From assembly GCF_029360665.1 (NCBI RefSeq), contig NZ_JARDUB010000006.1, positions 186,001-250,000 of the forward strand: 64,000 bases of DNA. Direction: 5' to 3'. The position numbers and the translations under genes were made by a program. Origin of the DNA: Eudoraea chungangensis. GTDB lineage: Bacteria > Bacteroidota > Bacteroidia > Flavobacteriales > Flavobacteriaceae. The notes beneath the pieces are model-generated. The model worked only from the letters and a program-made list of their open reading frames with translations. It ran no database searches and had not been told where the DNA came from. The stretch's first letter is position 1. Every line of letters starts with the position of its first letter. This document shows positions 1 to 64,000 of the stretch, in pieces.

Positions 1-266
1 CTGGTGCACCTAAGATTGAAGCCATGCGGATCATTGAAAAGATAGAAGCTTCTAAACGGGGCGTGTATAGTGGAGCCCTTGGATATTTTAAACCAAATGG
101 AGACTTTGATTTTAGTGTGGTGATTCGGTCCATACTTTACAACCAATCTAAACACTATAGCTCTTTTACTGTAGGAAGTGCTATTACGGCTAGCTCCAAA
201 GCCGAAAAGGAATATGAAGAGTGTTTGCTAAAGGCTAAGGCAATGCGTGAGGTTTTAGAGAATTAA
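1..266 (+). CDS. pabB: Chorismate-binding enzyme, C-terminal fragment (aminodeoxychorismate synthase component I-like)
   Basis: The gene is cut by the window start; the readable frame begins at base 3 and ends with TAA. About 87 residues remain, with the C-terminal signature of the chorismate-utilising family (PabB, TrpE, MenF): GAPKIEAM, then RGVYSGALGY, then FSVVIRS and the TVGSAI stretch that lines the active site. In this family the enzyme aminates or isomerises chorismate. PabB, acting in folate synthesis, is the best guess because a pabB-like gene often lies before tilS in Flavobacteriaceae. The fragment alone cannot exclude TrpE or MenF. An internal ATG at 24 is not the start, since the conserved motif begins before it. 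Confidence 0.8.
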   Translation, partial: GAPKIEAMRIIEKIEASKRGVYSGALGYFKPNGDFDFSVVIRSILYNQSKHYSSFTVGSAITASSKAEKEYEECLLKAKAMREVLEN

Positions 267-341
267 ACAGACGTAGTATATAGGGATTAATATAGAAGAA
301 CCTATTAAGACTTTTATGCTTAGTTTATGTAATTTTGTAAA

Positions 342-1649
342 ATGCAAACTACACTTAAAAGGCATCTTACAAATCGTTTCCCTGAACTGGTAAATCAAAA
401 ATTTTTGGTAGCGTGCAGCGGGGGATTAGATAGTGTAGTACTAGTGAATCTTCTGGCAAAACTGAAATTAGACTTCATAATTGCGCATTGCAATTTTCAA
501 CTAAGGGGGGAGGAGAGCGATTTAGACGAAGCTTTTGTACAAGAGTTAGGAAAGACCTCAAAGAGGAAGGTCTTGGTTAAAAAGTTTGACACAGAAGCAT
601 ATGCTTCCGAACAAAAATTGTCTATTCAACTAGCGGCAAGGGAATTGCGCTACCACTGGTTTTGCATTTTATTAAAGGAGTACCAACTCGCCAAAATAGT
701 CACAGCCCATCATAAAGACGACAATTTAGAGACTTTTTTAATTAATTTGAGCAGAGGATCTGGCTTAGAGGGTTTAAAGGGAATTCCTGAAAAAAATAAT
801 CTTGTTGCCAGACCATTGTTGGTCTTTAGTAGAGAAGACATTTTGTCCTTTGCAGAAAAAGAAAATGTAAAATGGAGAGAAGACGAATCCAATCAAGAGG
901 TTAAGTATCTCCGTAATAAAGTACGACACGAAATGGTTTCTGTGATAAAATCTATTCACCCCTCTTTTTTACAAAATTTTGAGACCAGTAGAAGTCATTT
1001 GGAAGAAAGTAGTGCATTACTAAAGGATTATCAGAAGTTCTTGACTAAAAAATTATTGGACAAACAACAAAACCGAATCAAAATATCGATTAAAAAATTA
1101 AAGAAGTATAAACCTATCAAGGCCTATTTGTATCTTCTATTGAAAGATTACGGTTTTACGCAATGGGAAGCTATTGTAGACTTAATAGATGCCATTAGTG
1201 GCAAGGCAGTGTATTCCAAAACCTATCGCCTGAGTAAGGATAGAAAGGCATTGTTTTTAGAGCCTATTCCATCTATGGAGAATAATGAATGGTGCATTCC
1301 ATTAAGCGAAAAGGAGATTAGTCTTCCCGTTCCATTGACCATTCAATTGGTGGATAGAATAGAATCTGTAGATAAAAATATATTATATGCAGACAAAGAA
1401 ACGTTAGAAGAGAAGGTTGTTGTAAGGAAATACCGAAAAGGAGACTATTTTTATCCCTTTGGTATGCGTGGTAAAAAAAAGATTTCTAAATTCTTTAAAG
1501 ATCAGAAGTATAGTTTGCATGAAAAGGAAAATCAATGGTTGTTAACTTCTGGGAATGAAATTATCTGGGTAGTTGGAAAAAGAGCCGATGATCGGTTTAA
1601 AGTGACTCCAGAAACAAAAAATATTGTAAAAATTAGTTTAAATATATGA
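342..1649 (+). CDS. tilS: tRNA(Ile)-lysidine synthase TilS
   Basis: TilS attaches lysine to C34 of the tRNA-Ile with anticodon CAU, using ATP, so that it reads AUA instead of AUG; it is essential and cytosolic. The PP-loop SGGLDS lies at residues 26-31, followed by IAHCNFQLRGEESD and VTAHHKDDNLET, which are typical of the N-type ATP pyrophosphatase fold. The C-terminal part, from about residue 360, has the VRKYRKGDYF and KISKFFKDQK features of the TilS C-terminal domain. The length of 435 aa is normal. The stop overlaps the dsbD start by 4 bp (ATGA), so the two are probably translationally coupled. A TAATTTTG box at 330-337 lies very close to the ATG, which may indicate a leaderless transcript. 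Confidence 0.96.
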   Translation: MQTTLKRHLTNRFPELVNQKFLVACSGGLDSVVLVNLLAKLKLDFIIAHCNFQLRGEESDLDEAFVQELGKTSKRKVLVKKFDTEAYASEQKLSIQLAARELRYHWFCILLKEYQLAKIVTAHHKDDNLETFLINLSRGSGLEGLKGIPEKNNLVARPLLVFSREDILSFAEKENVKWREDESNQEVKYLRNKVRHEMVSVIKSIHPSFLQNFETSRSHLEESSALLKDYQKFLTKKLLDKQQNRIKISIKKLKKYKPIKAYLYLLLKDYGFTQWEAIVDLIDAISGKAVYSKTYRLSKDRKALFLEPIPSMENNEWCIPLSEKEISLPVPLTIQLVDRIESVDKNILYADKETLEEKVVVRKYRKGDYFYPFGMRGKKKISKFFKDQKYSLHEKENQWLLTSGNEIIWVVGKRADDRFKVTPETKNIVKISLNI

Positions 1650-3664
1650 GGTTTCCCCATATTCTTGTTTTGAGTTTGTTTCTTTCTTTTCCCCTCTGGG
1701 GACAAGTAGAACAAGAACCCGTAGTTTGGTCGCAAGCTATAGAAAAAGTCTCTGACTCTGTCATTGAAATAAAGTTTGAAGGGCAAATTGAAGAGGGATG
1801 GCATGTGTATTCCCAATTCACAGACCCGGGTGGTTCGCTACCCAGTGAATTCACATTTAACGGAGCGGGAGAAGATTTTCTTCTGCTGGGTAAGACAGAA
1901 GAAAGTACAACGATAAAAGAATATAGTGATATTTTTGAGGTAGAGGAGACCTTTTTCAAAAAGAAGGCGGTTTTTACACAAAGGATTAAACTTCTAAATC
2001 CTTCTATAAGACAGATAGACGTAGAATTGTTTTATCAGGTATGCAAAGAAGTGTGTATTCCCAAGGATTATCTATTTAAAGTCGTCTTGGACGGAGGTAA
2101 GGCAGTAACCGAAAGCATAACCATAGATGAAAGGAGTTTGGCTCTTGGCGCGGCTTTAAAACTAGATCTTAAAAACAAGGATAAGTTGTATCTGAATGAG
2201 GAGTTAAACGGCAGCAAAAAATCTAACCTTTGGGTGATATTTGGTTTAGGGTTTTTGGGCGGTTTAATAGCGATACTTACGCCCTGTGTATTTCCAATGA
2301 TCCCTTTAACCGTATCCTTTTTTACAAAACATTCGGAAAATAGTGGTTCTGGTGTTTGGCAGGCTTTATTATATGGGTTTTTTATAGTTCTTATCTACTT
2401 CCTTTTAAGTTTACCATTTCATGTATTTGATTCGGTAGATCCACAAATACTCAATACTATTGCAACCAATATTTGGCTCAATTTGGGCTTCTTTTTGTTA
2501 TTTGTATTTTTTGCCTTTTCCTTTTTCGGGTTTTACGAACTAACCTTACCCAGCTCCTGGTCTACCAAAATGGATACCATTTCTTCAAAGGTGGGCGGGG
2601 GTTTAGGGATTTTTTTTATGGCCCTTACCCTGGCTATAGTTTCTTTTTCGTGTACTGGTCCAATCCTTGGCGGTTTATTAGGTGGAACAGCCCTCGCTGA
2701 GGGAAATGTTTCCTATAATTTATCGGCAGGTATGACCGGTTTCGGCGTCGCCCTGGCGTTACCTTTTGCCCTATTTGCTTTATTCCCGGCCTTACTTAAT
2801 AAACTTCCAAAATCAGGCGGTTGGATGAACACAGTTAAGGTAGTCCTAGGCTTCTTAGAATTAGCCCTGGCCTTTAAGTTTCTATCCAATGCAGATTTAG
2901 TAGGGAATTGGGGTTTTCTAAAAAGAGAAGTATTTATTGGTATTTGGATTCTACTGTTTTTGTTCTTAACTCTTTATCTTTTCAAGGTATATCGTTTTCC
3001 TCATGAGGGAAAGGAAGTAAAAATGCCTAAAATACGTTTCGGTTTAGGAATAGTGTCTGGAATGTTTACCTTGTATTTAGTTCTTGGACTATTTAATTAC
3101 AGTCACCTTAAACTTTTAAGTGGTTTTCCACCACCAGATTTCTATTCCATTAAAGAGCAAACAAGTGATTGTCCATTAGGTTTACCTTGTTATAAGGACT
3201 TGGATTCTGGAATTGCGAAGGCTAAGCAGGAAGGTAAACCCATATTATTAGACTTTACCGGATGGGCCTGTGTTAACTGCAGAAGGATGGAGGAACATGT
3301 TTGGAGCGATCCGGAAATATTTCAAATTCTAAATGAAGAAGTAGTCCTTATTTCCCTTTATATTGACGATAGAAATAGCTTGGCTAAGGAGGAGCAATTT
3401 AGCTATAAATTCGATACCGGTAGGGTAAAGAAAGTGGAAACGGTAGGGGATAAATGGGGGACTTTTCAGACGATTAACTTTGGTGCCGTTTCTCAACCTT
3501 ATTATGTAATGATTTCACCAGATTTTGAGGTACTAAATTACGCAATACAAAATACAGATGTAGAAACCTACGAGGCATGGTTAAACCAAGGTCTTGCTTC
3601 CTTTCAATCTTCTTCCATTACATTAAGGAGTTCACTTGACCAGTATATTAATATGCCTAATTAA
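1646..3664 (+). CDS. dsbD: Thiol:disulfide interchange protein DsbD
   Basis: DsbD moves reducing power from cytosolic thioredoxin across the inner membrane to periplasmic thiol proteins. Three modules are visible. The first is a signal peptide (about 1-19) and N-terminal alpha domain with a Cys pair at C133 and C137 (QVCKEVC). The second is a multi-helix membrane domain with redox cysteines in TPCVFPMIPL (C214) and SFSCTGP (C336). The third is a C-terminal thioredoxin-like domain with a WACVNC motif (C542, C545). All six expected cysteines are present, and 672 aa is normal for the Bacteroidota form. The ATGA overlap with tilS suggests one transcript. In this phylum the electrons may feed cytochrome c maturation or oxidative repair, but the window does not show which. 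Confidence 0.93.
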   Translation: MRFPHILVLSLFLSFPLWGQVEQEPVVWSQAIEKVSDSVIEIKFEGQIEEGWHVYSQFTDPGGSLPSEFTFNGAGEDFLLLGKTEESTTIKEYSDIFEVEETFFKKKAVFTQRIKLLNPSIRQIDVELFYQVCKEVCIPKDYLFKVVLDGGKAVTESITIDERSLALGAALKLDLKNKDKLYLNEELNGSKKSNLWVIFGLGFLGGLIAILTPCVFPMIPLTVSFFTKHSENSGSGVWQALLYGFFIVLIYFLLSLPFHVFDSVDPQILNTIATNIWLNLGFFLLFVFFAFSFFGFYELTLPSSWSTKMDTISSKVGGGLGIFFMALTLAIVSFSCTGPILGGLLGGTALAEGNVSYNLSAGMTGFGVALALPFALFALFPALLNKLPKSGGWMNTVKVVLGFLELALAFKFLSNADLVGNWGFLKREVFIGIWILLFLFLTLYLFKVYRFPHEGKEVKMPKIRFGLGIVSGMFTLYLVLGLFNYSHLKLLSGFPPPDFYSIKEQTSDCPLGLPCYKDLDSGIAKAKQEGKPILLDFTGWACVNCRRMEEHVWSDPEIFQILNEEVVLISLYIDDRNSLAKEEQFSYKFDTGRVKKVETVGDKWGTFQTINFGAVSQPYYVMISPDFEVLNYAIQNTDVETYEAWLNQGLASFQSSSITLRSSLDQYINMPN

Positions 3665-3675
3665 ATTATATACCA

Positions 3676-6066
3676 TTGAAATTATTAAAAAGAATAGTTG
3701 TTGTAGTCCTATTACTGGTTGGTTTAATTATAATAGGGGGATATTTTTTTGTGCAGTCCATGAAACCAGATTATTCTGGGCAAAAAGAATTGGCCATTTT
3801 AGACAATCCAGTAGAGGTCTATTTTGATACCTATGGAATACCTCATATTTATTCCAAAACTGAAAAAGATGCAATTAAATCTCTTGGATACCTGCATGCA
3901 CAGGAACGTTTATGGCAAATGGACCTTTTGCGAAGAGCTGGGGCAGGGCGTTTGTCTGAAGTATTTGGGAAGGATCTCTTGGAGGTAGATATGTTTTTAC
4001 TTTCCCTAGGAATTGATGAAGCTACTAAAAAAACATTGGTCGCTTTAGATCAAAGCAAAGAATTCTATGAGATGACGCAAGACTATCTGGAGGGCGTAAA
4101 TACTTATATCCAATCGGGATCTACACCAATAGAGTATTACCTAACGGGTTTAGAGAAGACTCCTTTTACTGTGGAAGACGTCTATAATAGCATGGGATAT
4201 ATGGCTTTTAGCTTTGCCATGGCTCATAAAACAGACCCTTTATTAACCGAAATTGCCCAAACTCTTGGTGTGGAATACCTGGAAGATTTGGCAATTAATG
4301 CCTCTGCTGCCAACGAATGGATTAAAAATTTTAGAAAAGACACCCTGCCGGAACCAAGAGCAGACCTTAGTTCTTTTCTTCCGGAGGGTTTTAATAATAT
4401 CCCAGTACCTCAGTTTATCGGAAGTAACAGCTGGGTATTAAGCGAGGATAAGACAAAAAATGGAAAGGTAATTCTTGCCAATGACCCGCATATGGGTTTC
4501 TCGCAGCCAGCCGTATGGTATGAAGCGCATATTAGTTCACCATCCTATGAGAAATATGGTTATTATATAGCAGGGATTCCTTTTCCTCTTATGGGGCACA
4601 ACAGGCAAATGGCATTGGGGCTGACCATGTTTGAGAATGATGATGTTGACTTTTTTTATGAAGAAATTAATCCTGAAGAACCTAGCCAGTATAAAGCCTT
4701 AGATGGTTGGAAGACCTTGGAAACAACAACCAAACTAATTCAAATAAAGGATACCGCTGCGGCCACTTTCACCTACCAAAAAACAGAAAGAGGCATTATA
4801 ATGCCGAGCTTTGGAGCAAAAGTAGAAGTGTCTTCTCCTGTAAGCATGTCTTGGATCTATACACTGGAAAAAAATGATGCGTTAGAAGGGCTTTATAAGC
4901 TGCACCATGCTTCAGGCTTAGAGGAAGTGGAACTGGCCCTACGAAAAATACACGCACCTGGATTAAATATCATGTATGGAGATAAAGATGGTAATATAGC
5001 TTGGTGGGCCACTGCTAAGCTCTACCAACTGCCCGACAGTACCCATACCAAGTTTATCAGGAAGGGAGCTAGTGCCAATGCAGAACCTGTTCGGTTTTTA
5101 GATTTTTCGGAAAACCCTGCTGCGGTGAATCCGCCTTGGGGTTATGTTTATTCGGCCAATAATCAGCCAGATTCTATTGCCGGAATGTTATATCCTGGAT
5201 ACTATTTACCGGAAAACCGAGGTAAACGAATTGTGGAACTATTAGAGGAGAAACAAACTTGGGATGCAGAGGAAGTGCAAGACATGATGTTAGATAATAC
5301 TTCAACAGTCAATCGAAGTATAGCTAATCAACTAATTGATATTATTTATAATAAAGATTTAAATAAGACAGAGAGGACTCTTATAGAAGAGCTTAAAACT
5401 TGGGATGGAAATTTTCCCTTGGACGCTGTAGAACCTGGAATTTATCATCGCTGGATATATAATATTTTAAAGTTCGCTTTTAAGGATGAGTTGGGAGAAG
5501 ATTTATTTAAAGACTTCCTTGCAACCCATTTTCACAAAAGACTTATTGCCCCTCTAATTGAAAAAGACAATTCCGTTTGGTGGGATGATGTAGAAACCAA
5601 AAATATTGCAGAAACAAAAGAAGAAATCGTTTGGAAGGCTTATAAAGAGGCTATAGATTTTTTAGAGCAAGAGTTTGGGAAAGACCACAGTAAATGGACC
5701 TGGAATAGAATGCACATTGTAGAACATCCTCATCCCATAGGCAAGATCCAGGCTTTACGCTCCTTTTTTAATGTAGGCCCTTATGAGATCGAAGGAGCTA
5801 GAGAGGTTATTAATAATATGTATTTCGACTATACGGAAGAGGATATCTATAAAGTTAAAACTGGACCATCTACGAGAATAGTTGTAGATTTTTCGGATAT
5901 CGAAAATTCTAAAAGTATAATACCTACTGGGCAATCTGGTAATCCTTTCAGTAGACACTACCGAGACCAGGCTGTATTATACCACCATAATAAGTTTCGT
6001 AAGATGCTTTTAAACAAAGAAGAAATATTAAATAGTTCCACCAAACTTCTTTTACTACAAGACTAA
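3676..6066 (+). CDS. Penicillin acylase family N-terminal-nucleophile hydrolase
   Basis: This is an Ntn hydrolase of the penicillin amidase family, whose members cleave amide bonds in beta-lactams, N-acyl-homoserine lactones or other acyl amides after autocatalytic processing. A hydrophobic N-terminal anchor or signal (about 4-27) points to the periplasm. The N-terminal block has the family pattern DTYGIPHIYSKTEKDA and LGYLHAQERLWQMD. The predicted nucleophile is Ser250 in GSNSWVLS, which would become the first residue of the beta chain; NDPHMGF follows. The length of 796 aa fits a precursor. The start is a TTG at 3676, 11 bp after dsbD; no in-frame ATG precedes the hydrophobic segment. The substrate is unknown; acyl-homoserine lactone degradation is only one possibility. 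Confidence 0.9.
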   Translation: MKLLKRIVVVVLLLVGLIIIGGYFFVQSMKPDYSGQKELAILDNPVEVYFDTYGIPHIYSKTEKDAIKSLGYLHAQERLWQMDLLRRAGAGRLSEVFGKDLLEVDMFLLSLGIDEATKKTLVALDQSKEFYEMTQDYLEGVNTYIQSGSTPIEYYLTGLEKTPFTVEDVYNSMGYMAFSFAMAHKTDPLLTEIAQTLGVEYLEDLAINASAANEWIKNFRKDTLPEPRADLSSFLPEGFNNIPVPQFIGSNSWVLSEDKTKNGKVILANDPHMGFSQPAVWYEAHISSPSYEKYGYYIAGIPFPLMGHNRQMALGLTMFENDDVDFFYEEINPEEPSQYKALDGWKTLETTTKLIQIKDTAAATFTYQKTERGIIMPSFGAKVEVSSPVSMSWIYTLEKNDALEGLYKLHHASGLEEVELALRKIHAPGLNIMYGDKDGNIAWWATAKLYQLPDSTHTKFIRKGASANAEPVRFLDFSENPAAVNPPWGYVYSANNQPDSIAGMLYPGYYLPENRGKRIVELLEEKQTWDAEEVQDMMLDNTSTVNRSIANQLIDIIYNKDLNKTERTLIEELKTWDGNFPLDAVEPGIYHRWIYNILKFAFKDELGEDLFKDFLATHFHKRLIAPLIEKDNSVWWDDVETKNIAETKEEIVWKAYKEAIDFLEQEFGKDHSKWTWNRMHIVEHPHPIGKIQALRSFFNVGPYEIEGAREVINNMYFDYTEEDIYKVKTGPSTRIVVDFSDIENSKSIIPTGQSGNPFSRHYRDQAVLYHHNKFRKMLLNKEEILNSSTKLLLLQD

Positions 6067-6151
6067 TAGAATTAGTCCAATTACAAATATATAGAGAAAA
6101 TATACTATATACAGAGAAAATAATCTTATATTAGTAGTATATCTTTTTCTT

Positions 6152-7684
6152 ATGCTAACCAAGGTATTTGGCAGCGCGGTCTATGGCGTAGACGCTTCTA
6201 CAGTTGCTGTGGAAGTAAATGTCGACAAGGGAATTGGCTACCACCTTGTTGGCTTGCCGGATAATGCAATTAAAGAGAGTAGTTATAGAATCGCTGCTGC
6301 CTTAAGTAATAATGGGTATAAAATCCCTGGAAAGAAAATCACTATAAATATGGCGCCGGCCGATCTCAGGAAAGAAGGTTCCGCCTATGATCTTAGTCTG
6401 GCTATTGGTATTTTGGTTGCCTCAGGGCAAATAAAGGCCAATAATTTAGAAAACTTCGTGATTATGGGAGAACTGTCTTTAGATGGAAGCTTGCAACCAA
6501 TTCGCGGCGCTTTGTCTATTGCGTTACAGGCAAAAGAAGAAGGATTTAAAGGTTTTATTCTTCCCATGAAAAATGCAGAAGAGGCGGCGATAGTAAAGGG
6601 CATAGAGGTTTTTGGGATTAAGCATATAAAGGAAGTAACGGAGTATTTTGATCAAGGTACTACTTTGGAACCAATGAGGCTGGATTTAAAGACCCAGTTT
6701 AGTGGACAGATCGACTCTTGGGAGTACGACTTTTCTGATGTAAAAGGGCAGGAAGGGGTAAAACGATGTATGGAAATAGCTGCGGCGGGAGGACATAATA
6801 TTATATTAATAGGGCCTCCCGGATCTGGCAAAACTATGTTGGCTAAGCGACTTCCGTCTATTTTACCTCCGATGAACATAGAAGAGGCTTTAGAAACCAC
6901 AAAAATTCATAGTGTGATGGGAAAGATTAAGAATACCGGCATAATCTGTCAACGCCCATTTAGAAGTCCACATCATACTATTTCTGATGTAGCTTTAGTT
7001 GGCGGTGGTAGTTATCCACAGCCAGGGGAAATTTCACTTTCCCATAATGGTGTACTTTTTCTCGATGAACTACCAGAATTTAAAAGGAGTGTTCTTGAGG
7101 TAATGCGACAGCCGTTGGAGGATAGAGAAGTAACCATCTCCAGAGCTCGCTTTACGGTTACCTACCCCAGTAGTTTTATGTTGGTGGCCAGTATGAATCC
7201 AAGTCCAAGTGGTTTTTTTAACGATAGTTCTGTGAATAGTACCTCTCTAGCGGAAATGCAACGCTATATGGGAAAAATTTCCGGCCCGTTGCTAGACCGG
7301 ATTGATTTACATATGGAGGTAAGCCCTGTTCCCTTTGATAAATTGTCTGCCAAAAGAAAAGGGGAGACTAGCCTAGAAATTCGCAAAAGGGTCACCAATG
7401 CCAGGCAACAGCAAACCCGCAGATTTGCGGAAGCCAAACAAGTGCATTACAATGCACAAATGAATAGCCGTCAAATAAGAGAGTATTGCGTTTTAGACCT
7501 TCCATCGGCGAAGTTATTAAAGAATGCCATGGAACGGCTTGGCCTTTCCGCCAGGGCATATGATCGTATTTTAAAAGTTTCGAGGACTATAGCAGATTTG
7601 GAGGAGAAGAGAAATATAGAGGCATCACATTTAGCGGAAGCTATTCAATATAGAAGTCTGGATCGGGCAGGCTGGATGGGGTAG
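6152..7684 (+). CDS. comM: YifB/ComM family Mg-chelatase-like AAA+ ATPase
   Basis: The protein has the full layout of the family: an N-terminal ChlI-like (Lon-protease-fold) domain (about 1-190), an AAA+ core with Walker A GPPGSGKT at 221-228 and Walker B VLFLDELPEF, and a C-terminal Mg-chelatase-type domain with SARAYDRILKVSRTIADLE. In proteobacteria ComM is a helicase that aids branch migration during natural transformation; the role in Bacteroidota is less clear. It ends with TAG. The 85 bp before the start are very AT-rich and contain two near-identical copies of a TAgAGAAAATA-type sequence. The length of 510 aa is normal. Confidence 0.93.
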   Translation: MLTKVFGSAVYGVDASTVAVEVNVDKGIGYHLVGLPDNAIKESSYRIAAALSNNGYKIPGKKITINMAPADLRKEGSAYDLSLAIGILVASGQIKANNLENFVIMGELSLDGSLQPIRGALSIALQAKEEGFKGFILPMKNAEEAAIVKGIEVFGIKHIKEVTEYFDQGTTLEPMRLDLKTQFSGQIDSWEYDFSDVKGQEGVKRCMEIAAAGGHNIILIGPPGSGKTMLAKRLPSILPPMNIEEALETTKIHSVMGKIKNTGIICQRPFRSPHHTISDVALVGGGSYPQPGEISLSHNGVLFLDELPEFKRSVLEVMRQPLEDREVTISRARFTVTYPSSFMLVASMNPSPSGFFNDSSVNSTSLAEMQRYMGKISGPLLDRIDLHMEVSPVPFDKLSAKRKGETSLEIRKRVTNARQQQTRRFAEAKQVHYNAQMNSRQIREYCVLDLPSAKLLKNAMERLGLSARAYDRILKVSRTIADLEEKRNIEASHLAEAIQYRSLDRAGWMG

Positions 7685-7715
7685 CGTTAACCATCTGATT
7701 TAATAAAGTGGTTGA

Positions 7716-7922
7716 TCATTGAATTTTAGGATCTAGTTCTCGGTTTATCATATGTATTACAGTTTTACAACCTTTTTCTATATCCTACCGCCAGTAAAGG
7801 AGCTCTAACTTTTGTAATAAATTCTGTTTAACCAACTCTTTATAATAATGATCTGTTTGAAGCTCTTCATAGTTAAGAGGTTTAATATCAGTCTAATAAT
7901 AGTTGTATTTAGGACTTTCACA
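7716..7922 (-). pseudogene. Possible decayed coding remnant with two in-frame TAG codons
   Basis: Reading the minus strand in one constant frame gives a protein-like stretch that includes PLNYEELQTDHYYKELVKQN and continues to LLYWR before a TAG (7785-7787). It then resumes as DIEKGCKTVIHMINRELDPK up to a TGA at 7716-7718. A second TAG lies upstream at 7893-7895. The open runs are short (35 and 22 codons), so chance cannot be excluded. The composition (aromatic and charged residues, no low-complexity bias) looks more like eroded coding sequence than random AT-rich DNA. I do not recognise the family. Confidence 0.3.
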
Positions 7923-8103
7923 TTAGATAGATTTACAGATGTTACCTCAATTGGTGGTTATCATTTAAGTTAATCTTCTCAATATTGATCCCTTAATTGA
8001 GAAGGGTAGTTGGGACGAGACACTAGCTTGAGGTTAGCGCGACTGGGGATTTCATTACATCAAACAGGTCGGCTAATAGCACAAAAGTAATCTTCTTATT
8101 TCG

Positions 8104-8129
8104 AGAGACCACAATACCTTGGTCTTTTT
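8104..8129 (+). terminator. Terminator-like hairpin upstream of the esterase gene
   Basis: The arms AGACCA (8106-8111) and TGGTCT (8120-8125) form a 6-bp stem with an 8-nt loop. The stem can be extended outward by G-T and A-T pairs and is followed by a run of five T. It points along the plus strand, away from any plus-strand gene other than the distant 6152-7684 gene. It may therefore end a small transcript or act in the leader of the esterase 75 bp downstream. Confidence 0.4.
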
Positions 8130-8204
8130 AAATTAAGGCTGTAGTTGACAAATTGAGTTAGAATTTGCTTATATTAAAGAACTGATATTCAATATTAAAC
8201 TGGT

Positions 8205-9029
8205 ATGAATTATAAAATAAAAAGTACTTTTTGGTTTTTAGTATTACTCATAAGCTTAGTAGGTTGTAGTGATAGTTTTTTGGAAACAGGACCGGAGTCG
8301 ACAATAATTGAGAATATTCCGCAATTGGATATTGAACAGGCAAATAAGGATTTTTCAGAGCTTCCTTTTGAAATTGGGGACAACGATTTTGAATTAAGTG
8401 TCCTTTTTAAAGAAAAATGGGCATTTCGATTAACCGTCCCAGAAATAGCTGATGGTGAATTAGTACCTCTTATTATAAACATGCACGGCAGCGCACTCAG
8501 ACTAGACATCAATAACCACAAAAGGGAAGATTGTGTGCTTGGCCCTTCTTTGGAAGAAAATAATTTAAAAGCATACATTTTAAGCCCAAACTCACAAGGA
8601 TACTTGTGGTTTAACGGGTTCAATGAGTTACAAGTTGTAAATTTAGTAAAGTTCGCTATAGAACATTTGAACGTCGATCCAAAAAGAGTGGTGGCTTTTG
8701 GAATTAGCGACGGCGGTTTCGGCAGCTGGTTCTTTGCCGATACACATCCAGAATTGTTTTCATCGGCTATTGCTATCGCACAGGTCTATGGTCTTATAGT
8801 TAATGAGAATGGAATAAAAAAAACCGATGTTCCTGTGTACGTTATTCACGGAGAATTCGATGAACTTTTTCCTTTTACTGATACTGAATCAATTGTAGAA
8901 CTATCCAGAGGTGTAGGCAGTGAAATAGAATTTGTTATGGCCGAAGGATTAGGTCATTGTTGTGCCTGTGATTTTCAACCCTACGTAAAAGATGCTGTCG
9001 AATGGTTAATAACTTCGGTTTGGGAATAA
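8205..9029 (+). CDS. Lipoprotein alpha/beta-hydrolase (esterase/depolymerase-like)
   Basis: The signal peptide ends in the lipobox LVGC (C21), so the protein is lipid-anchored. The body has an alpha/beta-hydrolase fold with the nucleophile elbow GISDGG (Ser168), a likely acid Asp219 in HGEFDELFP and a likely base His251 in GLGHCC. The oxyanion region is represented by NMHGSAL. This pattern matches secreted esterases of the PHB-depolymerase, feruloyl-esterase and LpqC group, which cut ester bonds in polymers or plant and algal material. The C-terminal HCCAC cysteine cluster is unusual and could be disulfide-bonded. The substrate is unknown. Its direct neighbours are intergenic remnants, so there is no operon context. 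Confidence 0.8.
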   Translation: MNYKIKSTFWFLVLLISLVGCSDSFLETGPESTIIENIPQLDIEQANKDFSELPFEIGDNDFELSVLFKEKWAFRLTVPEIADGELVPLIINMHGSALRLDINNHKREDCVLGPSLEENNLKAYILSPNSQGYLWFNGFNELQVVNLVKFAIEHLNVDPKRVVAFGISDGGFGSWFFADTHPELFSSAIAIAQVYGLIVNENGIKKTDVPVYVIHGEFDELFPFTDTESIVELSRGVGSEIEFVMAEGLGHCCACDFQPYVKDAVEWLITSVWE

Positions 9030-9395
9030 ACAGAATAGACCAAGGCAAATCTCAAAGCTATCAGATTTCAAAAAGTGATCGGAGACTGGCATTAGATAAA
9101 GAAAGGTCGCATATTGCGATATTATCTGTTAACCCTTGTAATACTTGGTAGAAATCATTTGATATTGCAACTAATACAGGATATTTAACAATATTACAAA
9201 TGATAGTTTGATCAATTAACTATCAAATTATTATAACAATATTAGTCTTAAACAGCAAGTAACCGATACCATAAGATTTATCAACGCTTTTACCGAAAAC
9301 CAGGACAATTACGCCAATTAGCCAAGGGTATACAAGGTATTAATAGCTTTACGATACTGTTATTTTTAGGCGTTATCTACTATTCTTGTGTAAAC
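9030..9395. other. Intergenic region without recognisable gene
   Basis: A small inverted repeat (TGATAGTT and AACTATCA around TGATCAATT, near 9200-9225) is the only structure seen. One frame is open without a start codon from about 9250 into the following terminator, but its last residues are simply the hairpin read as codons. I see no supportable gene. Confidence 0.5.
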
Positions 9396-9428
9396 AAAAA
9401 GCCCAATCTGTTTTAGATTGGGCTTTTT
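9396..9428. terminator. Bidirectional Rho-independent terminator
   Basis: The stem GCCCAATCT (9401-9409) and AGATTGGGC (9415-9423) has a GTTTT loop, with five A before it and five T after it. It can work on both strands. It mainly serves the convergent minus-strand lipoprotein gene at 9450-9719. Confidence 0.9.
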
Positions 9429-9449
9429 GTTATATTAAGAAGTATATTT

Positions 9450-9719
9450 TTAAGGAACTAAATCGCCTAAAGTACATATCAAGTCAATATAGTCTTCAGG
9501 AGAAACTCCTTCAAGATCTTCTGCAGTTATGGTTTCAGTTTCCCCACCTGCCGTAACAGTATAGGTACCGTTTCCATTATCACATATTTCAATAGTTTCG
9601 CCTGCTAAGGAGCAACTACTACAGTCTGAATCACCACCGTCATCATCACTGGAACAGCTGCTAATACTTAAAGCCATCAAGGCAAAGAAGGCCAATCCTA
9701 AGGTCATTTTTTTTATCAT
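9450..9719 (-). CDS. Small acidic lipoprotein, probably surface-exposed
   Basis: This is an 89-aa lipoprotein with a clear signal peptide (MIKKMTLGLAFFALMALSIS) and lipobox ending SSC. The lipidated Cys is followed by SSDDD, an acidic stretch like the lipoprotein export signal described for Flavobacteriaceae, which suggests display on the outer face of the outer membrane. The mature part has three further Cys (DCSSCS and EIC) and a short beta-rich segment, NGNGTYTVTAGGETETITAE. No enzymatic motif is visible and I do not recognise a function. It is monocistronic, with the terminator at 9396-9428 just downstream. Confidence 0.75.
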   Translation of the reverse strand: MIKKMTLGLAFFALMALSISSCSSDDDGGDSDCSSCSLAGETIEICDNGNGTYTVTAGGETETITAEDLEGVSPEDYIDLICTLGDLVP

Positions 9720-10019
9720 AACTATCTGGTTTTTAATAAGGTTATTGTACTAGAACGTGTCTTTTAACAAAATATTTCAAACAAATTAGTAAAGCGAGGT
9801 ATAGCAGTGCCTAGACAATTTTAGGGTATAAGCACTTATTGTCTATGGACACAAAGACATAAATGAGTGACGTATAGATCCAGAAGGAATCTTTTATATA
9901 ATACAAAGTGTTGTACTAAATCTATTTTTAATCAATAGGGCATCTGTTTTTATGAAGATAGTTTGTACAAATACTGTAATGTAAGACCAGTGTTTTCAGG
10001 GGGAAGTAGCAGGTCTTTC
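9720..10019. other. Intergenic region with no gene seen
   Basis: These 300 bp lie between the lipoprotein start and the DUF302 stop. They hold only very short ORFs and no strong hairpin. The promoter of the lipoprotein gene should lie at the left end, but I could not place a convincing TAnnTTTG box. Confidence 0.4.
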
Positions 10020-10409
10020 TCAAATACTTTCTACTACTCTTCTTAATTTTTCTTGTACTTCTATAGCAATATTTCCTAAAAGCTCATTATCAACTGAAAC
10101 CATAGAAGCTAATGGGTCTACCGCCGAAACTTCAACACTGCCAGATTCCTTTTCTTGAACAATAACATTACACGGGAGCATAGTGCCAACTTTGTCTTCT
10201 ACCTGCAGCGCTTTGTAGGCAAACGATGGGTTACAAGCACCCAATATCTTATAATTATAAAAATCAACATCTAATTTTTTCTTAAAGGTATCTTTTAGGT
10301 CAATTTCGGTTAATACTCCAAAACCCTCTTTTTTAAGCGCATTAATCGTTTTGTCGATGGCCTTTTCAAAAGAAGTATTGCTTAAGGTAGTTTTAAAATA
10401 ATAATTCAT
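10020..10409 (-). CDS. DUF302 domain protein
   Basis: This 129-aa cytosolic protein is a single DUF302 domain. It shows the family pattern: an N-terminal FEKAIDKTINALKKEGFGVLTEID, the KILGACNPSFAYKAL block with its conserved Cys, the TMLPCNVIVQE strand with a second conserved Cys, and a C-terminal helix with MVSVDNELLGNIA. The biochemical function of DUF302 is unknown; members occur near metal, redox and sulfur genes. The two cysteines (ACNP and LPCN) suggest redox or metal chemistry, but this is inference. The gene stands alone. Confidence 0.88.
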   Translation of the reverse strand: MNYYFKTTLSNTSFEKAIDKTINALKKEGFGVLTEIDLKDTFKKKLDVDFYNYKILGACNPSFAYKALQVEDKVGTMLPCNVIVQEKESGSVEVSAVDPLASMVSVDNELLGNIAIEVQEKLRRVVESI

Positions 10410-10530
10410 TTTATTTCAAATTTTATAGAAGGTACAAAATAAAATGGATCTTACTTTTTCGCCTATAAAAATTTAGACCACATTTAGGAGGAAGCAGGTA
10501 CTATTTTTTTAACCTTCCAAATAATAACTT

Positions 10531-10559
10531 TTTGAATAAGAGAAACAAGCCTTAATTTG
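10531..10559 (+). promoter_or_regulatory. Bacteroidota-type promoter before the 10596 gene
   Basis: TTTG at 10531-10534 is followed after 18 bp by TAATTTG (10553-10559), close to the phylum consensus TTTG-N19-TAnnTTTG but one T short. A start near 10566 would leave a 5' leader of about 30 nt. Confidence 0.4.
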
Positions 10560-10595
10560 ATTATCTTTCTGAACTTAATTAAAAAGAAAAAAATT

Positions 10596-10973
10596 ATGAA
10601 AAAAGTATTTTTTACTGTTGGACTTTTGATGTTGACAGTCTCTTTATCTGCGCAAACAGTGCCAAGTGTTAAGAGTAGCGACTTACAGAAAAGTGGAGTA
10701 GAAGCACTGGCAAAGGAAAATCCTAACACGGATGCTCAAATAAAAGAGGCTCTAATGAAGGATGAAGGTCTGCAAAAAGAAACGATAGACTTTCTTAAGT
10801 CTAATCCAGAGACCGCGCAGTCTCTTGCCGGAATTCTTTCAAAGAACAAAGGTTCTAATAGTGGTATTATGCAATCTATTTTAGGGGATAAGGATTTAAC
10901 TACGGCTGCGATAGACTTTATATCTAAGAACCCTGAATTGCTTTCTAAGGCAATGAAGGTAATAGGCATGTAA
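10596..10973 (+). CDS. Small secreted helical protein with internal repeat
   Basis: The ATG at 10596 gives a 125-aa protein with a clean signal peptide ending in SLSAQ, so it should be periplasmic or secreted. An upstream in-frame ATG at 10557 would add a lysine-rich stretch before the signal and is less likely. The mature protein is predicted to be helical and contains two related units, IDFLKSNPETAQSLAGIL and IDFISKNPELLSKAMKVIG, which suggests an internal duplication. No catalytic motif or cysteine is visible. I do not recognise the family; comparable small secreted helical proteins are common in Flavobacteriaceae. Confidence 0.75.
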   Translation: MKKVFFTVGLLMLTVSLSAQTVPSVKSSDLQKSGVEALAKENPNTDAQIKEALMKDEGLQKETIDFLKSNPETAQSLAGILSKNKGSNSGIMQSILGDKDLTTAAIDFISKNPELLSKAMKVIGM

Positions 10974-11106
10974 TAATAAGTCAGAGCTTACTACGCTATT
11001 TTCAGGCATCCTAAGACTCTAGTAATATTCTCAAGAGTTTCTCTTGAGATAAACTGAAATCTGATTGAGGCTGGCTTAAGTTCATATACTATTCCTAAGC
11101 AGGATT
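10974..11106. other. Short convergent spacer with an 8-bp hairpin
   Basis: CTCAAGAG (11030-11037) and CTCTTGAG (11041-11048) form a perfect 8-bp stem with a TTT loop between two convergent genes. No T tract follows, so it is at best a weak terminator. Confidence 0.4.
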
Positions 11107-11316
11107 CTAATCACAGGTCCCTATGGTGAATTCTGTAATACTATTGCAGGCGGCAACAGATGGGTTGTCATAGGTTATGCCGTTACATCCGCAAACGGGA
11201 TTTAATTCAAGCGTATTAACACAATCCGCTATGGCGACCTCCTTGAAATCTTCCTTGTCGCAACCAAAGACAAAAATTAGAAGAATAAGGATATAAGGTC
11301 TCCATGTTTTTTTCAT
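11107..11316 (-). CDS. Small lipoprotein with Kazal-like protease-inhibitor domain
   Basis: The start at 11316 (MKKTWRP...) gives a 69-aa protein with a lipoprotein signal ending in FVFGC; an ATG nine codons upstream would place charged and aromatic residues before the signal and is not preferred. The mature part carries the pattern NPVCGCNGITYDNPSVAACN followed by a last Cys in TIGTCD. This matches the Kazal and follistatin-like motif CxPVCGxDGxTYxNxCxA with its conserved Tyr and Asn. Such domains bind and block serine proteases. A surface lipoprotein of this type could guard the cell against host or competitor proteases. The domain is short, so the exact inhibitor class is uncertain. Confidence 0.75.
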   Translation of the reverse strand: MKKTWRPYILILLIFVFGCDKEDFKEVAIADCVNTLELNPVCGCNGITYDNPSVAACNSITEFTIGTCD

Positions 11317-11346
11317 AAGGCGGATAATATAATATACAAACATTAC

Positions 11347-11383
11347 GAAAATAGCCCGGAATATTATATTCCGGGCTATTTTC
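11347..11383 (-). terminator. Strong symmetric terminator hairpin
   Basis: A perfect 17-bp stem (11347-11363 with 11367-11383) has the core AGCCCGGAATA/TATTCCGGGCT and a 3-nt loop. A/T runs flank the GC core on both sides. It follows the 11407-12171 gene in the minus direction and separates it from the Kazal lipoprotein gene. Confidence 0.9.
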
Positions 11384-11406
11384 TAATATAAAAATCTATC
11401 TTAAAA

Positions 11407-12171
11407 TTACTCTGCGGGAGCAGTAGCGGATGCTACAACACGATAAAGGTTAGAATTACGTTTGTTATAATTATCCTGAAAACCAGACCAAAATTCATCT
11501 GGAACCTCCATGTCCTCGCTAAAGGCGGGAGATAAGGCCTCTTGCATGGTGCTAAAAATATCATAGGAAAAACTTCCATAAGTAAAGGAGGAAGTCATTG
11601 GAGATATGATGGCTTGGTTGCCCCAACCTTTCATATTAGTCTTACCTTCCTTCATGGCTTTTTCTACCATTGGCTTCCATTTTTCAGATTCAAAAGTAAG
11701 ATGCTGCCCTAAATTCTTTACATCATGATAAATGATGCGCACATATTTGTAATCCGCATCCGTAGTATTTGCTGCTCGTATATGGTTCGGAAGGTTATTC
11801 AAAAAAATATGATGCATATCCGTGCTGATATCCCAAGTCTGTATATCTTTCATTTCAACATCGGGAAACATCTCGTCTACACTTGCCCAATCGGCTCCTT
11901 TATCTAAATCCTTGAACGTATTAATTATTAGAATATTTGGGCTTGTATCTTGGTTTACACCACCAATTTTTTGTAAAATGGCCCAAAAAGTAAGATTCCC
12001 TTTGGTTACCTCTTTTTCGGCCCATTTGGCCCAATAAGTAGATTCCCTTTTTAGGTATTCCTCCATATTTTCAGGGGCTACCTTCCTATACTGGTGTGTG
12101 GAAATGGTTTGTGCCTTTATGTATTGAAAGCTCAATAGGCATAAGACAATGAGTGTAGTTGCTTTTTTCAT
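11407..12171 (-). CDS. Secreted two-repeat protein of unknown function (paralogue of 34083-34838)
   Basis: The protein has 254 aa and a signal peptide ending in YIKAQ. The mature region is built from two similar halves. Each has a strand, a long helix starting near an aromatic-rich ESTYWAKW or SEKWKPM stretch, a Gly-Trp turn (KGWG in the second half) and a strand ending in a conserved aromatic (INTF, GSFSYD). The same layout is found in the gene at 34083-34838, so the two are paralogues. The pattern recalls dimeric alpha/beta-barrel (ferredoxin-like) proteins such as ABM or NIPSNAP, but the catalytic residues of known members are not evident. I do not know the function. It is monocistronic with its own strong terminator. 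Confidence 0.75.
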   Translation of the reverse strand: MKKATTLIVLCLLSFQYIKAQTISTHQYRKVAPENMEEYLKRESTYWAKWAEKEVTKGNLTFWAILQKIGGVNQDTSPNILIINTFKDLDKGADWASVDEMFPDVEMKDIQTWDISTDMHHIFLNNLPNHIRAANTTDADYKYVRIIYHDVKNLGQHLTFESEKWKPMVEKAMKEGKTNMKGWGNQAIISPMTSSFTYGSFSYDIFSTMQEALSPAFSEDMEVPDEFWSGFQDNYNKRNSNLYRVVASATAPAE

Positions 12172-12517
12172 GCTATGGTTGTTTTAAAATTAATAGTCCG
12201 ATACACATTGGGAGAGTAACTTAGAACTATTCCTATCCCTGAGAATATAATTTCAATTACATAGCAATGAAAAGATATCTGTAAATCAATAGTTTATAGA
12301 GTGAATCAGGACGAACCTTAAGTAAAAATGTCCGAAGGAAGGGTTTTATTTTCCAAACTATTACTAACCCTATTTCTATTAAATTATTACAACCATAACA
12401 ATTATTCTCCTGGTAGAAGGACCACAAAATAACTCATATAGTAACTTCAATCTTTAATTAAAAAGAAGCGTAGGGAGAATCTTAAAAATTTAGAAGCCCT
12501 AGACTTAAGAAAGCAAT
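12172..12517. other. Intergenic region with no supported gene
   Basis: These 346 bp hold the promoter region of the 11407-12171 gene and the tail of the M13 peptidase transcript. A 34-codon plus-strand ORF (12328-12432) with a hydrophobic stretch is present but has no independent support. No clear terminator is seen. Confidence 0.4.
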
Positions 12518-14563
12518 TTACCAGATTTCCACGCGCTCCTCCGGAGATAAATAAAGCGAATCGCCTTCGTTTACATGGAAAGCACTATAAAATTCTGGAA
12601 TATTCCGAACTACCCCATTCACTCTGAAAGTTCCCGGAGCGTGTGGATCGGAATTCATTCTTACCCTCATCGCCTCATCTCTGACTTTGCCACAATAGGG
12701 CTGGGCATAGCCAATAAACAAACGCTGTTCTGCCGTAAAACCATCTATTACGGGCCCAGTTGTACCATCTAATGACAGCTTATAGGCTTTTAGGGCAATA
12801 TTTAAACCTCCTAGATCTCCAATATTTTCACCTAAAGTAAATTCTCCATTTACGAATAAATCTGGTAACACTTCATAAGTATTATATTGGGTAACTAATT
12901 CTGCTGTGCGTTTTTCAAATTCTTCCTTGTCCTCGTCGGTCCACCAATTGCGTAAGGCACCATCTCCGTCAAAGTCACTTCCCGAATCATCAAATCCATG
13001 TCCTATTTCATGACCAATAATATGGCCTATGGCACCATAGTTAATAGCGTCATCTGCTTCCATGTTAAAAATAGGGCTCTGTAAAATTGCCGCAGGAAAA
13101 ACAATTTCATTTAATGTAGGATTGTAATAAGCATTAACCGTTTGGGGTGTTAAAGCCCATTCGGACTTGTCTACCGACTGATTTAATTTTGCCAGGTCCT
13201 TGTTGTATTGAAAGAGTTTTGATCGTTTTAGGTTTCCATAAAGATCCTGCGCATTAATTTTAAAATCATAGGTCTTCCACTTATCCGGATAACCTATTTT
13301 AGTAGTAAACTTACTTAGCTTATTTAGGGCTTCCGATTTAGTAGCGGGGCTCATCCAATCGAGTTCTGTTATACTAATTTCATAAGCTTTTAACAAGTTT
13401 TCAACCAAAGTCTGCATTCGTTTCTTGGCTTCTGGAGGAAAGTGTTTTTCCACATATACCTTCCCTACAACTTCCCCCAAAGTGCCGTTGACAACGGAAA
13501 CACCTCGTCTCCACTGTGGGCTTTGCTCAGGAATCCCTCTTAATTCTTTGCTATAGAATTCAAAATTCTGTTTATCCATGGCTTCATTTAAGCGTGAAGC
13601 ATTGGCATCTATGAATGCCCATTTTAAGTATGTCTTCCAGGATTGCAGATCTGTAGATTGGATAATTCTATCCAAGGCTATCGTATAATCGAGCATCAGT
13701 ATTGCAATCTCGTTTTGATTTTCTACCCCTGCTTCTTTAAGATAGGCCGTCCAGTTAAAGTTTGGGGTAATTATAGACAGGGTATCGATAGGGTATCTCT
13801 TAAATAACTTATCCCATTGCCTGGCCTTTTCTTTCTCCATATGTTTTTCTGCTAATCTGGTTTCCACCGCCAGAACTGTCTTAGCCGCATTTTTTGTGTC
13901 GGTTAGAGCTGCTAAATCGAACATTTTTGTAATATGGCTCAGATATGCTTTACGGATTTCTTTTGATCGCTCATCATCCTTTAGATAATAATCCCTATCC
14001 GGTAAACCCAAACCAGACTGATAGGTTTGCACCGAGTGGATGGTCGGATCTAGCAAATCCTGATCCACGCCAAGGGTCCAAGGCACATTGATACCGTATT
14101 TATTGGCATAGGCAAAATATACGGCCAAGTCGTTATAATCTTTAATGGCATCTACCTTATCAAATTCTGACTGTATTGGTGAAAGACCAAGCTTATTTCT
14201 AGTCTCCATGTCCATATAAGACTTATATAGGTCGCCAACTTTTTGTTGATCAGATCCTTCACTAAATTTACCAGATGCCGATTCTTCTATAATAGTCCTT
14301 ACATTTTCCTGTGATTCTTCATTGATCATATATGGGATCCCATAGGCCGACTTGTCGGACGGGATTTCGGTATTCTTTATCCAGCTGCCGTTCACATAGG
14401 CCATAAAATTATCCCCGGGATTTACCAGGGTGTCCATGTTTTCCTTAAGAATACCTGAGGTGAGTACTTTTTTTGTGGAGGTAGTGTCTGATTCGTTTTT
14501 ACAACTTGTTTGCAGTAATAGCCCCAACAGAAGGGCGCTAAGAAATAAATACTTTGTGTTCAT
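12518..14563 (-). CDS. M13 (neprilysin/PepO) family zinc metallopeptidase, lipoprotein
   Basis: M13 peptidases are zinc endopeptidases that cut oligopeptides. The signal ends in the lipobox LLQTSC, so it is lipid-anchored and extracytoplasmic. The zinc motif HEIGH carries H518, E519 and H522 and is followed by FDDSGSDFDGDG. The third ligand and its helper lie in GENIGDLGG, downstream. NAYYNPTLNEIVFPAAIL is the family substrate-binding block, and the C-terminus RVEIW resembles the conserved end of M13 enzymes. The length of 681 aa is usual. It probably digests peptides at the cell surface, fitting a protein-degrading marine lifestyle. It appears monocistronic. Confidence 0.95.
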   Translation of the reverse strand: MNTKYLFLSALLLGLLLQTSCKNESDTTSTKKVLTSGILKENMDTLVNPGDNFMAYVNGSWIKNTEIPSDKSAYGIPYMINEESQENVRTIIEESASGKFSEGSDQQKVGDLYKSYMDMETRNKLGLSPIQSEFDKVDAIKDYNDLAVYFAYANKYGINVPWTLGVDQDLLDPTIHSVQTYQSGLGLPDRDYYLKDDERSKEIRKAYLSHITKMFDLAALTDTKNAAKTVLAVETRLAEKHMEKEKARQWDKLFKRYPIDTLSIITPNFNWTAYLKEAGVENQNEIAILMLDYTIALDRIIQSTDLQSWKTYLKWAFIDANASRLNEAMDKQNFEFYSKELRGIPEQSPQWRRGVSVVNGTLGEVVGKVYVEKHFPPEAKKRMQTLVENLLKAYEISITELDWMSPATKSEALNKLSKFTTKIGYPDKWKTYDFKINAQDLYGNLKRSKLFQYNKDLAKLNQSVDKSEWALTPQTVNAYYNPTLNEIVFPAAILQSPIFNMEADDAINYGAIGHIIGHEIGHGFDDSGSDFDGDGALRNWWTDEDKEEFEKRTAELVTQYNTYEVLPDLFVNGEFTLGENIGDLGGLNIALKAYKLSLDGTTGPVIDGFTAEQRLFIGYAQPYCGKVRDEAMRVRMNSDPHAPGTFRVNGVVRNIPEFYSAFHVNEGDSLYLSPEERVEIW

Positions 14564-14740
14564 GTGATTGATTTATATGTTTTTTGATTGTGCTTGATTT
14601 TACTAAGCAAGGCCCTAATGTAATAATTACATATGGAAGAGAAAAAAGAGACTTCTAAAAGCTGAATAGTTAGTGCAAAAACCTTTCTTAAATTACAAGA
14701 TTGTATAGTTAGTGAAATTACTAGAACAATTTACTTTTTT

Positions 14741-15187
14741 TTATGAAGACTTCTCCTCCTCGTAAATATCAAATTTTTCTGAAGTAGCCTTCATTAGTTC
14801 CGCATTGGAAAAATCCTTCGAACTCATTAACGACAGTTGTTTTAGAAATACATCAAACTGTCCATTTTTAAATATAGTAAGCATTTTACCACCCTCTTTA
14901 CATATGGCCTCATGCCACACGTTGGGAGGAACGGTGATAGTATCTCCTTCTTTGAGAATGATAGTTTTATTGTCGAATATAAGTTCCAATTCCCCAGCCA
15001 ACATATAGAAGACCTCGGTCATAATTTTATGATGATGTCTTGCCAAATGGAAGCCTGGCTTTAAAGTATCTTCAATCAGACATAATTCTCCATTGGTTTG
15101 TTCAGATGAGAGTTTAACATAACAGTGGTCTTGGGAATAATCGTAATTTTCTCCTTCTCCTTGTTTTACTAGTGTAGTTTCTTCCAT
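14741..15187 (-). CDS. Cupin-domain protein
   Basis: This is a single cupin barrel. Motif 1 reads GFHLARHHHKIMTEVFYMLAGELE, with clustered His and the following Glu as metal ligands; motif 2 includes PPNVWHEAI, with the last His. The first metal-binding block is intact, so a bound divalent metal is likely. I chose the start at 15187 (MEETTLVKQG), 148 codons long; an upstream in-frame ATG at 15238 adds a basic stretch with no family support. Cupins of this size act as isomerases, dioxygenases or small-molecule sensors, and the sequence does not say which. No operon partner is present. Confidence 0.8.
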   Translation of the reverse strand: MEETTLVKQGEGENYDYSQDHCYVKLSSEQTNGELCLIEDTLKPGFHLARHHHKIMTEVFYMLAGELELIFDNKTIILKEGDTITVPPNVWHEAICKEGGKMLTIFKNGQFDVFLKQLSLMSSKDFSNAELMKATSEKFDIYEEEKSS

Positions 15188-15407
15188 AAATATTTTAATA
15201 AATCTTGTCTCATCTTTAATTTTTCCTTTAAGATACAACTACCTGCAATTTAATCCTATAGACTATAGCTTAATTATAAAATTTTAAATAGTTGATATTC
15301 AGATTTTAGACTATTAACCATTTTAAATAAAACGAACTAAAGCCTACCTGCCCAGCCCAGAGATTCTGATAAAATATTTTTATTATTCCATACAAAGTTG
15401 GTTAGAC

Positions 15408-16031
15408 TTAAAATTTATTATAGGGGGTATATTTAGGGGGTCTTATTCCTTTGCTTCTTAAATAAACAACTGCCTGCGCCCTGTGGTGTGCTGTATGACT
15501 TTCGCCTCGCAATATCAGATCTAAGTTCGTATGCCCAGATAAAAATTCGGGCTTTTCCTTGCTTAGTCCCTCTGCTAAACTAGAATCATTTACTTGCTCT
15601 AAACAAGAAATTACATAGTTGAAAGTATCGTTTAGGTATTTTAGGACTAGGCCTTTGTTAATTTCCGGTTCTCGCTTCTCCAAGAAGTCTGGTTGAAAAA
15701 CATTTATTGGGTCCGGGCGTGGGATTAAAAAATCGGCCTCTATAAGACGGCTGAAATCTGGATAGGTTTTAGTATCGACTAATATTCCAAAGTAGAAATT
15801 ATTTATTAATCCAAGATGTAAAAAATGCTGGACAAAAGTTAGTTGATCCTGTGACGGGCTATATTCTATAGTAGCTGCAGGCATTGTATCAAAAACAGCT
15901 AAAGTATATTCCTTTGATTTCACCCACCTTTTAATAAGAATATCCGTGAGCGCCCTATTGGCAGGGATTTTAGAAGAAATAAGCGCTAGTGGACTAATTC
16001 CGATAATACTTAAGATAGATCTTCGATTCAT
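15408..16031 (-). CDS. DinB family protein with Tat-like leader
   Basis: The 207-aa protein has the four-helix-bundle DinB pattern: an early His in FVQHFLHLGLI and the C-terminal block GESHTAHHRAQAVVYLRSKG ending with PPKYTPY. The His residues would form the metal site typical of DinB and YfiT enzymes, some of which are thiol-dependent transferases. The N-terminus MNRRSILSIIGISPLALIS has an Arg pair followed by a hydrophobic run. This suggests export by the Tat route, which would be unusual because most DinB proteins are cytosolic. The substrate is unknown. It is not clearly in an operon. Confidence 0.8.
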   Translation of the reverse strand: MNRRSILSIIGISPLALISSKIPANRALTDILIKRWVKSKEYTLAVFDTMPAATIEYSPSQDQLTFVQHFLHLGLINNFYFGILVDTKTYPDFSRLIEADFLIPRPDPINVFQPDFLEKREPEINKGLVLKYLNDTFNYVISCLEQVNDSSLAEGLSKEKPEFLSGHTNLDLILRGESHTAHHRAQAVVYLRSKGIRPPKYTPYNKF

Positions 16032-16110
16032 GTTAAATAAAATTTATTTTCTTCTTTCATTTGAGTTTCTTAGTTACGTTTAAACCTTCGCGAAAAAAGG
16101 CAAAACAGAA

Positions 16111-16722
16111 CTAGATAGTTCCGAAATAATGGCTAATTCCACTTAAAATGCTTTGTACGGCATAGGACGCCAGTATAAGTCCCATAATTTTACTAATAAC
16201 AGTAATACCATAATTTCCTATTCTCTTATGTAAGTGATTGGCGGTCAGTAAAATTAAACAGGTAATGCCGATAATAAGCAGAACCAATAGCGTGGTGATG
16301 GTTTGTTGTTGGAAAGTATACAACTGGTTATCTGTCATCAATACTACCGCCATTATAGCTCCGGGAGAAGCAATAGATGGTATGGCGATTGGAAATATCG
16401 TTACATGTTTATAGTCGGTAATGCGTTTTTTTTCTAGTTCCGGTTTACCATCTCCAAAAATCATGGTTAGGGCAAAAAGAAAGAGTATAACACCCCCAGA
16501 AATTTGAAAAGCATCCAACGATACAGACATACCGTCTAATATTAGTTGACCGATAACAATAAAAAACAAGAGAATAAGGAACGCAACTGCAGAGGCCCTA
16601 ATTGCAACCTTTTTCTTGTGGACGGTATCAAATTCCTTAGTAGCTTCCAAGTAAACAGGAATACTTCCTATAGGATCTATTACCGCAAAAATGAAAAATA
16701 TGGTGGTTAGTAATTCTGCCAT
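16111..16722 (-). CDS. MarC family integral membrane protein
   Basis: The 203-aa protein has about six membrane helices and the MarC family signatures: VIDPIGSIPVYL in the first third, AFQISGGVILFLFALTMIFG, and FPIAIPSIASPGAIMAVV in the middle. MarC proteins were once linked to multiple antibiotic resistance, but that link was not confirmed; their transport substrate is unknown. The stop codon lies just 2 bp before the stretch that ends the DUF3124 gene on the same strand, and both probably form a two-gene operon read from 17233 to 16111. Confidence 0.92.
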   Translation of the reverse strand: MAELLTTIFFIFAVIDPIGSIPVYLEATKEFDTVHKKKVAIRASAVAFLILLFFIVIGQLILDGMSVSLDAFQISGGVILFLFALTMIFGDGKPELEKKRITDYKHVTIFPIAIPSIASPGAIMAVVLMTDNQLYTFQQQTITTLLVLLIIGITCLILLTANHLHKRIGNYGITVISKIMGLILASYAVQSILSGISHYFGTI

Positions 16723-16723
16723 A

Positions 16724-17233
16724 TTATTTAATGCGAACCCCTTGTGTAGTGAAAATTAGCCCTTGCTGTCCCATAGTTGAATTCATAACTCCTTCAAATA
16801 ATGGTTCTGGAATACTTTTTGGGATCTTCCATTCAAATATAAAGTTCGAACCTGTTCCTCCTGAAATATCGGTTTCATCAATAATTATTTCGGCGGTTTC
16901 TAAAGGTGCTAAAAAAATGGCCTTGTCAAAATATTTACGTAAAGAATTTCCTTGTGTGTCATAATACTCCGCTCTCTCAATATAAATAGTATCCGAATCA
17001 CTTGTATTTCTCATACTTACCATGGCGGTTAAATTATAAGTCTTCTCTTCTGAAAAACTTCTAATCTGAGAATAAATAGACAGATAGGTCTTACCAGTTA
17101 TAAGAGAGTCTTTTGCACCGAGATTAGCAGTGCGCTTAGACCAGTTTTCCTGATTAAAAGAACTCGGTTCTTTTTTTTCATTACAAGCTGAACTTAAGAG
17201 TAGAACTGTAAAAAGGATAAGACTAACTTTCAT
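16724..17233 (-). CDS. DUF3124 lipoprotein
   Basis: The start at 17233 gives a lipoprotein signal (MKVSLILFTVLLLSSAC) with the lipid Cys at position 17; an ATG seven codons earlier would spoil it. The mature part shows the DUF3124 pattern: YLSIYSQIRSF, the MVSMRNTSDSDTIYIERAEY strand pair, YYDTQGNSLRKYF, and the hallmark ISGGTGSNFIFEW. It ends with GQQGLIFTTQG. The function of DUF3124 is unknown. It precedes marC closely, so the two may work together at the envelope. Confidence 0.85.
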   Translation of the reverse strand: MKVSLILFTVLLLSSACNEKKEPSSFNQENWSKRTANLGAKDSLITGKTYLSIYSQIRSFSEEKTYNLTAMVSMRNTSDSDTIYIERAEYYDTQGNSLRKYFDKAIFLAPLETAEIIIDETDISGGTGSNFIFEWKIPKSIPEPLFEGVMNSTMGQQGLIFTTQGVRIK

Positions 17234-17327
17234 TTCGGATCCGGTATTAGACACTATAAATAATTAAGCCACAGAGAGGAACTAAGATACTATTTAATAA
17301 TGAATTCTTGAGTTAATCAGAAACTAC

Positions 17328-17501
17328 TTAGAGATCGGCTGAATTTTTCCAATCGCTAAGAGAAATTTGTTGGTTTTTAGAGGTTTCTATGATGTCTATT
17401 AATCTTTCTTTACCTAATTGAAATGACCCAGAAGGCGTAGAATGATCCTATTCGCAAAGATTTTCTAAACTTTCTGCCGTATAATTTTCAATTCTTTTCA
17501 T
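17328..17501 (-). pseudogene. Small ATGA-coupled ORF broken by an in-frame TAG
   Basis: An ATG at 17501 overlaps the TGA of the amidohydrolase gene (17498-17500) in the classic ATGA arrangement. The frame reads MKRIENYTAESLENLCE, then a TAG, then continues without further stops for 39 codons (DHSTPSGSFQLGKERLIDII and on to DWKNSADL) to a TAA at 17328-17330. Both halves look like real protein. This is most simply a small coupled gene inactivated by one nonsense mutation. I do not recognise the family. Readthrough at TAG cannot be excluded from sequence alone. Confidence 0.5.
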
Positions 17502-19228
17502 TCTATTGCTTTATCATAAACCACTTTTCCATCAAAAATAGTCATTTCAATTTCCGTCTTCATAAAATCATCTTCTGGTACCGTCATGATATCCTGGCTA
17601 TAAATAGTAAAGTCGGCTAATTTACCTTCCACAATCGAACCCTTTATGTCTTCTTCAAATGCGCCATAAGCAGCATCTAGTGTATATGAACGCAAAGCCT
17701 GTTCTCTGGTCATTTTTTGCTCTGGCTCATAACCACCTTCGGGAGTTCCTTTTAAAGTTTTTCTACTGATACTTGCATATAAACTTGCTATTGGATTTAA
17801 AGGCTCTACAGGCACATCCGTACCATTTACAATAGGAACACCGCTTTGTAATAAGGCTTGCCACATATAAGCACCCTCTTTAATTCGCTGCTCCCCTAAT
17901 CTATCTATTGCCCATGGCCTGTCTGATGACATATGTACTGCCTGCATGGCCGGAATTACGCCTAGTTCGGCAAAACGTGGAATATCATCTGGATGTAAAT
18001 GTTGCGCATGTTCTATACGAAATCTATGGTTTTCCGGATATTCCGGAGATTCTATTAAAGCACTTTCATATCGGTCTAATATTTCTCTATTTGCCCTATC
18101 CCCAATAGCGTGTGAACAAACTTGAAAGCCATACTCTAATCCGTTTAGGGCAGTTTCTTTTACAAATTCCATAGGTAAGGTCTCATGACCAAAATGCCCT
18201 GGTCTGTCCGAATAAGATTCTAATAGCCATGCGCCTCGGGAACCTAAGGCCCCGTCACAATTTAACTTTACCGAACGTATGGTGAATAAATGGTCCTGGT
18301 CTACATGAGGCCCTTTTTGATACCATTCTTGTAACAAATCCTTATCCCATCCTGTTAACATGGCATAAAGTCTTGTTTTCATTTTACCTTCAGACTTCAT
18401 TTTTTCGTACAAGGCAATGGTTTCTCTCCCTATACCGGCATCATGAAAACCCGTAATTCCATTTCTATGACAAGCATCTATAGCCAGTTCAAAAGCCTTG
18501 GCATCCTTTTCTGGTGTGGTCTCCGGAATATACTGGGTTATAATGTTTTGTGCGCGTTCGTTAAAAATTCCCGTGGGTCTTCCTAAGCCATCGCGCATTA
18601 CCTCACCCCCTTCAACATCATACGGGTTTAGACCTTCCTTAGACAATACTTGCAGGCCTGCCAAATCCATGGCTGCTGCATTGGCAAAACCGGCATGGCC
18701 ACTGGCATGGCTAAGATAAACCGGATTATCGGGAGATACCTCGCTAAGTCTGTAATGGGTTTGAAATCCGTTTACTGTATCCTCCGGCATCTCAGTCCAT
18801 TTGCTTTGATGCCAACCTCTGCCAGTAATCCATTCTCCCGGTGCCGCCTTTTCTACAGCAGCAGCCACAGCGTCAATTACTTCCTGATAGCTGGTAGTGT
18901 TTATAAGATCAATATTCAGTTCATTATAGCCTAATCCCATAAAATGACCATGACCTTCAATAAGTCCCGGAGTCATAGTCTTTCCCTTTAAGTCGATCAA
19001 TTTTGTATTATCATCCTTAAACTTTTTGGCGTTTACCAAACTCCCACTAAAGAGAATTTTATTGTCCTTAACCGCAACCGCCTCTACCAAAGTCTGTACA
19101 GAATCCATGGTGTAAATAGGGCCTCCATAAATAAGAAGTGTAGCCGAAGGGTTTTTAGGTCCGGAACAGGCCGATAGAAGAAGGGTAAATATTAATGCCT
19201 TTAAGTAGTTAGCATTTTTTAATCGCAT
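17498..19228 (-). CDS. Amidohydrolase family lipoprotein (YtcJ/AepA-like)
   Basis: A lipoprotein of 576 aa with lipobox LLLSAC (C21). It is a metal-dependent amidohydrolase of the YtcJ/AepA group (Amidohydro_3): the metal motif GHGH gives H93 and H95. Further on come the family blocks GRGWHQSKW, SHAIGDRANREILDRYE, FRIEHAQHLHPDD and PIVNGTDVPVEPLNP. The C-terminal part returns to the small beta domain with GKLADFTIYSQDI. Family members hydrolyse N-substituted amides, but the substrate here is unknown. The lipoprotein signal places it outside the cytoplasm. A small disrupted ORF is coupled to its stop codon. Confidence 0.92.
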   Translation of the reverse strand: MRLKNANYLKALIFTLLLSACSGPKNPSATLLIYGGPIYTMDSVQTLVEAVAVKDNKILFSGSLVNAKKFKDDNTKLIDLKGKTMTPGLIEGHGHFMGLGYNELNIDLINTTSYQEVIDAVAAAVEKAAPGEWITGRGWHQSKWTEMPEDTVNGFQTHYRLSEVSPDNPVYLSHASGHAGFANAAAMDLAGLQVLSKEGLNPYDVEGGEVMRDGLGRPTGIFNERAQNIITQYIPETTPEKDAKAFELAIDACHRNGITGFHDAGIGRETIALYEKMKSEGKMKTRLYAMLTGWDKDLLQEWYQKGPHVDQDHLFTIRSVKLNCDGALGSRGAWLLESYSDRPGHFGHETLPMEFVKETALNGLEYGFQVCSHAIGDRANREILDRYESALIESPEYPENHRFRIEHAQHLHPDDIPRFAELGVIPAMQAVHMSSDRPWAIDRLGEQRIKEGAYMWQALLQSGVPIVNGTDVPVEPLNPIASLYASISRKTLKGTPEGGYEPEQKMTREQALRSYTLDAAYGAFEEDIKGSIVEGKLADFTIYSQDIMTVPEDDFMKTEIEMTIFDGKVVYDKAIE

Positions 19229-19493
19229 AATTGTTAGTTTTTAATGAAATTGAAATTTACGGTTTTATTATATAAACTAAATAGGATTCCAAAAGGAAAA
19301 ACCGATAGTATAAATTCGGCTTGTGCGTATACCAATTTTTAGGTAGAGCTAGCTTTTGTATGCCTTGTTTTACCAAGTATCGATTCAGATTTTTGTTTTT
19401 CTGCCATAATGGGAACTTCACAAGGCCTAACACCCTTGAGCAGGCAAAAAAAAGAAAGTCATTCTAAATGTAGGTTTTCAATGAAAACAAGGC

Positions 19494-20723
19494 TTAATTA
19501 AGGGCCTTCTCTAGCCCCCTTATTAATTGTTCTATTTCCTCCATGCTTGTGTAATGAAGAAACGAAATACGTATAACCCCTGGATCTAAAGGGATATTCA
19601 TATCTATAAATGGACGTACGGCATAAAATGTACCCTTGCCTAACATCAAGTGATGAGTAGTTAGTTTTTTATAAACTTCATCCAGATTCTTATTTAAAGG
19701 TAATATTGAAATAATCGGGGCTCTGTTTTCAGAGGTAGTTGTCCCTATTATGCGAAGATCCTTCCTTGTTCGCAAAAATGCCAACAAACGATCTAAAAGC
19801 TCTTTTTCATGTTTTATAAACAGTTGATTTATGGCCTTGTTTTTTTCTCCACAACTAACTTCTTCCTGGAAATGATGATCATAAATCATGTCAAAATAAT
19901 CCAATATACCACTAGCAGAGGCTATTTGGGCATGGTCCGGTCCTGCAGGTGTTATCATATTTTTCCAAATACCTTCTTTAAAAAAGTGCGATTGATTTTC
20001 CATCTGTACAATTATTTCCTTTTTTACATACATGAGCCCCAGATGAGGTCCAAATGTCTTGTAAAGAGAAAATAGATAAATATCGGCACCTAATGCCTTT
20101 AGATCTGGAAAACCATGAGGGGCTAAACCTACACCATCTACAACAGAGATAGCCCCGTGTTTCTTTGCAAGTTTTGTTATTTCTTGAACAGGATTGATAT
20201 AACCAATAACATTGGAGCAATGTGGATAGGCAATCATCTTTGTTTTTGAGGACAAGAGTTCATTTAAGTCTTCTGTATTTAACAGACCAGTTTCACTGCT
20301 TACATGCCATTCCAAAACTTTAATACCGGAGTCTCCAAGTTTTCTCCAGGCTCCTGCATTGGCTTCATGATCCTGGCAGGATACAATTATTTCATCCCCA
20401 TCTTTCCACATGGGTCGCATGGCTTGAGCCAAGACGTAAACATTCTGTGTAGTAGAAGGGCCAAAATGAATTTCTGATTCTTTTACATTTAGGTAAGACG
20501 CCATGCGCTTGTACGATTTATCCATTAGTTCTCCGGCCAGAGTAGATGCCGGATAAGGATAATGTACTTGTACTTTATTCTTCCTATAAAAATCTGTCAG
20601 TTTATCAATAAACTGAATACAGGGGTAAGAACCACCTGCGTTTTCAAAAAATGCCCATCCTTTAAGCGTGGGTTCTGTAAATGCCGGAAACTGAGCACGA
20701 ACAAAGTCTAAATCTAAATTCAT
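19494..20723 (-). CDS. Class V aminotransferase (cysteine desulfurase-like) PLP enzyme
   Basis: The 409-aa protein has the fold-type I PLP layout of class V aminotransferases. The N-terminus has FFENAGGSYP, the cofactor phosphate is held near GPSTTQNVYVLA, Asp196 in VVDGVGLAPHG would pair with the pyridine nitrogen, and Lys222 in SLYKTFGPHLG is the Schiff-base lysine. The group includes desulfurases, kynureninase-like and isopenicillin-epimerase-like enzymes. I see no clear mobile Cys loop typical of IscS or SufS, so an aminotransferase or lyase role is as likely as desulfuration. The gene is monocistronic. Confidence 0.88.
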   Translation of the reverse strand: MNLDLDFVRAQFPAFTEPTLKGWAFFENAGGSYPCIQFIDKLTDFYRKNKVQVHYPYPASTLAGELMDKSYKRMASYLNVKESEIHFGPSTTQNVYVLAQAMRPMWKDGDEIIVSCQDHEANAGAWRKLGDSGIKVLEWHVSSETGLLNTEDLNELLSSKTKMIAYPHCSNVIGYINPVQEITKLAKKHGAISVVDGVGLAPHGFPDLKALGADIYLFSLYKTFGPHLGLMYVKKEIIVQMENQSHFFKEGIWKNMITPAGPDHAQIASASGILDYFDMIYDHHFQEEVSCGEKNKAINQLFIKHEKELLDRLLAFLRTRKDLRIIGTTTSENRAPIISILPLNKNLDEVYKKLTTHHLMLGKGTFYAVRPFIDMNIPLDPGVIRISFLHYTSMEEIEQLIRGLEKALN

Positions 20724-20862
20724 AAAAGATAATTTTAATAGCTTGGCAGGAAATTCTTATGTTCTAAAACAATTTCTTATGTCTTAACCAAGATATAAAA
20801 TATATACAGAGGTCGTTAGATAGATTTCATTTTGCTTTCTTACCGGTTATTAAAGATTAAAA

Positions 20863-21726
20863 ATGAAGCCATTGGAAGTATATTTTGATAAGAATTCTTT
20901 ACTTTTAGAAGTACTTAGAAAACCAATAATCTATTTGCTTCTCAACTTATTAATGGTACTTAATTATTTTACTGGAAGATTTATTGCTTTTACAAGCTTG
21001 TTAATGAATTGTATTTTGGGCGGCCTACTTTTCTGTTCTCTCTTTGGAATGAAACTTCACGCCCAGGAAATTGAAAATAGGGAAATAGAGTTTGCAAGAG
21101 GTAATAATAGTCAAACTATAGAAGCTAAAATAGTTGGTGAAAAGATTATTGATTATTTACTTAATGTAAAAAAAGGCCAATACTTAAATATTAGTATGGC
21201 AACGGATAATAGGGCTAACTATTTTAATATAATGGAGCCCAATGAAGGGAATAGGGCTATTTTCAATGGTTCCATAGGTGAGAACATGTTTGAAGGAATA
21301 GCAGAGGCAAGTGGTGATTATACGATACGAGTGTATCTTATGAGAAGTGCGGCACGTAGATTAGAACGTGCTAATTTTCGCTTAGAATTAGTTGTATCTG
21401 AAGAGGTAAATCTTGATGCCCTTGTGGATAACACAGAATATAATGCTACAGGGATTCTTCCCTGTAAAATGGATAAGGAAAAGGCTGGGTTTAATAATTG
21501 TGATTTTGGAATAAAACGAGAGAACTATGGGACTGGGATACTTACTATCAGAAAACCAGATGGAAGAAGCCGAAGCATCTTTTTTGAGGACGGAAAAGCC
21601 ATTGGCTATGATAAGAGTGAGGCGGATATCGGTGAACTTGATAGTTCAAAGTCGGGTGATTTATATCTTATTCAAATAGGGGAGGAGCAATACCAAATAC
21701 CGGAGGCAGTAATCTTTGGTGGATAG
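20863..21726 (+). CDS. PliG-like secreted protein (possible g-type lysozyme inhibitor homologue)
   Basis: The mature region has the pattern of PliG-type proteins: EFARGNNSQTIEAKIVG, IDYLLNVKKGQYLNISM, then a Gly-rich turn and SGDYTIRVYLMRSAARRLER. In PliG the last block forms the lysozyme-binding edge. A second part (about 195-287) is cysteine-containing and beta-rich. The start is uncertain. The ATG at 20863 gives a 287-aa protein with a long hydrophobic N-terminus. An internal ATG at 21004 gives a normal signal peptide (MNCILGGLLFCSLFGMKLHAQ) and 240 aa. A role in protecting peptidoglycan from lysozymes is inference. The next gene, a zinc peptidase, follows after 41 bp on the same strand. 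Confidence 0.65.
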   Translation: MKPLEVYFDKNSLLLEVLRKPIIYLLLNLLMVLNYFTGRFIAFTSLLMNCILGGLLFCSLFGMKLHAQEIENREIEFARGNNSQTIEAKIVGEKIIDYLLNVKKGQYLNISMATDNRANYFNIMEPNEGNRAIFNGSIGENMFEGIAEASGDYTIRVYLMRSAARRLERANFRLELVVSEEVNLDALVDNTEYNATGILPCKMDKEKAGFNNCDFGIKRENYGTGILTIRKPDGRSRSIFFEDGKAIGYDKSEADIGELDSSKSGDLYLIQIGEEQYQIPEAVIFGG

Positions 21727-21767
21727 TTTTGTTCTTTTACAGTAAATAATAATCTAATTGATAGCTT

Positions 21768-22667
21768 ATGAAATGGCAGGGAAGAAGAAAAAGTTCTAAT
21801 GTGGACGACAGAAGGGGAATGTCCGGACCCGGTAGAAGTAGGGGCGGTATAAACCCATTGCTTTTAGGTCCTTTAATCCGGCTTCTTTTTTCTAAAACAG
21901 GATTGATAATTGTGGGTATTTTTTTGGTGTTTTCTTTCGCTACTGGAAATAACCCTCTAAGCTTGATTGGCAACCTGTTTTTTGGAAGTAGTGGGCAGGC
22001 AGTGAGTTCGGCACCCTATCAGGGAACAGAAGAAGAAAATGAATTAGCGGACTTTAGTGCAACTATTTTAGCGAGTACTGAAGATGTATGGAATCAGCTC
22101 TTACCAGATTATCGCGATCCTACTTTAGTACTCTTTACCAATTCTGTTGCCTCTGCATGCGGTTCAGCCTCTAGTGCCACTGGTCCGTTTTATTGCCCGG
22201 GGGATGAAAAGCTCTATCTAGATTTAAGTTTTTTCTATGAAATGGAAAAGCAACTCAATGCGCCGGGCGACTTTGCGCAAGCCTATGTTATTGCACATGA
22301 GGTTGGCCATCATATTCAAAAAATAACAGGTATTAGTGATAAAGTACAGCGTCTTAGGGGACAATTGAGCAAAACAGAATATAACAAATATTCGGTCCGA
22401 TTAGAATTACAGGCAGATTTTTTAGCAGGGGTATGGGCACATCATTCACAGCAGATGACACAGATGATGGAAACTGGTGACCTTGAGGAGGCGTTGAATG
22501 CTGCAAATGCCATCGGGGATGATCGTTTGCAAAGACAATCTTCCGGCAGAGTAGTGCCAGATTCATTTACCCACGGAACCTCAGAACAAAGAATGCGTTG
22601 GTTTAAGAAAGGTTTCGAAACAGGCGATTTGTCGCAAGGTGACACCTTTAGCGCTAATCCTTTATAA
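21768..22667 (+). CDS. ypfJ: Neutral zinc metallopeptidase, YpfJ family
   Basis: This 299-aa protein belongs to the YpfJ/KPN_02809 family of membrane-anchored zinc peptidases. It begins with the typical charged start MKWQGRRKSSNVDDRRG, has one membrane helix at about 44-58, and carries the zinc motif HEVGH (H177, E178, H181) in a long periplasmic domain. The family cysteines SACGSASSATGPFYCPGD (C131, C143) are present, as is the downstream ELQADFLAGVWAHH with its third ligand Glu. The C-terminal FTHGTSEQRMRWFKKGFETG is also diagnostic. The substrate is unknown. It probably shares a transcript with the PliG-like gene. Confidence 0.93.
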   Translation: MKWQGRRKSSNVDDRRGMSGPGRSRGGINPLLLGPLIRLLFSKTGLIIVGIFLVFSFATGNNPLSLIGNLFFGSSGQAVSSAPYQGTEEENELADFSATILASTEDVWNQLLPDYRDPTLVLFTNSVASACGSASSATGPFYCPGDEKLYLDLSFFYEMEKQLNAPGDFAQAYVIAHEVGHHIQKITGISDKVQRLRGQLSKTEYNKYSVRLELQADFLAGVWAHHSQQMTQMMETGDLEEALNAANAIGDDRLQRQSSGRVVPDSFTHGTSEQRMRWFKKGFETGDLSQGDTFSANPL

Positions 22668-22694
22668 AAGTTAAAGGGAATAAGTCAAAAAAAG

Positions 22695-22799
22695 AGCCCG
22701 CTCAAAGAATCATTTGTTTTCTCTAGATTTTAATTGACCACTTTCAAAGAAAATGGTTATATAATTAATTCTGTTAGCAAATGAGCTTTTAAACGGGCT
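22695..22799. repeat. Imperfect 22-bp inverted repeat enclosing an inner hairpin
   Basis: The arms 22695-22716 and 22778-22799 pair over the outer AGCCCG/CGGGCT and the inner ATCATTTG/CAAATGAG blocks, with a few mismatches between. Between them lies another small hairpin, CCACTTTC (22738-22745) with GAAAATGG (22748-22755 region). The element sits between two convergent genes and may be a large bidirectional terminator or a structured RNA. Confidence 0.5.
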
Positions 22800-22846
22800 T
22801 TCTATCTAAAGAAAGTTATTATTAAAGCTTGAAAACTTCTTATATT

Positions 22847-23488
22847 CTATCCCTTATTTAGTTCCTCATTAATATTGTCTTGGATAGCATGGAGTTTATC
22901 TCTTAACTCCTTAGAAATATTTGATGGAATCTGGTGCAGTTTTCTTAGTTTAAAGGACAGATAAATATTATATACTCCCATAGTAAGTAAACCAACAGAA
23001 GCCCAAATAACCACAGAAAGTCCTGCTATTATTGGATTCATTAATAAGACAAATCCAATGAGCACTCCAATAATTCCGATGCCTAAAAGAGTACCCCAAT
23101 CCTTAACTCCATATTTTTTAAGATCAAGTGATATACCTATGGCATTCATGGAGCGGAACAGAATTACGAACCCTACGTAAAGAGGTAAAGTCACCATGGA
23201 TATTTCCGGATCATTCAAGAGAGCAATACCCACCGCTAAGGTTATTAAGCCCAAGACAAGTTTCCATCCCCAGTTATCTACGGTATTTCTATTTACGATA
23301 GAAAAAACAACTTCTATTGCCCCAGATACAACGAAGGATAAACTAAAGATAAATGCACACCAGACGTAAGAATATTCTAAATCAGATAGCACCCAAAGTG
23401 CAGCGGCTATAAATGCTAATCCGGCAATTAAAAATAAATACCAATGCTTAATGGCGTGTTTAAGTGTTTTAAAAAAATGCGTTTTCAT
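22847..23488 (-). CDS. HdeD family / DUF308 membrane protein
   Basis: The 213-aa protein has about six membrane helices in three pairs, the layout of HdeD/DUF308 proteins. Typical blocks are HWYLFLIAGLAFIAAALWV near the start, AFIFSLSFVVSGAIEVVFSI, and a GIGIIGVLIGFVLLMNPI repeat near the C-terminus. In E. coli HdeD supports acid resistance, but most homologues are uncharacterised. The last part is a charged cytosolic tail ending in NINEELNKG. The gene is convergent with the YpfJ gene and has no operon partner. Confidence 0.85.
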   Translation of the reverse strand: MKTHFFKTLKHAIKHWYLFLIAGLAFIAAALWVLSDLEYSYVWCAFIFSLSFVVSGAIEVVFSIVNRNTVDNWGWKLVLGLITLAVGIALLNDPEISMVTLPLYVGFVILFRSMNAIGISLDLKKYGVKDWGTLLGIGIIGVLIGFVLLMNPIIAGLSVVIWASVGLLTMGVYNIYLSFKLRKLHQIPSNISKELRDKLHAIQDNINEELNKG

Positions 23489-23832
23489 ATAATGGTTGGT
23501 TTAGTTTTGCCTACTCTATGAAGTTTTCGGCTACCCTTTTTGCCCTCTTAAGTTATATTAGTATTTAGCAACATATAGTTCTTGGTTTCCAGATATAATA
23601 TTTTCGCCTTATTTATATATGAGAAAACAAAGCACTCTGACTAAATTAATGTGCCAAAACCATATAGATTTTTCAGGAAGTTCAATATAAGAATTCTTAA
23701 GTGATTAATCAATCCCAAAGCGATATGGTTACATCGATAACATAATTAGAGGAGGTAGTTAAAACAAAATGGCCTTTACACTTTTCCATGTAAAGGCCAA
23801 AACAATATTATTGATAAAAGTCTATAAAGCTT
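23489..23832. other. Intergenic region, terminator at the right end only
   Basis: No gene is visible in these 344 bp. A perfect 12-bp palindrome (TAAGAATTCTTA, 23688-23699) and the terminator at 23771-23798 are the only structures seen. The left part should hold the HdeD promoter. Confidence 0.4.
23771..23798 (-). terminator. Terminator of the 23833-24288 gene
   Basis: A 10-bp perfect stem, GGCCTTTACA (23771-23780) and TGTAAAGGCC (23789-23798), with an 8-nt loop. In the minus direction it is followed by ATTTTGTTTT. Confidence 0.85.
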
Positions 23833-24288
23833 TTATGCTTTTATTCTTTTGAATATAAATCGGGTTATAAAAATACCAGTTCCGTCACCTTTTCCGGCAT
23901 CACTTTCTACACCACTTGTTACAAAACTAAGTTCCCAACCTTGTTCTATCATCGTATTAACTTTAGAAGACAAAAGAGCATCGTTTGAAGCTATATTTTG
24001 GAAATTAATACCAGTAGCACTATAGAAGTTTAATATTTTAGTTTCATCAAAGTCATCCACTTTGGCTTCTTTTCTTTTAGACTTGTTTTGTTTTTTACTT
24101 TCTACAGTTCTAGAAGAGGTGTATTCCATATAGTCTTTATCTTCCTGATTGGAAATAATACGAGACCTACCCAAACCCATAGGAACCACGGATTCAATAC
24201 TGGTTACTATTCTATATTCATAGACTTGAGCTTCTACTTCTAGAAACGAAATTACCAAGAAGGCAACAAAAAGGATTTTTTTAAACAT
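23833..24288 (-). CDS. Small secreted protein of unknown function (DUF4177-like tail)
   Basis: A 151-aa protein with a signal peptide ending in LEVEAQ. The mature part starts with a strand (VYEYRIVTSIESVVP), has a lysine-rich middle (ESKKQNKSKRKEAK) and ends with an alpha/beta unit in which NTMIEQGWELSFVTSG precedes FITRFIFKR. This ending resembles the core of small DUF4177-type proteins, where a Gly-Trp-Glu turn precedes the last strand. No enzymatic residues are apparent. It has its own terminator and seems monocistronic. Confidence 0.7.
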   Translation of the reverse strand: MFKKILFVAFLVISFLEVEAQVYEYRIVTSIESVVPMGLGRSRIISNQEDKDYMEYTSSRTVESKKQNKSKRKEAKVDDFDETKILNFYSATGINFQNIASNDALLSSKVNTMIEQGWELSFVTSGVESDAGKGDGTGIFITRFIFKRIKA

Positions 24289-24439
24289 GTTTTAGATTTT
24301 TTGAAAGTTTAGTGTTAAATATGAAACCATAACATAGTTTGAAGCCAAATATTGTGGTACCTACCAGTATTTTCTCAAGGTTTTCCTACTAATTTTTCTT
24401 TTGGATAAGGAATTGATAAACAAATTTTTATAATTAAAT

Positions 24440-26116
24440 CTATCTTCTTGGAATAGGAATTACTTTTGTGCGCTTTGCCCAAACCATCCACCTATCTGAG
24501 AGTTCTTTTACCAAGTCCGGATAGTCCTTAGCCAAATCTCTAGTTTCTGTTCTATCCTTTTCCATATCAAATAGCTCCCAATCTGATATGGGTAGTATTT
24601 CTGGGGTTTTTTCAAAATGTGTCTTACTTACTTTGGACACAATCTTCCATTTCCCTTTTCGTAAAGCTCTATTGCCTTCATGTTCCCAGTACAACTCTCG
24701 CTCATCAATTTCATTGTCCTGAAATAAGGGTGACAAGCTTTGTCCTTCCAATGGGGTTATTACTCTATCATTATATTCTTTAGGGTAAGAGGCTCCGGAC
24801 ACTTCAACACAGGTAGCCATAATATCGATAAGATGGGAAGGTACTCTTTCAAATGAGCCGCCATTGACCTTAATACCATCTGGCCAATGAACAATTAAAG
24901 GAGAGGCAATTCCTCCCTCATGCACCCAATGCTTATATTCTCTAAAAGGAGTATTACTGGCATTTGCCCAATTTCTTCCGTAAGCTGTATACCCGTCGGC
25001 AGGACCGGGCCAGGCATCCTTCATTTTTTTTACCTGCCTTCCGTCTCGTGTTCTTTCCGGCATACCTTTGGTTTGTAATTCTCCAATTGCCATTGGTTGG
25101 AGACTTGTATCTGCTGGTGGAGATGGTTTCCAGCTTAAATCTTCGGCGCAGGCGCCATTGTCTTGCAAAAAGAAAATTAAAGTATTTTCTAGTTCTCCCT
25201 TTGTTTTTAGTATATCAATAATCTCACCAATTCCTTGATCCATGATATCTACCATGGCTGCATAAACCTCCATATTGGCAATTTCCCATGCCTTATCTTC
25301 CACATCATCGCTCCATGCTTCAATAAGAGAATCTCTTTGGCTTAAACTCCAATTTTTATCAATAACTCCCATTTTCTTCATTTTTTCATATCTGTTATTT
25401 CTTAGAACATCCCAGCCTTGATCGTATTTTCCTTTATACTTTTTAACTTCCTGCGCCGGTGCGTGCATCGGCCAATGTGCTGCGGTATAGGGGAGATATA
25501 GAAAAAAAGGATTAGAAGACGTATGTTCTTTAATATACTTCACCGCATAATTCGTAAACTCTGTGGTAGCGTAAAAACCTTCTTTTGGAGCTACATATTC
25601 ATTTTCGAGGGTTAGAGACAGAGGATCATAATAACTACCCGCTCCTGCAATCATCCCAAAAAATCTATCGAAACCTCTTTGTTTTGGCCAGTTTGATTTA
25701 TCAGGATTTTCAATAACATACGGTGTAATATGCCATTTGCCTGACATATAAGTACTGTATCCGGATTGTTTTAACACCTCCGCAATTGTTACCGCATCCC
25801 GACTTAAATCTCCCTGATAGGAATGGGTACCTCTGTTGTATACCATATGGCCCATACCCGCCTGATGAGGGTAAAGCCCGGTTAGCAGGGATGCCCTAGT
25901 AGGACAGCAACGAGCCGTATTGTAAAACTGTGTAAATCGGAGTCCGTTCTGAGCCAAGAAATCTAAATTAGGGGTATTTATCTCTCCACCATAGGCACCA
26001 ATATCTGAAAAGCCCATATCGTCCGCCATAATTAGAATTATGTTCGGTCTACGAGATTCTTGTTGGCCCATAACAGATATGCTGAGAACAAGTAAGAACA
26101 GAATGGTAATTCTCAT
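24440..26116 (-). CDS. Secreted type I sulfatase (arylsulfatase-like)
   Basis: Type I sulfatases hydrolyse sulfate esters using a formylglycine made from Cys or Ser. Here the motif is CCPTRASLLTG, so Cys70 would be converted. N-terminal metal ligands are in NIILIMADDMGFSD, and YMSGKWHI carries the conserved Lys and His. LIFFLQDNGACAE gives the second metal-binding Asp and Asn. The start at 26116 gives a clean signal peptide ending in VMGQ; an ATG ten codons upstream is possible. The C-terminal domain has ALRKGKWKIVS, which is usual. The GH127 gene lies just upstream on the same strand, so both are likely co-transcribed and may act on one sulfated glycan. Confidence 0.95.
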   Translation of the reverse strand: MRITILFLLVLSISVMGQQESRRPNIILIMADDMGFSDIGAYGGEINTPNLDFLAQNGLRFTQFYNTARCCPTRASLLTGLYPHQAGMGHMVYNRGTHSYQGDLSRDAVTIAEVLKQSGYSTYMSGKWHITPYVIENPDKSNWPKQRGFDRFFGMIAGAGSYYDPLSLTLENEYVAPKEGFYATTEFTNYAVKYIKEHTSSNPFFLYLPYTAAHWPMHAPAQEVKKYKGKYDQGWDVLRNNRYEKMKKMGVIDKNWSLSQRDSLIEAWSDDVEDKAWEIANMEVYAAMVDIMDQGIGEIIDILKTKGELENTLIFFLQDNGACAEDLSWKPSPPADTSLQPMAIGELQTKGMPERTRDGRQVKKMKDAWPGPADGYTAYGRNWANASNTPFREYKHWVHEGGIASPLIVHWPDGIKVNGGSFERVPSHLIDIMATCVEVSGASYPKEYNDRVITPLEGQSLSPLFQDNEIDERELYWEHEGNRALRKGKWKIVSKVSKTHFEKTPEILPISDWELFDMEKDRTETRDLAKDYPDLVKELSDRWMVWAKRTKVIPIPRR

Positions 26117-26168
26117 TTTCAAAAAACGACAAAAGAATAGGTTCATAGAGATGGTTTAAAATAGCATA

Positions 26169-28175
26169 TTAATCTGTTTTCATCCAAACCGCCATTGGCC
26201 CAATATCCCTATGTGCCCAGGCATAATAGGGAATGGCCGTTATAGTCTTTTGATTTAAGGCGGAGGGACCTCTTAAAACACCAAGGCCACCAAGTATATC
26301 CTTGTCATATTTGTATTGGTAATTGGCTGTTTCCGCGATGGATATTTCAAGTATTTTATCATCGTTGTCTGCTGCCTCTATACAATAGACTATAGGTCCT
26401 CTTTCAAGCGCCATTTTCCCTTTATTGGCTGTTACAAGATCGTTACTTTTAACTTTTCTAACAGGCATTTCAAAAATTATCTCCAACGTATCATTCTTAC
26501 TCCATTTTCTTTTGGGAATATCTAGATAACCTTCCTGGGTGTCTACTTCAAAAAGCTCTCCATTTATTCTTAATTCGCAGGCCGGTTTCACATCGTCGGT
26601 ATAGGTGTATAGGTCGCCATCCATGACCTCGTTCCTATTCCAGCCAGGAATTCTAAGCTTTAGGTTAGCATTAATACCCTTAGCATTATTGAAGCTTACT
26701 TCCACTTTTCCGTTCCAAGGATAATTGGTTTTTTGGTTAACAGATAAAACTCCTTCTGCCATTGAGATCTCTGCCGTGTTACTCATATATAGGTTCATAT
26801 AAACTGCATCTTCATTCACGGCATAAACATAACCCGGTAAGGAAGGTAATATACGCACAATATTCACAGGACAGCACGAACAATCAAACCAGGGGGAACG
26901 CCCGCATACGCCTTGATTAAATTTAAAAACTCCATCCGATTCTAGAGGATTAGGATAGAAAAAAGTATTTCCTTCCATGGAGATACCTGCTAAAAAACCA
27001 TTATATAGGGTTCTTTCAAATACGTCCATATATTTCACGTCCCCACTTCGTAGAAACATTCGATGGTTCCACAACATAAGGGCGATGGCGGCACAGGTTT
27101 CTGTATAGGCCGTAGCATTTGGAAGTTCATAAGCAGGACCAAAACCTTCGTATTTAGGTTCGGCCCCAATTCCTCCAGTGAGATATATTTTTTTGTGTAC
27201 AATATCCTCCCATATCAGCCCTAAAGCCTTATCATAGGAGGTCTCATCAGTAAGCGCTGCAACGTCTGTAGCTCCGGCATAAAAATAACCCGCGCGTACC
27301 GCATGTCCAACAGCAGTGCTTTGCTGTTTAAGGGGAAGGTGATCTTGTTGGTATTCTCCTGAATAGTCTCCATCATTCAGATTATGTCCATCGGCATTTC
27401 CCCGCTGATCTATAAAGAATTTTGCAAGATCTAGGTATTTTCTCTCCCCAGTCACCCTGTAGAGTTTTACCAGACCAATTTCAATTTCTTGATGTCCTGG
27501 GACTCCCATGTTCTTATCCGGCCCAAAAACACGGTCTATTAAATTCGCATTTTTTATAGCCACATCCAGGAGACTACGCTCCCCAGTGGCTTGATAATGT
27601 GCCACAGCTGCCTCATACAAATGTCCTACATTATATAGTTCGTGATGCGATACCAATCGAGTCCATCGAACTTCTCCTGCCTTGTCATCTGCTTTGCTTG
27701 GGTTAATTGTTCTGTTGGTATATAAATAGCCATCTTCCTCCTGCGCAGTCGCAATTTTAAATATTAATTCATCTAAATACGCTTTTAATTCAGGGTCGTT
27801 ATGTACTTGCAAAGAATAACTTGCACCTTCTATTACTTTGAACACATCAGAGTCATTAAAAAATATACCTTCGAAATCCCCATCTTCCAGGCCCCCAGCT
27901 TTACTAAAATTACTTATACGTCCGGTCTCCTCACATTTTTTAAAATTATACGGAAGGGTAATATTTCTATTTGTTTCTATTCTTGGCGTCCAAAAGGTGT
28001 CTTCTATGCTTACATTGGTAAAGGGAACCGGTTGAATAGGATAATCTGAATCTAATAAAGGAGACGTATGTCCTTGATCAATTCCTTCAAAATCTTTTTC
28101 TGTATTTAGATTATTGGAAGGGCATCCATAGAGTAAAAAAATAGTCAAAGCGCAGAAAGGAAACTTCATATTCAC
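26169..28175 (-). CDS. GH127 family lipoprotein, beta-L-arabinofuranosidase-like
   Basis: A 668-aa lipoprotein with lipobox LLYGC. It belongs to GH127 (formerly DUF1680), whose characterised member HypBA1 releases beta-L-arabinofuranose using a Zn-bound cysteine nucleophile. All key residues have counterparts: Glu359 and Cys361 in TAYTETCAA, and the Cys pair 434-435 in CSCCPVN, where the first Cys would be the nucleophile. The (alpha/alpha)6 barrel repeats run from about residue 50 to 430, followed by beta domains. It precedes the sulfatase gene by roughly 50 bp on the same strand. Together they suggest removal of sulfate and arabinofuranose-type residues from a glycan; specificities within GH127 and its relatives vary. 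Confidence 0.92.
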   Translation of the reverse strand: MNMKFPFCALTIFLLYGCPSNNLNTEKDFEGIDQGHTSPLLDSDYPIQPVPFTNVSIEDTFWTPRIETNRNITLPYNFKKCEETGRISNFSKAGGLEDGDFEGIFFNDSDVFKVIEGASYSLQVHNDPELKAYLDELIFKIATAQEEDGYLYTNRTINPSKADDKAGEVRWTRLVSHHELYNVGHLYEAAVAHYQATGERSLLDVAIKNANLIDRVFGPDKNMGVPGHQEIEIGLVKLYRVTGERKYLDLAKFFIDQRGNADGHNLNDGDYSGEYQQDHLPLKQQSTAVGHAVRAGYFYAGATDVAALTDETSYDKALGLIWEDIVHKKIYLTGGIGAEPKYEGFGPAYELPNATAYTETCAAIALMLWNHRMFLRSGDVKYMDVFERTLYNGFLAGISMEGNTFFYPNPLESDGVFKFNQGVCGRSPWFDCSCCPVNIVRILPSLPGYVYAVNEDAVYMNLYMSNTAEISMAEGVLSVNQKTNYPWNGKVEVSFNNAKGINANLKLRIPGWNRNEVMDGDLYTYTDDVKPACELRINGELFEVDTQEGYLDIPKRKWSKNDTLEIIFEMPVRKVKSNDLVTANKGKMALERGPIVYCIEAADNDDKILEISIAETANYQYKYDKDILGGLGVLRGPSALNQKTITAIPYYAWAHRDIGPMAVWMKTD

Positions 28176-28389
28176 ATATGTTTATATCTTATAAAGCTAC
28201 TTAATATAAATGTTTTTTGGAAGATAAGGGATTACCAAAATTAATATCCCCAGTACTATATCCTCTTTAAATAGAACTTAAGAACCACAAATAGATTTTA
28301 AATGACCCAACGCGATTATAAAATAATTGTGTTAACTTTAAATTATTGAGGTATTCTAATCAACTTATTAAATGAAAAAGCGGTAGTAA

Positions 28390-28890
28390 ATGAACCTAAG
28401 TATCAACAAAAAGAACATAGAAGTTGACGTAGATCCATATAAACCTTTATTGTGGGTTATAAGGGAGAATTGCAACTTAACGGGTACCAAGTTTGGTTGT
28501 GGAATAGGGCAGTGTGGAGCATGTACCATACAGTTAGATGGGGTCGCAGTCAGATCGTGTTTAACTCCTGCCCAAGCCGCAGAAGGTAAAGAAATAACTA
28601 CCATTGAAGGTATTGCTCTAAATGAAGATCATATGCACCTCCTTCAGGAGTCATGGATAGAGGAACAGGTTCCGCAATGTGGTTATTGCCAATCTGGGCA
28701 ACTCATGTCGGCCCATGCCTTACTTTCCAAAAATTCCCATCCATCAGATGCGGATATCGATGAGGCTATGAGCGGAAATATTTGTAGATGTGGTACCTAT
28801 CCCAGAATACGGAGGGGTATCAAAAGAGCCGCCGAGTTAATGATTTTAGATACAAATGCAAAAAGCAAGAGTCATGGGGAAATGGAGTAG
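28390..28890 (+). CDS. iorA: (2Fe-2S) subunit of a molybdenum hydroxylase (IorA-like)
   Basis: This 166-aa small subunit carries two [2Fe-2S] clusters. The N-terminal plant-type ferredoxin domain has CGIGQCGAC with a further Cys in VRSCLTP. The C-terminal helical domain has CGYCQSGQ and [13 protein letters not shown]. This is the two-subunit isoquinoline 1-oxidoreductase and aldehyde oxidoreductase type, without a FAD subunit. It would pass electrons from the molybdenum site to a membrane or periplasmic acceptor. The ORF overlaps the start of the large subunit by 17 bp. The substrate is not shown. Confidence 0.93.
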
Positions 28891-31096
28891 AAGGGCGTTT
28901 ATATCCCTGGGTGTCTTAAGCGGGGGAGCTTTGGTCTTGGGAATTGCTATCCGACCGGGAAATAGAGCAAAGAAAGTTAAAGGATTTATTGGGAATAAAG
29001 ACGAAACGGTACTTAATATCTGGGTGAAAATAGCCAGGGACAATACCATTACCGTTATTGTACCCCATGCCGAAATGGGCCAGGGCACGCATACTACCTT
29101 AGCCATGATGTTAGCAGATGAGATGGATGCGGATTGGTCTAAGGTAAAAGTAATGGAGGCACCTTCGGATAAGGAATATGCTAATTATGCCTTGGCCAAG
29201 GGCTTTATTTTAGAAAATAAAAAATTGCCTTCGTTTTTGACAGATACTTTAAATGGAACGTTCTTAGCGATAACCAAACAAATGGGGCTTCAGATAACCG
29301 GTGGAAGCACTTCTGTTCGTTTTACAGGGACCTATGCAATGCGGGTGGCAGGAGCTGCTGTAAAAGAGGTTCTGATGAAGGCAGCCGCGGATCTTTGGAA
29401 ACTACCCGTGGAAGAATTACAGGCCCAGAAGAGTCATGTATTACATGAGAAGACTAAACAGTCTATACCTTATGCAAGTTTAGCTGAGTCTGCTTTAGAA
29501 CTTAAGCAAGACGTAAATCCCCGTTTGAAATCTCCAGATGAATATACACTCATGGGAACTTCACCAAAGCGCCTAGACGCACCTTCAAAAGTAAATGGAA
29601 CGGCATACTTTGGAATAGATGTTAAGCTGCCAAACATGAAATATGCGAGTATCAAAGCATCACCGGTATTTGGGTCTAAACTAAAATCTGTAGATAAGGC
29701 AGCAATTAGATCAATGAAAGGCGTACATAAAGTCATTTCATTAGAAACGGCAGTGGCGGTTATTGCGGATAGTTATTGGTTGGCTTCAATTGCTATAAAT
29801 AAATTACCCATTACATTTGAAGACTCTTCCAAAGCATCTATTTCGCAAAATGATATTTATAAAATGTATTTGGAATGCTTTGAGAAGGCAAATAAAGACG
29901 GGGATCAAATAAAAGATGTGTATAAAGGCGATATGGCCAATACCTTCTTAGTCGACGAAAAACAGTTATCAGCTGAATATAGGGTGCCTTTTTTAGCACA
30001 TGCAACAATGGAACCTATGAACTGCACAGCTCATATGCACGACGGTATTTGTGAGCTTTGGTTAGGTAGTCAGAATCCTTTGGGGTTTGCCAAAAGTGTA
30101 GCTGAAGTCTTGGATATTCCTATAGATAAGGTAAAGGTATACAATCAGTATTTGGGTGGTGGGTTTGGAAGAAGGTCTGTACCAGATGTTGCCATACAGG
30201 CTGCATTGCTTGCACAAGAAGTGGATTATCCCGTAAAACTAATTTGGTCTAGAGAGGAAGATATAAGGCAAGATCATTACAGAGAAGCCAATATAAGTAG
30301 ATTTAAAGCTTCGCTAAATCAGGAAGGTATGGTTACCGGCTGGGAGAATCAGTTTATGTTTAAAAACGAACCTGCAGAAGCTCCTCATATTCCTTATGCC
30401 ATTGAAAATCAGTTTATACATTATACAGAGACCGAAAACCCTATCCCTTGGGGATTTTGGCGCAGCGTAGACTCATCTATGCATGGATTTTTTACAGAAT
30501 CGTTTATGGATGAGCTTGCCATTAAGGCAAACAAGGATCCATATGAATTTAGAAGAGAACACCTTAAAGATTCTCCAAGACATTTAAAAGTATTAGATCT
30601 AGCTGCTGAAAAAGCGAATTGGTCTTCCTCCTTACCTTCCAATTGGGGACGTGGTATCTCTATTCACAAGTCTTTTGGAACTATAGTTGCGCAGGTTGTA
30701 GAAGTGGAGATCATAAAAGGAAAAGTAAAAGTGCATCGAGTAGTTTGTGCAGCAGATCCCGGGTATGCTTTTCATCCAGATGGTTTTGTAGCACAGATGG
30801 AAAGTGGAATAATCTATGGCCTTACAGCTGCAATTTACGGGGAAATAAATATTGAAAACGGGGCAGTGGTAGAGAGTAATTTTCACGATTACGAGATGCT
30901 TCGAATGAACGAATGTCCGATTATTGAAAGTTATATTATTTCCTCGGACAGTTTTCCAGGAGGAGCTGGTGAGCCCAGTACCCCCGGTATTGCACCTGCC
31001 CTGACCAATGCAATATTTAGTGCAACGGGTCAAAGAATTAGGGAGTTACCGATTAAAAACTACCAATTAGAAATGTCAAAAGAGGTTATTGGTTAG
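28874..31096 (+). CDS. iorB: Molybdopterin-binding subunit of a xanthine-dehydrogenase-type hydroxylase (IorB-like)
   Basis: I chose the start at 28874 ([13 protein letters not shown]), which gives a Tat-type leader with a twin-Arg motif and a hydrophobic stretch; an ATG six codons upstream also fits. The body has the molybdopterin aldehyde-oxidase pattern: [55 protein letters not shown] and the C-terminal [15 protein letters not shown], with the catalytic Glu in GEPSTP. The 746-aa length is that of the IorB type, which is exported with its small subunit. Such enzymes oxidise N-heterocycles or aldehydes, but substrate specificity cannot be read here. No maturation chaperone gene is nearby. 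Confidence 0.92.
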
Positions 31097-31164
31097 AATG
31101 TTTTTTCTAAGGGATACCCTTAGGAATACCGCCAAAGGTCTGATGGTTCTCAGAACATTTATGT

Positions 31165-32775
31165 TTAGTCTATAGTAGTCTTACTGTTCCACCAAGTTAA
31201 ATTAGGTGAATAGGTTTTAGAATACATTTGCTTGCGTTTTAATTCTAGTTCGGGAAGCAGTTTTAGTTGAATATCCTCTCTAAATTCAGTTGCTTTTTTG
31301 TTGTCATATAAAGGATCTTCCACTGGGTAAACGGCCTCGACACTTTTTAGCCATTCCCTTAATTCTACCCATAGCTTGCCAGATATATCCTTTTGTACAG
31401 AAGTTAAATCTTTCTGTTCCCCGGGATCAGTACTTAAATCATAAAGCTCATTATGATTGTCTTCCCAATAGTGAATAAGCTTCCATTTATCTTTCCTTAT
31501 TATTGAACTGGGATCTCCCCCCTGATTTCCATAATGTGGATAATGCCAGTACAAAGATCGTTTAGGCATTATAGCTGTCTTTTCTTCCATTAAAGGTTTT
31601 AGACTAATACCATCCTTATGCTGTGCAGGAAGTAATGGTAAATTAGCAAGATCTAAAAGAGTAGGATAGAAGTCCGCACCGCTTACTGGATAAGAGATTT
31701 CTTTTATTTCCATGTTGGTAGTTTTTATAAAATATGGTTCCCTAATACCTCCTTCCCATTGGTAGCCCTTGCCTCCTCTAAGCGGAGCATTCGAAGTAGA
31801 AAAATTATCTCCTGAGGCTACGCCCCCGTTGTCTGAAGTGAATATAACCAGGGTATTATCTTCTAATCCACGGTTTCGAAGTTCATCCAATACTATACCA
31901 ACCGCCGCATCCATTTGTGATACTAATCCTGCGTAAACCGGATTATCCTGATTCTTTCGAATTGGCAATTTTTTTTCCATTGCAAAACCAATGCTGTCTA
32001 TTCCCATAGCGATAGCTTTCTCCCTGTACTTAAGCCATTTTTCTTCCGTAGTCTCTAGTGGGCTATGGACGGCGTAAAAGGATAAGAAAGCAAAAAAGGG
32101 TTTCTTAGTATTGCCTTTAATAAAGGAAGCAGTTTCTTTTGCCAGGCGAATGGAGAGGTTTTCTCCCTCCACTTTATTTAACAAACTAGGATTTTGCCAA
32201 GGCGAAAAATATCCCCCAATGGGACTTCCTTTTTCCCATCCACCAACATTAATGTCAAATCCGTGATCTTCTGGATAGGATCCCTTATTTCCGAGGTGCC
32301 ATTTTCCTGCAAAAAAAGTTTGATACCCTGCCTCTTTAAATGCCTCCGCCATGGTAACATGATTATGTGGTAAATTGGTTTTATAAGTAGCTGGAAGCAT
32401 TTTATCATGACGTTTGTATCTTCTCCAATCCTTCCCGCTTTTAGCCCCAATCCAATCTGTAATTTGATGTCTGGCGGTAAACTGTCCAGTAAAAATACTA
32501 GCTCTAGACGGGCTACATACTCTGCTGTTCGCGTATCCCTGAGTAAATACAAAGGATTCTGAGGCCAGTCTGTCGATATTAGGGGTCTCGTAAAAGGTGC
32601 TTCCCGTGGCTCCTAAATCCTGCATTCCCAAGTCATCTACTAAAATAAAAAGAACATTGGGCCTAACGCTTGCAGTATTTGCCGATTTTGAACTACAGCT
32701 ACCTAATAAGATGCTAAAAAGGAAAAATATGTATATAGTCGGGGGAAGTAATACCAGTTTTACGGGATTATTCAT
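31165..32775 (-). CDS. Lipoprotein type I sulfatase
   Basis: A 536-aa lipoprotein with lipobox LLGSC. The formylglycine motif is CSPSRASIFTG, with Cys87 as the residue to convert. Metal-binding residues appear in NVLFILVDDLGMQDLG near the start and VIFTSDNGGVASG further on; YQTFFAGKWHLGNKG is also conserved. The C-terminal part has SLYWHYPHYGNQGGDPSS, a form frequent in the sulfatases of marine Bacteroidota that act on glycans. The ATG overlaps the stop of the Gfo/Idh/MocA gene by 4 bp, so they are translationally coupled and probably serve the same substrate. Specificity is unknown. Confidence 0.95.
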   Translation of the reverse strand: MNNPVKLVLLPPTIYIFFLFSILLGSCSSKSANTASVRPNVLFILVDDLGMQDLGATGSTFYETPNIDRLASESFVFTQGYANSRVCSPSRASIFTGQFTARHQITDWIGAKSGKDWRRYKRHDKMLPATYKTNLPHNHVTMAEAFKEAGYQTFFAGKWHLGNKGSYPEDHGFDINVGGWEKGSPIGGYFSPWQNPSLLNKVEGENLSIRLAKETASFIKGNTKKPFFAFLSFYAVHSPLETTEEKWLKYREKAIAMGIDSIGFAMEKKLPIRKNQDNPVYAGLVSQMDAAVGIVLDELRNRGLEDNTLVIFTSDNGGVASGDNFSTSNAPLRGGKGYQWEGGIREPYFIKTTNMEIKEISYPVSGADFYPTLLDLANLPLLPAQHKDGISLKPLMEEKTAIMPKRSLYWHYPHYGNQGGDPSSIIRKDKWKLIHYWEDNHNELYDLSTDPGEQKDLTSVQKDISGKLWVELREWLKSVEAVYPVEDPLYDNKKATEFREDIQLKLLPELELKRKQMYSKTYSPNLTWWNSKTTID

Positions 32776-33860
32776 AATTTAATAGCACAGTTCTCAGCTG
32801 CCGATTTATATATGGCTTCTACGACTCGAATGTCTCTTAGACCCTCTTCTCCAGGTACTATAGGCGCAGTATTATTCAAAACAGCCAAGGCATCTTCATC
32901 CATTTGTTTTGCCTGCTGACTCCTTAATGGGTAATTTATTATTGTGCCGTTAGACATGCTTCCCTTGTTTCCTCCATAAGAAGAATGAGGTTCCATCTTA
33001 AGCCATCCATTTTCATAATTAACCTGCAAGTAGTTCATCTGTATACCAAAACTTGTGTGGCAGGCAGCTTTGGCACCACTTGGAAAATCAAGTTGAAACA
33101 TCATGGTCTCTTCTACCTCATGATAGATTTCTGGCCTCGTCGTGGAAGCCTGGGCCAGAACAGAAATAGGCTCCTCTCCAGTAGCCAGTCTTGCACCCTG
33201 TAGGGCATAAACACCCATATCCCCCATAGCACCGCCTCCTAGAGCCTTATTCTGTTTCCAATGATTAGATCTGCCATCAAAATAACCAGCAGCAGAAGTA
33301 ATCATTTTTACCTTGCCAAATGGCTTTTCTTTCGCTACTTTCATATAGGCCTGTATATTGGGATCGTGCTGACAGCGGTACCCAATAGATAGTTTTACCC
33401 TATTGTCTCTACAAGCTTTAATCATGGCTTCACAATCTGCCACCGAAGGTGCCATTGGTTTTTCACACCAGATATGTTTGCCTGCATTGGCACCCCTTAT
33501 CGTATACTCAGCATGCATCGAAGGGGGTAAAACAACATAGATAATATCAATATCCGGATTGTTGGCAAGCTTGTCAAAATTTGTATAATTGTATACATTC
33601 TTATCTTTAATACCATACTTCTCCTGCCAAATCGGTATTTTCTGTGGACTTCCTGTGACTATACCTCTTAGTTCGCAGTTCTCTGTTAATTGCAAGGCTG
33701 GTGCTAAAAGATCCGTACTATAATAGCCGAGGCCTACGAGGGCTACCCCCAGTTTCCTTTGTTGTGCCCAAGAAAAAGGTCTCAGAATACTAGGTGCGAG
33801 AAGGGCAGTGCTGGAAGCTATTCCAGTTTTTTTAAGGAATTCTCTTCTTGTTTTTTTCAT
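32772..33860 (-). CDS. Tat-exported Gfo/Idh/MocA family oxidoreductase
   Basis: The 362-aa protein starts with a Tat signal (MKKTRREFLKKTG with Arg-Arg) and the Rossmann fold LGVALVGLGYYSTDLLAP. The family signatures are IDIIYVVLPPSMHAEYTIRGA, HIWCEKPMAPSVADCEAMI with the EKP motif, and YRCQHDPNIQAYM. Exported members of this family include enzymes acting on glycosides with tightly bound NAD(P). The gene overlaps the downstream sulfatase start by 4 bp. The role is likely sugar oxidation or epimerisation outside the cytoplasm, in step with the sulfatase. It is divergent from the two-repeat secreted protein at 34083. Confidence 0.93.
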   Translation of the reverse strand: MKKTRREFLKKTGIASSTALLAPSILRPFSWAQQRKLGVALVGLGYYSTDLLAPALQLTENCELRGIVTGSPQKIPIWQEKYGIKDKNVYNYTNFDKLANNPDIDIIYVVLPPSMHAEYTIRGANAGKHIWCEKPMAPSVADCEAMIKACRDNRVKLSIGYRCQHDPNIQAYMKVAKEKPFGKVKMITSAAGYFDGRSNHWKQNKALGGGAMGDMGVYALQGARLATGEEPISVLAQASTTRPEIYHEVEETMMFQLDFPSGAKAACHTSFGIQMNYLQVNYENGWLKMEPHSSYGGNKGSMSNGTIINYPLRSQQAKQMDEDALAVLNNTAPIVPGEEGLRDIRVVEAIYKSAAENCAIKL

Positions 33861-34082
33861 ACTTTGTTGTATAGGTAAAAATTACAATAAGAATTCTAAT
33901 AAAGCAATTCCTTTCCAGAGGCTTTTTATAACTATTATCTAAAAAACCAGCTGGCACGGCATTTGGGTTATGGATAATTAGTTCTTCTATGACTTTGTAT
34001 ATCAGTAATTTATGTCTTGTAAACTAGCCGTATTTCACAATTTTTAATTAAATTTAAGGGAATAACCAAAACCATATTTAAA

Positions 34083-34838
34083 ATGAAAAATTTATTAGTA
34101 ATTGCTGCTATTTTACTTTTTAGCGGCACCCTTGTAGGCCAGGTGGCCTATGTGCAGTTTCGAACGGTTAAAGATGGGAAACAAAACGAGTTTGTCACTA
34201 AAGAAACCAAGTATTGGTCTAAAGTAGCCAAAAAAGCTATAGACAAAGGATTAATGACAGGTTGGTCCTTATGGCGGAAGGTAGGAATTACCGAACGAGG
34301 GGCGCCTAACTATGTCATTATGAATACCTTTGCAAGTGCCGAAAGCATTGATCAAAGTGCAATTTGGTCAGCAGAAAACTTGGAGGCCATGGGGGTTTCT
34401 CCTGGCATGGTGCAGACTAATGACATTGCTCCCACCGCATTTGATTATTGGCTTAAGATCGAAGATATGATTCCTGGAGAGAATAAATATGTGGTGGTAA
34501 ACTATGCGCGACCTAAAAATCTTGGAGGTTTTATTTCTGAGAATAAAAGTTTGTGGAAGCCACTGCATGCTAAAACCATTAAATCAGGAGAGGCCGGAAT
34601 GACCGGCTGGGGGATGATGTCGGTAATCCATCCAAAAGGGAATATGTCGAGATTCTCTGTATTGACCTGGGACGGATTTGGAAAAATGTCTGATGTTATG
34701 AATTATCTGAGTTATCAAGACAGTTATAATGAGGACTGGCAAAGGGTGATTTCTAAATCCAAGATGAACGAATATTTACCAGATGGCTTTAATTACAGCA
34801 TCGCTTATGAACTTGTAATGGGACTTGAATCCGAGTAA
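34083..34838 (+). CDS. Secreted two-repeat protein of unknown function (paralogue of 11407-12171)
   Basis: A 251-aa secreted protein whose signal ends in LVGQ. The mature region falls into two related halves. In the first, YVQFRTVKDGKQNEFVTKE is followed by a helix with KYWSKVAKKAI, a Gly-Trp turn (TGWSLWRKVG) and NYVIMNTF. In the second, YVVVNYARP is followed by ENKSLWKPLHAKTI, TGWGMMSVIHP and RFSVLTWDGF. The same pattern and spacing appear in the protein at 11407-12171. It resembles a tandem ferredoxin-like (dimeric alpha/beta-barrel) protein, but I recognise no named family. It lies between the Gfo/Idh-sulfatase operon and the transglycosylase gene, and shares a bidirectional terminator with the latter. 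Confidence 0.75.
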   Translation: MKNLLVIAAILLFSGTLVGQVAYVQFRTVKDGKQNEFVTKETKYWSKVAKKAIDKGLMTGWSLWRKVGITERGAPNYVIMNTFASAESIDQSAIWSAENLEAMGVSPGMVQTNDIAPTAFDYWLKIEDMIPGENKYVVVNYARPKNLGGFISENKSLWKPLHAKTIKSGEAGMTGWGMMSVIHPKGNMSRFSVLTWDGFGKMSDVMNYLSYQDSYNEDWQRVISKSKMNEYLPDGFNYSIAYELVMGLESE

Positions 34839-34861
34839 TAGAATCCTTGTAAAAAATAAGA

Positions 34862-34888
34862 GGTCCGGACTAACCGGACCTTTTTTTT
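34862..34888. terminator. Bidirectional Rho-independent terminator
   Basis: A 7-bp GC-rich stem, GGTCCGG (34862-34868) and CCGGACC (34874-34880), loop ACTAA, with a T run to 34888 on the plus strand and an A run before the stem. It separates the convergent genes ending at 34838 and 34889. Confidence 0.92.
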
Positions 34889-36325
34889 CTATTCCTCCTC
34901 GTAAAATTGAACGTAATGATCAAAACGATCAAATATCTCAATGATATAATTATACGTTTCCATTCCTCTGACATAGCCATGACTAACTTCCGGCAGGTTA
35001 TAATTAACCGGATCGCTTAAAGCTAATATCATCTGATCTACATGGCCATCCCAAACCAAAGGATCCATATTTTTCGATACAGCCAATTTTTGTGCATCCC
35101 GAAGGTGATAATAGCCGCAATTATAAGCAGCAAGGGTAAATTTTAAACGTTGAAGAGAATCGGGAATATCCTCAAAATCTGTGTATATCTTTTGAAGATA
35201 GTTCGTTCCGGCTCTAATATTTTCTGCTGGATCTAATCTGTTTTTCACACCTAATTCTTCTGCCGTTGCGGGCATCATTTGCATAAGTCCGGCTGCACCT
35301 TTATTTGAATTCGAGTCATTTTTAAATCTAGACTCCTGATAGACTAATGCCGCTAAAAGCCGCCAATCCATGCCAACACGTTCTGCATTGTCCTTTATAA
35401 TATCGTCATAAGGACTAATTTGCTCTTGGTTTAGACTATAAAAATCACTCCGGGCTCTACTTCTAAAGCTGCCTTTGTTTTTAAAATATTTATTGTATAT
35501 CACCCGATATTCATAACTCTCTCTCCCTTGATTTATCCAACTATTTATAGTATCCAACAACTTAGGAGAGCTGGGTCTTACAGCCCAGGCTATCCTTTGT
35601 GAAAAACTCACTGGTACTTCTGTATCCAGATAGGGAAAATAAGATGCGTTGATATCGGCAATGTTCTTATCAGCAATTGTAAATTTTATTTTTTCCTCAT
35701 CCACCATTTTTATTATTTCGGCAGTGGAGTACTTCCCCTCTAAGGTGTCTATTATTATATCTCCCCCCATTTCTTCCGAAAGGTTTAACAAACGCTTAAA
35801 GTAAGAACTATTTTCCCTAACCGAAACAGTATCTCCAATGAGCTCTAGCGGATCTTGCACAAGCTGAGAATTAATTTGGTCCAAAGTAAGACTTCGCCAA
35901 TTTTTAGGTTTCTTTTGTACTAAAACCTGTTTAGTTACATATAGATAATCTGTAAAGGCTATCTTTTTTTTGCGTTCAGCTGTAATCGCCAAACCATACG
36001 CTACTAAATCAACATCACCTTTTGATAAATGGCTTATGAGAGAGTCTAAGTTTTTGGAGACTTTTAATTCCAATTCTACCTTTAAATGCTCGGCTAATTT
36101 TTGAAGGAGCTCATATTCAAATCCCATTGGCTTGCCTTTATAAAGAAAATAGCTTGTGCCGCTATAGGCAAGAATGGCTTTTAATTTTCCATCTTCGATT
36201 ATGGCGTTTAAGTCGCGCTGTAATTCTACCTCTTTATGTAATTTAACTGATTTTTTCTTCTCAGGCGAGTCACAGCCAAGCAGCAAAACACATAAAATTA
36301 CTATGATACCTAATTTACCTTTCAT
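34889..36325 (-). CDS. mltF: MltF-like lytic transglycosylase with substrate-binding domain
   Basis: The protein (478 aa) is a lipoprotein with lipobox LLLGC. The N-terminal half (about 40-275) is an ABC-type substrate-binding domain with PMGFEYELLQKLAEHL and VDLVAYGLAITAERKKKIAF. The C-terminal half is an SLT lysozyme-like domain: the catalytic Glu331 lies in YQESRFKNDSNSNKGAAGLM, followed by MQMMPATAEELGV, AGTNYLQKIY and LAAYNCGYYH. MltF cuts the glycan of peptidoglycan and forms 1,6-anhydro ends. It acts in wall turnover at the outer membrane. Its neighbour on the same strand is an arylsulfotransferase homologue 100 bp upstream, but there is no sign of coupling. Confidence 0.92.
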   Translation of the reverse strand: MKGKLGIIVILCVLLLGCDSPEKKKSVKLHKEVELQRDLNAIIEDGKLKAILAYSGTSYFLYKGKPMGFEYELLQKLAEHLKVELELKVSKNLDSLISHLSKGDVDLVAYGLAITAERKKKIAFTDYLYVTKQVLVQKKPKNWRSLTLDQINSQLVQDPLELIGDTVSVRENSSYFKRLLNLSEEMGGDIIIDTLEGKYSTAEIIKMVDEEKIKFTIADKNIADINASYFPYLDTEVPVSFSQRIAWAVRPSSPKLLDTINSWINQGRESYEYRVIYNKYFKNKGSFRSRARSDFYSLNQEQISPYDDIIKDNAERVGMDWRLLAALVYQESRFKNDSNSNKGAAGLMQMMPATAEELGVKNRLDPAENIRAGTNYLQKIYTDFEDIPDSLQRLKFTLAAYNCGYYHLRDAQKLAVSKNMDPLVWDGHVDQMILALSDPVNYNLPEVSHGYVRGMETYNYIIEIFDRFDHYVQFYEEE

Positions 36326-36425
36326 CTAGTTTAATCCTTCTTTTGAAAAAGATAACATCAAAAGGAGTGCCTTAATATATAAAAAATATCCCGATACAAT
36401 CTTAGTGTAATCCCTAATACTCAAC

Positions 36426-37958
36426 TTATTCTTTTTCAGTTTCCTCAGGAGGTGGTAGTTTAAACATTTCAGGTTGTGGGTCTAAAGGTTTTAATTCCTT
36501 ACCCATAAATGCCGGGTGATCTGCAGGAATAAAAGTGGCCCTAAAAATAAAATAGGTCATGGGCATAATATCATTTGGATCCCCATTTGGCTTTCTTATG
36601 TCTCCCCGAAATGGATTTAAATATTCCCAAACAATCTCCCCTTCAGGATTAACTTCAAAAAATCTTCCCTTAGGACCTTCGTTAATAAAGGTATTTCCAT
36701 TTTTCATTCGATGCACCCCGGAAATAAAGCTCCCATAAAACGAAATTGTATCCTTGGCCACATAAGTCCAATTAGGTTCTTCCGGGCCAAATCTGCCATT
36801 ATCTTGCAAGCTATAAGTACCATCAGCATTAATTGGAGGATTTATCTCGTATATAGCAGAATAATGAAGACTATCAGGGCCCATTGGAACGTCGTTGTTG
36901 TAGAGAATAAGGTTGTTTTCTCCAGGTTTTCCTTTCTCTATCCATTGGATGTCATGCTGGTAATACAACTTTCTATCAGTAGAATCACCTTGGCTATAAT
37001 TCTGGGGATTACCCCATCTATACAGTAAATCTCCATCCTCGCCGCGTGCTTCTTCGGAACTAAGTCCACGATTAATGATAAATACTTCACTTAGCTCAGG
37101 AGAACTAATGGCTATTTGATCTAATTCTGCATTGTAATTAATCGCATTTAAATGAAAGAGGTCCGAACCTCTATTGTTAGTAGTAAGGTTTCTGCCTCTT
37201 CCCATGGCCACTAATATATCTACACTATCTTGGGAAATTACTGGGGGTACACTATCTCCTACATTGAAGCTTATACGTTCTGGATGATCTGCCAAGACAC
37301 CATAATTAGTTTTGGTAGAGTCGTAGTCTTGTATTAAGTGATCCTCTATACGCCATTCCCAAACTATTCGTCCATCATCGCGTCCCTTAGGTTCTATTTC
37401 CACTACTTTTTCTAACCATGGACCACCCAAGGGTGTATACTCGGGTTTGCGTCCCATTGCAATTGCTTCTTCATAAGAGATTTTTTTATATGCTAAGGCT
37501 AGAATATTACCATCTGGTTTTACCGCAAAGTCATGATGAATCATACTATCTTTTGCAGCGTATTCATAATCCCATAGCATTTTACTATCCCAACTTATAT
37601 TTTGTAGTCTTCCGTAAGGCCCACCAAAACCGAAGGTAGGAAAATCTGGATCTAATGCTCCAATCATAAGAGAACCATCATCCATAAGGTAGGACACAAA
37701 GCCATCGTAATTTCCTTTCCATTGATGTACCACTTCTCCTTCGCGATTAATTAAATAAAAGAGGGGAGAATTAGGAACGGCATACATTAAATAGCCATCC
37801 ATTAAATCTTCGGATGTTTTTGTGAGTCCCCTTGGTATTCTATGACCGAACATATTACGGTCTTTTTTATCCGCAGACTCCTCTGATTCTTTGGTACTGC
37901 AGTTCGCAACTATTAGCACTATTAGTACCGCAGTGAGGTAACGAAATATTTGTTTCAT
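36426..37958 (-). CDS. Arylsulfotransferase (ASST) family lipoprotein 1
   Basis: A 510-aa protein with lipobox LIVANC. It matches the arylsulfotransferase family, which moves a sulfate from a phenolic sulfate to another phenol without PAPS, via a sulfated His. Seen motifs are RGLTKTSEDLMDGYLMY, YLINREGEVVHQWKGNY, MIHHDFAVKPDGNILALAY, FHLNAINYNAELDQIAIS and YYQHDIQWIEKG with LYNND. The His residues in these blocks are the likely catalytic and binding ones. The last block has GVHRMKNGNTFINEG. It shares long stretches with the gene at 38998-40557, showing a local duplication. The donor and acceptor are unknown. Confidence 0.88.
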   Translation of the reverse strand: MKQIFRYLTAVLIVLIVANCSTKESEESADKKDRNMFGHRIPRGLTKTSEDLMDGYLMYAVPNSPLFYLINREGEVVHQWKGNYDGFVSYLMDDGSLMIGALDPDFPTFGFGGPYGRLQNISWDSKMLWDYEYAAKDSMIHHDFAVKPDGNILALAYKKISYEEAIAMGRKPEYTPLGGPWLEKVVEIEPKGRDDGRIVWEWRIEDHLIQDYDSTKTNYGVLADHPERISFNVGDSVPPVISQDSVDILVAMGRGRNLTTNNRGSDLFHLNAINYNAELDQIAISSPELSEVFIINRGLSSEEARGEDGDLLYRWGNPQNYSQGDSTDRKLYYQHDIQWIEKGKPGENNLILYNNDVPMGPDSLHYSAIYEINPPINADGTYSLQDNGRFGPEEPNWTYVAKDTISFYGSFISGVHRMKNGNTFINEGPKGRFFEVNPEGEIVWEYLNPFRGDIRKPNGDPNDIMPMTYFIFRATFIPADHPAFMGKELKPLDPQPEMFKLPPPEETEKE

Positions 37959-38132
37959 TTGATTGGTTAGTTGGTTGTATCTAAATATAAGCTTTTTTTA
38001 ATGCAACAGTTGTCATTAGCTTCTAATTTTAGGCAGAATACGGCCTCGTTCTATTTCTTCCCGATTAGTCATTAAAAAGTTGGTGGAGGATAATTTTGCT
38101 TATGTAGTGTTATTTTATCCAGAATACGCCAA

Positions 38133-38762
38133 CTATTTAGTATTGTGCATCCATTTTTTAGCAGGTACCATCCAAGCGTCCAAAGGAGTATATAGAAACC
38201 CATGATTTAAACCAGTGTTAATTTTAAGTTCCTCAAACTTCGTAGCTTCTTTAGACCTGTTTATCCAATACCGATAGTCTTTGCCTGCGACTGTATCGGA
38301 TGCTTCGTAAATTCCTAGTACAGAGCCATGTAAGAACCAATCAAAGGTTTTTTCTGTATAGTCACTATTGGAGGCTAAAAGAATATAGTTGATATTACTT
38401 TTATTTATATGAGAAATATGCATTGCCATAATCCCCCCTTTAGATGCACCAATGACACTAATGTTCTCAGGAGGGACTCCACTTTTTAGTAACTCATTAA
38501 TTTCGGAAGAAATTTTCGTAGTAAATTCATAAAAGTCCGTTTCTTCTGTTCTTACTTCGTGATGTATGGTAGCTCCAGTCTCTTCGAGTGATTTAATTAT
38601 TTCTATGTATTTATAAGGACCAAAATGGGGACTCACAGCATTTACTCCCTGTGTTTCAATTATCATCCCGTGTAAGTAGAAAATATGCTTCAAAGGTGGC
38701 TGTGCAAAAGAATTAGTAAACCAAAAAACAAGTATCAATAATAAGAATAAAGGGTTTCTCAT
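38133..38762 (-). CDS. Secreted alpha/beta-hydrolase
   Basis: I take the start at 38762 (MRNPLFLLL), which gives a signal peptide ending in TNSFAQ; an ATG twelve codons upstream lacks that property. The mature protein has FYLHGMIIE near the start and the nucleophile elbow GASKGG, with Ser as the nucleophile, followed by MHISHINKSN. A late GLNHGFLYTP carries a plausible catalytic His. The 209-aa size fits a small hydrolase of unknown class. It lies between two ASST homologues, which suggests a function in the same pathway, perhaps ester cleavage. Confidence 0.75.
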   Translation of the reverse strand: MRNPLFLLLILVFWFTNSFAQPPLKHIFYLHGMIIETQGVNAVSPHFGPYKYIEIIKSLEETGATIHHEVRTEETDFYEFTTKISSEINELLKSGVPPENISVIGASKGGIMAMHISHINKSNINYILLASNSDYTEKTFDWFLHGSVLGIYEASDTVAGKDYRYWINRSKEATKFEELKINTGLNHGFLYTPLDAWMVPAKKWMHNTK

Positions 38763-38997
38763 AGCTGTTGTTTTACCTCTACAAGGCGCTAATTGCAAAA
38801 CAATTAATAAAGACTTAAGAAGTATCTCCTTAAAATTTATAATTATAAAACCTATGTGATCTCATTTTAAAATTACTTAATTAATCTTTAAAGTTTACTT
38901 TAAAAAGACTAATTTTCGATAAATACTCTATCCGGCTGGTTTTTTCCATTTGAGCTAAAAGTTTAGGGTCATCCGTTTATTAAACAAATTAATTCTA

Positions 38998-40557
38998 ATG
39001 AAGATTCAATTTTATTTACTAGCCATTATTTTAATAAGCCTTCTTGTAAATTGTGACCAGCAGGTGACCATTTCGGAGAAGTCAGACACCAAGGATCGAA
39101 ACATGTTTGGATTATATATTCCAAGAGGACTGACAAAGACTAGCGAAGGACTAAGTCCTGGATATGTAATGTTTGTGCCATCTAATTCTTCATCAACATA
39201 TTTGATAAATCGTCAGGGCCAGGTTGTACATGAGTGGAAAGGCAATTACGCCATGCATACGCCTTATTTGAACGCGGATGGATCTTTAAGCGCATTAGTT
39301 GTGGACCCAGACTTTCCAGTGTTTGCAGGTGGCGGAGAATCAGGGAGACTTCAAAATATAAGTTGGGATAGTAAAATACTGTGGGATTTTGAATATGCAA
39401 ATGAAGAACATCTTGCACATCACGATATCGCAGTACTACCAAATGGTAATTTCTTGGCTATAGCCTGGGAGTCGAAAACGGCAGAAGAAGTCTTACAAGC
39501 AGGCCGCAAGGCGGAGATGATCCCTAAAGCCGGACTATGGCCTTCGCATATTATTGAAGTAGTTCCGCAGGGCAAAAATGGCGGTGAAATTATTTGGGAA
39601 TGGCATATTTGGGATCATCTTATTCAGGATCAAGATCCAACGAAAGATAATTATGGGATTGTTTCCAAACATCCCGAATTATTAGATATCAATAAAGGCC
39701 GACCGCTACCACCTCCAATTACTCAGGATAGTATGGATATTTTGCAGGCTAGTGGAAAAGCCTGGAGGAATCAAACAGCCCATAACAGAGGATCGGATGT
39801 ATTTCATTTAAATGCAATCAATTACAATGCGGAATTAGATCAAATTGTTTTTAGCTCTCCTGCCTTAAGTGAAATATTCATTATAGATCATAGTACAACT
39901 ACTGAAGAAGCCGCTGGTCATGTAGGTGGAAAAAGTGGAAAGGGTGGAGATTTTCTATATCGTTGGGGAAATCCTGAAAATTATCAGCAAGGCGATTCTA
40001 CTAATAGAAAATTATTTGGTCAGCACGATATTCGTTGGATAGAAAGTGGGAAACCCGGAGCCGGTAATCTCACTTTATTTAACAATGATATTCCCATGGG
40101 GCCAGACAGCCTAGATTATTCGGCGGTTTATGAATTAAAAGTTCCTGTTAATGAAAATGGGGAATATGAACTACTGCAAAATAGTAGATTTGGACCAGAG
40201 AATCAACTTTGGAATTACGTTGCAGAAGATACACTTTCTTTTTATGGAAGTTTTATTTCTGGAGCTCATCGAATGGAAAATGGAAATACCTTTATTAATG
40301 AAGGCCCCCGGGGTAGATTTTTTGAAGTTACACCCGAGGGTGAGACCGTTTGGGAATATCTAAATCCCTACAGAGGGAATATACATAAACCTAATGGAGA
40401 CGTCATATCACCAATCCCATTTGCATATATTCAGTTTCGCAGCACCTTTATTCCTGAAGACCATCCAGCATTTAAGAATAAAGTATTAATACCCTTGGAT
40501 CCGCAACCAGAAGAGTTCAAACTGCCACCAAAGCCAAAAAAGGGTGTTGATGAATGA
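38998..40557 (+). CDS. Arylsulfotransferase (ASST) family protein 2
   Basis: This 519-aa paralogue of 36426-37958 has an N-terminal signal that ends in LVNC, again a lipobox. Shared signatures include KDRNMFG, IPRGLTKTSEGL, YLINRQGQVVHEWKGNY, LAHHDIAVLPNGNFLAIAW, FHLNAINYNAELDQIVFS and QHDIRWIESGKPGAGNL with LFNND. One small difference is an inserted Gly-rich turn (VGGKSGKGGD) absent in the other copy. The shared positions keep all His residues of the ASST pattern. The reaction would be PAPS-independent sulfate transfer in the periplasm or at the surface. The gene is divergent from the hydrolase and convergent with the sulfatase at 40608-42248. Confidence 0.88.
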   Translation: MKIQFYLLAIILISLLVNCDQQVTISEKSDTKDRNMFGLYIPRGLTKTSEGLSPGYVMFVPSNSSSTYLINRQGQVVHEWKGNYAMHTPYLNADGSLSALVVDPDFPVFAGGGESGRLQNISWDSKILWDFEYANEEHLAHHDIAVLPNGNFLAIAWESKTAEEVLQAGRKAEMIPKAGLWPSHIIEVVPQGKNGGEIIWEWHIWDHLIQDQDPTKDNYGIVSKHPELLDINKGRPLPPPITQDSMDILQASGKAWRNQTAHNRGSDVFHLNAINYNAELDQIVFSSPALSEIFIIDHSTTTEEAAGHVGGKSGKGGDFLYRWGNPENYQQGDSTNRKLFGQHDIRWIESGKPGAGNLTLFNNDIPMGPDSLDYSAVYELKVPVNENGEYELLQNSRFGPENQLWNYVAEDTLSFYGSFISGAHRMENGNTFINEGPRGRFFEVTPEGETVWEYLNPYRGNIHKPNGDVISPIPFAYIQFRSTFIPEDHPAFKNKVLIPLDPQPEEFKLPPKPKKGVDE

Positions 40558-40607
40558 TGGTATTAAATTAAAGCAAGAAGTAATAAAAAAAACACTTACT
40601 CAATAAT

Positions 40608-42248
40608 TTATCTTGGCAGCTGTGCTCTAGTCTCTCTAGTAAAAAGCCGCCATTCCTCAATTAATTCGCTGTACTTTTTTTGTTCCTTAGCCTTTAAATC
40701 CTCTATTTCACCTAAATCGTCCTCTAAATTGAATAGCTCAAAGTTGGCTTCCTTAAAAGGGTGAACGCTATTGGTAATTTTCCAGTTTCCCTTCCGAATC
40801 ATCGCATAGCCGCTGTGTTCCATTCCAAAGACATAATCATCGTCATGAATAATGGCGGTATGCTCCTCTATTACGGGTACTAAGGAACTACCTTTTAGCG
40901 GGTAAATTCTATTCCCATCATAGTAGGTGGGGTATTCAATTCCTGCCCATTCGTAAATGGTTGGGGCAAGATCCATGACGGTGGTAAAACTATGTGATAT
41001 GGTATTTTGCCCTTTCACAACAGGATTTCTAATAATTATTGGTGAAATCATTCCCCCATTTGTGGTAAAGGCCTTGTAGTACCTGAAAGGGGAGGAGCCC
41101 GCTTCAGCCCATTGGGGTCCGTAGGATACCATAGAATTAGCCTTACCCATATTTTCATAAGAATTAGAATAATAACCACTTATATATGGTCGTATTTCTG
41201 GATCGTTATAATAGTCTTCTCCCGCTGCACCATTATCGGACATGAAAATTATTACGGTATTTTGATATTCCCCTATATCTTTTAAATACGCTATTAAACG
41301 CCCTATATTCTCATCTAAGTTATCCAGCATACCAGCATACAATTCCATTTTTTTTGCCTCAACTTTTTTTTCAGTTTCGTTTAAGGCACTCCATGGTTTT
41401 ATAAGGGGATGATTAGGTGGTAGTTTTGCATCCTTTGGAATCATTCCTGCCTCCATCAGGCTTGTAAACCTTTCTCTTTTCAAAGCCTCATAGCCCTGAT
41501 CATATCTGCCGGTGTATTTATCGGAATACTTCTTATCTACTTGCAGAGGCCAATGTGGCGAAGTGAAGGCCGCATATGCAAAAAATGGTCGTTTATCCTC
41601 TTTGTGTTTATCAATGTAAGAAATTAGTTTATCCGTATATAAATTAGTGGAGTAGGCATCTTTAGGCCAGTTGGTAATCTGCCCATCTTCGGTATAATGC
41701 GATTTTGGTATTCCTTTAAAAATCCCTTCCTCACTATAATGGTTTCCAACCCCTTCCAGCATAACGTAAGAATGTTCAAATCCCTTGTTATTCGGGTTTG
41801 CTTCTTCACTATTTCCTAAATGCCATTTCCCTGCCATATACGTATGGTAACCACTTTCCTGAAGCAACTGCGGAACTGTTACCACTCTATTCATAAGTCT
41901 ACCTTCATAGCCAAAGACATTTGCTGTCACAGCTTGTCGACCTACCCCGGCAATATGATTATCGTTCCCAGTTAATAACATTGCCCGTGTTGGAGCACAC
42001 ATTGGCGCATTATAAAACCTACTAAATCTAATACCTTCTGAAGCTAACAGGTCTATATTTGGCGTATGGATATCACTACCATAGCACCCCAAATCGGCAT
42101 AACCCAAATCATCCGCAACTATTAAAAGAATATTTGGACTAGAATTATTCTTAGTGGCAGTGGAAGGTGGCGAACCAGAACAACCTAATAGCCCTACTAT
42201 GGTATAAAAAATGGCGAATCTTCCAAAAGTTAAAATACGCAGCCTCAT
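40608..42248 (-). CDS. Lipoprotein type I sulfatase (arylsulfatase-like)
   Basis: A 546-aa lipoprotein with lipobox LLGC. The formylglycine site is CAPTRAMLLTG, with Cys84. The N-terminal metal site is in NILLIVADDLGYADLG; YMAGKWHLG and VIIFMSDNGAAGEDYY provide further active-site residues. The C-terminus has YAMIRKGNWKIT. The sequence layout is close to the sulfatase at 24440, with the same DQGYEALKRERFTSLMEAG-type region, so the two are related copies. It is convergent with ASST 2 and divergent from the epimerase gene. Its substrate is unknown. Confidence 0.95.
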   Translation of the reverse strand: MRLRILTFGRFAIFYTIVGLLGCSGSPPSTATKNNSSPNILLIVADDLGYADLGCYGSDIHTPNIDLLASEGIRFSRFYNAPMCAPTRAMLLTGNDNHIAGVGRQAVTANVFGYEGRLMNRVVTVPQLLQESGYHTYMAGKWHLGNSEEANPNNKGFEHSYVMLEGVGNHYSEEGIFKGIPKSHYTEDGQITNWPKDAYSTNLYTDKLISYIDKHKEDKRPFFAYAAFTSPHWPLQVDKKYSDKYTGRYDQGYEALKRERFTSLMEAGMIPKDAKLPPNHPLIKPWSALNETEKKVEAKKMELYAGMLDNLDENIGRLIAYLKDIGEYQNTVIIFMSDNGAAGEDYYNDPEIRPYISGYYSNSYENMGKANSMVSYGPQWAEAGSSPFRYYKAFTTNGGMISPIIIRNPVVKGQNTISHSFTTVMDLAPTIYEWAGIEYPTYYDGNRIYPLKGSSLVPVIEEHTAIIHDDDYVFGMEHSGYAMIRKGNWKITNSVHPFKEANFELFNLEDDLGEIEDLKAKEQKKYSELIEEWRLFTRETRAQLPR

Positions 42249-42341
42249 AAAATATAAAATTATTTAAACAGTGGCTATTTCTTGTAATCCTGTTTACTAT
42301 ATCTTTTAAATTTACTACTTTCCAAGTCCAAAGGAAACAAA

Positions 42342-43325
42342 ATGAAAGTATTATTTATTGGAGGTACGGGAAACATCAGCAGTGCTTCTAGCAAATTAGC
42401 CATTGCCCAGGGAATTGAATTATATCACTTAAATAGGGGCAAAAGCAAGACTAAGATTGAGGGGGTAAAGACTATCCTTGGAGATATAGAAATACCACAA
42501 ACACTGGATATACTAGAAGATCATCTATGGGATGTGGTAGTAAACTGGATCGCTTTTGGCCCAAAAGATATTGAGAGAGACATTGGCCTTTTCAAAAATA
42601 AAACCAAACAATATATTTTTATAAGTTCAGCTTCCTGCTATCAAACCCCTTTGAGCTACCCCGTTATAACAGAATCTACACCCCTCTGTAACAACCTCTG
42701 GGATTATTCACATAATAAAATCCTCGCAGAGGAGCGCTTAATAAAAGCTTATAGGGAGGAAAATTTTCCAATGACTATTGTAAGGCCTTCTTTGACCTAT
42801 GATACGGTTATTCCTATTGCCATTGGAGGCTTCGATAAATACAATACAGCACAGAGAATTTTAGATGGCAAGGAAATTATAGTTCATGGAGATGGCACGT
42901 CCTTATGGACGGTAACCCATTCCGAAGATTTTGCCAAAGGATTTGTTGGTTTATTAGGACTTACCCAAACATTGGGGCATGCATTTCACATCACTTCTGA
43001 TGAAGTACTAACATGGAACATGATATATAAAATCTTGGCCAGTAGTTTGGGGCGTGAGGCTAAAATAGTTCATATTGCATCCGATTTTATTTGCAAAATT
43101 GCTCCTGATTTTACAGGCACACTTCTTGCTGACAAAGCAGAAAGTGTGATTTTCGACAACAGTAAAATTAAGACTTTTGTCCCTTCTTTTAAGGCTACCA
43201 TCCCATTTGCAGAAGGCATTAAAAAAACTTTAAAATGGTTAGACGATAATCCGGAAAGAAAGCTGATAAATCCGGAAACAGAAGCACATATTGAAACAAT
43301 TCTAAAGACATATCACAGTTTATAA
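42342..43325 (+). CDS. NAD-dependent epimerase/dehydratase family protein
   Basis: A 327-aa cytosolic extended or atypical SDR protein. The N-terminus MKVLFIGGTGNISSASS has the nucleotide-binding GGTGNIS. The middle has FISSASCYQTPLSYP, and the region SHNKILAEERLIKAYREENF holds the usual helix, followed by MTIVRPSLTYD. The normal YxxxK pair is replaced by a degenerate form, as in the chloroplast CSP41-type group, so catalysis is uncertain. The function may be sugar-nucleotide related or regulatory. The NIPSNAP gene starts 68 bp downstream and could be co-transcribed. Confidence 0.82.
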   Translation: MKVLFIGGTGNISSASSKLAIAQGIELYHLNRGKSKTKIEGVKTILGDIEIPQTLDILEDHLWDVVVNWIAFGPKDIERDIGLFKNKTKQYIFISSASCYQTPLSYPVITESTPLCNNLWDYSHNKILAEERLIKAYREENFPMTIVRPSLTYDTVIPIAIGGFDKYNTAQRILDGKEIIVHGDGTSLWTVTHSEDFAKGFVGLLGLTQTLGHAFHITSDEVLTWNMIYKILASSLGREAKIVHIASDFICKIAPDFTGTLLADKAESVIFDNSKIKTFVPSFKATIPFAEGIKKTLKWLDDNPERKLINPETEAHIETILKTYHSL

Positions 43326-43393
43326 GGATTTAGAAATTAAATACCAAAAAATGCGTATTTTTAGATTCTTCAACAATCAACGAAATTAAAACC

Positions 43394-44134
43394 ATGAAAA
43401 AAACACTATTTGGTATTTGCATGCTAGTACTAGTAACTTCTGCTGTCGCACAACAACAGTTTTATGAACTTCGTGAATATTCAATGAAGTTTGGGAACCC
43501 TAGTACTTTACATACTTATCTAGAAGATGCGTTGCTCCCTTCACTAAATGCCTTAGGTGTTGAGAATATTGGGGTATTTGAAGAAGTAGCAGACGCGTTA
43601 CCTAAAAAGCTATATTTATTTATTCCATACGATGATATGGCCTCTTATACTGCAATTAATGATGCCCTAGAAAAGGATTCCCAGTTTATAGCGAAGTCCG
43701 AGGCTTATTCTAAGGCCGATCCTAATGGTTTTCCTATTAGAAGAATACAGACCTCCTTCATGACGGCCTTTGAAGGAATCCCACAACTAATTAAGCCGGC
43801 AAATGGTTCAATGCTTTTTGAGCTAAGAATTTATGAGGCGTACAACGAAGATGCGTTAGATAGAAAAGTGGCCATGTTCAATGATAGTGAATTAGGTATT
43901 TTTAAGGATGTAGGGTTGCATTCCGTTTTTTTTGGAAAGAATATAGCTGGATCTCAAATGCCCTGTCTTACCTATTTATTAGGGTTTAAGGATATGGCGG
44001 AAAGAGATGCAAATTGGGCAAAATTTGGTCCACACCCAGAGTGGGAAAGAATAAGAAAACTGCCAGAATATGCCAATACTGTTTCGGATATCACACGTAT
44101 TTTTTTAAAACCGCTCTCTTATTCACAACTCTAA
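43394..44134 (+). CDS. Secreted NIPSNAP family protein
   Basis: The 246-aa protein has a signal peptide ending in SAVAQQ. It contains two NIPSNAP-type ferredoxin-like units, the first beginning FYELREYSMKFGNPST and the second FELRIYEAYNEDALDRK. The second has the family ending with WAKFGPHPEWERIRKLPEYAN and ISDITRIFLKP-like end. Bacterial NIPSNAP proteins are small-molecule-binding or chaperone-like proteins with no settled function. A secreted copy with two units is common in marine Bacteroidota. The last codons overlap a convergent pseudogene by 44 bp. Confidence 0.85.
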   Translation: MKKTLFGICMLVLVTSAVAQQQFYELREYSMKFGNPSTLHTYLEDALLPSLNALGVENIGVFEEVADALPKKLYLFIPYDDMASYTAINDALEKDSQFIAKSEAYSKADPNGFPIRRIQTSFMTAFEGIPQLIKPANGSMLFELRIYEAYNEDALDRKVAMFNDSELGIFKDVGLHSVFFGKNIAGSQMPCLTYLLGFKDMAERDANWAKFGPHPEWERIRKLPEYANTVSDITRIFLKPLSYSQL

Positions 44135-44476
44135 AGGGATTAAATTGTTGATAAATTTTTGGATTAAAAGGTGCAACCGCCTGCATTAATTTTGGGGATA
44201 GGTCACCGTAGAACTCTACGGAAAGCTCTGCAATAGCAGCCATTTTACCTAATAGTTCTCCTACATTAGCCATATGGTTTAGTATGGCCTCCGAGTCTTT
44301 ATAAGTTTCTCGGAAAACATATTCTGCCCCCTCATTATTGTTAAACCAATCGTATTGTTGGGTAGTTGTCTTTTCTTTCTGCCTGACAATGTGCATATAT
44401 TTTATGGCTAGGTCTTCAAAACTGTCCTTCTAACCTTTATTTAGCTGCATTTTACCGTTAATTGAATAGTTCCCAT
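44091..44476 (-). pseudogene. Antibiotic-biosynthesis-monooxygenase-like gene broken by a frameshift and a TAG
   Basis: The intact part (from an internal ATG at 44396) reads like the small ABM-type proteins: QQYDWFNNNEGAEYVFRETY, then SEAILNHMANVGELLG and LSPKLMQAVAPFNPKIYQQF. Upstream coding can be followed to an ATG at 44476 (MGTIQLTVK) if one base is restored in a run of A (T run 44450-44453 on the plus strand). That gives MQLNKG, then a TAG at 44430-44432, then KDSFEDLAIKYMHIVRQKEK. So two lesions remove the N-terminus, and the 101-codon remnant lacks its first strand. Its 3' end overlaps the NIPSNAP gene. Confidence 0.65.
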
Positions 44477-44498
44477 TACTATATTTTTTTATGAATAC

Positions 44499-45404
44499 CT
44501 ATTCTTCTCCCATAGCCAACCAACGAGCACATTCAGCAGACAGTTTTTGCTCAGCCAAGCTGTCGTACTTTCTTATCTCTTCTGTAGTTAGAACATCCCT
44601 CCAGCGGCCATTTGTACCTTTGTTAATGAATGTTTTAGCACCACCTTCCCAAAAAGCCCCACCTAAAGGAGCGCTTAAGGCTGCATTAGACTTCATATAA
44701 CCAAAACTGCAATGTTCTAAAATTTGCTCCCATTTAGATTCATCGATTGGTATTTCGAGAAAATCCGCTATTTCCTTTATTTGCCCAGGCATATCCTTCT
44801 TTAAATTATTGAAGTGAATAAGTTTCACATTTGGAAGATCTTTAATATTCCACCAACTACTTATATTGTCCCATAAAGACCAAAAAGGAAAGCCATCTTT
44901 ATCTAGCCATTCATGATAATAATCTACGATAGATTCTGAAGGTTTTTCTAACTTCGGACCTACTAGCCCTGGGGTTTCGTTTAAGGCACCATAAAACTTT
45001 TCATTGGCATTACTATGATGGTTGTATAGACTCCAGAGTACATCGCGTCCGTCTCTGCCTATATATAAGTATTTGGCTTTAGGGGAAAACTTTAAATAAG
45101 GAACTGGCAAGTGTGTCTTTAAAAACCTGCGATGTGTTTGGGATTCGATAGCCGGAAGTTTAACCTCTTTGGGAGGTACACGCAGGTCTACCCATGGCGA
45201 CATCTCGCCAACATTTAGTCCTTCTTGTCCGTTAAAAATTAATTGTGAAACAATTTGTTGTACCCAGGTTGTTCCCGATTTGGCATAGGTAGCTATAATA
45301 ATATCATCATCTCTGAAGTTTATATCATTCCACATGGTTGAATCGAAATGATTTGAATGTAATTCTCCTTTCTTTTCAGGCCACTTAATTGTTTGCTCTT
45401 CCAT
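44499..45404 (-). CDS. PAPS-dependent sulfotransferase
   Basis: The 301-aa protein is a cytosolic sulfotransferase of the eukaryotic-like type. The PAPS 5'-phosphate loop is YAKSGTTWVQQI (residues 40-51). The 3'-phosphate site fits KYLYIGRDGRDVLWSLYNHH. The C-terminal INKGTNGRWRDVLTTEEI matches the conserved RKGxxGDWK block. A conserved His in FLKTHLP is the likely base. It transfers sulfate from PAPS to a hydroxyl or amine of a small acceptor. Finding a sulfate-adding enzyme beside sulfatases and ASST homologues is notable. No PAPS synthesis genes are in the window. Confidence 0.92.
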   Translation of the reverse strand: MEEQTIKWPEKKGELHSNHFDSTMWNDINFRDDDIIIATYAKSGTTWVQQIVSQLIFNGQEGLNVGEMSPWVDLRVPPKEVKLPAIESQTHRRFLKTHLPVPYLKFSPKAKYLYIGRDGRDVLWSLYNHHSNANEKFYGALNETPGLVGPKLEKPSESIVDYYHEWLDKDGFPFWSLWDNISSWWNIKDLPNVKLIHFNNLKKDMPGQIKEIADFLEIPIDESKWEQILEHCSFGYMKSNAALSAPLGGAFWEGGAKTFINKGTNGRWRDVLTTEEIRKYDSLAEQKLSAECARWLAMGEE

Positions 45405-45558
45405 TATAAAAAATGTATTGGTTTATACAGAAAATTATTAAAAAAGCAAAGGGAGCCAAATAATCAAGGACAAAGGTTCCTAAATACTGTCCGAACGGCT
45501 AGTTTTTTTTTTCAATCACCAGCTGCGACTTTGTGTAAAAGAAAGTTAATTAACCATC

Positions 45559-47103
45559 CTAACGAGGTTCTAAAACTACAAATGGAATTATCATTTCTTC
45601 CAGAGAAACACCTCCATGCTGGTAGGTATTTCGATAATATCCTACATAATGATTATAATTGTTTGGATAAGCGAAAAATAGATCGTTTTTGGCAAAAATA
45701 AACGAACTGCTCATTGTGATACTAGGCAACTTAATCCTGGCGGGATCTTTAGATTCGAGCACTTCATTCTTAGTGTAGGTAAGACTTCTACCCGTCTTGT
45801 ACCTAAGATTAAGACTAGTCTCTTTATCACCAATTACTTTTGAAGGCTGTTTTACATTAATAGTGCCGTGGTCTGTTGTTATCAACAGTTTAAAACCTAA
45901 TGCCTGCGCCTGCTGGATTATTTCTAATAAGGGTGAATTTTTAAACCAACTCAAGGTAAGCGACCTATAGGCCTTGTCATTTGAGGCCAATTCTTTAATA
46001 ACCTCCATTTCCGTTTTCGAATGCGAAAGCATGTCAACAAAATTATAAACTAAAACGGTTAGATCGTTGTCTTTTTGCGACCTGAAATTTTGAGATAGAT
46101 GGCGCCCTTGTTTAAGACTACTAATCTTGTGGTATTCCCATTTTAGATCTAATCCTAAGCGTTTTAATTGTGCTCCGAGAAATTTATCTTCATAGAGGTT
46201 TTTGCCTCCTTCGTCGGTATCATTTTTCCACCATTCAGGATATTTTTTTTCCATATCTAAGGGGGTTAATCCTGAAAATATAGAGTTTCTGGCATATTGT
46301 GTCGCCGTTGGTAAAATACTAAAATAAGGAACCTCTTTGGTCTTTTTATAATATGGTGTTAATACCTCTTCAAAGGCTAACCATTGATCATATCTCAAAT
46401 TATCAATTACTAAGCACAAGGTTTTATTGTTCTTCAATTCTGGCCCAATTAGATTTTGGAAAAGGGTATGCGACATTACCGGGCCGTCGTCATTGCCAAA
46501 CCATTCAGGATAGTTTTTATCGATAAATTTTCCAAATTGATTATTGGCTTCAATCTTTTGAGATTCTAATATCTCAAACATTCCAGAGTCTTCAATTTCC
46601 TCTAATTGCAGTTCCCAGTATATTAGTTTTTTGTAAAGCTCGGCCCATTCTTCATAGGTGTTTACCATAGAAAGATCCATGGCTATCTTTCGAAATTCCT
46701 GTTGGTAATTCGCCGTTGTTTTTTCGGATACTAATCTGGAATGATCCAAATTCTTCTTTAGAGATAGCAGTATTTGATTTGGATTTACAGGCTTTATTAG
46801 GTAGTCTGCTATTTTAGAACCAATAGCTTCCTCCATTATAAACTCTTCTTCGCTCTTTGTAATCATCACCACTGGAAGTGAAGCATTTAACACCTTTAAT
46901 TCATTTAAGGTTTCCAGGCCGGAAATTCCGGGCATGTTTTCATCCAAAAAGACAATATCAAAACTTTTAGAGGCTATTTCAACTAAGGCATCTTGCCCAC
47001 TATTGCATGTGACTACTTCGTAATTCTTATTCTCAAGAAAAAGAATATGGGGTTTAAGAAGGTCAATCTCGTCATCTACCCAGAGGATTGTAAACTTGTT
47101 CAT
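45559..47103 (-). CDS. porX: PorX-type response regulator with PglZ/alkaline-phosphatase-like domain
   Basis: PorX is the response regulator that, with PorY and SigP, controls the type IX secretion system in Bacteroidota. The receiver domain has the acidic pair VDDE (D10, D11), the phosphorylated Asp54 in FLDENMPG, Thr82 in MITKSEEE and Lys104 in LIKPVNP. The C-terminal domain (about 200-514) is a PglZ or alkaline-phosphatase-like fold with LVIDNLRYDQW, NSIFSGLTP and TTDHGT, which holds metal-binding Asp and His residues; PorX has been reported to hydrolyse cyclic and linear oligonucleotides. The 514-aa length is normal. It is divergent from the HD-domain gene with almost no spacer. Confidence 0.95.
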   Translation of the reverse strand: MNKFTILWVDDEIDLLKPHILFLENKNYEVVTCNSGQDALVEIASKSFDIVFLDENMPGISGLETLNELKVLNASLPVVMITKSEEEFIMEEAIGSKIADYLIKPVNPNQILLSLKKNLDHSRLVSEKTTANYQQEFRKIAMDLSMVNTYEEWAELYKKLIYWELQLEEIEDSGMFEILESQKIEANNQFGKFIDKNYPEWFGNDDGPVMSHTLFQNLIGPELKNNKTLCLVIDNLRYDQWLAFEEVLTPYYKKTKEVPYFSILPTATQYARNSIFSGLTPLDMEKKYPEWWKNDTDEGGKNLYEDKFLGAQLKRLGLDLKWEYHKISSLKQGRHLSQNFRSQKDNDLTVLVYNFVDMLSHSKTEMEVIKELASNDKAYRSLTLSWFKNSPLLEIIQQAQALGFKLLITTDHGTINVKQPSKVIGDKETSLNLRYKTGRSLTYTKNEVLESKDPARIKLPSITMSSSFIFAKNDLFFAYPNNYNHYVGYYRNTYQHGGVSLEEMIIPFVVLEPR

Positions 47104-47122
47104 TTAGTCCTTATATTTACTG

Positions 47123-48370
47123 TTGAAAACACTAGCTATTTTGGCAAAAACAGGCAAGCTTAAAATATTCAACGATCCAATTTACGGATTTATTAGAATT
47201 CCAGACCCCCTAATATTTCAACTAATAGATAGTCCTTACTTCCAAAGGCTAAGAAGAATATCTCAAATGGGATTGTCGTATTTGGTATTTCCCGGCGCAC
47301 ATCACACTAGATTTCATCATGCCCTGGGAAGTATGCATTTAATGACTAAAGCGATTCAACTGCTTAAACACAAGGGAGTTGCCATTACTGAAGAAGAGAG
47401 TCAAGGACTTTTATTAGCAATTTTGTTACACGATATCGGTCATGGTCCTTTTTCTCATGCAATGGAAAACAGTTTAGTAGAAGGTACCTCTCATGAGCAT
47501 ATATCCCTTCACTTTATGGAATTACTAAATCTTAAGTTTAACGGAAGTTTAACTATCGCTATTGAAATTTTCAAGGGGACTTACAGGAAAAAATTTCTTA
47601 ACGAATTAGTAAGTAGCCAATTAGACATGGATAGATTAGACTATTTAAAAAGAGATAGTTTTTATACCGGAGTTGCTGAGGGTAATATTAACGCTGAGCG
47701 GCTCATCACCATGTTAAATGTGGTAGACGGACATTTGGTAGTTGAAGAGAAGGGTATTTATTCTGTAGAAAAGTTTTTAATGGCCAGAAGATTTATGTAC
47801 TGGCAAGTCTATTTGCATAAAACAGGCCTCGTTGCAGAGCAATTGTTAATTAATACCTTAAAAAGAGCAAAGGAATTGGTAAAATCCGGAAGTAATTTAA
47901 CCTGCAGTGATGCCTTAAACTTTTTTCTATCAAATGAAATTCATAGATCTAACTTCGATACTAATGTTTTAACCAAATTCTCTTCCTTAGATGATGTAGA
48001 CATTATGGGTGCCATAAAAGCATGGCAAGGACATTCTGATTATGTTCTGTCTAATTTGTCGCAACGAATCCTCAATAGAAGGTTATTAAAAATAAAACTC
48101 AAGGACCGACCTATGAAAGAGGATAAGTTTCACAAGTATTTTGAACGTTTTCAGACGGAAAAGGGTCTAAGTTCGGAAGAAACGCACTATTTTGTTTTTA
48201 AGGGTGAAATTGAAAACACTATCTATGATCATAAGAAAGAACATATACGAATCTTACACAAGAATGGTAAAGTTTCTGATATTGCCACCGCGTCAAACGA
48301 CTTAAACTTGTCTAGTCTTTCCAATAAAAATAAAAAGTACTATATGTGTTTTCCGCCGGAAGTACATTGA
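47123..48370 (+). CDS. HD-domain phosphohydrolase (dGTPase-like)
   Basis: The 415-aa protein has the HD metal motif: FPGAHHTRFHHALGSMHL, LAILLHDIGHGPFSHAMEN with the His-Asp pair, and the LVSSQLDMDRLDYLKRDSFYTG block that ends the HD site. This is the layout of HD-domain nucleotide phosphohydrolases related to dGTPase and SAMHD1. No ATG precedes the conserved N-terminus; TTG codons at 47123 and 47141 are the candidate starts, and the second (MAKTGKLKIFNDPIYGF) fits the family best. The gene is conserved next to porX in Flavobacteriaceae. It precedes lpxD, but a promoter box separates them. Confidence 0.9.
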   Translation: MKTLAILAKTGKLKIFNDPIYGFIRIPDPLIFQLIDSPYFQRLRRISQMGLSYLVFPGAHHTRFHHALGSMHLMTKAIQLLKHKGVAITEEESQGLLLAILLHDIGHGPFSHAMENSLVEGTSHEHISLHFMELLNLKFNGSLTIAIEIFKGTYRKKFLNELVSSQLDMDRLDYLKRDSFYTGVAEGNINAERLITMLNVVDGHLVVEEKGIYSVEKFLMARRFMYWQVYLHKTGLVAEQLLINTLKRAKELVKSGSNLTCSDALNFFLSNEIHRSNFDTNVLTKFSSLDDVDIMGAIKAWQGHSDYVLSNLSQRILNRRLLKIKLKDRPMKEDKFHKYFERFQTEKGLSSEETHYFVFKGEIENTIYDHKKEHIRILHKNGKVSDIATASNDLNLSSLSNKNKKYYMCFPPEVH

Positions 48371-48484
48371 GCAAAACTACATAATGACTGTTCCTGGTTT
48401 CTCACGATTTTGTTAATTCTGATAGATATTTCTATTGGGATTTGTTAATCTAACTTAGGATGATATCTGTTTGTTAAATTTTCT

Positions 48485-48492
48485 TACTTTTG
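48485..48492 (+). promoter_or_regulatory. TAnnTTTG -7 box before lpxD
   Basis: TACTTTTG fits the Bacteroidota -7 consensus TAnnTTTG exactly. No TTTG is seen at the usual distance upstream, so the -33 element is weak. A start near 48498 would leave a short leader before the TTG start codon. Confidence 0.5.
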
Positions 48493-48529
48493 TTACCATC
48501 CTAATTTTGGATTTAATTAATACTTGATT

Positions 48530-49552
48530 TTGGAATTTACCGCAAGTCAAATCGCAGGCATTTTAGAAGGTGAAGTAGAGGGTAACCCTGAAATAGCTGT
48601 GCATAAATTAGCAAAGATTGAAGAGGGGGAAAAAGGTTCTCTAACTTTCTTGGCCAACCCAAAATATACGTCATTTATTTACAGTACAGATGCCTCAATA
48701 ACGATAGTTAATAAAGACTTTATTCCTGAACAAGAACTGAAAACAACTCTTATAAAGGTAGACGATGCCTACAAATCGTTTTCTAAACTTTTAGAGTATT
48801 ACAATCAGGTAAAAAATAATAAAACAGGCCTGGAAAGTCCTATATATTTGTCGGACACTGCTGTATATGGCAAGGATTTTTATTTGGGAGCTTTCTCTTA
48901 TTTAGGTAACAATGTAAAGATTGGCAATAATGTAAAAGTTTATCCTAATGTTTACGTTGGGGATAATGTAATAATTGGGGACAATGTAATTGTTTTCGCG
49001 GGGGCTAAAATCTATTCCGAAACAATAATAGGAAATGGATGTGTTGTACATAGTGGTGCAATAATTGGGGCTGATGGTTTTGGTTTTACCCCAAATAAAG
49101 AAGGAGTTTATAGTAAGGTTCCACAAACAGGTAATGTTATATTGGAAGAGGACGTTGACGTAGGGGCTGGAACTACAATAGATAGGGCTACCCTGGGATC
49201 AACAATTCTGCGGAAAGGGGTGAAATTAGATAATCAAATTCAGATTGCTCATAATGTGGAAATTGGGGAACACACCGTAATTGCCGCGCAGACAGGAATC
49301 GCAGGATCTACAAAGATTGGAAAGTATTGCTTAATTGGAGGGCAGGTTGGTATTGCAGGTCATATTGTTATTGGCGATCGTGTACGCATACAGGCACAAT
49401 CGGGGATAGGTAGAAATATAAAAGATGATGAAGTCTTACAGGGATCTCCTGCCTTTGCTTATAGCGATTACAATAGATCGTATGTGCATTTTAAGAATTT
49501 GCCAAGACTAGTGAACAGACTTAATGATATTGAAAAACAAAGTGATCAATAA
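48530..49552 (+). CDS. lpxD: UDP-3-O-acylglucosamine N-acyltransferase LpxD
   Basis: LpxD adds the second, N-linked 3-hydroxyacyl chain to UDP-glucosamine in lipid A synthesis. The N-terminal domain reads MEFTASQIAGILEGEVEGNP; the rest is a left-handed parallel beta helix built of hexapeptide repeats such as IGDNV, IGNGC and IGEHT. The catalytic His lies in QIAHNVEIG. The start is a TTG at 48530; another TTG at 48524 adds two residues. The stop TAA is immediately followed by the lpxC-fabZ ATG. It leads a run of lipid A genes. Confidence 0.95.
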   Translation: MEFTASQIAGILEGEVEGNPEIAVHKLAKIEEGEKGSLTFLANPKYTSFIYSTDASITIVNKDFIPEQELKTTLIKVDDAYKSFSKLLEYYNQVKNNKTGLESPIYLSDTAVYGKDFYLGAFSYLGNNVKIGNNVKVYPNVYVGDNVIIGDNVIVFAGAKIYSETIIGNGCVVHSGAIIGADGFGFTPNKEGVYSKVPQTGNVILEEDVDVGAGTTIDRATLGSTILRKGVKLDNQIQIAHNVEIGEHTVIAAQTGIAGSTKIGKYCLIGGQVGIAGHIVIGDRVRIQAQSGIGRNIKDDEVLQGSPAFAYSDYNRSYVHFKNLPRLVNRLNDIEKQSDQ

Positions 49553-50956
49553 ATGACCATGGGAAAACAACGGACAATAGCAGAAGAAATTACCCTTAAG
49601 GGAGTTGGACTTCATACGGGGCAAAATGTTACGATGAAGTTTGTGCCTGCCGAAGTTAATCAGGGGTATGCCTTTAAAAGAGTGGATTTGGAAGGAGAAC
49701 CCATTATTGAAGCAGATGCAAATTACGTAGTGAATACTCAGAGAGGGACCAATTTAGAAAAACGTGGCGTAAAAATTCAGACTTCAGAACATGTATTGGC
49801 GGCCTTGGTGGGAATGGAAATTGATAATGTGCTTATCGAATTAGATGCCCCGGAACCACCAATAATGGATGGTTCTTCCAAATTTTTTGTGGAAGCTATT
49901 GAAAAAGCGGGAATTGTGGAACAAGAAGCGGACCGAGATGAGTATATAGTAAAGGATGTAATTACCTACAAAGATGAAAATACGGGAAGCGATATTACGC
50001 TTATCCCTTCCGATGAGTACAAAATTACGACCATGGTAGATTTTGGCACTAAGATATTAGGTACTCAAAATGCTACTCTTGAGACTATATCGGATTTTAA
50101 GTCGGAAATAGCGGAAGCAAGAACTTTTAGTTTCTTACACGAATTAGAGATGCTATTAGAAAACGGACTTATTAAAGGAGGAGATTTAAACAATGCCATT
50201 GTTTATGTAGATAAAGAGATTTCACCCTCTACTATGAAAAAGCTAGAAAAGGCTTTTAAAAAAGAAAAACTAAGGGTTAAACCGAATGGGATCTTAGACA
50301 ATCTAACCCTGCATCAGCCTAATGAAGCAGCCAGGCATAAGCTATTAGATGTTATTGGAGATTTGGCTTTAGCAGGAACAAGAATAAGAGGCAAGGTAAT
50401 CGCCAATAAGCCCGGACATTATGTAAATACCCAATTTGCAAAAAAATTGTCCAAAATAATTAAGTTAGAAAGGCGAAATAAAGTGCCAAAATTTGATCTT
50501 AATAAGCCGCCATTAATGGATGTAACCCAAATTATGGGCATGTTACCTCATAGGCCGCCATTTTTATTGGTAGACAAGATTATGGAACTCTCTGATAAGC
50601 ATGTGGTTGGCGTTAAGAACGTAACAATGAACGAGCCTTTTTTCGTAGGGCATTTTCCTGGAGCACCAGTAATGCCTGGTGTCTTGCAAGTGGAAGCCAT
50701 GGCGCAAACGGGAGGTATCCTTGTACTGAATACCGTACCAGATCCAGAAAATTATCTTACGTTTTTTATGAAAATAGATAAGGTAAAGTTTAAGCAGCAA
50801 GTTGTTCCAGGAGATACCTTAATCTTTAAATGTGATTTAATTTCTCCCATTAGAAGGGGAATATGCCATATGCAGGCTTATGCCTACGCTAATGGTAAAT
50901 TAGTATCTGAAGCAGAATTAATGGCTCAGATTGTAAAAACAAAACAAGAGGAATAA
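49553..50956 (+). CDS. lpxC: Bifunctional LpxC deacetylase / FabZ dehydratase
   Basis: A natural fusion of 467 aa. The LpxC part (about 1-300) removes acetate from UDP-3-O-acyl-GlcNAc, the committed lipid A step; zinc residues lie in TSEHVLAALVG and HQPNEAARHKLLDVIGD. The FabZ part (about 320-467) dehydrates 3-hydroxyacyl-ACP in fatty acid elongation, with LPHRPPFLLVDKI and GHFPGAPVMPGVLQVEAMAQ holding the catalytic His and Glu. The fusion is known for Bacteroidota and links the two branches that compete for hydroxyacyl-ACP. The start follows lpxD directly. Confidence 0.97.
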   Translation: MTMGKQRTIAEEITLKGVGLHTGQNVTMKFVPAEVNQGYAFKRVDLEGEPIIEADANYVVNTQRGTNLEKRGVKIQTSEHVLAALVGMEIDNVLIELDAPEPPIMDGSSKFFVEAIEKAGIVEQEADRDEYIVKDVITYKDENTGSDITLIPSDEYKITTMVDFGTKILGTQNATLETISDFKSEIAEARTFSFLHELEMLLENGLIKGGDLNNAIVYVDKEISPSTMKKLEKAFKKEKLRVKPNGILDNLTLHQPNEAARHKLLDVIGDLALAGTRIRGKVIANKPGHYVNTQFAKKLSKIIKLERRNKVPKFDLNKPPLMDVTQIMGMLPHRPPFLLVDKIMELSDKHVVGVKNVTMNEPFFVGHFPGAPVMPGVLQVEAMAQTGGILVLNTVPDPENYLTFFMKIDKVKFKQQVVPGDTLIFKCDLISPIRRGICHMQAYAYANGKLVSEAELMAQIVKTKQEE

Positions 50957-50957
50957 T

Positions 50958-51743
50958 ATGAATCAACCCTTGGCTTATGTACACCCTGGCGCCAAAATAG
51001 CCAAAAATGTTGTAATCGAACCTTTTACAACTATACACAATAATGTTCGCATTGGAGATGGTACTTGGATAGGCTCTAACGTAACTATAATGGAAGGAGC
51101 CCGAATAGGTAAAAATTGTAATATTTTCCCAGGAGCTGTAATTTCTGCCCCTCCACAAGACTTAAAGTACAACGGAGAAGAGACTACAGTAGTTATAGGT
51201 AACAATACCACAATTAGAGAATGTGCTACTATTCATAAAGGTACTTCAGACCGAATGAAAACCGTAATTGGCAAGAATTGTCTAATTATGGCTTATTGCC
51301 ATATAGCACATGATTGCTTAGTTGGTAACAACTGTATCTTTTCTAATAATTCTACTTTAGCGGGTCATGTCACTATTGGCGATAATGTAATATTGGCTGG
51401 CTTAGTAGCGGTACACCAGTTTGTTTCCATCGGTAACCATGCCTTTGTAACGGGTGGCTCCTTGGTTAGAAAAGACGTTCCGCCTTATGTAAAAGGGGCA
51501 AGGGAGCCTATGTCTTATGTAGGTATTAATTCGGTTGGTCTGAGAAGACGAGGATTTAATTCAGAAAAGATTAGGGAGATTCAAAATATTTATAGAATAC
51601 TATATCAAAGAAATTATAACAATACGCAGGCCGTTCAAATTATAGAAGCGGAGATGGAGGCAACCCCAGAGCGTGACGAGATTTTACAATTTATACGCGA
51701 TTCCCAAAGAGGAATAATGAAAGGATATTTTAGCACCAATTAA
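50958..51743 (+). CDS. lpxA: Acyl-ACP:UDP-GlcNAc O-acyltransferase LpxA
   Basis: LpxA catalyses the first lipid A step, acylation of UDP-GlcNAc at O3. The 261-aa protein is a left-handed beta helix with repeats such as IAKNVVIEPF, IGDGTWIGSN and IGDNVILA. HKGTSDRMKTVIGKN and YCHIAHDCLVGNN carry the active-site His. It ends with the usual helical domain (VGLRRRGFNSEKIREIQNIY). It starts one base after the lpxC-fabZ stop, so translation is probably coupled. Confidence 0.97.
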   Translation: MNQPLAYVHPGAKIAKNVVIEPFTTIHNNVRIGDGTWIGSNVTIMEGARIGKNCNIFPGAVISAPPQDLKYNGEETTVVIGNNTTIRECATIHKGTSDRMKTVIGKNCLIMAYCHIAHDCLVGNNCIFSNNSTLAGHVTIGDNVILAGLVAVHQFVSIGNHAFVTGGSLVRKDVPPYVKGAREPMSYVGINSVGLRRRGFNSEKIREIQNIYRILYQRNYNNTQAVQIIEAEMEATPERDEILQFIRDSQRGIMKGYFSTN

Positions 51744-51751
51744 ATCAATTT

Positions 51752-52318
51752 ATGGCAAGTACTTCGGATATTAGAAAAGGTTTATGTATTAAATACAACA
51801 ACGATATTTATAAAATTGTAGAGTTTTTGCATGTGAAACCAGGGAAAGGCCCTGCATTCGTTAGGACAAAACTCAAAAGCTTGACCAATGGAAAAGTACT
51901 GGATAACACTTTTTCAGCCGGACATAAAATTGAAGATGTAAGAATAGAAACTAGATCTTATCAATTTCTATATGCAGACGGAGAGACCTATCATTTTATG
52001 AATACAGACGACTATAACCAAATTTCATTGCAGGAAAGTGCATTGGATACTCCTGGTTTGTTAAAAGAGGGGGAAGTAGTAACTATAGTCTTTAATACGG
52101 AAGACAGTATGCCGCTTTCAGTAGATATGCCCGCTAGTGTAATATTAGAAGTTACGCACACAGAGCCTGGAGTTAAAGGCAACACAGCAACAAATGCAAC
52201 GAAGCCCGCAGTGGTTGAAACCGGGGCAAAAGTTAACGTTCCATTATTTATCAATGAGGGGGACAGAATTAAGGTAGACACTGAAAAAGGTGTATATATG
52301 GAAAGAGCTAAGGAATAA
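51752..52318 (+). CDS. efp: Elongation factor P
   Basis: EF-P helps ribosomes through polyproline stretches. The 188-aa protein has the three beta-barrel layout; the acceptor loop is KPGKGPAFVRTKLKSL with the Lys at the tip, and the C-terminal SVILEVTHTEPGVKG and GDRIKVDTEKGVYMERA are diagnostic. The gene sits 8 bp after lpxA, inside the lipid A run, which is a typical Bacteroidota arrangement. No modification gene for the Lys (EpmA or EarP) is in the window. Confidence 0.97.
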   Translation: MASTSDIRKGLCIKYNNDIYKIVEFLHVKPGKGPAFVRTKLKSLTNGKVLDNTFSAGHKIEDVRIETRSYQFLYADGETYHFMNTDDYNQISLQESALDTPGLLKEGEVVTIVFNTEDSMPLSVDMPASVILEVTHTEPGVKGNTATNATKPAVVETGAKVNVPLFINEGDRIKVDTEKGVYMERAKE

Positions 52319-52372
52319 AACTTTTGCGCCCGTTATAAAATATCCTTGTAAATACGTCAGTCTTTATCACAA

Positions 52373-53308
52373 ATGAAATTTTCAACACCACATACGCTTC
52401 TCGAAATATCACAAATTATTAAGGCTTCCTATGTTGGAGATAGTGATTTTCAAGTCCTAGGTATGAATGAGATTCATGTAGTTGAAAAAGGGGATATAGT
52501 ATTTGTAGATCACCCTAAATACTACGACAAAGCATTGGAATCAAAGGCATCTGTAGTTTTAATAAACAAAGATGTGCCTTGCCCTGAAGGAAAGGCTTTA
52601 CTTATTTCGGAAGATCCCTTTCGAGATTTTAACGTATTGACTCAGCATTTTAACCCTTTTAAGGAAGCTTCAAAATCTATAGCTGACACCGCCGTTATTG
52701 GCGCATCCACAATTATACAACCAAATGTCTTTATTGGTAATAATGTGAAGATTGGTGAGCATTGTATAATTCATCCCAACGTTACCATTTATGATAACTG
52801 TATAATTGGAGACTTTGTTACCATTCACTCAGGATCTGTTCTGGGAGGTGATGCGTTTTATTATAAAAATAGGCCAATTGGTTATGACAAGCTCATTTCT
52901 GGAGGAAGAGTTGTAATTAAGGACCATGTAGATATTGGGGCAGCTTGTACTATTGATAGGGGAGTTACTGGCGATACTACTATTGGAGAAGGGAGTAAAT
53001 TAGATAACCAAATACAAGTTGGCCACGACACAATAATTGGTAAAAAATGTCTTATTGCATCACAAACCGGAATAGCTGGCTGTGTTGTGATAGAAGATGA
53101 AGTAACGATTTGGGGGCAAGTGGGAATTATTAGTGGTATTACCATTGGAAAAGGAGCTGTAATATATGCTCAGGCCGGTATAGGGAAATCTTTAAAAGGA
53201 GGTAAAACCTATTTGGGTAGTCCAGCCGGTGAAGCAAGGGATAAGTTTAAAGAAATGGCTAGTATGCGCTATATTCCTACCTTAATAAAACAATTAAAAC
53301 GAGAATAA
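52373..53308 (+). CDS. LpxD-like N-acyltransferase, second copy
   Basis: A 311-aa homologue of LpxD with the N-terminal [19 protein letters not shown] domain and hexapeptide repeats [20 protein letters not shown] and [10 protein letters not shown]. The position of the catalytic His matches QVGHDTIIG. The family name UDP-3-O-(3-hydroxymyristoyl)glucosamine N-acyltransferase is often given, but the substrate may differ from that of the main LpxD. It could make a variant lipid A acyl pattern or act on another sugar nucleotide. It is 54 bp after efp and separated from sucD by a promoter. Confidence 0.9.
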
Positions 53309-53320
53309 CATAAAAACTAC

Positions 53321-53351
53321 TTTAATTATTCTTTTCAATCCTATATTTTTG
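53321..53351 (+). promoter_or_regulatory. Promoter of sucD
   Basis: TTTA at 53321-53324, 19 bp spacing and TATTTTTG at 53344-53351 closely fit the Bacteroidota consensus TTTG-N19-TAnnTTTG. The transcription start would be near 53357, 16 nt before the sucD ATG. Confidence 0.6.
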
Positions 53352-53372
53352 TGCACTTAAAACAAATAAAGA

Positions 53373-54245
53373 ATGAGCGTTCTAGTAAATAAAGATTCCA
53401 AGGTTATTGTTCAAGGCTTCACTGGAAGTGAAGGTACCTTCCACTCGGAGCAAATGATCGAATATGGTACTAATATAGTAGGAGGTGTTACACCCGGTAA
53501 AGGTGGTCAAGAGCATCTTGGGAAGCCCGTGTTTAATACTGTAATCGATGCCGTTTTGCAGGTAGGTGCCGATACAACCATAATTTTTGTACCGCCGGCA
53601 TTTGCTGCAGACGCTATTATGGAAGCTGCCGAAGCTGGTATTAAGGTTATCATTACTATTACAGAGGGTATTCCTGTAGCGGATATGGTGAAAGCAAACA
53701 ACTATATAAAAGAAAGAAATTGTACCTTAATTGGGCCTAACTGTCCTGGTGTTATTACTCCAGGAGAAGCAAAAGTTGGTATAATGCCTGGTTTTGTTTT
53801 TAAGAAAGGTAATATTGGAATCGTTTCCAAATCGGGAACACTAACCTATGAAGCAGCCGATCAGGTAGTGCGTCAGGGACTTGGAATTACAACTGCCATT
53901 GGAATCGGAGGAGATCCAATTATTGGGACCACCACGAAACAAGCCATTCAAATGTTAATCGAAGACAAAGAAACAGACTGCGTGGTTATGATAGGCGAAA
54001 TTGGAGGTCAGTTAGAACCTGATGCGGCTAAATGGTACAAGGAAAGTGGAAGTTCAAAACCTATCATTGGCTTTATCGCCGGAGAAACGGCACCGGCGGG
54101 AAGAACCATGGGTCATGCAGGAGCTATAGTTGGTGGTGCCGATGATACGGCACAAGCAAAAAAACGAATTATGAGAGAATCCGGAATACATGTCGTAGAT
54201 TCTCCTGCAGAAATAGGAAGCAAAGTGAAGGAAGTAATGGGTTAA
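53373..54245 (+). CDS. sucD: Succinyl-CoA synthetase alpha subunit
   Basis: SucD with SucC makes ATP or GTP from succinyl-CoA in the TCA cycle. The 290-aa protein has the CoA-binding Rossmann domain (VIVQGFTGSEGTFHSEQMI), VGGVTPGKGG, and GPNCPGVITPGEAKVGIMPG. The active-site phosphohistidine is in GRTMGHAGAIVGG. The ordinary length and full set of motifs leave little doubt. sucC is not in the window, which is normal for this phylum. It has its own promoter and terminator. Confidence 0.97.
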   Translation: MSVLVNKDSKVIVQGFTGSEGTFHSEQMIEYGTNIVGGVTPGKGGQEHLGKPVFNTVIDAVLQVGADTTIIFVPPAFAADAIMEAAEAGIKVIITITEGIPVADMVKANNYIKERNCTLIGPNCPGVITPGEAKVGIMPGFVFKKGNIGIVSKSGTLTYEAADQVVRQGLGITTAIGIGGDPIIGTTTKQAIQMLIEDKETDCVVMIGEIGGQLEPDAAKWYKESGSSKPIIGFIAGETAPAGRTMGHAGAIVGGADDTAQAKKRIMRESGIHVVDSPAEIGSKVKEVMG

Positions 54246-54282
54246 ATCCCCTATAAATTTAAATAACAAACCTTGTGTTTTT

Positions 54283-54308
54283 AATCCCGAGCTATTCGGG
54301 ATTTTTTT
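54283..54308 (+). terminator. sucD terminator
   Basis: An 8-bp stem, AATCCCGA (54283-54290) and TCGGGATT (54296-54303), with loop GCTAT and a T tract to 54308. It lies 38 bp after the sucD stop. Confidence 0.88.
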
Positions 54309-54338
54309 TAGGTTAATTTCAAACAAAACTTATCTTTG
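54307..54338 (+). promoter_or_regulatory. Promoter of fabG
   Basis: TATCTTTG at 54331-54338 fits the -7 consensus, with TTTA at 54307-54310 and 20 bp spacing as the -33 element. It begins inside the T tract of the sucD terminator. Confidence 0.5.
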
Positions 54339-54366
54339 AATAATATCCATTAAAAATTAGGGAATT

Positions 54367-55113
54367 ATGAAAATTCTAGAAGGGAAAAATGTAATAATAA
54401 CCGGTGCCAGTAGAGGTATAGGAAAAGGAATAGCAGAAATTTTTGCCAATCATGGTGCTAATGTAGCCTTTACCTTTAGTTCTAGTGAAGCACCTGCTTT
54501 AGAATTAGAAAAAGCACTTACCGAAAAAGGGATAAAGGCAAAAGCTTATAAAAGCAACGCTGCAAGTTTTGGCGCAGCCGAAGAATTGGTAAAGCAGGTT
54601 TTGGAGGATTTTGGAGGAATAGATATACTAATTAATAATGCAGGTATAACTAAAGACAATCTTTTGATGCGAATGGGAGAGGAAGATTTTGATTCGGTTA
54701 TTGAGATTAATTTGAAATCTGTTTTTAATATGACTAAGGCAGTTCAACGTACTATGTTAAAACAACGCAAGGGCTCTATAATAAACATGAGTAGTGTTGT
54801 AGGGGTTAAAGGTAATGCAGGGCAGACCAATTACGCTGCTTCCAAGGCTGGAATGATAGGTTTTACCAAATCTGTAGCCTTAGAACTAGGGTCTCGTAAT
54901 ATTCGCTGTAATGCCGTTGCTCCGGGCTTTATTGAAACTGAAATGACAGATAAACTAGATGAGAAAACCGTACAAGGATGGCGAAACGCTATACCATTAA
55001 AACGTGGAGGTCTGCCAGAAGATGTTGCCAATGCATGTCTATTTCTTGCCTCAGATATGTCGGCTTATATAACCGGACAAGTTTTAAACGTTGATGGGGG
55101 TATGCTAACTTAA
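54367..55113 (+). CDS. fabG: 3-oxoacyl-ACP reductase FabG
   Basis: FabG reduces 3-oxoacyl-ACP with NADPH in fatty acid synthesis. The 248-aa SDR protein has TGASRGIGKG for nucleotide binding (12-21), NNAG (90-93), the catalytic Ser in SSVVG (142-143), and YAASK (Tyr156, Lys160). The end, MSAYITGQVLNVDGGM, is typical of true FabG rather than a broad SDR. It is next to a membrane vWA-like gene, with its own promoter. Confidence 0.95.
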   Translation: MKILEGKNVIITGASRGIGKGIAEIFANHGANVAFTFSSSEAPALELEKALTEKGIKAKAYKSNAASFGAAEELVKQVLEDFGGIDILINNAGITKDNLLMRMGEEDFDSVIEINLKSVFNMTKAVQRTMLKQRKGSIINMSSVVGVKGNAGQTNYAASKAGMIGFTKSVALELGSRNIRCNAVAPGFIETEMTDKLDEKTVQGWRNAIPLKRGGLPEDVANACLFLASDMSAYITGQVLNVDGGMLT

Positions 55114-55161
55114 AATTATTTTAAACATTGATAAGAAACAGGCAAATTAGCTAAAAGGATT

Positions 55162-57198
55162 ATGCAATTACAAACCGTACTGCTTATTATTTTAGCGGCA
55201 ATATTCGCCTTTGCCGTTGTCTATTTCCAATATTTCTATAAGGCAATACAAAATAAAAAGCTTCAATATACCCTTGGTTTATTAAGGTTTGTAGTCCTGT
55301 TCTTATTACTCTTTCTCTTAATCAATCCAAAGATTACAAAAAATACTTTTGTAACAGAAAAACCTAATTTAGTTGTCCTTGTTGATAATTCTTCTTCGAT
55401 AAAAACAGCTAATGCCACGGAGGAAGTTGAAAGTATTTTGGCATTTATAGATCAAAATGATTTACTTGATGAGAGGTTTAATACAGTTATGTATTCTTTT
55501 GGGAATAGTCTATATTCCTTAGACAGTCTTGGTTTTACGGAGAATTACACAAATATTGGTAAGGCCCTGTCCTCTGCCAATAATATTTACAAAGATACCA
55601 ACTCAGCATATTTACTATTAACGGATGGCAATCAAAATCTTGGAGAAGATTATGAGTTTTATGCACAAAGGCAAGCCAAGTCCATTTTTCCCATAGTAAT
55701 AGGAGACACTACTAAATTTGATGATTTAAGCATTGATCAAATTAATTCTAATAAGTATGCCTTCTTAAAAAATCAGTTCCCTTTAGAAATTCTAATTTCC
55801 TATAATGGAGATAGTGATGTCTCTTCAGAACTAAGTATCAGAGAAAATGGAAAGTTGATGTTTAGAGAGTCTATTGTTTTAAATAGCAATAAAAGGGCCT
55901 TAACTAAAGAAATCTTAATGGAGGCCTCTGAGGTTGGTATAAGAAATCTTAAGATATCACTAAGGCCCCTGGTGAATGAAAAAAATCTGGCCAATAATGA
56001 AAGAGAAATAGCTATTGAAGTTATTGATGAGAAAACAAATATTGCCTTAGTTACCAACATGATGCATCCCGATCTTGGGGTTCTTAAAAAATCTATTGAA
56101 ACTAACGAACAAAGACAAGTATCTATTCTAAAACCTAATATAGAGGCAACATCCTTAGATGCCTTTGATTTATTTATACTCTACCAACCAGACAGGAGCT
56201 TACAAAATATTTATGATTTTATACAAAATAAGGATCTTAGCTATTTTACTATTGTTGGTACTAAGACCGATTGGAACTTTCTAAACGAGGTTCAGAATAG
56301 TTTTCAAATGAATAGTTTTGAACAGAATGAGGATGTTTATCCGCTTTTTAATGAAGGATTTACCAAATTCGATATTAAAGAATTTGAAATAAATAATCTT
56401 CCTCCTTTAAAAACTGTTTTGGGAGAACTATTAATCACTACGGCGCATGAAAATATATTGGAACAGAAGATTAAGGGTGTGCCCTTAGAAGACCCACTGT
56501 TTTCCATTCTGGAATCGGCCAATAGTAGGGAGGCCGTCCTATTTGGTGAGGATATTTGGAAATGGCGTATGGAAATATACAGGCAAGAAAAGTCCTTTGA
56601 AAGATTTGACGACCTATGGGCTAAGACTATTTTTTACCTGGCAGATAGTGATCCTAAGAGTAGGTTAACTCTAGACTATCAAAATATATTCTACGGAAGC
56701 AATAATGCCTTTATAAAGGCGCGATATTTTGATGAAGTATATAATTTTGAGCCAGCTGCGACCCTTTCGTTAAAACTTATAGGAGATACACCGAATAACG
56801 AAAGAAGAGAACTAACCCTTCTTTTAAAAAACGGCTACTATGAAGTAGATTTAAGCAGTTTATTACCAGGAAATTATAGTTTTGAAGTGTCGGTGGAAAA
56901 CCAGGATATTTCTGAGAAAGGGACTTTTACCATCCTTGAATACGATCTCGAAAACCTCTCTCTTTCTAGTAATTATAGCAAATTAGATAGAGCAGCTAAG
57001 AACAGTCAGGGAGCTTTGTTTTACCCGGATCAGCTCTCAGAAATGGTAGCCACCCTCTCACAGGATAATCGTTATGTTCCCCTACAGAAAAGCAATCAAA
57101 ATGTCGTATCTTTGATCGACTTTAAAGTCCTTCTTGCCACAATCGTTATAGCCATGGCCGCGGAATGGTTTTTAAGAAAGTATTTCGGATTAATCTAA
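55162..57198 (+). CDS. Membrane protein with von Willebrand A-like domain
   Basis: A 678-aa membrane protein. Two N-terminal helices (about 5-27 and 36-58) are followed by a vWA-like domain with the MIDAS-like DNSSSI and YLLLTDGNQNLG. A large extracytoplasmic part follows, and a last helix near 655-672 returns to the membrane. A cytosolic tail of only a few residues remains. This layout is common in flavobacterial uncharacterised proteins next to fabG and a prohibitin gene. vWA domains bind proteins through a metal ion, so it may be an assembly scaffold, but the role is unknown. Confidence 0.78.
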   Translation: MQLQTVLLIILAAIFAFAVVYFQYFYKAIQNKKLQYTLGLLRFVVLFLLLFLLINPKITKNTFVTEKPNLVVLVDNSSSIKTANATEEVESILAFIDQNDLLDERFNTVMYSFGNSLYSLDSLGFTENYTNIGKALSSANNIYKDTNSAYLLLTDGNQNLGEDYEFYAQRQAKSIFPIVIGDTTKFDDLSIDQINSNKYAFLKNQFPLEILISYNGDSDVSSELSIRENGKLMFRESIVLNSNKRALTKEILMEASEVGIRNLKISLRPLVNEKNLANNEREIAIEVIDEKTNIALVTNMMHPDLGVLKKSIETNEQRQVSILKPNIEATSLDAFDLFILYQPDRSLQNIYDFIQNKDLSYFTIVGTKTDWNFLNEVQNSFQMNSFEQNEDVYPLFNEGFTKFDIKEFEINNLPPLKTVLGELLITTAHENILEQKIKGVPLEDPLFSILESANSREAVLFGEDIWKWRMEIYRQEKSFERFDDLWAKTIFYLADSDPKSRLTLDYQNIFYGSNNAFIKARYFDEVYNFEPAATLSLKLIGDTPNNERRELTLLLKNGYYEVDLSSLLPGNYSFEVSVENQDISEKGTFTILEYDLENLSLSSNYSKLDRAAKNSQGALFYPDQLSEMVATLSQDNRYVPLQKSNQNVVSLIDFKVLLATIVIAMAAEWFLRKYFGLI

Positions 57199-57208
57199 AA
57201 AAAAATAT

Positions 57209-58024
57209 ATGGATAAGTTACCCAAAATTGCATTGCCTGTAGTATTTATTATTGTTTTAGTAATTATTCTAATTTCAAAATCGGCGGTTACCATCGGTTC
57301 CGGTGAGGCCGGAGTTTTATATAAAACATTTGGTGGAGGAGTGGTAACGGATGAGGCGCCACTCGGAGAAGGTTTTCATATTGTGGCCCCTTGGAATAAG
57401 GTATTTATTTATGAGGTAAGGCAACAAGAAGTGTTCGAAAAGATGAAAGTGCTATCAAGTAATGGACTAGACATTCAGCTAGATGCCTCTGCCTGGTTTC
57501 AGCCTTTTTATGAAGATCTAGGAAAATTGCACCAAGAAAAAAGTGAAATGTACAAGGAGAGAATTCTACTTCCTGCCATTCGTTCAGCAGCTAGGAGTGT
57601 TGTTGGTAGATATACCCCTGAACAACTTTATTCCAGTAAACGAGATGCAATACAGGTAGAAATATTTGAAGAAACTAAAAACATTGTTCAAGATCAGTAT
57701 ATTCAATTAAACGAAATTCTTATTCGTGATGTAACCTTGCCACCAACCATCAAAGAGGCAATAGAACGAAAATTAAAACAGGAACAGGAATCTTTAGAAT
57801 ACGAATTTAGACTCGTCACGGCTTCTAAAGAAGCAGAAAAAGTTAGAATAGAAGCACAGGGTAAGGCCGATGCCAACCGTATTTTGAGTGCTTCTTTAAC
57901 CGATAAAATTCTTAAAGACAAAGGGATTGATGCGACCTTAAAAATGGCGGAATCTCCAAATGCAAAAGTAGTAGTCATTGGTTCCGGTGGGGATGGACTT
58001 CCTTTAATCTTAGGAAATAATTAA
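57209..58024 (+). CDS. Prohibitin / SPFH family membrane protein
   Basis: The 271-aa protein begins with one membrane helix (about 7-26), followed by the SPFH domain: SGEAGVLYKTFGGGV, EGFHIVAPWNKVFIYEVR and the WFQPFYEDL turn. The C-terminal coiled coil has RKLKQEQESLEYEFRLVTASKE and EAEKVRIEAQGKADANRIL. Prohibitins form large rings in membranes and modulate proteases such as FtsH. It is likely in one operon with the vWA-like gene 10 bp upstream. The his leader region follows. Confidence 0.92.
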   Translation: MDKLPKIALPVVFIIVLVIILISKSAVTIGSGEAGVLYKTFGGGVVTDEAPLGEGFHIVAPWNKVFIYEVRQQEVFEKMKVLSSNGLDIQLDASAWFQPFYEDLGKLHQEKSEMYKERILLPAIRSAARSVVGRYTPEQLYSSKRDAIQVEIFEETKNIVQDQYIQLNEILIRDVTLPPTIKEAIERKLKQEQESLEYEFRLVTASKEAEKVRIEAQGKADANRILSASLTDKILKDKGIDATLKMAESPNAKVVVIGSGGDGLPLILGNN

Positions 58025-58035
58025 TGAAAATTCAT

Positions 58036-58065
58036 TTTGTGGAATAAAAATAAATTCTAATTTTA
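58036..58065 (+). promoter_or_regulatory. Promoter of the histidine operon
   Basis: TTTG at 58036-58039, an 18-bp spacer and TAATTTTA at 58058-58065 fit the Bacteroidota promoter with one mismatch in the last base. The expected start is only a few bases before the leader peptide ATG at 58072. Confidence 0.5.
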
Positions 58066-58071
58066 CATCAA

Positions 58072-58125
58072 ATGAAAAACAAGTCGATACATCATCATTT
58101 ATACACTGGCACTCAGGCGAGGTAG
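58072..58125 (+). CDS. hisL: his operon leader peptide (17 aa)
   Basis: A 17-codon ORF reads MKNKSIHHHLYTGTQAR and ends with TAG. Three consecutive His codons (CAT at 58090-58098) make it a sensor of histidyl-tRNA charging. The following codons LYTGTQAR overlap the antiterminator arm at 58112-58123, so the coding sequence also serves RNA structure. It lies 98 bp before hisG and just upstream of a terminator. Confidence 0.85.
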   Translation: MKNKSIHHHLYTGTQAR

Positions 58126-58189
58126 AAATGTATTGTTGTATTCCAAAATATATCGGACCCGTTTGAGAAATCAAGCGGGTTTTGCTTTT
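58112..58189 (+). promoter_or_regulatory. Histidine operon attenuator (antiterminator and terminator)
   Basis: Two exclusive structures can be drawn. The terminator pairs ACCCGTTTGA (58157-58166) with TCAAGCGGGT (58171-58180), loop GAAA, followed by TTTGCTTTT. The antiterminator pairs CTCAGGCGAGGT (58112-58123) with ACCCGTTTGAG (58157-58167), leaving only one bulged A and using two G-T pairs. A ribosome stalled on the His codons leaves 58112-58123 free and allows readthrough; a ribosome finishing at the TAG covers it and lets the terminator form. This is classical translation-coupled attenuation. Confidence 0.85.
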
Positions 58190-58222
58190 AAAGACATCGA
58201 TATATAATAAATTAAAATTACT

Positions 58223-59080
58223 ATGAATAATTTAAGAATTGCGATCCAAAAGTCGGGTCGACTAAACGAAGATTCTATAAAGATTCTAAAAGAGTGCGGT
58301 ATTTCTATCGACAACGGAAAGGATCAATTAAAAGCCTCCGCAAAAAACTTTCCGATGGAAGTTTTCTACCTGCGAAATGGAGATATTCCACAATACCTCT
58401 TGGATGGGGTAGTAGATATTGCAATTATCGGGGAAAATGTGTTATTAGAAAAGGGCAGCAATATTACAATAACAGAAAAGCTTGGATTTTCCGGATGCAG
58501 AGTTTCTTTGGCAGTACCTAAGTCTTTTAAATATAATAATATTAGCGATTTAGAGGGAAAGCGAATTGCGACTTCATATCCCAACACGCTAAAGCAGTAC
58601 TTACAAAAAAAGGGCATAAATGCCGATCTTCATATTATTAATGGCTCGGTAGAAATAGCGCCAAATATTGGACTTGCAGACGCCATTTGTGACATAGTTT
58701 CAAGTGGCAGTACACTTTTTAAAAATAATCTTAAAGAGGTAGAAGTGATGCACAATAGTGAGGCTGTTCTGGCCGTTTCGCCAAAACTTAACAAAGAGGC
58801 CAACGAGATTCTGGAAGAATTAAAATTTCGAATTCAAGCTGTACTTAGAGGACGTAAGGCGAAGTACGTATTGATGAATGTACCAGATAATAGCTTAGAA
58901 AATGTTATTAAAATTTTGCCAGGAATGCGCAGTCCAACAGTACTCCCTTTAGCCGAAAAAGGATGGAGCTCGGTACATACAGTAATTAAAAAGGACAAAT
59001 TCTGGGAAGTGATTAAAGAGCTAAAAGTAGCTGGAGCAGAAGGAATTCTTGTTTGTCCGATTGAAAAAATGGTATTATGA
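58223..59080 (+). CDS. hisG: ATP phosphoribosyltransferase HisG (long form)
   Basis: HisG joins ATP and PRPP, the first step of histidine synthesis. The 285-aa length shows the long form with its C-terminal PII-like regulatory domain (KILPGMRSPTVLPLAEKGWSSV), so no HisZ partner is needed and feedback by histidine is expected. The N-terminal part has LRIAIQKSGRLNEDS and VDIAIIGENVLLE; the PRPP site is the DAICDIVSSGSTLFKN stretch. It starts the operon after the attenuator, and its last codon overlaps hisD by 4 bp. Confidence 0.97.
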   Translation: MNNLRIAIQKSGRLNEDSIKILKECGISIDNGKDQLKASAKNFPMEVFYLRNGDIPQYLLDGVVDIAIIGENVLLEKGSNITITEKLGFSGCRVSLAVPKSFKYNNISDLEGKRIATSYPNTLKQYLQKKGINADLHIINGSVEIAPNIGLADAICDIVSSGSTLFKNNLKEVEVMHNSEAVLAVSPKLNKEANEILEELKFRIQAVLRGRKAKYVLMNVPDNSLENVIKILPGMRSPTVLPLAEKGWSSVHTVIKKDKFWEVIKELKVAGAEGILVCPIEKMVL

Positions 59081-60378
59081 ACACATATATAAACCCTCTA
59101 AAAAGTAATTGGGACAAACTTTTGAAAAGACCAACAGCTTCCCTGGCCGCTATAGAGAATACCGTCTTATCAGTTTTTGAAGAAATTAAAAAGGGTGGGG
59201 ATGAAGCTGTAAAGGAATATACTAAGAAGTTCGACAAGGTAAATCTACCAGATAGCAGGGTACAAAAGTCGGCATTGGATAAGTCTGCAGATAGTGTTCC
59301 ACTGGAATTAAAAGAAGCGATACAGATAGCCAAAAGCAATATTGAAAAGTTTCACAAAGCGCAGATTAGTAATCGAGTAGAAGTAGAGACTACTTCGGGA
59401 GTTTTATGCTGGCAGGAAAAAAGACCAATTCAAAAAGTTGGCTTATATATTCCCGGGGGAACGGCGCCTCTTTTTTCTACTATATTAATGTTGGCAGTAC
59501 CTGCAAGTATTGCGGCTTGTCCGGAGATTATCTTATGTACACCTCCAAATAATAAAGGAGAGATAGATCCGGTAATTCTTTATACAGCCAATTTGTGTGG
59601 GATACAGAAAGTTTATAAGGTTGGCGGTATTCAGGCTATTGCGGCATTAACTTTTGGAACAGAGACTATTCCAAGGGTTTATAAACTATTTGGACCGGGT
59701 AATCAGTATGTTACCGTTGCGAAACAACTGGCTACCAAATTCGGTGTAGCCATTGATATGCCGGCAGGCCCAAGTGAACTATTAGTATTTTCGGATGAGA
59801 CCGGGATTCCATCCTTTATTGCATCCGATCTATTAAGCCAGGCAGAGCACGGAACGGATAGTCAGGTTATATTGGTAAGTACTTCTCAAAAACTAATTAA
59901 AGAAGTAAGTGAAGAGATTGAATTACAGCTAACAAATCTGCCCAGAAAGAATATTGCTGAAAAAGCTATGCAAAACGGTAAATTAATCTTTGTAGAAGAT
60001 AACCATACAGCAATAGAACTTATAAACGAATATGGTCCTGAACATTTTATAGTATGTTCAAAAGAAGAAGAATATTTTATAGACAATATCCAAAATGCGG
60101 GCTCCGTATTTATTGGTAATTTCACGCCAGAAAGTGCAGGCGACTATGCTTCAGGAACAAATCATACACTGCCAACTAATGGTTATGCCAAACAGTACAG
60201 TGGAGTTAATCTAGATAGTTTTATGAAGAGTATGACTTTTCAAAAGATTAGTTCTCATGGTTTAAAAAACCTAGGAACTTCCATAGAACTTATGGCCAAA
60301 GCGGAGGGCTTGCACGCTCATAAAAATGCCGTAACATTAAGGCTCAAGGAAATAGAGAAGGGATTTAATGATAAGTAA
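59077..60378 (+). CDS. hisD: Histidinol dehydrogenase
   Basis: HisD oxidises histidinol to histidine in two NAD-dependent steps with zinc. The 433-aa protein has GLYIPGGTAPLFSTILMLA, KLFGPGNQYVTVAKQLA, DMPAGPSELLVFSDE and SQAEHGTDSQVIL with the zinc-linked Gln-Glu-His, plus YGPEHFIV and the C-terminal GLHAHKNAVTLR. The start overlaps the hisG stop by ATGA, so translation is coupled. The next gene, hisC, follows after 18 bp. Confidence 0.97.
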   Translation: MNTYINPLKSNWDKLLKRPTASLAAIENTVLSVFEEIKKGGDEAVKEYTKKFDKVNLPDSRVQKSALDKSADSVPLELKEAIQIAKSNIEKFHKAQISNRVEVETTSGVLCWQEKRPIQKVGLYIPGGTAPLFSTILMLAVPASIAACPEIILCTPPNNKGEIDPVILYTANLCGIQKVYKVGGIQAIAALTFGTETIPRVYKLFGPGNQYVTVAKQLATKFGVAIDMPAGPSELLVFSDETGIPSFIASDLLSQAEHGTDSQVILVSTSQKLIKEVSEEIELQLTNLPRKNIAEKAMQNGKLIFVEDNHTAIELINEYGPEHFIVCSKEEEYFIDNIQNAGSVFIGNFTPESAGDYASGTNHTLPTNGYAKQYSGVNLDSFMKSMTFQKISSHGLKNLGTSIELMAKAEGLHAHKNAVTLRLKEIEKGFNDK

Positions 60379-60396
60379 ACAACTGGTATTAAAGAA

Positions 60397-61437
60397 ATGG
60401 GGTTTAGTTTAAATAAATTGGTAAGGGAAAGTATAAAAGACCTAGTGCCGTATTCATCTGCCAGAGATGAATTCACGTCTAATGGGGAATTTATGATATT
60501 TTTAGATGCTAATGAGAGTCCATACCCCAATGGTGTTAATAGATATCCTGATCCTCAGCAAAGAACTCTAAAAGGTGAACTAAGTAAGAAATATAGCGTC
60601 CCAGAGACGTCCATTTTATTAGGAAATGGCAGTGATGAAGTTTTAGATTTAATCTATCGTGCTTTTTGTGAACCCCAGATGGATAATATTATTACCATGC
60701 CACCAACGTATGGGATGTATAAGGTTTTGGCAGGAATCAATGCAATAGAAAATAGGGAAGTTTACCTCACCGATGAATTTCAATTAGATGTGGAGGGTAT
60801 CATGAAACAGGTAAATGATAATACGAAGTTAATACTGCTGTGTTCCCCTAATAATCCAACTGCCAATAGTTTTAGTTATGATAGCATAATCTGTTTATTA
60901 GAAGGGTTTAAAGGCTTGGTAGTAGTAGATGAGGCGTATATAGATTTTGCTAAGCAAGAAAGCCTGATAAATCGATTGGAAAAATACCCGAATTTAATTG
61001 TTACCAGAACTTTTTCTAAAGCCATTGGACTGGCCGGTTTACGGTTGGGAGTTTGCATCGCTTCTGAGGAAGTCATTCAAATATTAAACCGAATTAAACC
61101 ACCATACAATATTAATGAACTGACGCAGGCAAGAGCTTTACAGGAAATACTAAACGAGGAAATTACTTTAGCCAGAATTGCAGAGATAAATATTGAAAAG
61201 GACAGAATGGTAAAGGAGCTTAAGGAAATTGGCTTTATAGAACACATTTATCCTTCGGAAGCAAACTTTATTTTAGTAAAAGTAGATGATGCCAATCTAC
61301 GGTATAAACAGCTAATAGGTAAAGGGATTGTTATTCGCAATAGATCTTCACAACCTCTTTGTGAAAACTGTCTGCGATTTAGCATAGGTCTTTTTAATGA
61401 AAATAATACCCTTATTAGGGCTTTACAAGAATTATGA
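60397..61437 (+). CDS. hisC: Histidinol-phosphate aminotransferase
   Basis: HisC transfers an amino group to imidazole-acetol phosphate with PLP. The 346-aa protein has [10 protein letters not shown] near the start, [49 protein letters not shown] and the Schiff-base Lys in [15 protein letters not shown]. The end [18 protein letters not shown] is usual. It overlaps hisB by 4 bp (ATGA). Confidence 0.97.
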
Positions 61438-62591
61438 AACAACAAAAAAAAATAAACAAAACCAAAGTACTCTTTATAGATCGGGATGGTACTTTAATAC
61501 TGGAACCGGAGGATGAACAAATAGACAGCTTCGACAAAGTAAGTTTTTATCCTCGTGTATTTAGTCAATTGCTTAAAATAGTTGAAGAACTCAATTTTGA
61601 AATTGTAATGATTACAAACCAAGACGGGTTAGGCACAGCCTCTTTTCCAGAAAATACCTTTTGGCCAGTTCATGATTTTGTAATTGAATGTTTCAAGAAT
61701 GAAGGCATAATCTTCTCAGAGGTGTTTATAGATAAGACTTTTGCCCATGAAAACGCAGATACGCGTAAACCAGGAACCGGATTATTGAAAAAGTACTTCA
61801 CTGAGGATTACGACTTGGAAAATTCGTTTGTTATCGGGGATCGATTAACCGATATTGAGCTGGCAATTAACTTAGGAGCCAAGGGTATTTATATTAATAA
61901 TACAGAAGATCTAGGAGGGGAGGAAGTAGTAACCCCAAATGATGTTTTACAGAATGCCATTGCATTAGAAACCAACAGTTGGATTTCTATCTATGAATTT
62001 CTAAAATTAAACGATAGACAGGCAACAATTTCCAGAATAACAAAAGAAACGGCAATCGAAATTGAGATTGATTTAGATGGTACAGGTAAAGCAGAGATTT
62101 CTACAGGTATCGCATTTTTTGATCATATGTTAGAACAGATTTCAAAGCATGGACTAATTGATTTAAAAGTAAACGTTGAGGGAGACCTAGAAGTAGATGA
62201 ACATCACACTATAGAAGACACAGCTATTGCCTTAGGAGAGGCATTTCATACAGCCATAGGGGATAAACTAGGAGTGGAAAGATATGGCTTTTGTCTACCT
62301 ATGGATGATTGTCTGGCCCAAGTAGCACTAGACTTTGGAGGACGTAATTGGCTGGTTTGGCAGGCTGAATTTAAGAGAGAAATGATAGGACAAATGCCTA
62401 CAGAAATGTTTTTTCATTTCTTTAAGTCGTTTTCAGATGGCGCCAAAGCCAATCTAAATATTAAAGCCGAGGGTACCAATGAACATCATAAAATAGAGGC
62501 TATTTTTAAAGCTTTTGCCAAGGCAATCAAAATGGCAGTAAAAAGAGATCCTAATAAAATGTTTCTTCCTTCTACAAAAGGAGTGTTATAA
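61434..62591 (+). CDS. hisB: Bifunctional histidinol-phosphatase / imidazoleglycerol-phosphate dehydratase
   Basis: HisB here is a fusion. The N-terminal HAD phosphatase (about 1-165) has [14 protein letters not shown] with both catalytic Asp and RKPGTGLL. The C-terminal dehydratase (about 195-385) has [29 protein letters not shown] and [19 protein letters not shown], with the metal-binding His clusters. So this gene performs the eighth and sixth steps of the pathway. The 385-aa length is slightly above that of enterobacterial HisB, owing to linker length. The following hisH starts 37 bp later. Confidence 0.96.
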
Positions 62592-62628
62592 TACAATACG
62601 TATTAAGCGAATAACATAGGTTATACAT

Positions 62629-63234
62629 ATGACAACAGTAATAATAGACTATGGAGCAGGGAATATTCAAAGCATTAAGTTTGCTTTTGAAAGACTAGGA
62701 ATTACACCTAAGTTGACTAAAGATTGGGAAGAAATATCTTCCTCAGATAGGGTTATTTTTCCTGGTGTTGGCGAGGCAAGCAGTGCTATGCGGAAATTGA
62801 AGGCCAGTAAATTAGATACTTTAGTACCAACACTTAAACAGCCTGTGCTGGGGATATGCCTTGGTATGCAGTTGATGTGTAACTCTTCCGAAGAAGGCAG
62901 CACCAAAGGATTGGGCATATTTGATACTGAGGTAGTTCGTTTTACCAACAAAGTTAAAGTACCACAGATTGGATGGAATCAAATCACAGATCTAAAATCT
63001 GGTTTGTTTCATAATATTAATGAACTAGACTATATTTATTTAGTACATAGCTATTACGCCCCAATTAGCGACTATACTATCGCGACTTCAAGTTATGAAT
63101 TACCTTATAGTAGCGCTCTACGTAAGAATAATTTTTTTGGAGTGCAGTTTCATCCAGAAAAAAGTAGTACCACTGGGGAACAAATTTTAAAAAATTTTAT
63201 AGAGATGAATCCTTATGATGCATATTCGAATTAG
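62629..63234 (+). CDS. hisH: Imidazole glycerol phosphate synthase glutaminase subunit
   Basis: HisH is the glutaminase that supplies ammonia to HisF. The 201-aa protein has IDYGAGNIQSIKFAFERLG, VIFPGVGEASSAM, Cys77 in GICLGMQLMC as the nucleophile, and FHPEKSSTTGEQILKNF with the His and Glu of the triad. Its 3' end overlaps the start of the following GNAT gene by 20 bp in another frame. Confidence 0.96.
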   Translation: MTTVIIDYGAGNIQSIKFAFERLGITPKLTKDWEEISSSDRVIFPGVGEASSAMRKLKASKLDTLVPTLKQPVLGICLGMQLMCNSSEEGSTKGLGIFDTEVVRFTNKVKVPQIGWNQITDLKSGLFHNINELDYIYLVHSYYAPISDYTIATSSYELPYSSALRKNNFFGVQFHPEKSSTTGEQILKNFIEMNPYDAYSN

Positions 63235-63628
63235 TAGAAATAAGGATGAAATGGATTTAGATCTAATCCATCAATTTCTCTCTGAAAAAGCTTATTGGGC
63301 CATAGGACGTACAAAAGCCGACGTTATAAAATCTATGGAAAACTCTATTTGTTTTGGAGTTTTTAGAGAATTCGAACAAATTGCGTTTGCGAGAATTGTC
63401 ACGGATAGGGTTGTGTTTGGTTGGGTAATGGATTTTTTTGTTGTTGAATCGGAACAGAAAAAAGGTGTTGGGGAATACCTCCTGAGTAGCATCCTGAAAA
63501 TTCCAGAATTGGAAAATGTAAACGGTTTAGGATTGCGTACAAAAGATGCCCACAACTTTTATGCGAAATATGGATTTGAAAAAATTTTGCATCCCGATAC
63601 TTGGATGCTTAAAAGAAATTTAAAATGA
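63215..63628 (+). CDS. GNAT family N-acetyltransferase inside the his operon
   Basis: A 137-aa GNAT-fold protein. The acetyl-CoA-binding region is [21 protein letters not shown] (motif A, QxxGxG-like: QKKGVG), followed by [19 protein letters not shown], and the end is [10 protein letters not shown]. The N-terminal part, [20 protein letters not shown], is typical of small GNAT proteins with this length. It starts 20 bp before the hisH stop and its TGA overlaps the hisA ATG (ATGA), so it is built into the operon. Its substrate is unknown; an amino-acid-like or pathway-related substrate is inference. A second ATG lies one codon downstream. Confidence 0.88.
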
Positions 63629-64000
63629 GACTAATACCTGCAATTGATATTATTGAAGGGAAGTGTGTTCGACTCTCACAAGGCGATTACACTACCAAAA
63701 AGATATACAATGAAAGTCCCTTAGAAGTAGCCAAGGCATTTCAAAACCATGGAATTAAGCAGCTGCACTTAGTAGATTTAGATGGTGCAAAAGCAAGTCA
63801 TATTGTTAATTATAAAGTATTAGAAGAAATTGCTACTAAAACAGATCTTCTGATTGATTTTGGCGGTGGATTAAAATCGGATGAGGATTTGAAGATAGCC
63901 TTTAATTCCGGAGCGAGGCAGATTACCGGGGGTAGTATTGCAGTGAAAGACCCGGAAACATTTAACAATTGGCTTATCACCTATGGGGGAGACAAGATAA
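63625..64000 (+). CDS. hisA: HisA, phosphoribosylformimino-5-aminoimidazole carboxamide ribotide isomerase (partial)
   Basis: The ATG at 63625 overlaps the GNAT stop. The frame reads [20 protein letters not shown], then [28 protein letters not shown] and [17 protein letters not shown] with [11 protein letters not shown], the (beta/alpha)8 pattern of HisA with the first catalytic Asp in PAIDI. The gene runs off the window end after about 125 codons. HisF and HisIE would be expected next. Confidence 0.95.

Follow-up and report, generated by a model that had tools for sequence, protein, structure and literature searches.

Gene content of the his locus

The window (the whole 64,000-nucleotide stretch of Eudoraea chungangensis DNA analyzed here) contains a his operon on the plus strand. 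Its first gene, hisG (58223-59080), matches Pfam families HisG (4.2e-50) and HisG_C (3.9e-30) and is followed by hisD (59077-60378; Pfam Histidinol_dh), hisC (60397-61437; Pfam Aminotran_1_2), a fused hisNB gene (61434-62591; Pfam IGPD with a HAD-type N-part), and hisH (62629-63234; Pfam GATase); the names of hisC and hisH are based on family and context. A gene predicted to encode a GNAT acetyltransferase (63215-63628, plus strand; Pfam PF13508, 4.2e-08) overlaps the end of hisH and the start of hisA, and the 5' part of hisA (63625-63999), an open frame named by sequence reading and position, runs off the window. A previous reading of this DNA from its letters alone (hereafter, the sequence-only reading) had given the gene order as hisGDCBHA; hisG-D-C, hisH, and hisA are present in that order, but the actual arrangement is hisG-D-C-NB-H, the GNAT gene, and then hisA.

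A Band-7/SPFH gene (57209-58024) lies on the same strand directly upstream of the leader region described below, and positions 55162-57198 encode a 678-aa protein with no Pfam match at an E-value of 0.001. The sole gathering-level Rfam match in the window is a DUF805b RNA (RF02914) at 23508-23540 on the minus strand.

Leader ORF and competing hairpins upstream of hisG

As the sequence-only reading had described, a 17-codon leader ORF with an ATG start (58072-58125, plus strand) precedes hisG. It encodes MKNKSIHHHLYTGTQAR ahead of its stop codon, and its sensing run consists of three His codons (58090-58098). The window holds 689 short ATG ORFs (10-30 codons) on its two strands, and HHH is found in none of them but this leader, which argues against a chance occurrence. 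At the level of the genome, the pattern CATCATCAYN{8,22}GCGAG has a single match, at the hisG leader.

Two alternative structures share one arm (58157-58167) in the region between the leader and hisG. As the 5' arm of a terminator, positions 58157-58166 pair with TCAAGCGGGT (58171-58180) in a hairpin of 10 bp and -14.6 kcal/mol, followed by the T tract TTTTGCTTTT (58180-58189), which is broken by GC. As the 3' arm of an antiterminator, 58157-58167 pairs with CTCAGGCGAGGT (58112-58123), and the computed pairing has 11 bp, one bulged A, and an energy of -13.0 kcal/mol. This antiterminator 5' arm corresponds to codons 14-17 of the leader plus the first base of the stop codon. The terminator with its T tract, the competing antiterminator, and the encoding of an antiterminator arm by the tail codons of the leader had all been proposed from the sequence, and our computations agree on each.

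The segment 58060-58190 folds at -32.6 kcal/mol, compared with a mean of -21.3 kcal/mol for shuffled sequences (z = -3.28; 0 of 200 shuffles as good). The window's minimum free energy (MFE) fold also includes a possible protector hairpin of the untranslated leader RNA (58086-58142). No Rfam family, including the T-box riboswitch and His_leader (RF00514), matched the hisG leader at gathering score; when E-values up to 10 were allowed across 58000-58230, eight sub-threshold matches were obtained, His_leader not among them, and the top-scoring one was RF04312 trpB with 22 bits against a cut-off of 59.

Conservation among close relatives

From an HisG scan, we kept the best 80 of 481 related loci, which represent Maribacter, Arenibacter, Cellulophaga, Zobellia, Eudoraea, other Flavobacteriaceae, and MAGs; with the window, these make up 81 loci. 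All 81 have a leader with His codons before hisG, and this leader starts with ATG in 80 loci and with GTG in L077. The run HHH occurs in 79 of them, the others having YHH (L056) and HQHH (L073). Allowing for exceptions, the leaders follow a rough consensus of M[KR]N..[TAVI]HHH(H)xxxxxQA[RS]; the tail kept in this 81-locus comparison is roughly QA[RS], and the conserved TGTQ tail anticipated by the sequence-only reading was not borne out.

The distance from the end of the His run to the core of the antiterminator arm is 17 nt in 80 of the 81 loci and 11 nt in L030. The script returned this spacing for 77 loci, and three more (L008, L067, and L081), in which it took an earlier isolated His codon as the run, were counted by eye. 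In five loci (L010, L011, L012, L046, and L074), a change of CAG to TAG removes QAR from the peptide and GGCGAGG is kept in the RNA; based on these loci, selection on the leader tail appears to act on the RNA arm.

At 9 of its 11 positions, the antiterminator retains its pairing in 80-81 of the 81 loci, and at the other two it does so in 57 and 62 loci. The shared arm has two partners to pair with and hardly varies, with 2 distinct sequences compared with 19 for the antiterminator 5' arm, and the changes within the antiterminator are one-sided (e.g., A-U to G-U). In the terminator, a single pair has changed on both sides, from A-U to G-C, and this is seen in 2 of the 81 loci. The His codons, the leader ORF, and both stems are conserved in relatives, and it was on this conservation that the sequence-only reading had staked the attenuator. 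The covariation that it proposed as a further check is not seen in the antiterminator of this close clade, where changes are one-sided only, but deeper families have arms that differ and yet stay complementary, as described below.

Predicted effect of ribosome position

As the choice of antitermination is settled before the terminator 3' arm has been transcribed, we folded RNAs cut before that arm, with the edge of the ribosome assumed to lie 15 nt past the first base of the A-site codon. In these truncated folds, the antiterminator had a probability above 0.5 in every one of the 81 loci when the ribosome was placed on either the first or the last His codon, and in none of the 81 when it was placed on the stop codon. 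In the MFE structure, 8 or more of 9 shared-arm bases were paired upstream in 80 of the 81 loci, compared with 510 of 4050 shuffles. This criterion replaced a looser shuffle control in which any upstream pairing was counted and which was too generous (947 of 1620 above 0.5).

An equilibrium fold with the whole terminator was also tried as a switch test and was rejected; it did not tell the ribosome states apart, and the antiterminator exceeded a probability of 0.5 in 0 of 81 loci at the first His codon and in 3 of 81 at the third. As the terminator wins at equilibrium, the predicted switch must be kinetic.

When truncated RNAs were folded without a ribosome, the antiterminator probability was above 0.5 in 59 of the 81 loci and not above 0.5 in 22, including the window (0.17). 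Since the antiterminator is favored in the untranslated RNA of so many loci, folding does not generally support the protector hairpin of the enteric model, though the window's own MFE fold contains one, and this counts against a complete match to that model.

His leaders in deeper relatives

We found hisG in 35 of the 59 genomes sampled from the order and in 88 of the 99 sampled from the phylum, two samples that overlap. The order contributed 28 upstream regions from its 35 hisG genomes (the window's own genome, G016, which is in pieces, and five small genomes of family f15 were left out), and 42 of the 67 hisG genomes outside the class were sampled. A first set of 60 deeper loci comprised 28 from Flavobacteriales, 10 others from the class, and 22 from outside it. 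Under a loose rule for leaders (a short ORF with at least three His, two of them adjacent or one apart), 49 of these 60 loci have a leader, compared with 5 of 60 on the reverse strand; the 49 consist of 27 of the 28 Flavobacteriales loci, 10 of the 10 other class loci, and 12 of the 22 loci outside the class, with the doubtful leaders of L126 and L140 counted.

The script identified a terminator in 39 of the 49 leader loci. The ten in which it found none are L099, where the finder missed a mismatched hairpin, L126, all four loci of family f34 in this set, and L110, L116, L117, and L118, four of the ten loci that belong to the class but not to the order. In 24 of the 39 loci, pairing between the leader tail and the terminator arm surpasses that of 95% of 200 shuffled sequences, where about 2 would be expected if the loci were independent; these loci are related, and therefore their counts are not. 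The other 15 fell short of the 5% line, and some arms that are complementary by eye (L113, L130, and L136) did not pass because the finder leaves out loop bases. The arms are family-specific yet complementary, as illustrated by GCGGTAGGCT with AGGCTTACCG in L083, TCCACGGTGAG with CTCGCTGTGG in L102, and GCAGGTAG with CTACCTG in L115.

With twenty further loci added, family f27 has a leader and a terminator in 10 of 10 loci; eight of the twenty, which belong to neither f27 nor f34, yielded no convincing leader and no terminator. Based on the presence of a His-rich leader in 37 of the 38 class loci sampled, 28 of which come from one order, classical his leader-peptide attenuation is probably general in this class of Bacteroidota.

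Family f34 (L127, L132, L134, L137, and L148-L155) has a His-rich leader before hisG in 12 of 12 loci, and the script found no terminator before hisG in any of the 12. The leader starts with GTG in 10 loci and with ATG in L153 and, by eye, in L154; the automatic leader starts were wrong or missing in L132, L149, and L154. In nine loci, the script found a TAnnTTT box whose TTT precedes the leader start by 5-6 nt. The spacer before hisG contains 2-10% G, and a 4-5 bp hairpin (e.g., GUGC/GCAC or ACGC/GCGU) spans the leader stop codon in 11 of the 12 loci; in L153, its place is taken by a hairpin after the stop codon that lacks a T run. These sequences suggest that the His leaders of f34 possibly use another output mechanism.

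Trp and Phe leaders in the same genome

Upstream of a trpE-type gene in the same genome (L142), a Trp leader (MKKTIVNTWWWNLLRQTS) contains WWW and is accompanied by a terminator and a competing arm; the pairing has no shuffle control, and the competing arm was computed for this genome only. The sequence before it (TATATTTG) has a perfect TAnnTTTG box, the TTT of which ends 6 nt before the ATG. Among 14 relatives, this spacing is 6 nt in nine, 5 nt in one more, and 18-34 nt in three, and one has no box. Loci L168-L176 have a Trp leader with WWW, a TAnnTTTG box 6 nt before the ATG (counted from the end of TTT), and a terminator.

A Phe-rich leader (MTRNYFWNSFYFYFFFKEVRGLF) lies before a pheA-type gene (L143), with a terminator and a competing GGGGACT arm (again with no shuffle control) and a box 32 nt away. 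We found nothing clear in the way of leaders before the ilvD- and thrA-type genes of this genome.

Promoter-like elements and predicted start of the leader transcript

The promoter-like element noted by the sequence-only reading was found, in the form of a -7-like box (TAATTTTA, 58058-58065) and, 18 bases upstream of it, a -33-like TTTG (58036-58039), for which the evidence is weak; the box resembles the Flavobacterium johnsoniae consensus TAHHTTTG and ends in A, not the usual G. In 56 of 76 evaluable loci, TTG lies 15-24 nt upstream of the box, a count for which no chance rate was computed.

In F. johnsoniae, 4 or 5 nt separate TAHHTTTG from the transcription start, according to the promoter passages of PMC6847099, and the corresponding passages on F. 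psychrophilum place the box at -12 to -5 (PMC9723704). Based on this published spacing, transcription would start at about 58070-58071, which gives a predicted 5' UTR of 1-2 nt in the window and of 1-4 nt in the 76 evaluable loci (2 nt and 2-4 nt, respectively, under a 4-nt rule). Of the five loci not scored, four (L028, L031, L047, and L071) have too short a stretch upstream, and L067 has no box near the start. The message of the his leader would then be in a leaderless-like state, and the earlier suggestion that the leader ATG lies a few bases from the transcription start is consistent, by analogy with the two Flavobacterium species, with the position of the box.

Transcription might instead begin further upstream, with the leader ORF preceded by an ordinary or short 5' UTR, and attenuation itself would be unaffected. 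Several observations fit such a start. The box ends in A in 62 of the 76 evaluable loci and in G in only 14, and this G is described as nearly invariant in F. johnsoniae (PMC6847099, in part). In 61 of the 81 loci, the window not among them, TAnnTTT is matched a second time 14-17 nt ahead of the leader ORF, and a transcript set by this match would have a 5' UTR of about 9-12 nt. In 25 of the 81, there is an in-frame ATG further upstream. In addition, mRNAs of this family are mostly leadered in the figures given by two reports: leaderless-type messages account for 5.5% of 890 mapped CDSs in F. psychrophilum (PMC9723704), and leaders of 10 nt or less account for 13% in F. johnsoniae, compared with 87% above that length (PMC6847099). 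Against these points, the nearer TAnnTTT box has its end 7-9 nt from the leader start in 80 of the 81 loci, whereas only 3 of the 210 remaining ATG triplets of these regions have a box so placed, and the Trp leader of the same genome is placed alike, with a perfect TAnnTTTG box. We regard an upstream start as a serious possibility that is, on balance, somewhat the less probable one.

Among the 27 other Flavobacteriales loci with a leader, 19 have a TAnnTTTG box that stops 18-36 nt short of the leader start, two (L084 and L094) have one that stops 8-9 nt short of it, and 6 have none.

Proposed mechanism and alternative explanations

This region very probably works by ribosome-mediated transcription attenuation, through which expression of the his operon would depend on how much charged His-tRNA is available. 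Sequence and computation establish the leader, its spacing, the competing stems, their conservation, and the predicted switching with ribosome position; the start site, the translation of the leader, and the response to histidine are steps that we infer. RNA polymerase would start at about 58070, and a ribosome would begin translation at the leader ATG, very near the transcript's 5' end. When histidine is ample, the ribosome would reach the stop codon (58123-58125) and cover the arm at 58112-58123, allowing 58157-58166 to pair with 58171-58180, and transcription would end before hisG. When histidine is short, the ribosome would stall on the His codons at 58090-58098 and leave that arm free to capture 58157-58167 before the terminator 3' arm is made, and hisGDC-NB-H, the GNAT gene, and hisA would be transcribed. 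The sequence-only reading had likewise proposed that stalling at His codons permits his expression, and the His run, the spacing, the competing stems, the arms that change together across families, and the in silico ribosome switch all speak for it.

The hairpins could also work without translation, with an RNA or protein ligand sensing histidine and the His-rich ORF being incidental. Such a switch would account for the five loci that retain the RNA arm despite having lost the peptide tail, and for the 59 of 81 loci in which untranslated RNA also forms the antiterminator. It would not account for the recurrence of a His-rich leader in all 81 close loci and, amid differing surrounding sequence, in 27 of the 28 Flavobacteriales loci and all 10 of the remaining class loci, nor for a 17-nt spacing to the arm that fits a ribosome, and no Rfam family matches the leader at gathering score; we consider this explanation very improbable. 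Less credible still is a functional leader peptide combined with a hairpin that simply terminates the transcript of the upstream Band-7 gene: His-rich peptides can bind metals, and the Band-7 gene does end at 58024 on the same strand, but five loci have a shortened peptide with the RNA arm kept, the arm matches the terminator in 24 of 39 deeper loci, and Trp and Phe leaders precede trpE- and pheA-type genes in the same genome.

Relation to known attenuators

The attenuator proposed here resembles hisL of Salmonella and Escherichia coli in having a short leader ORF with a His run, a terminator, and a competing antiterminator before hisG. The enteric his leader has seven His in a row, whereas most of the loci described here have three or four His codons. 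They also differ from enteric hisL in having no Rfam match, no generally predicted protector hairpin, a predicted 5' UTR of 1-4 nt, and a promoter box of the Bacteroidota type. The Bacteroid-trp RNA (RF01692), which going by its name is presumably tied to trp genes, differs in amino acid, the leader here being one for His and not Trp, and has no match in the window. Like the region described here, it is reported as a cis-regulatory candidate in Bacteroidetes (PMC2864571, in part).

Within the same family, passages of a report on F. psychrophilum present strong clues for leader-peptide attenuation before amino-acid operons and describe a conserved element before hisG without an Rfam match (PMC9723704). 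Because that report precedes ours, the novelty implied by the sequence-only reading is weakened. The 5' elements of F. psychrophilum and the loci analyzed here thus have in common both the family and a proposal of leader-peptide attenuation for amino-acid operons, whereas the leader peptide of hisG, its spacing, and the competing stems are not given in the main-text passages of that report concerned with these elements (PMC9723704).

In Sinorhizobium meliloti, the transcript of the trpL attenuator is likewise described as beginning at the leader ATG (PMC7298713, in the passages on leaderless trpL); that system responds to Trp in an alphaproteobacterium, and its 5' end is stated there, whereas ours is predicted. 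Candidate his attenuators in Firmicutes share three to five His codons in a row and a terminator and antiterminator before the his operon, but they belong to a different phylum, and the term "bacteroid" is absent from the text that describes them (PMC9413887). A 2010 publication states, in the part concerned, that leader-peptide systems had not been shown outside Proteobacteria and Actinobacteria (PMC2965389), and in sections of a survey of his genes in this superphylum, attenuation is mentioned once, for enterobacteria (PMC8305728). We found no detailed account of a Bacteroidota hisG leader in the open-access literature searched; Lopatovskaya 2010 and Vitreschak 2004 may contain Bacteroidetes cases.

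The mechanism proposed for this locus is therefore of a known kind, and a leaderless-like start would be its less ordinary, testable variant. Messenger RNAs of these bacteria are reported to lack Shine-Dalgarno sequences (PMC6847099, in part). We tentatively propose, at slightly less than even confidence, that the amino-acid attenuators of this clade, his and trp alike, are carried on effectively leaderless messages whose 5'-terminal AUG is loaded directly by the ribosome, and that the output step is of another type in f34, a different lineage of the phylum, in which most His leaders open with a GTG on or beside the predicted first base and no intrinsic terminator was detected before hisG. Because a ribosome must follow RNA polymerase closely for attenuation to operate, a functioning attenuator at hisG would offer a handle on transcription-translation coupling in this phylum. 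If the leader does begin at the 5' end of its transcript, ribosome loading on a leaderless mRNA would also become measurable by a readthrough assay.
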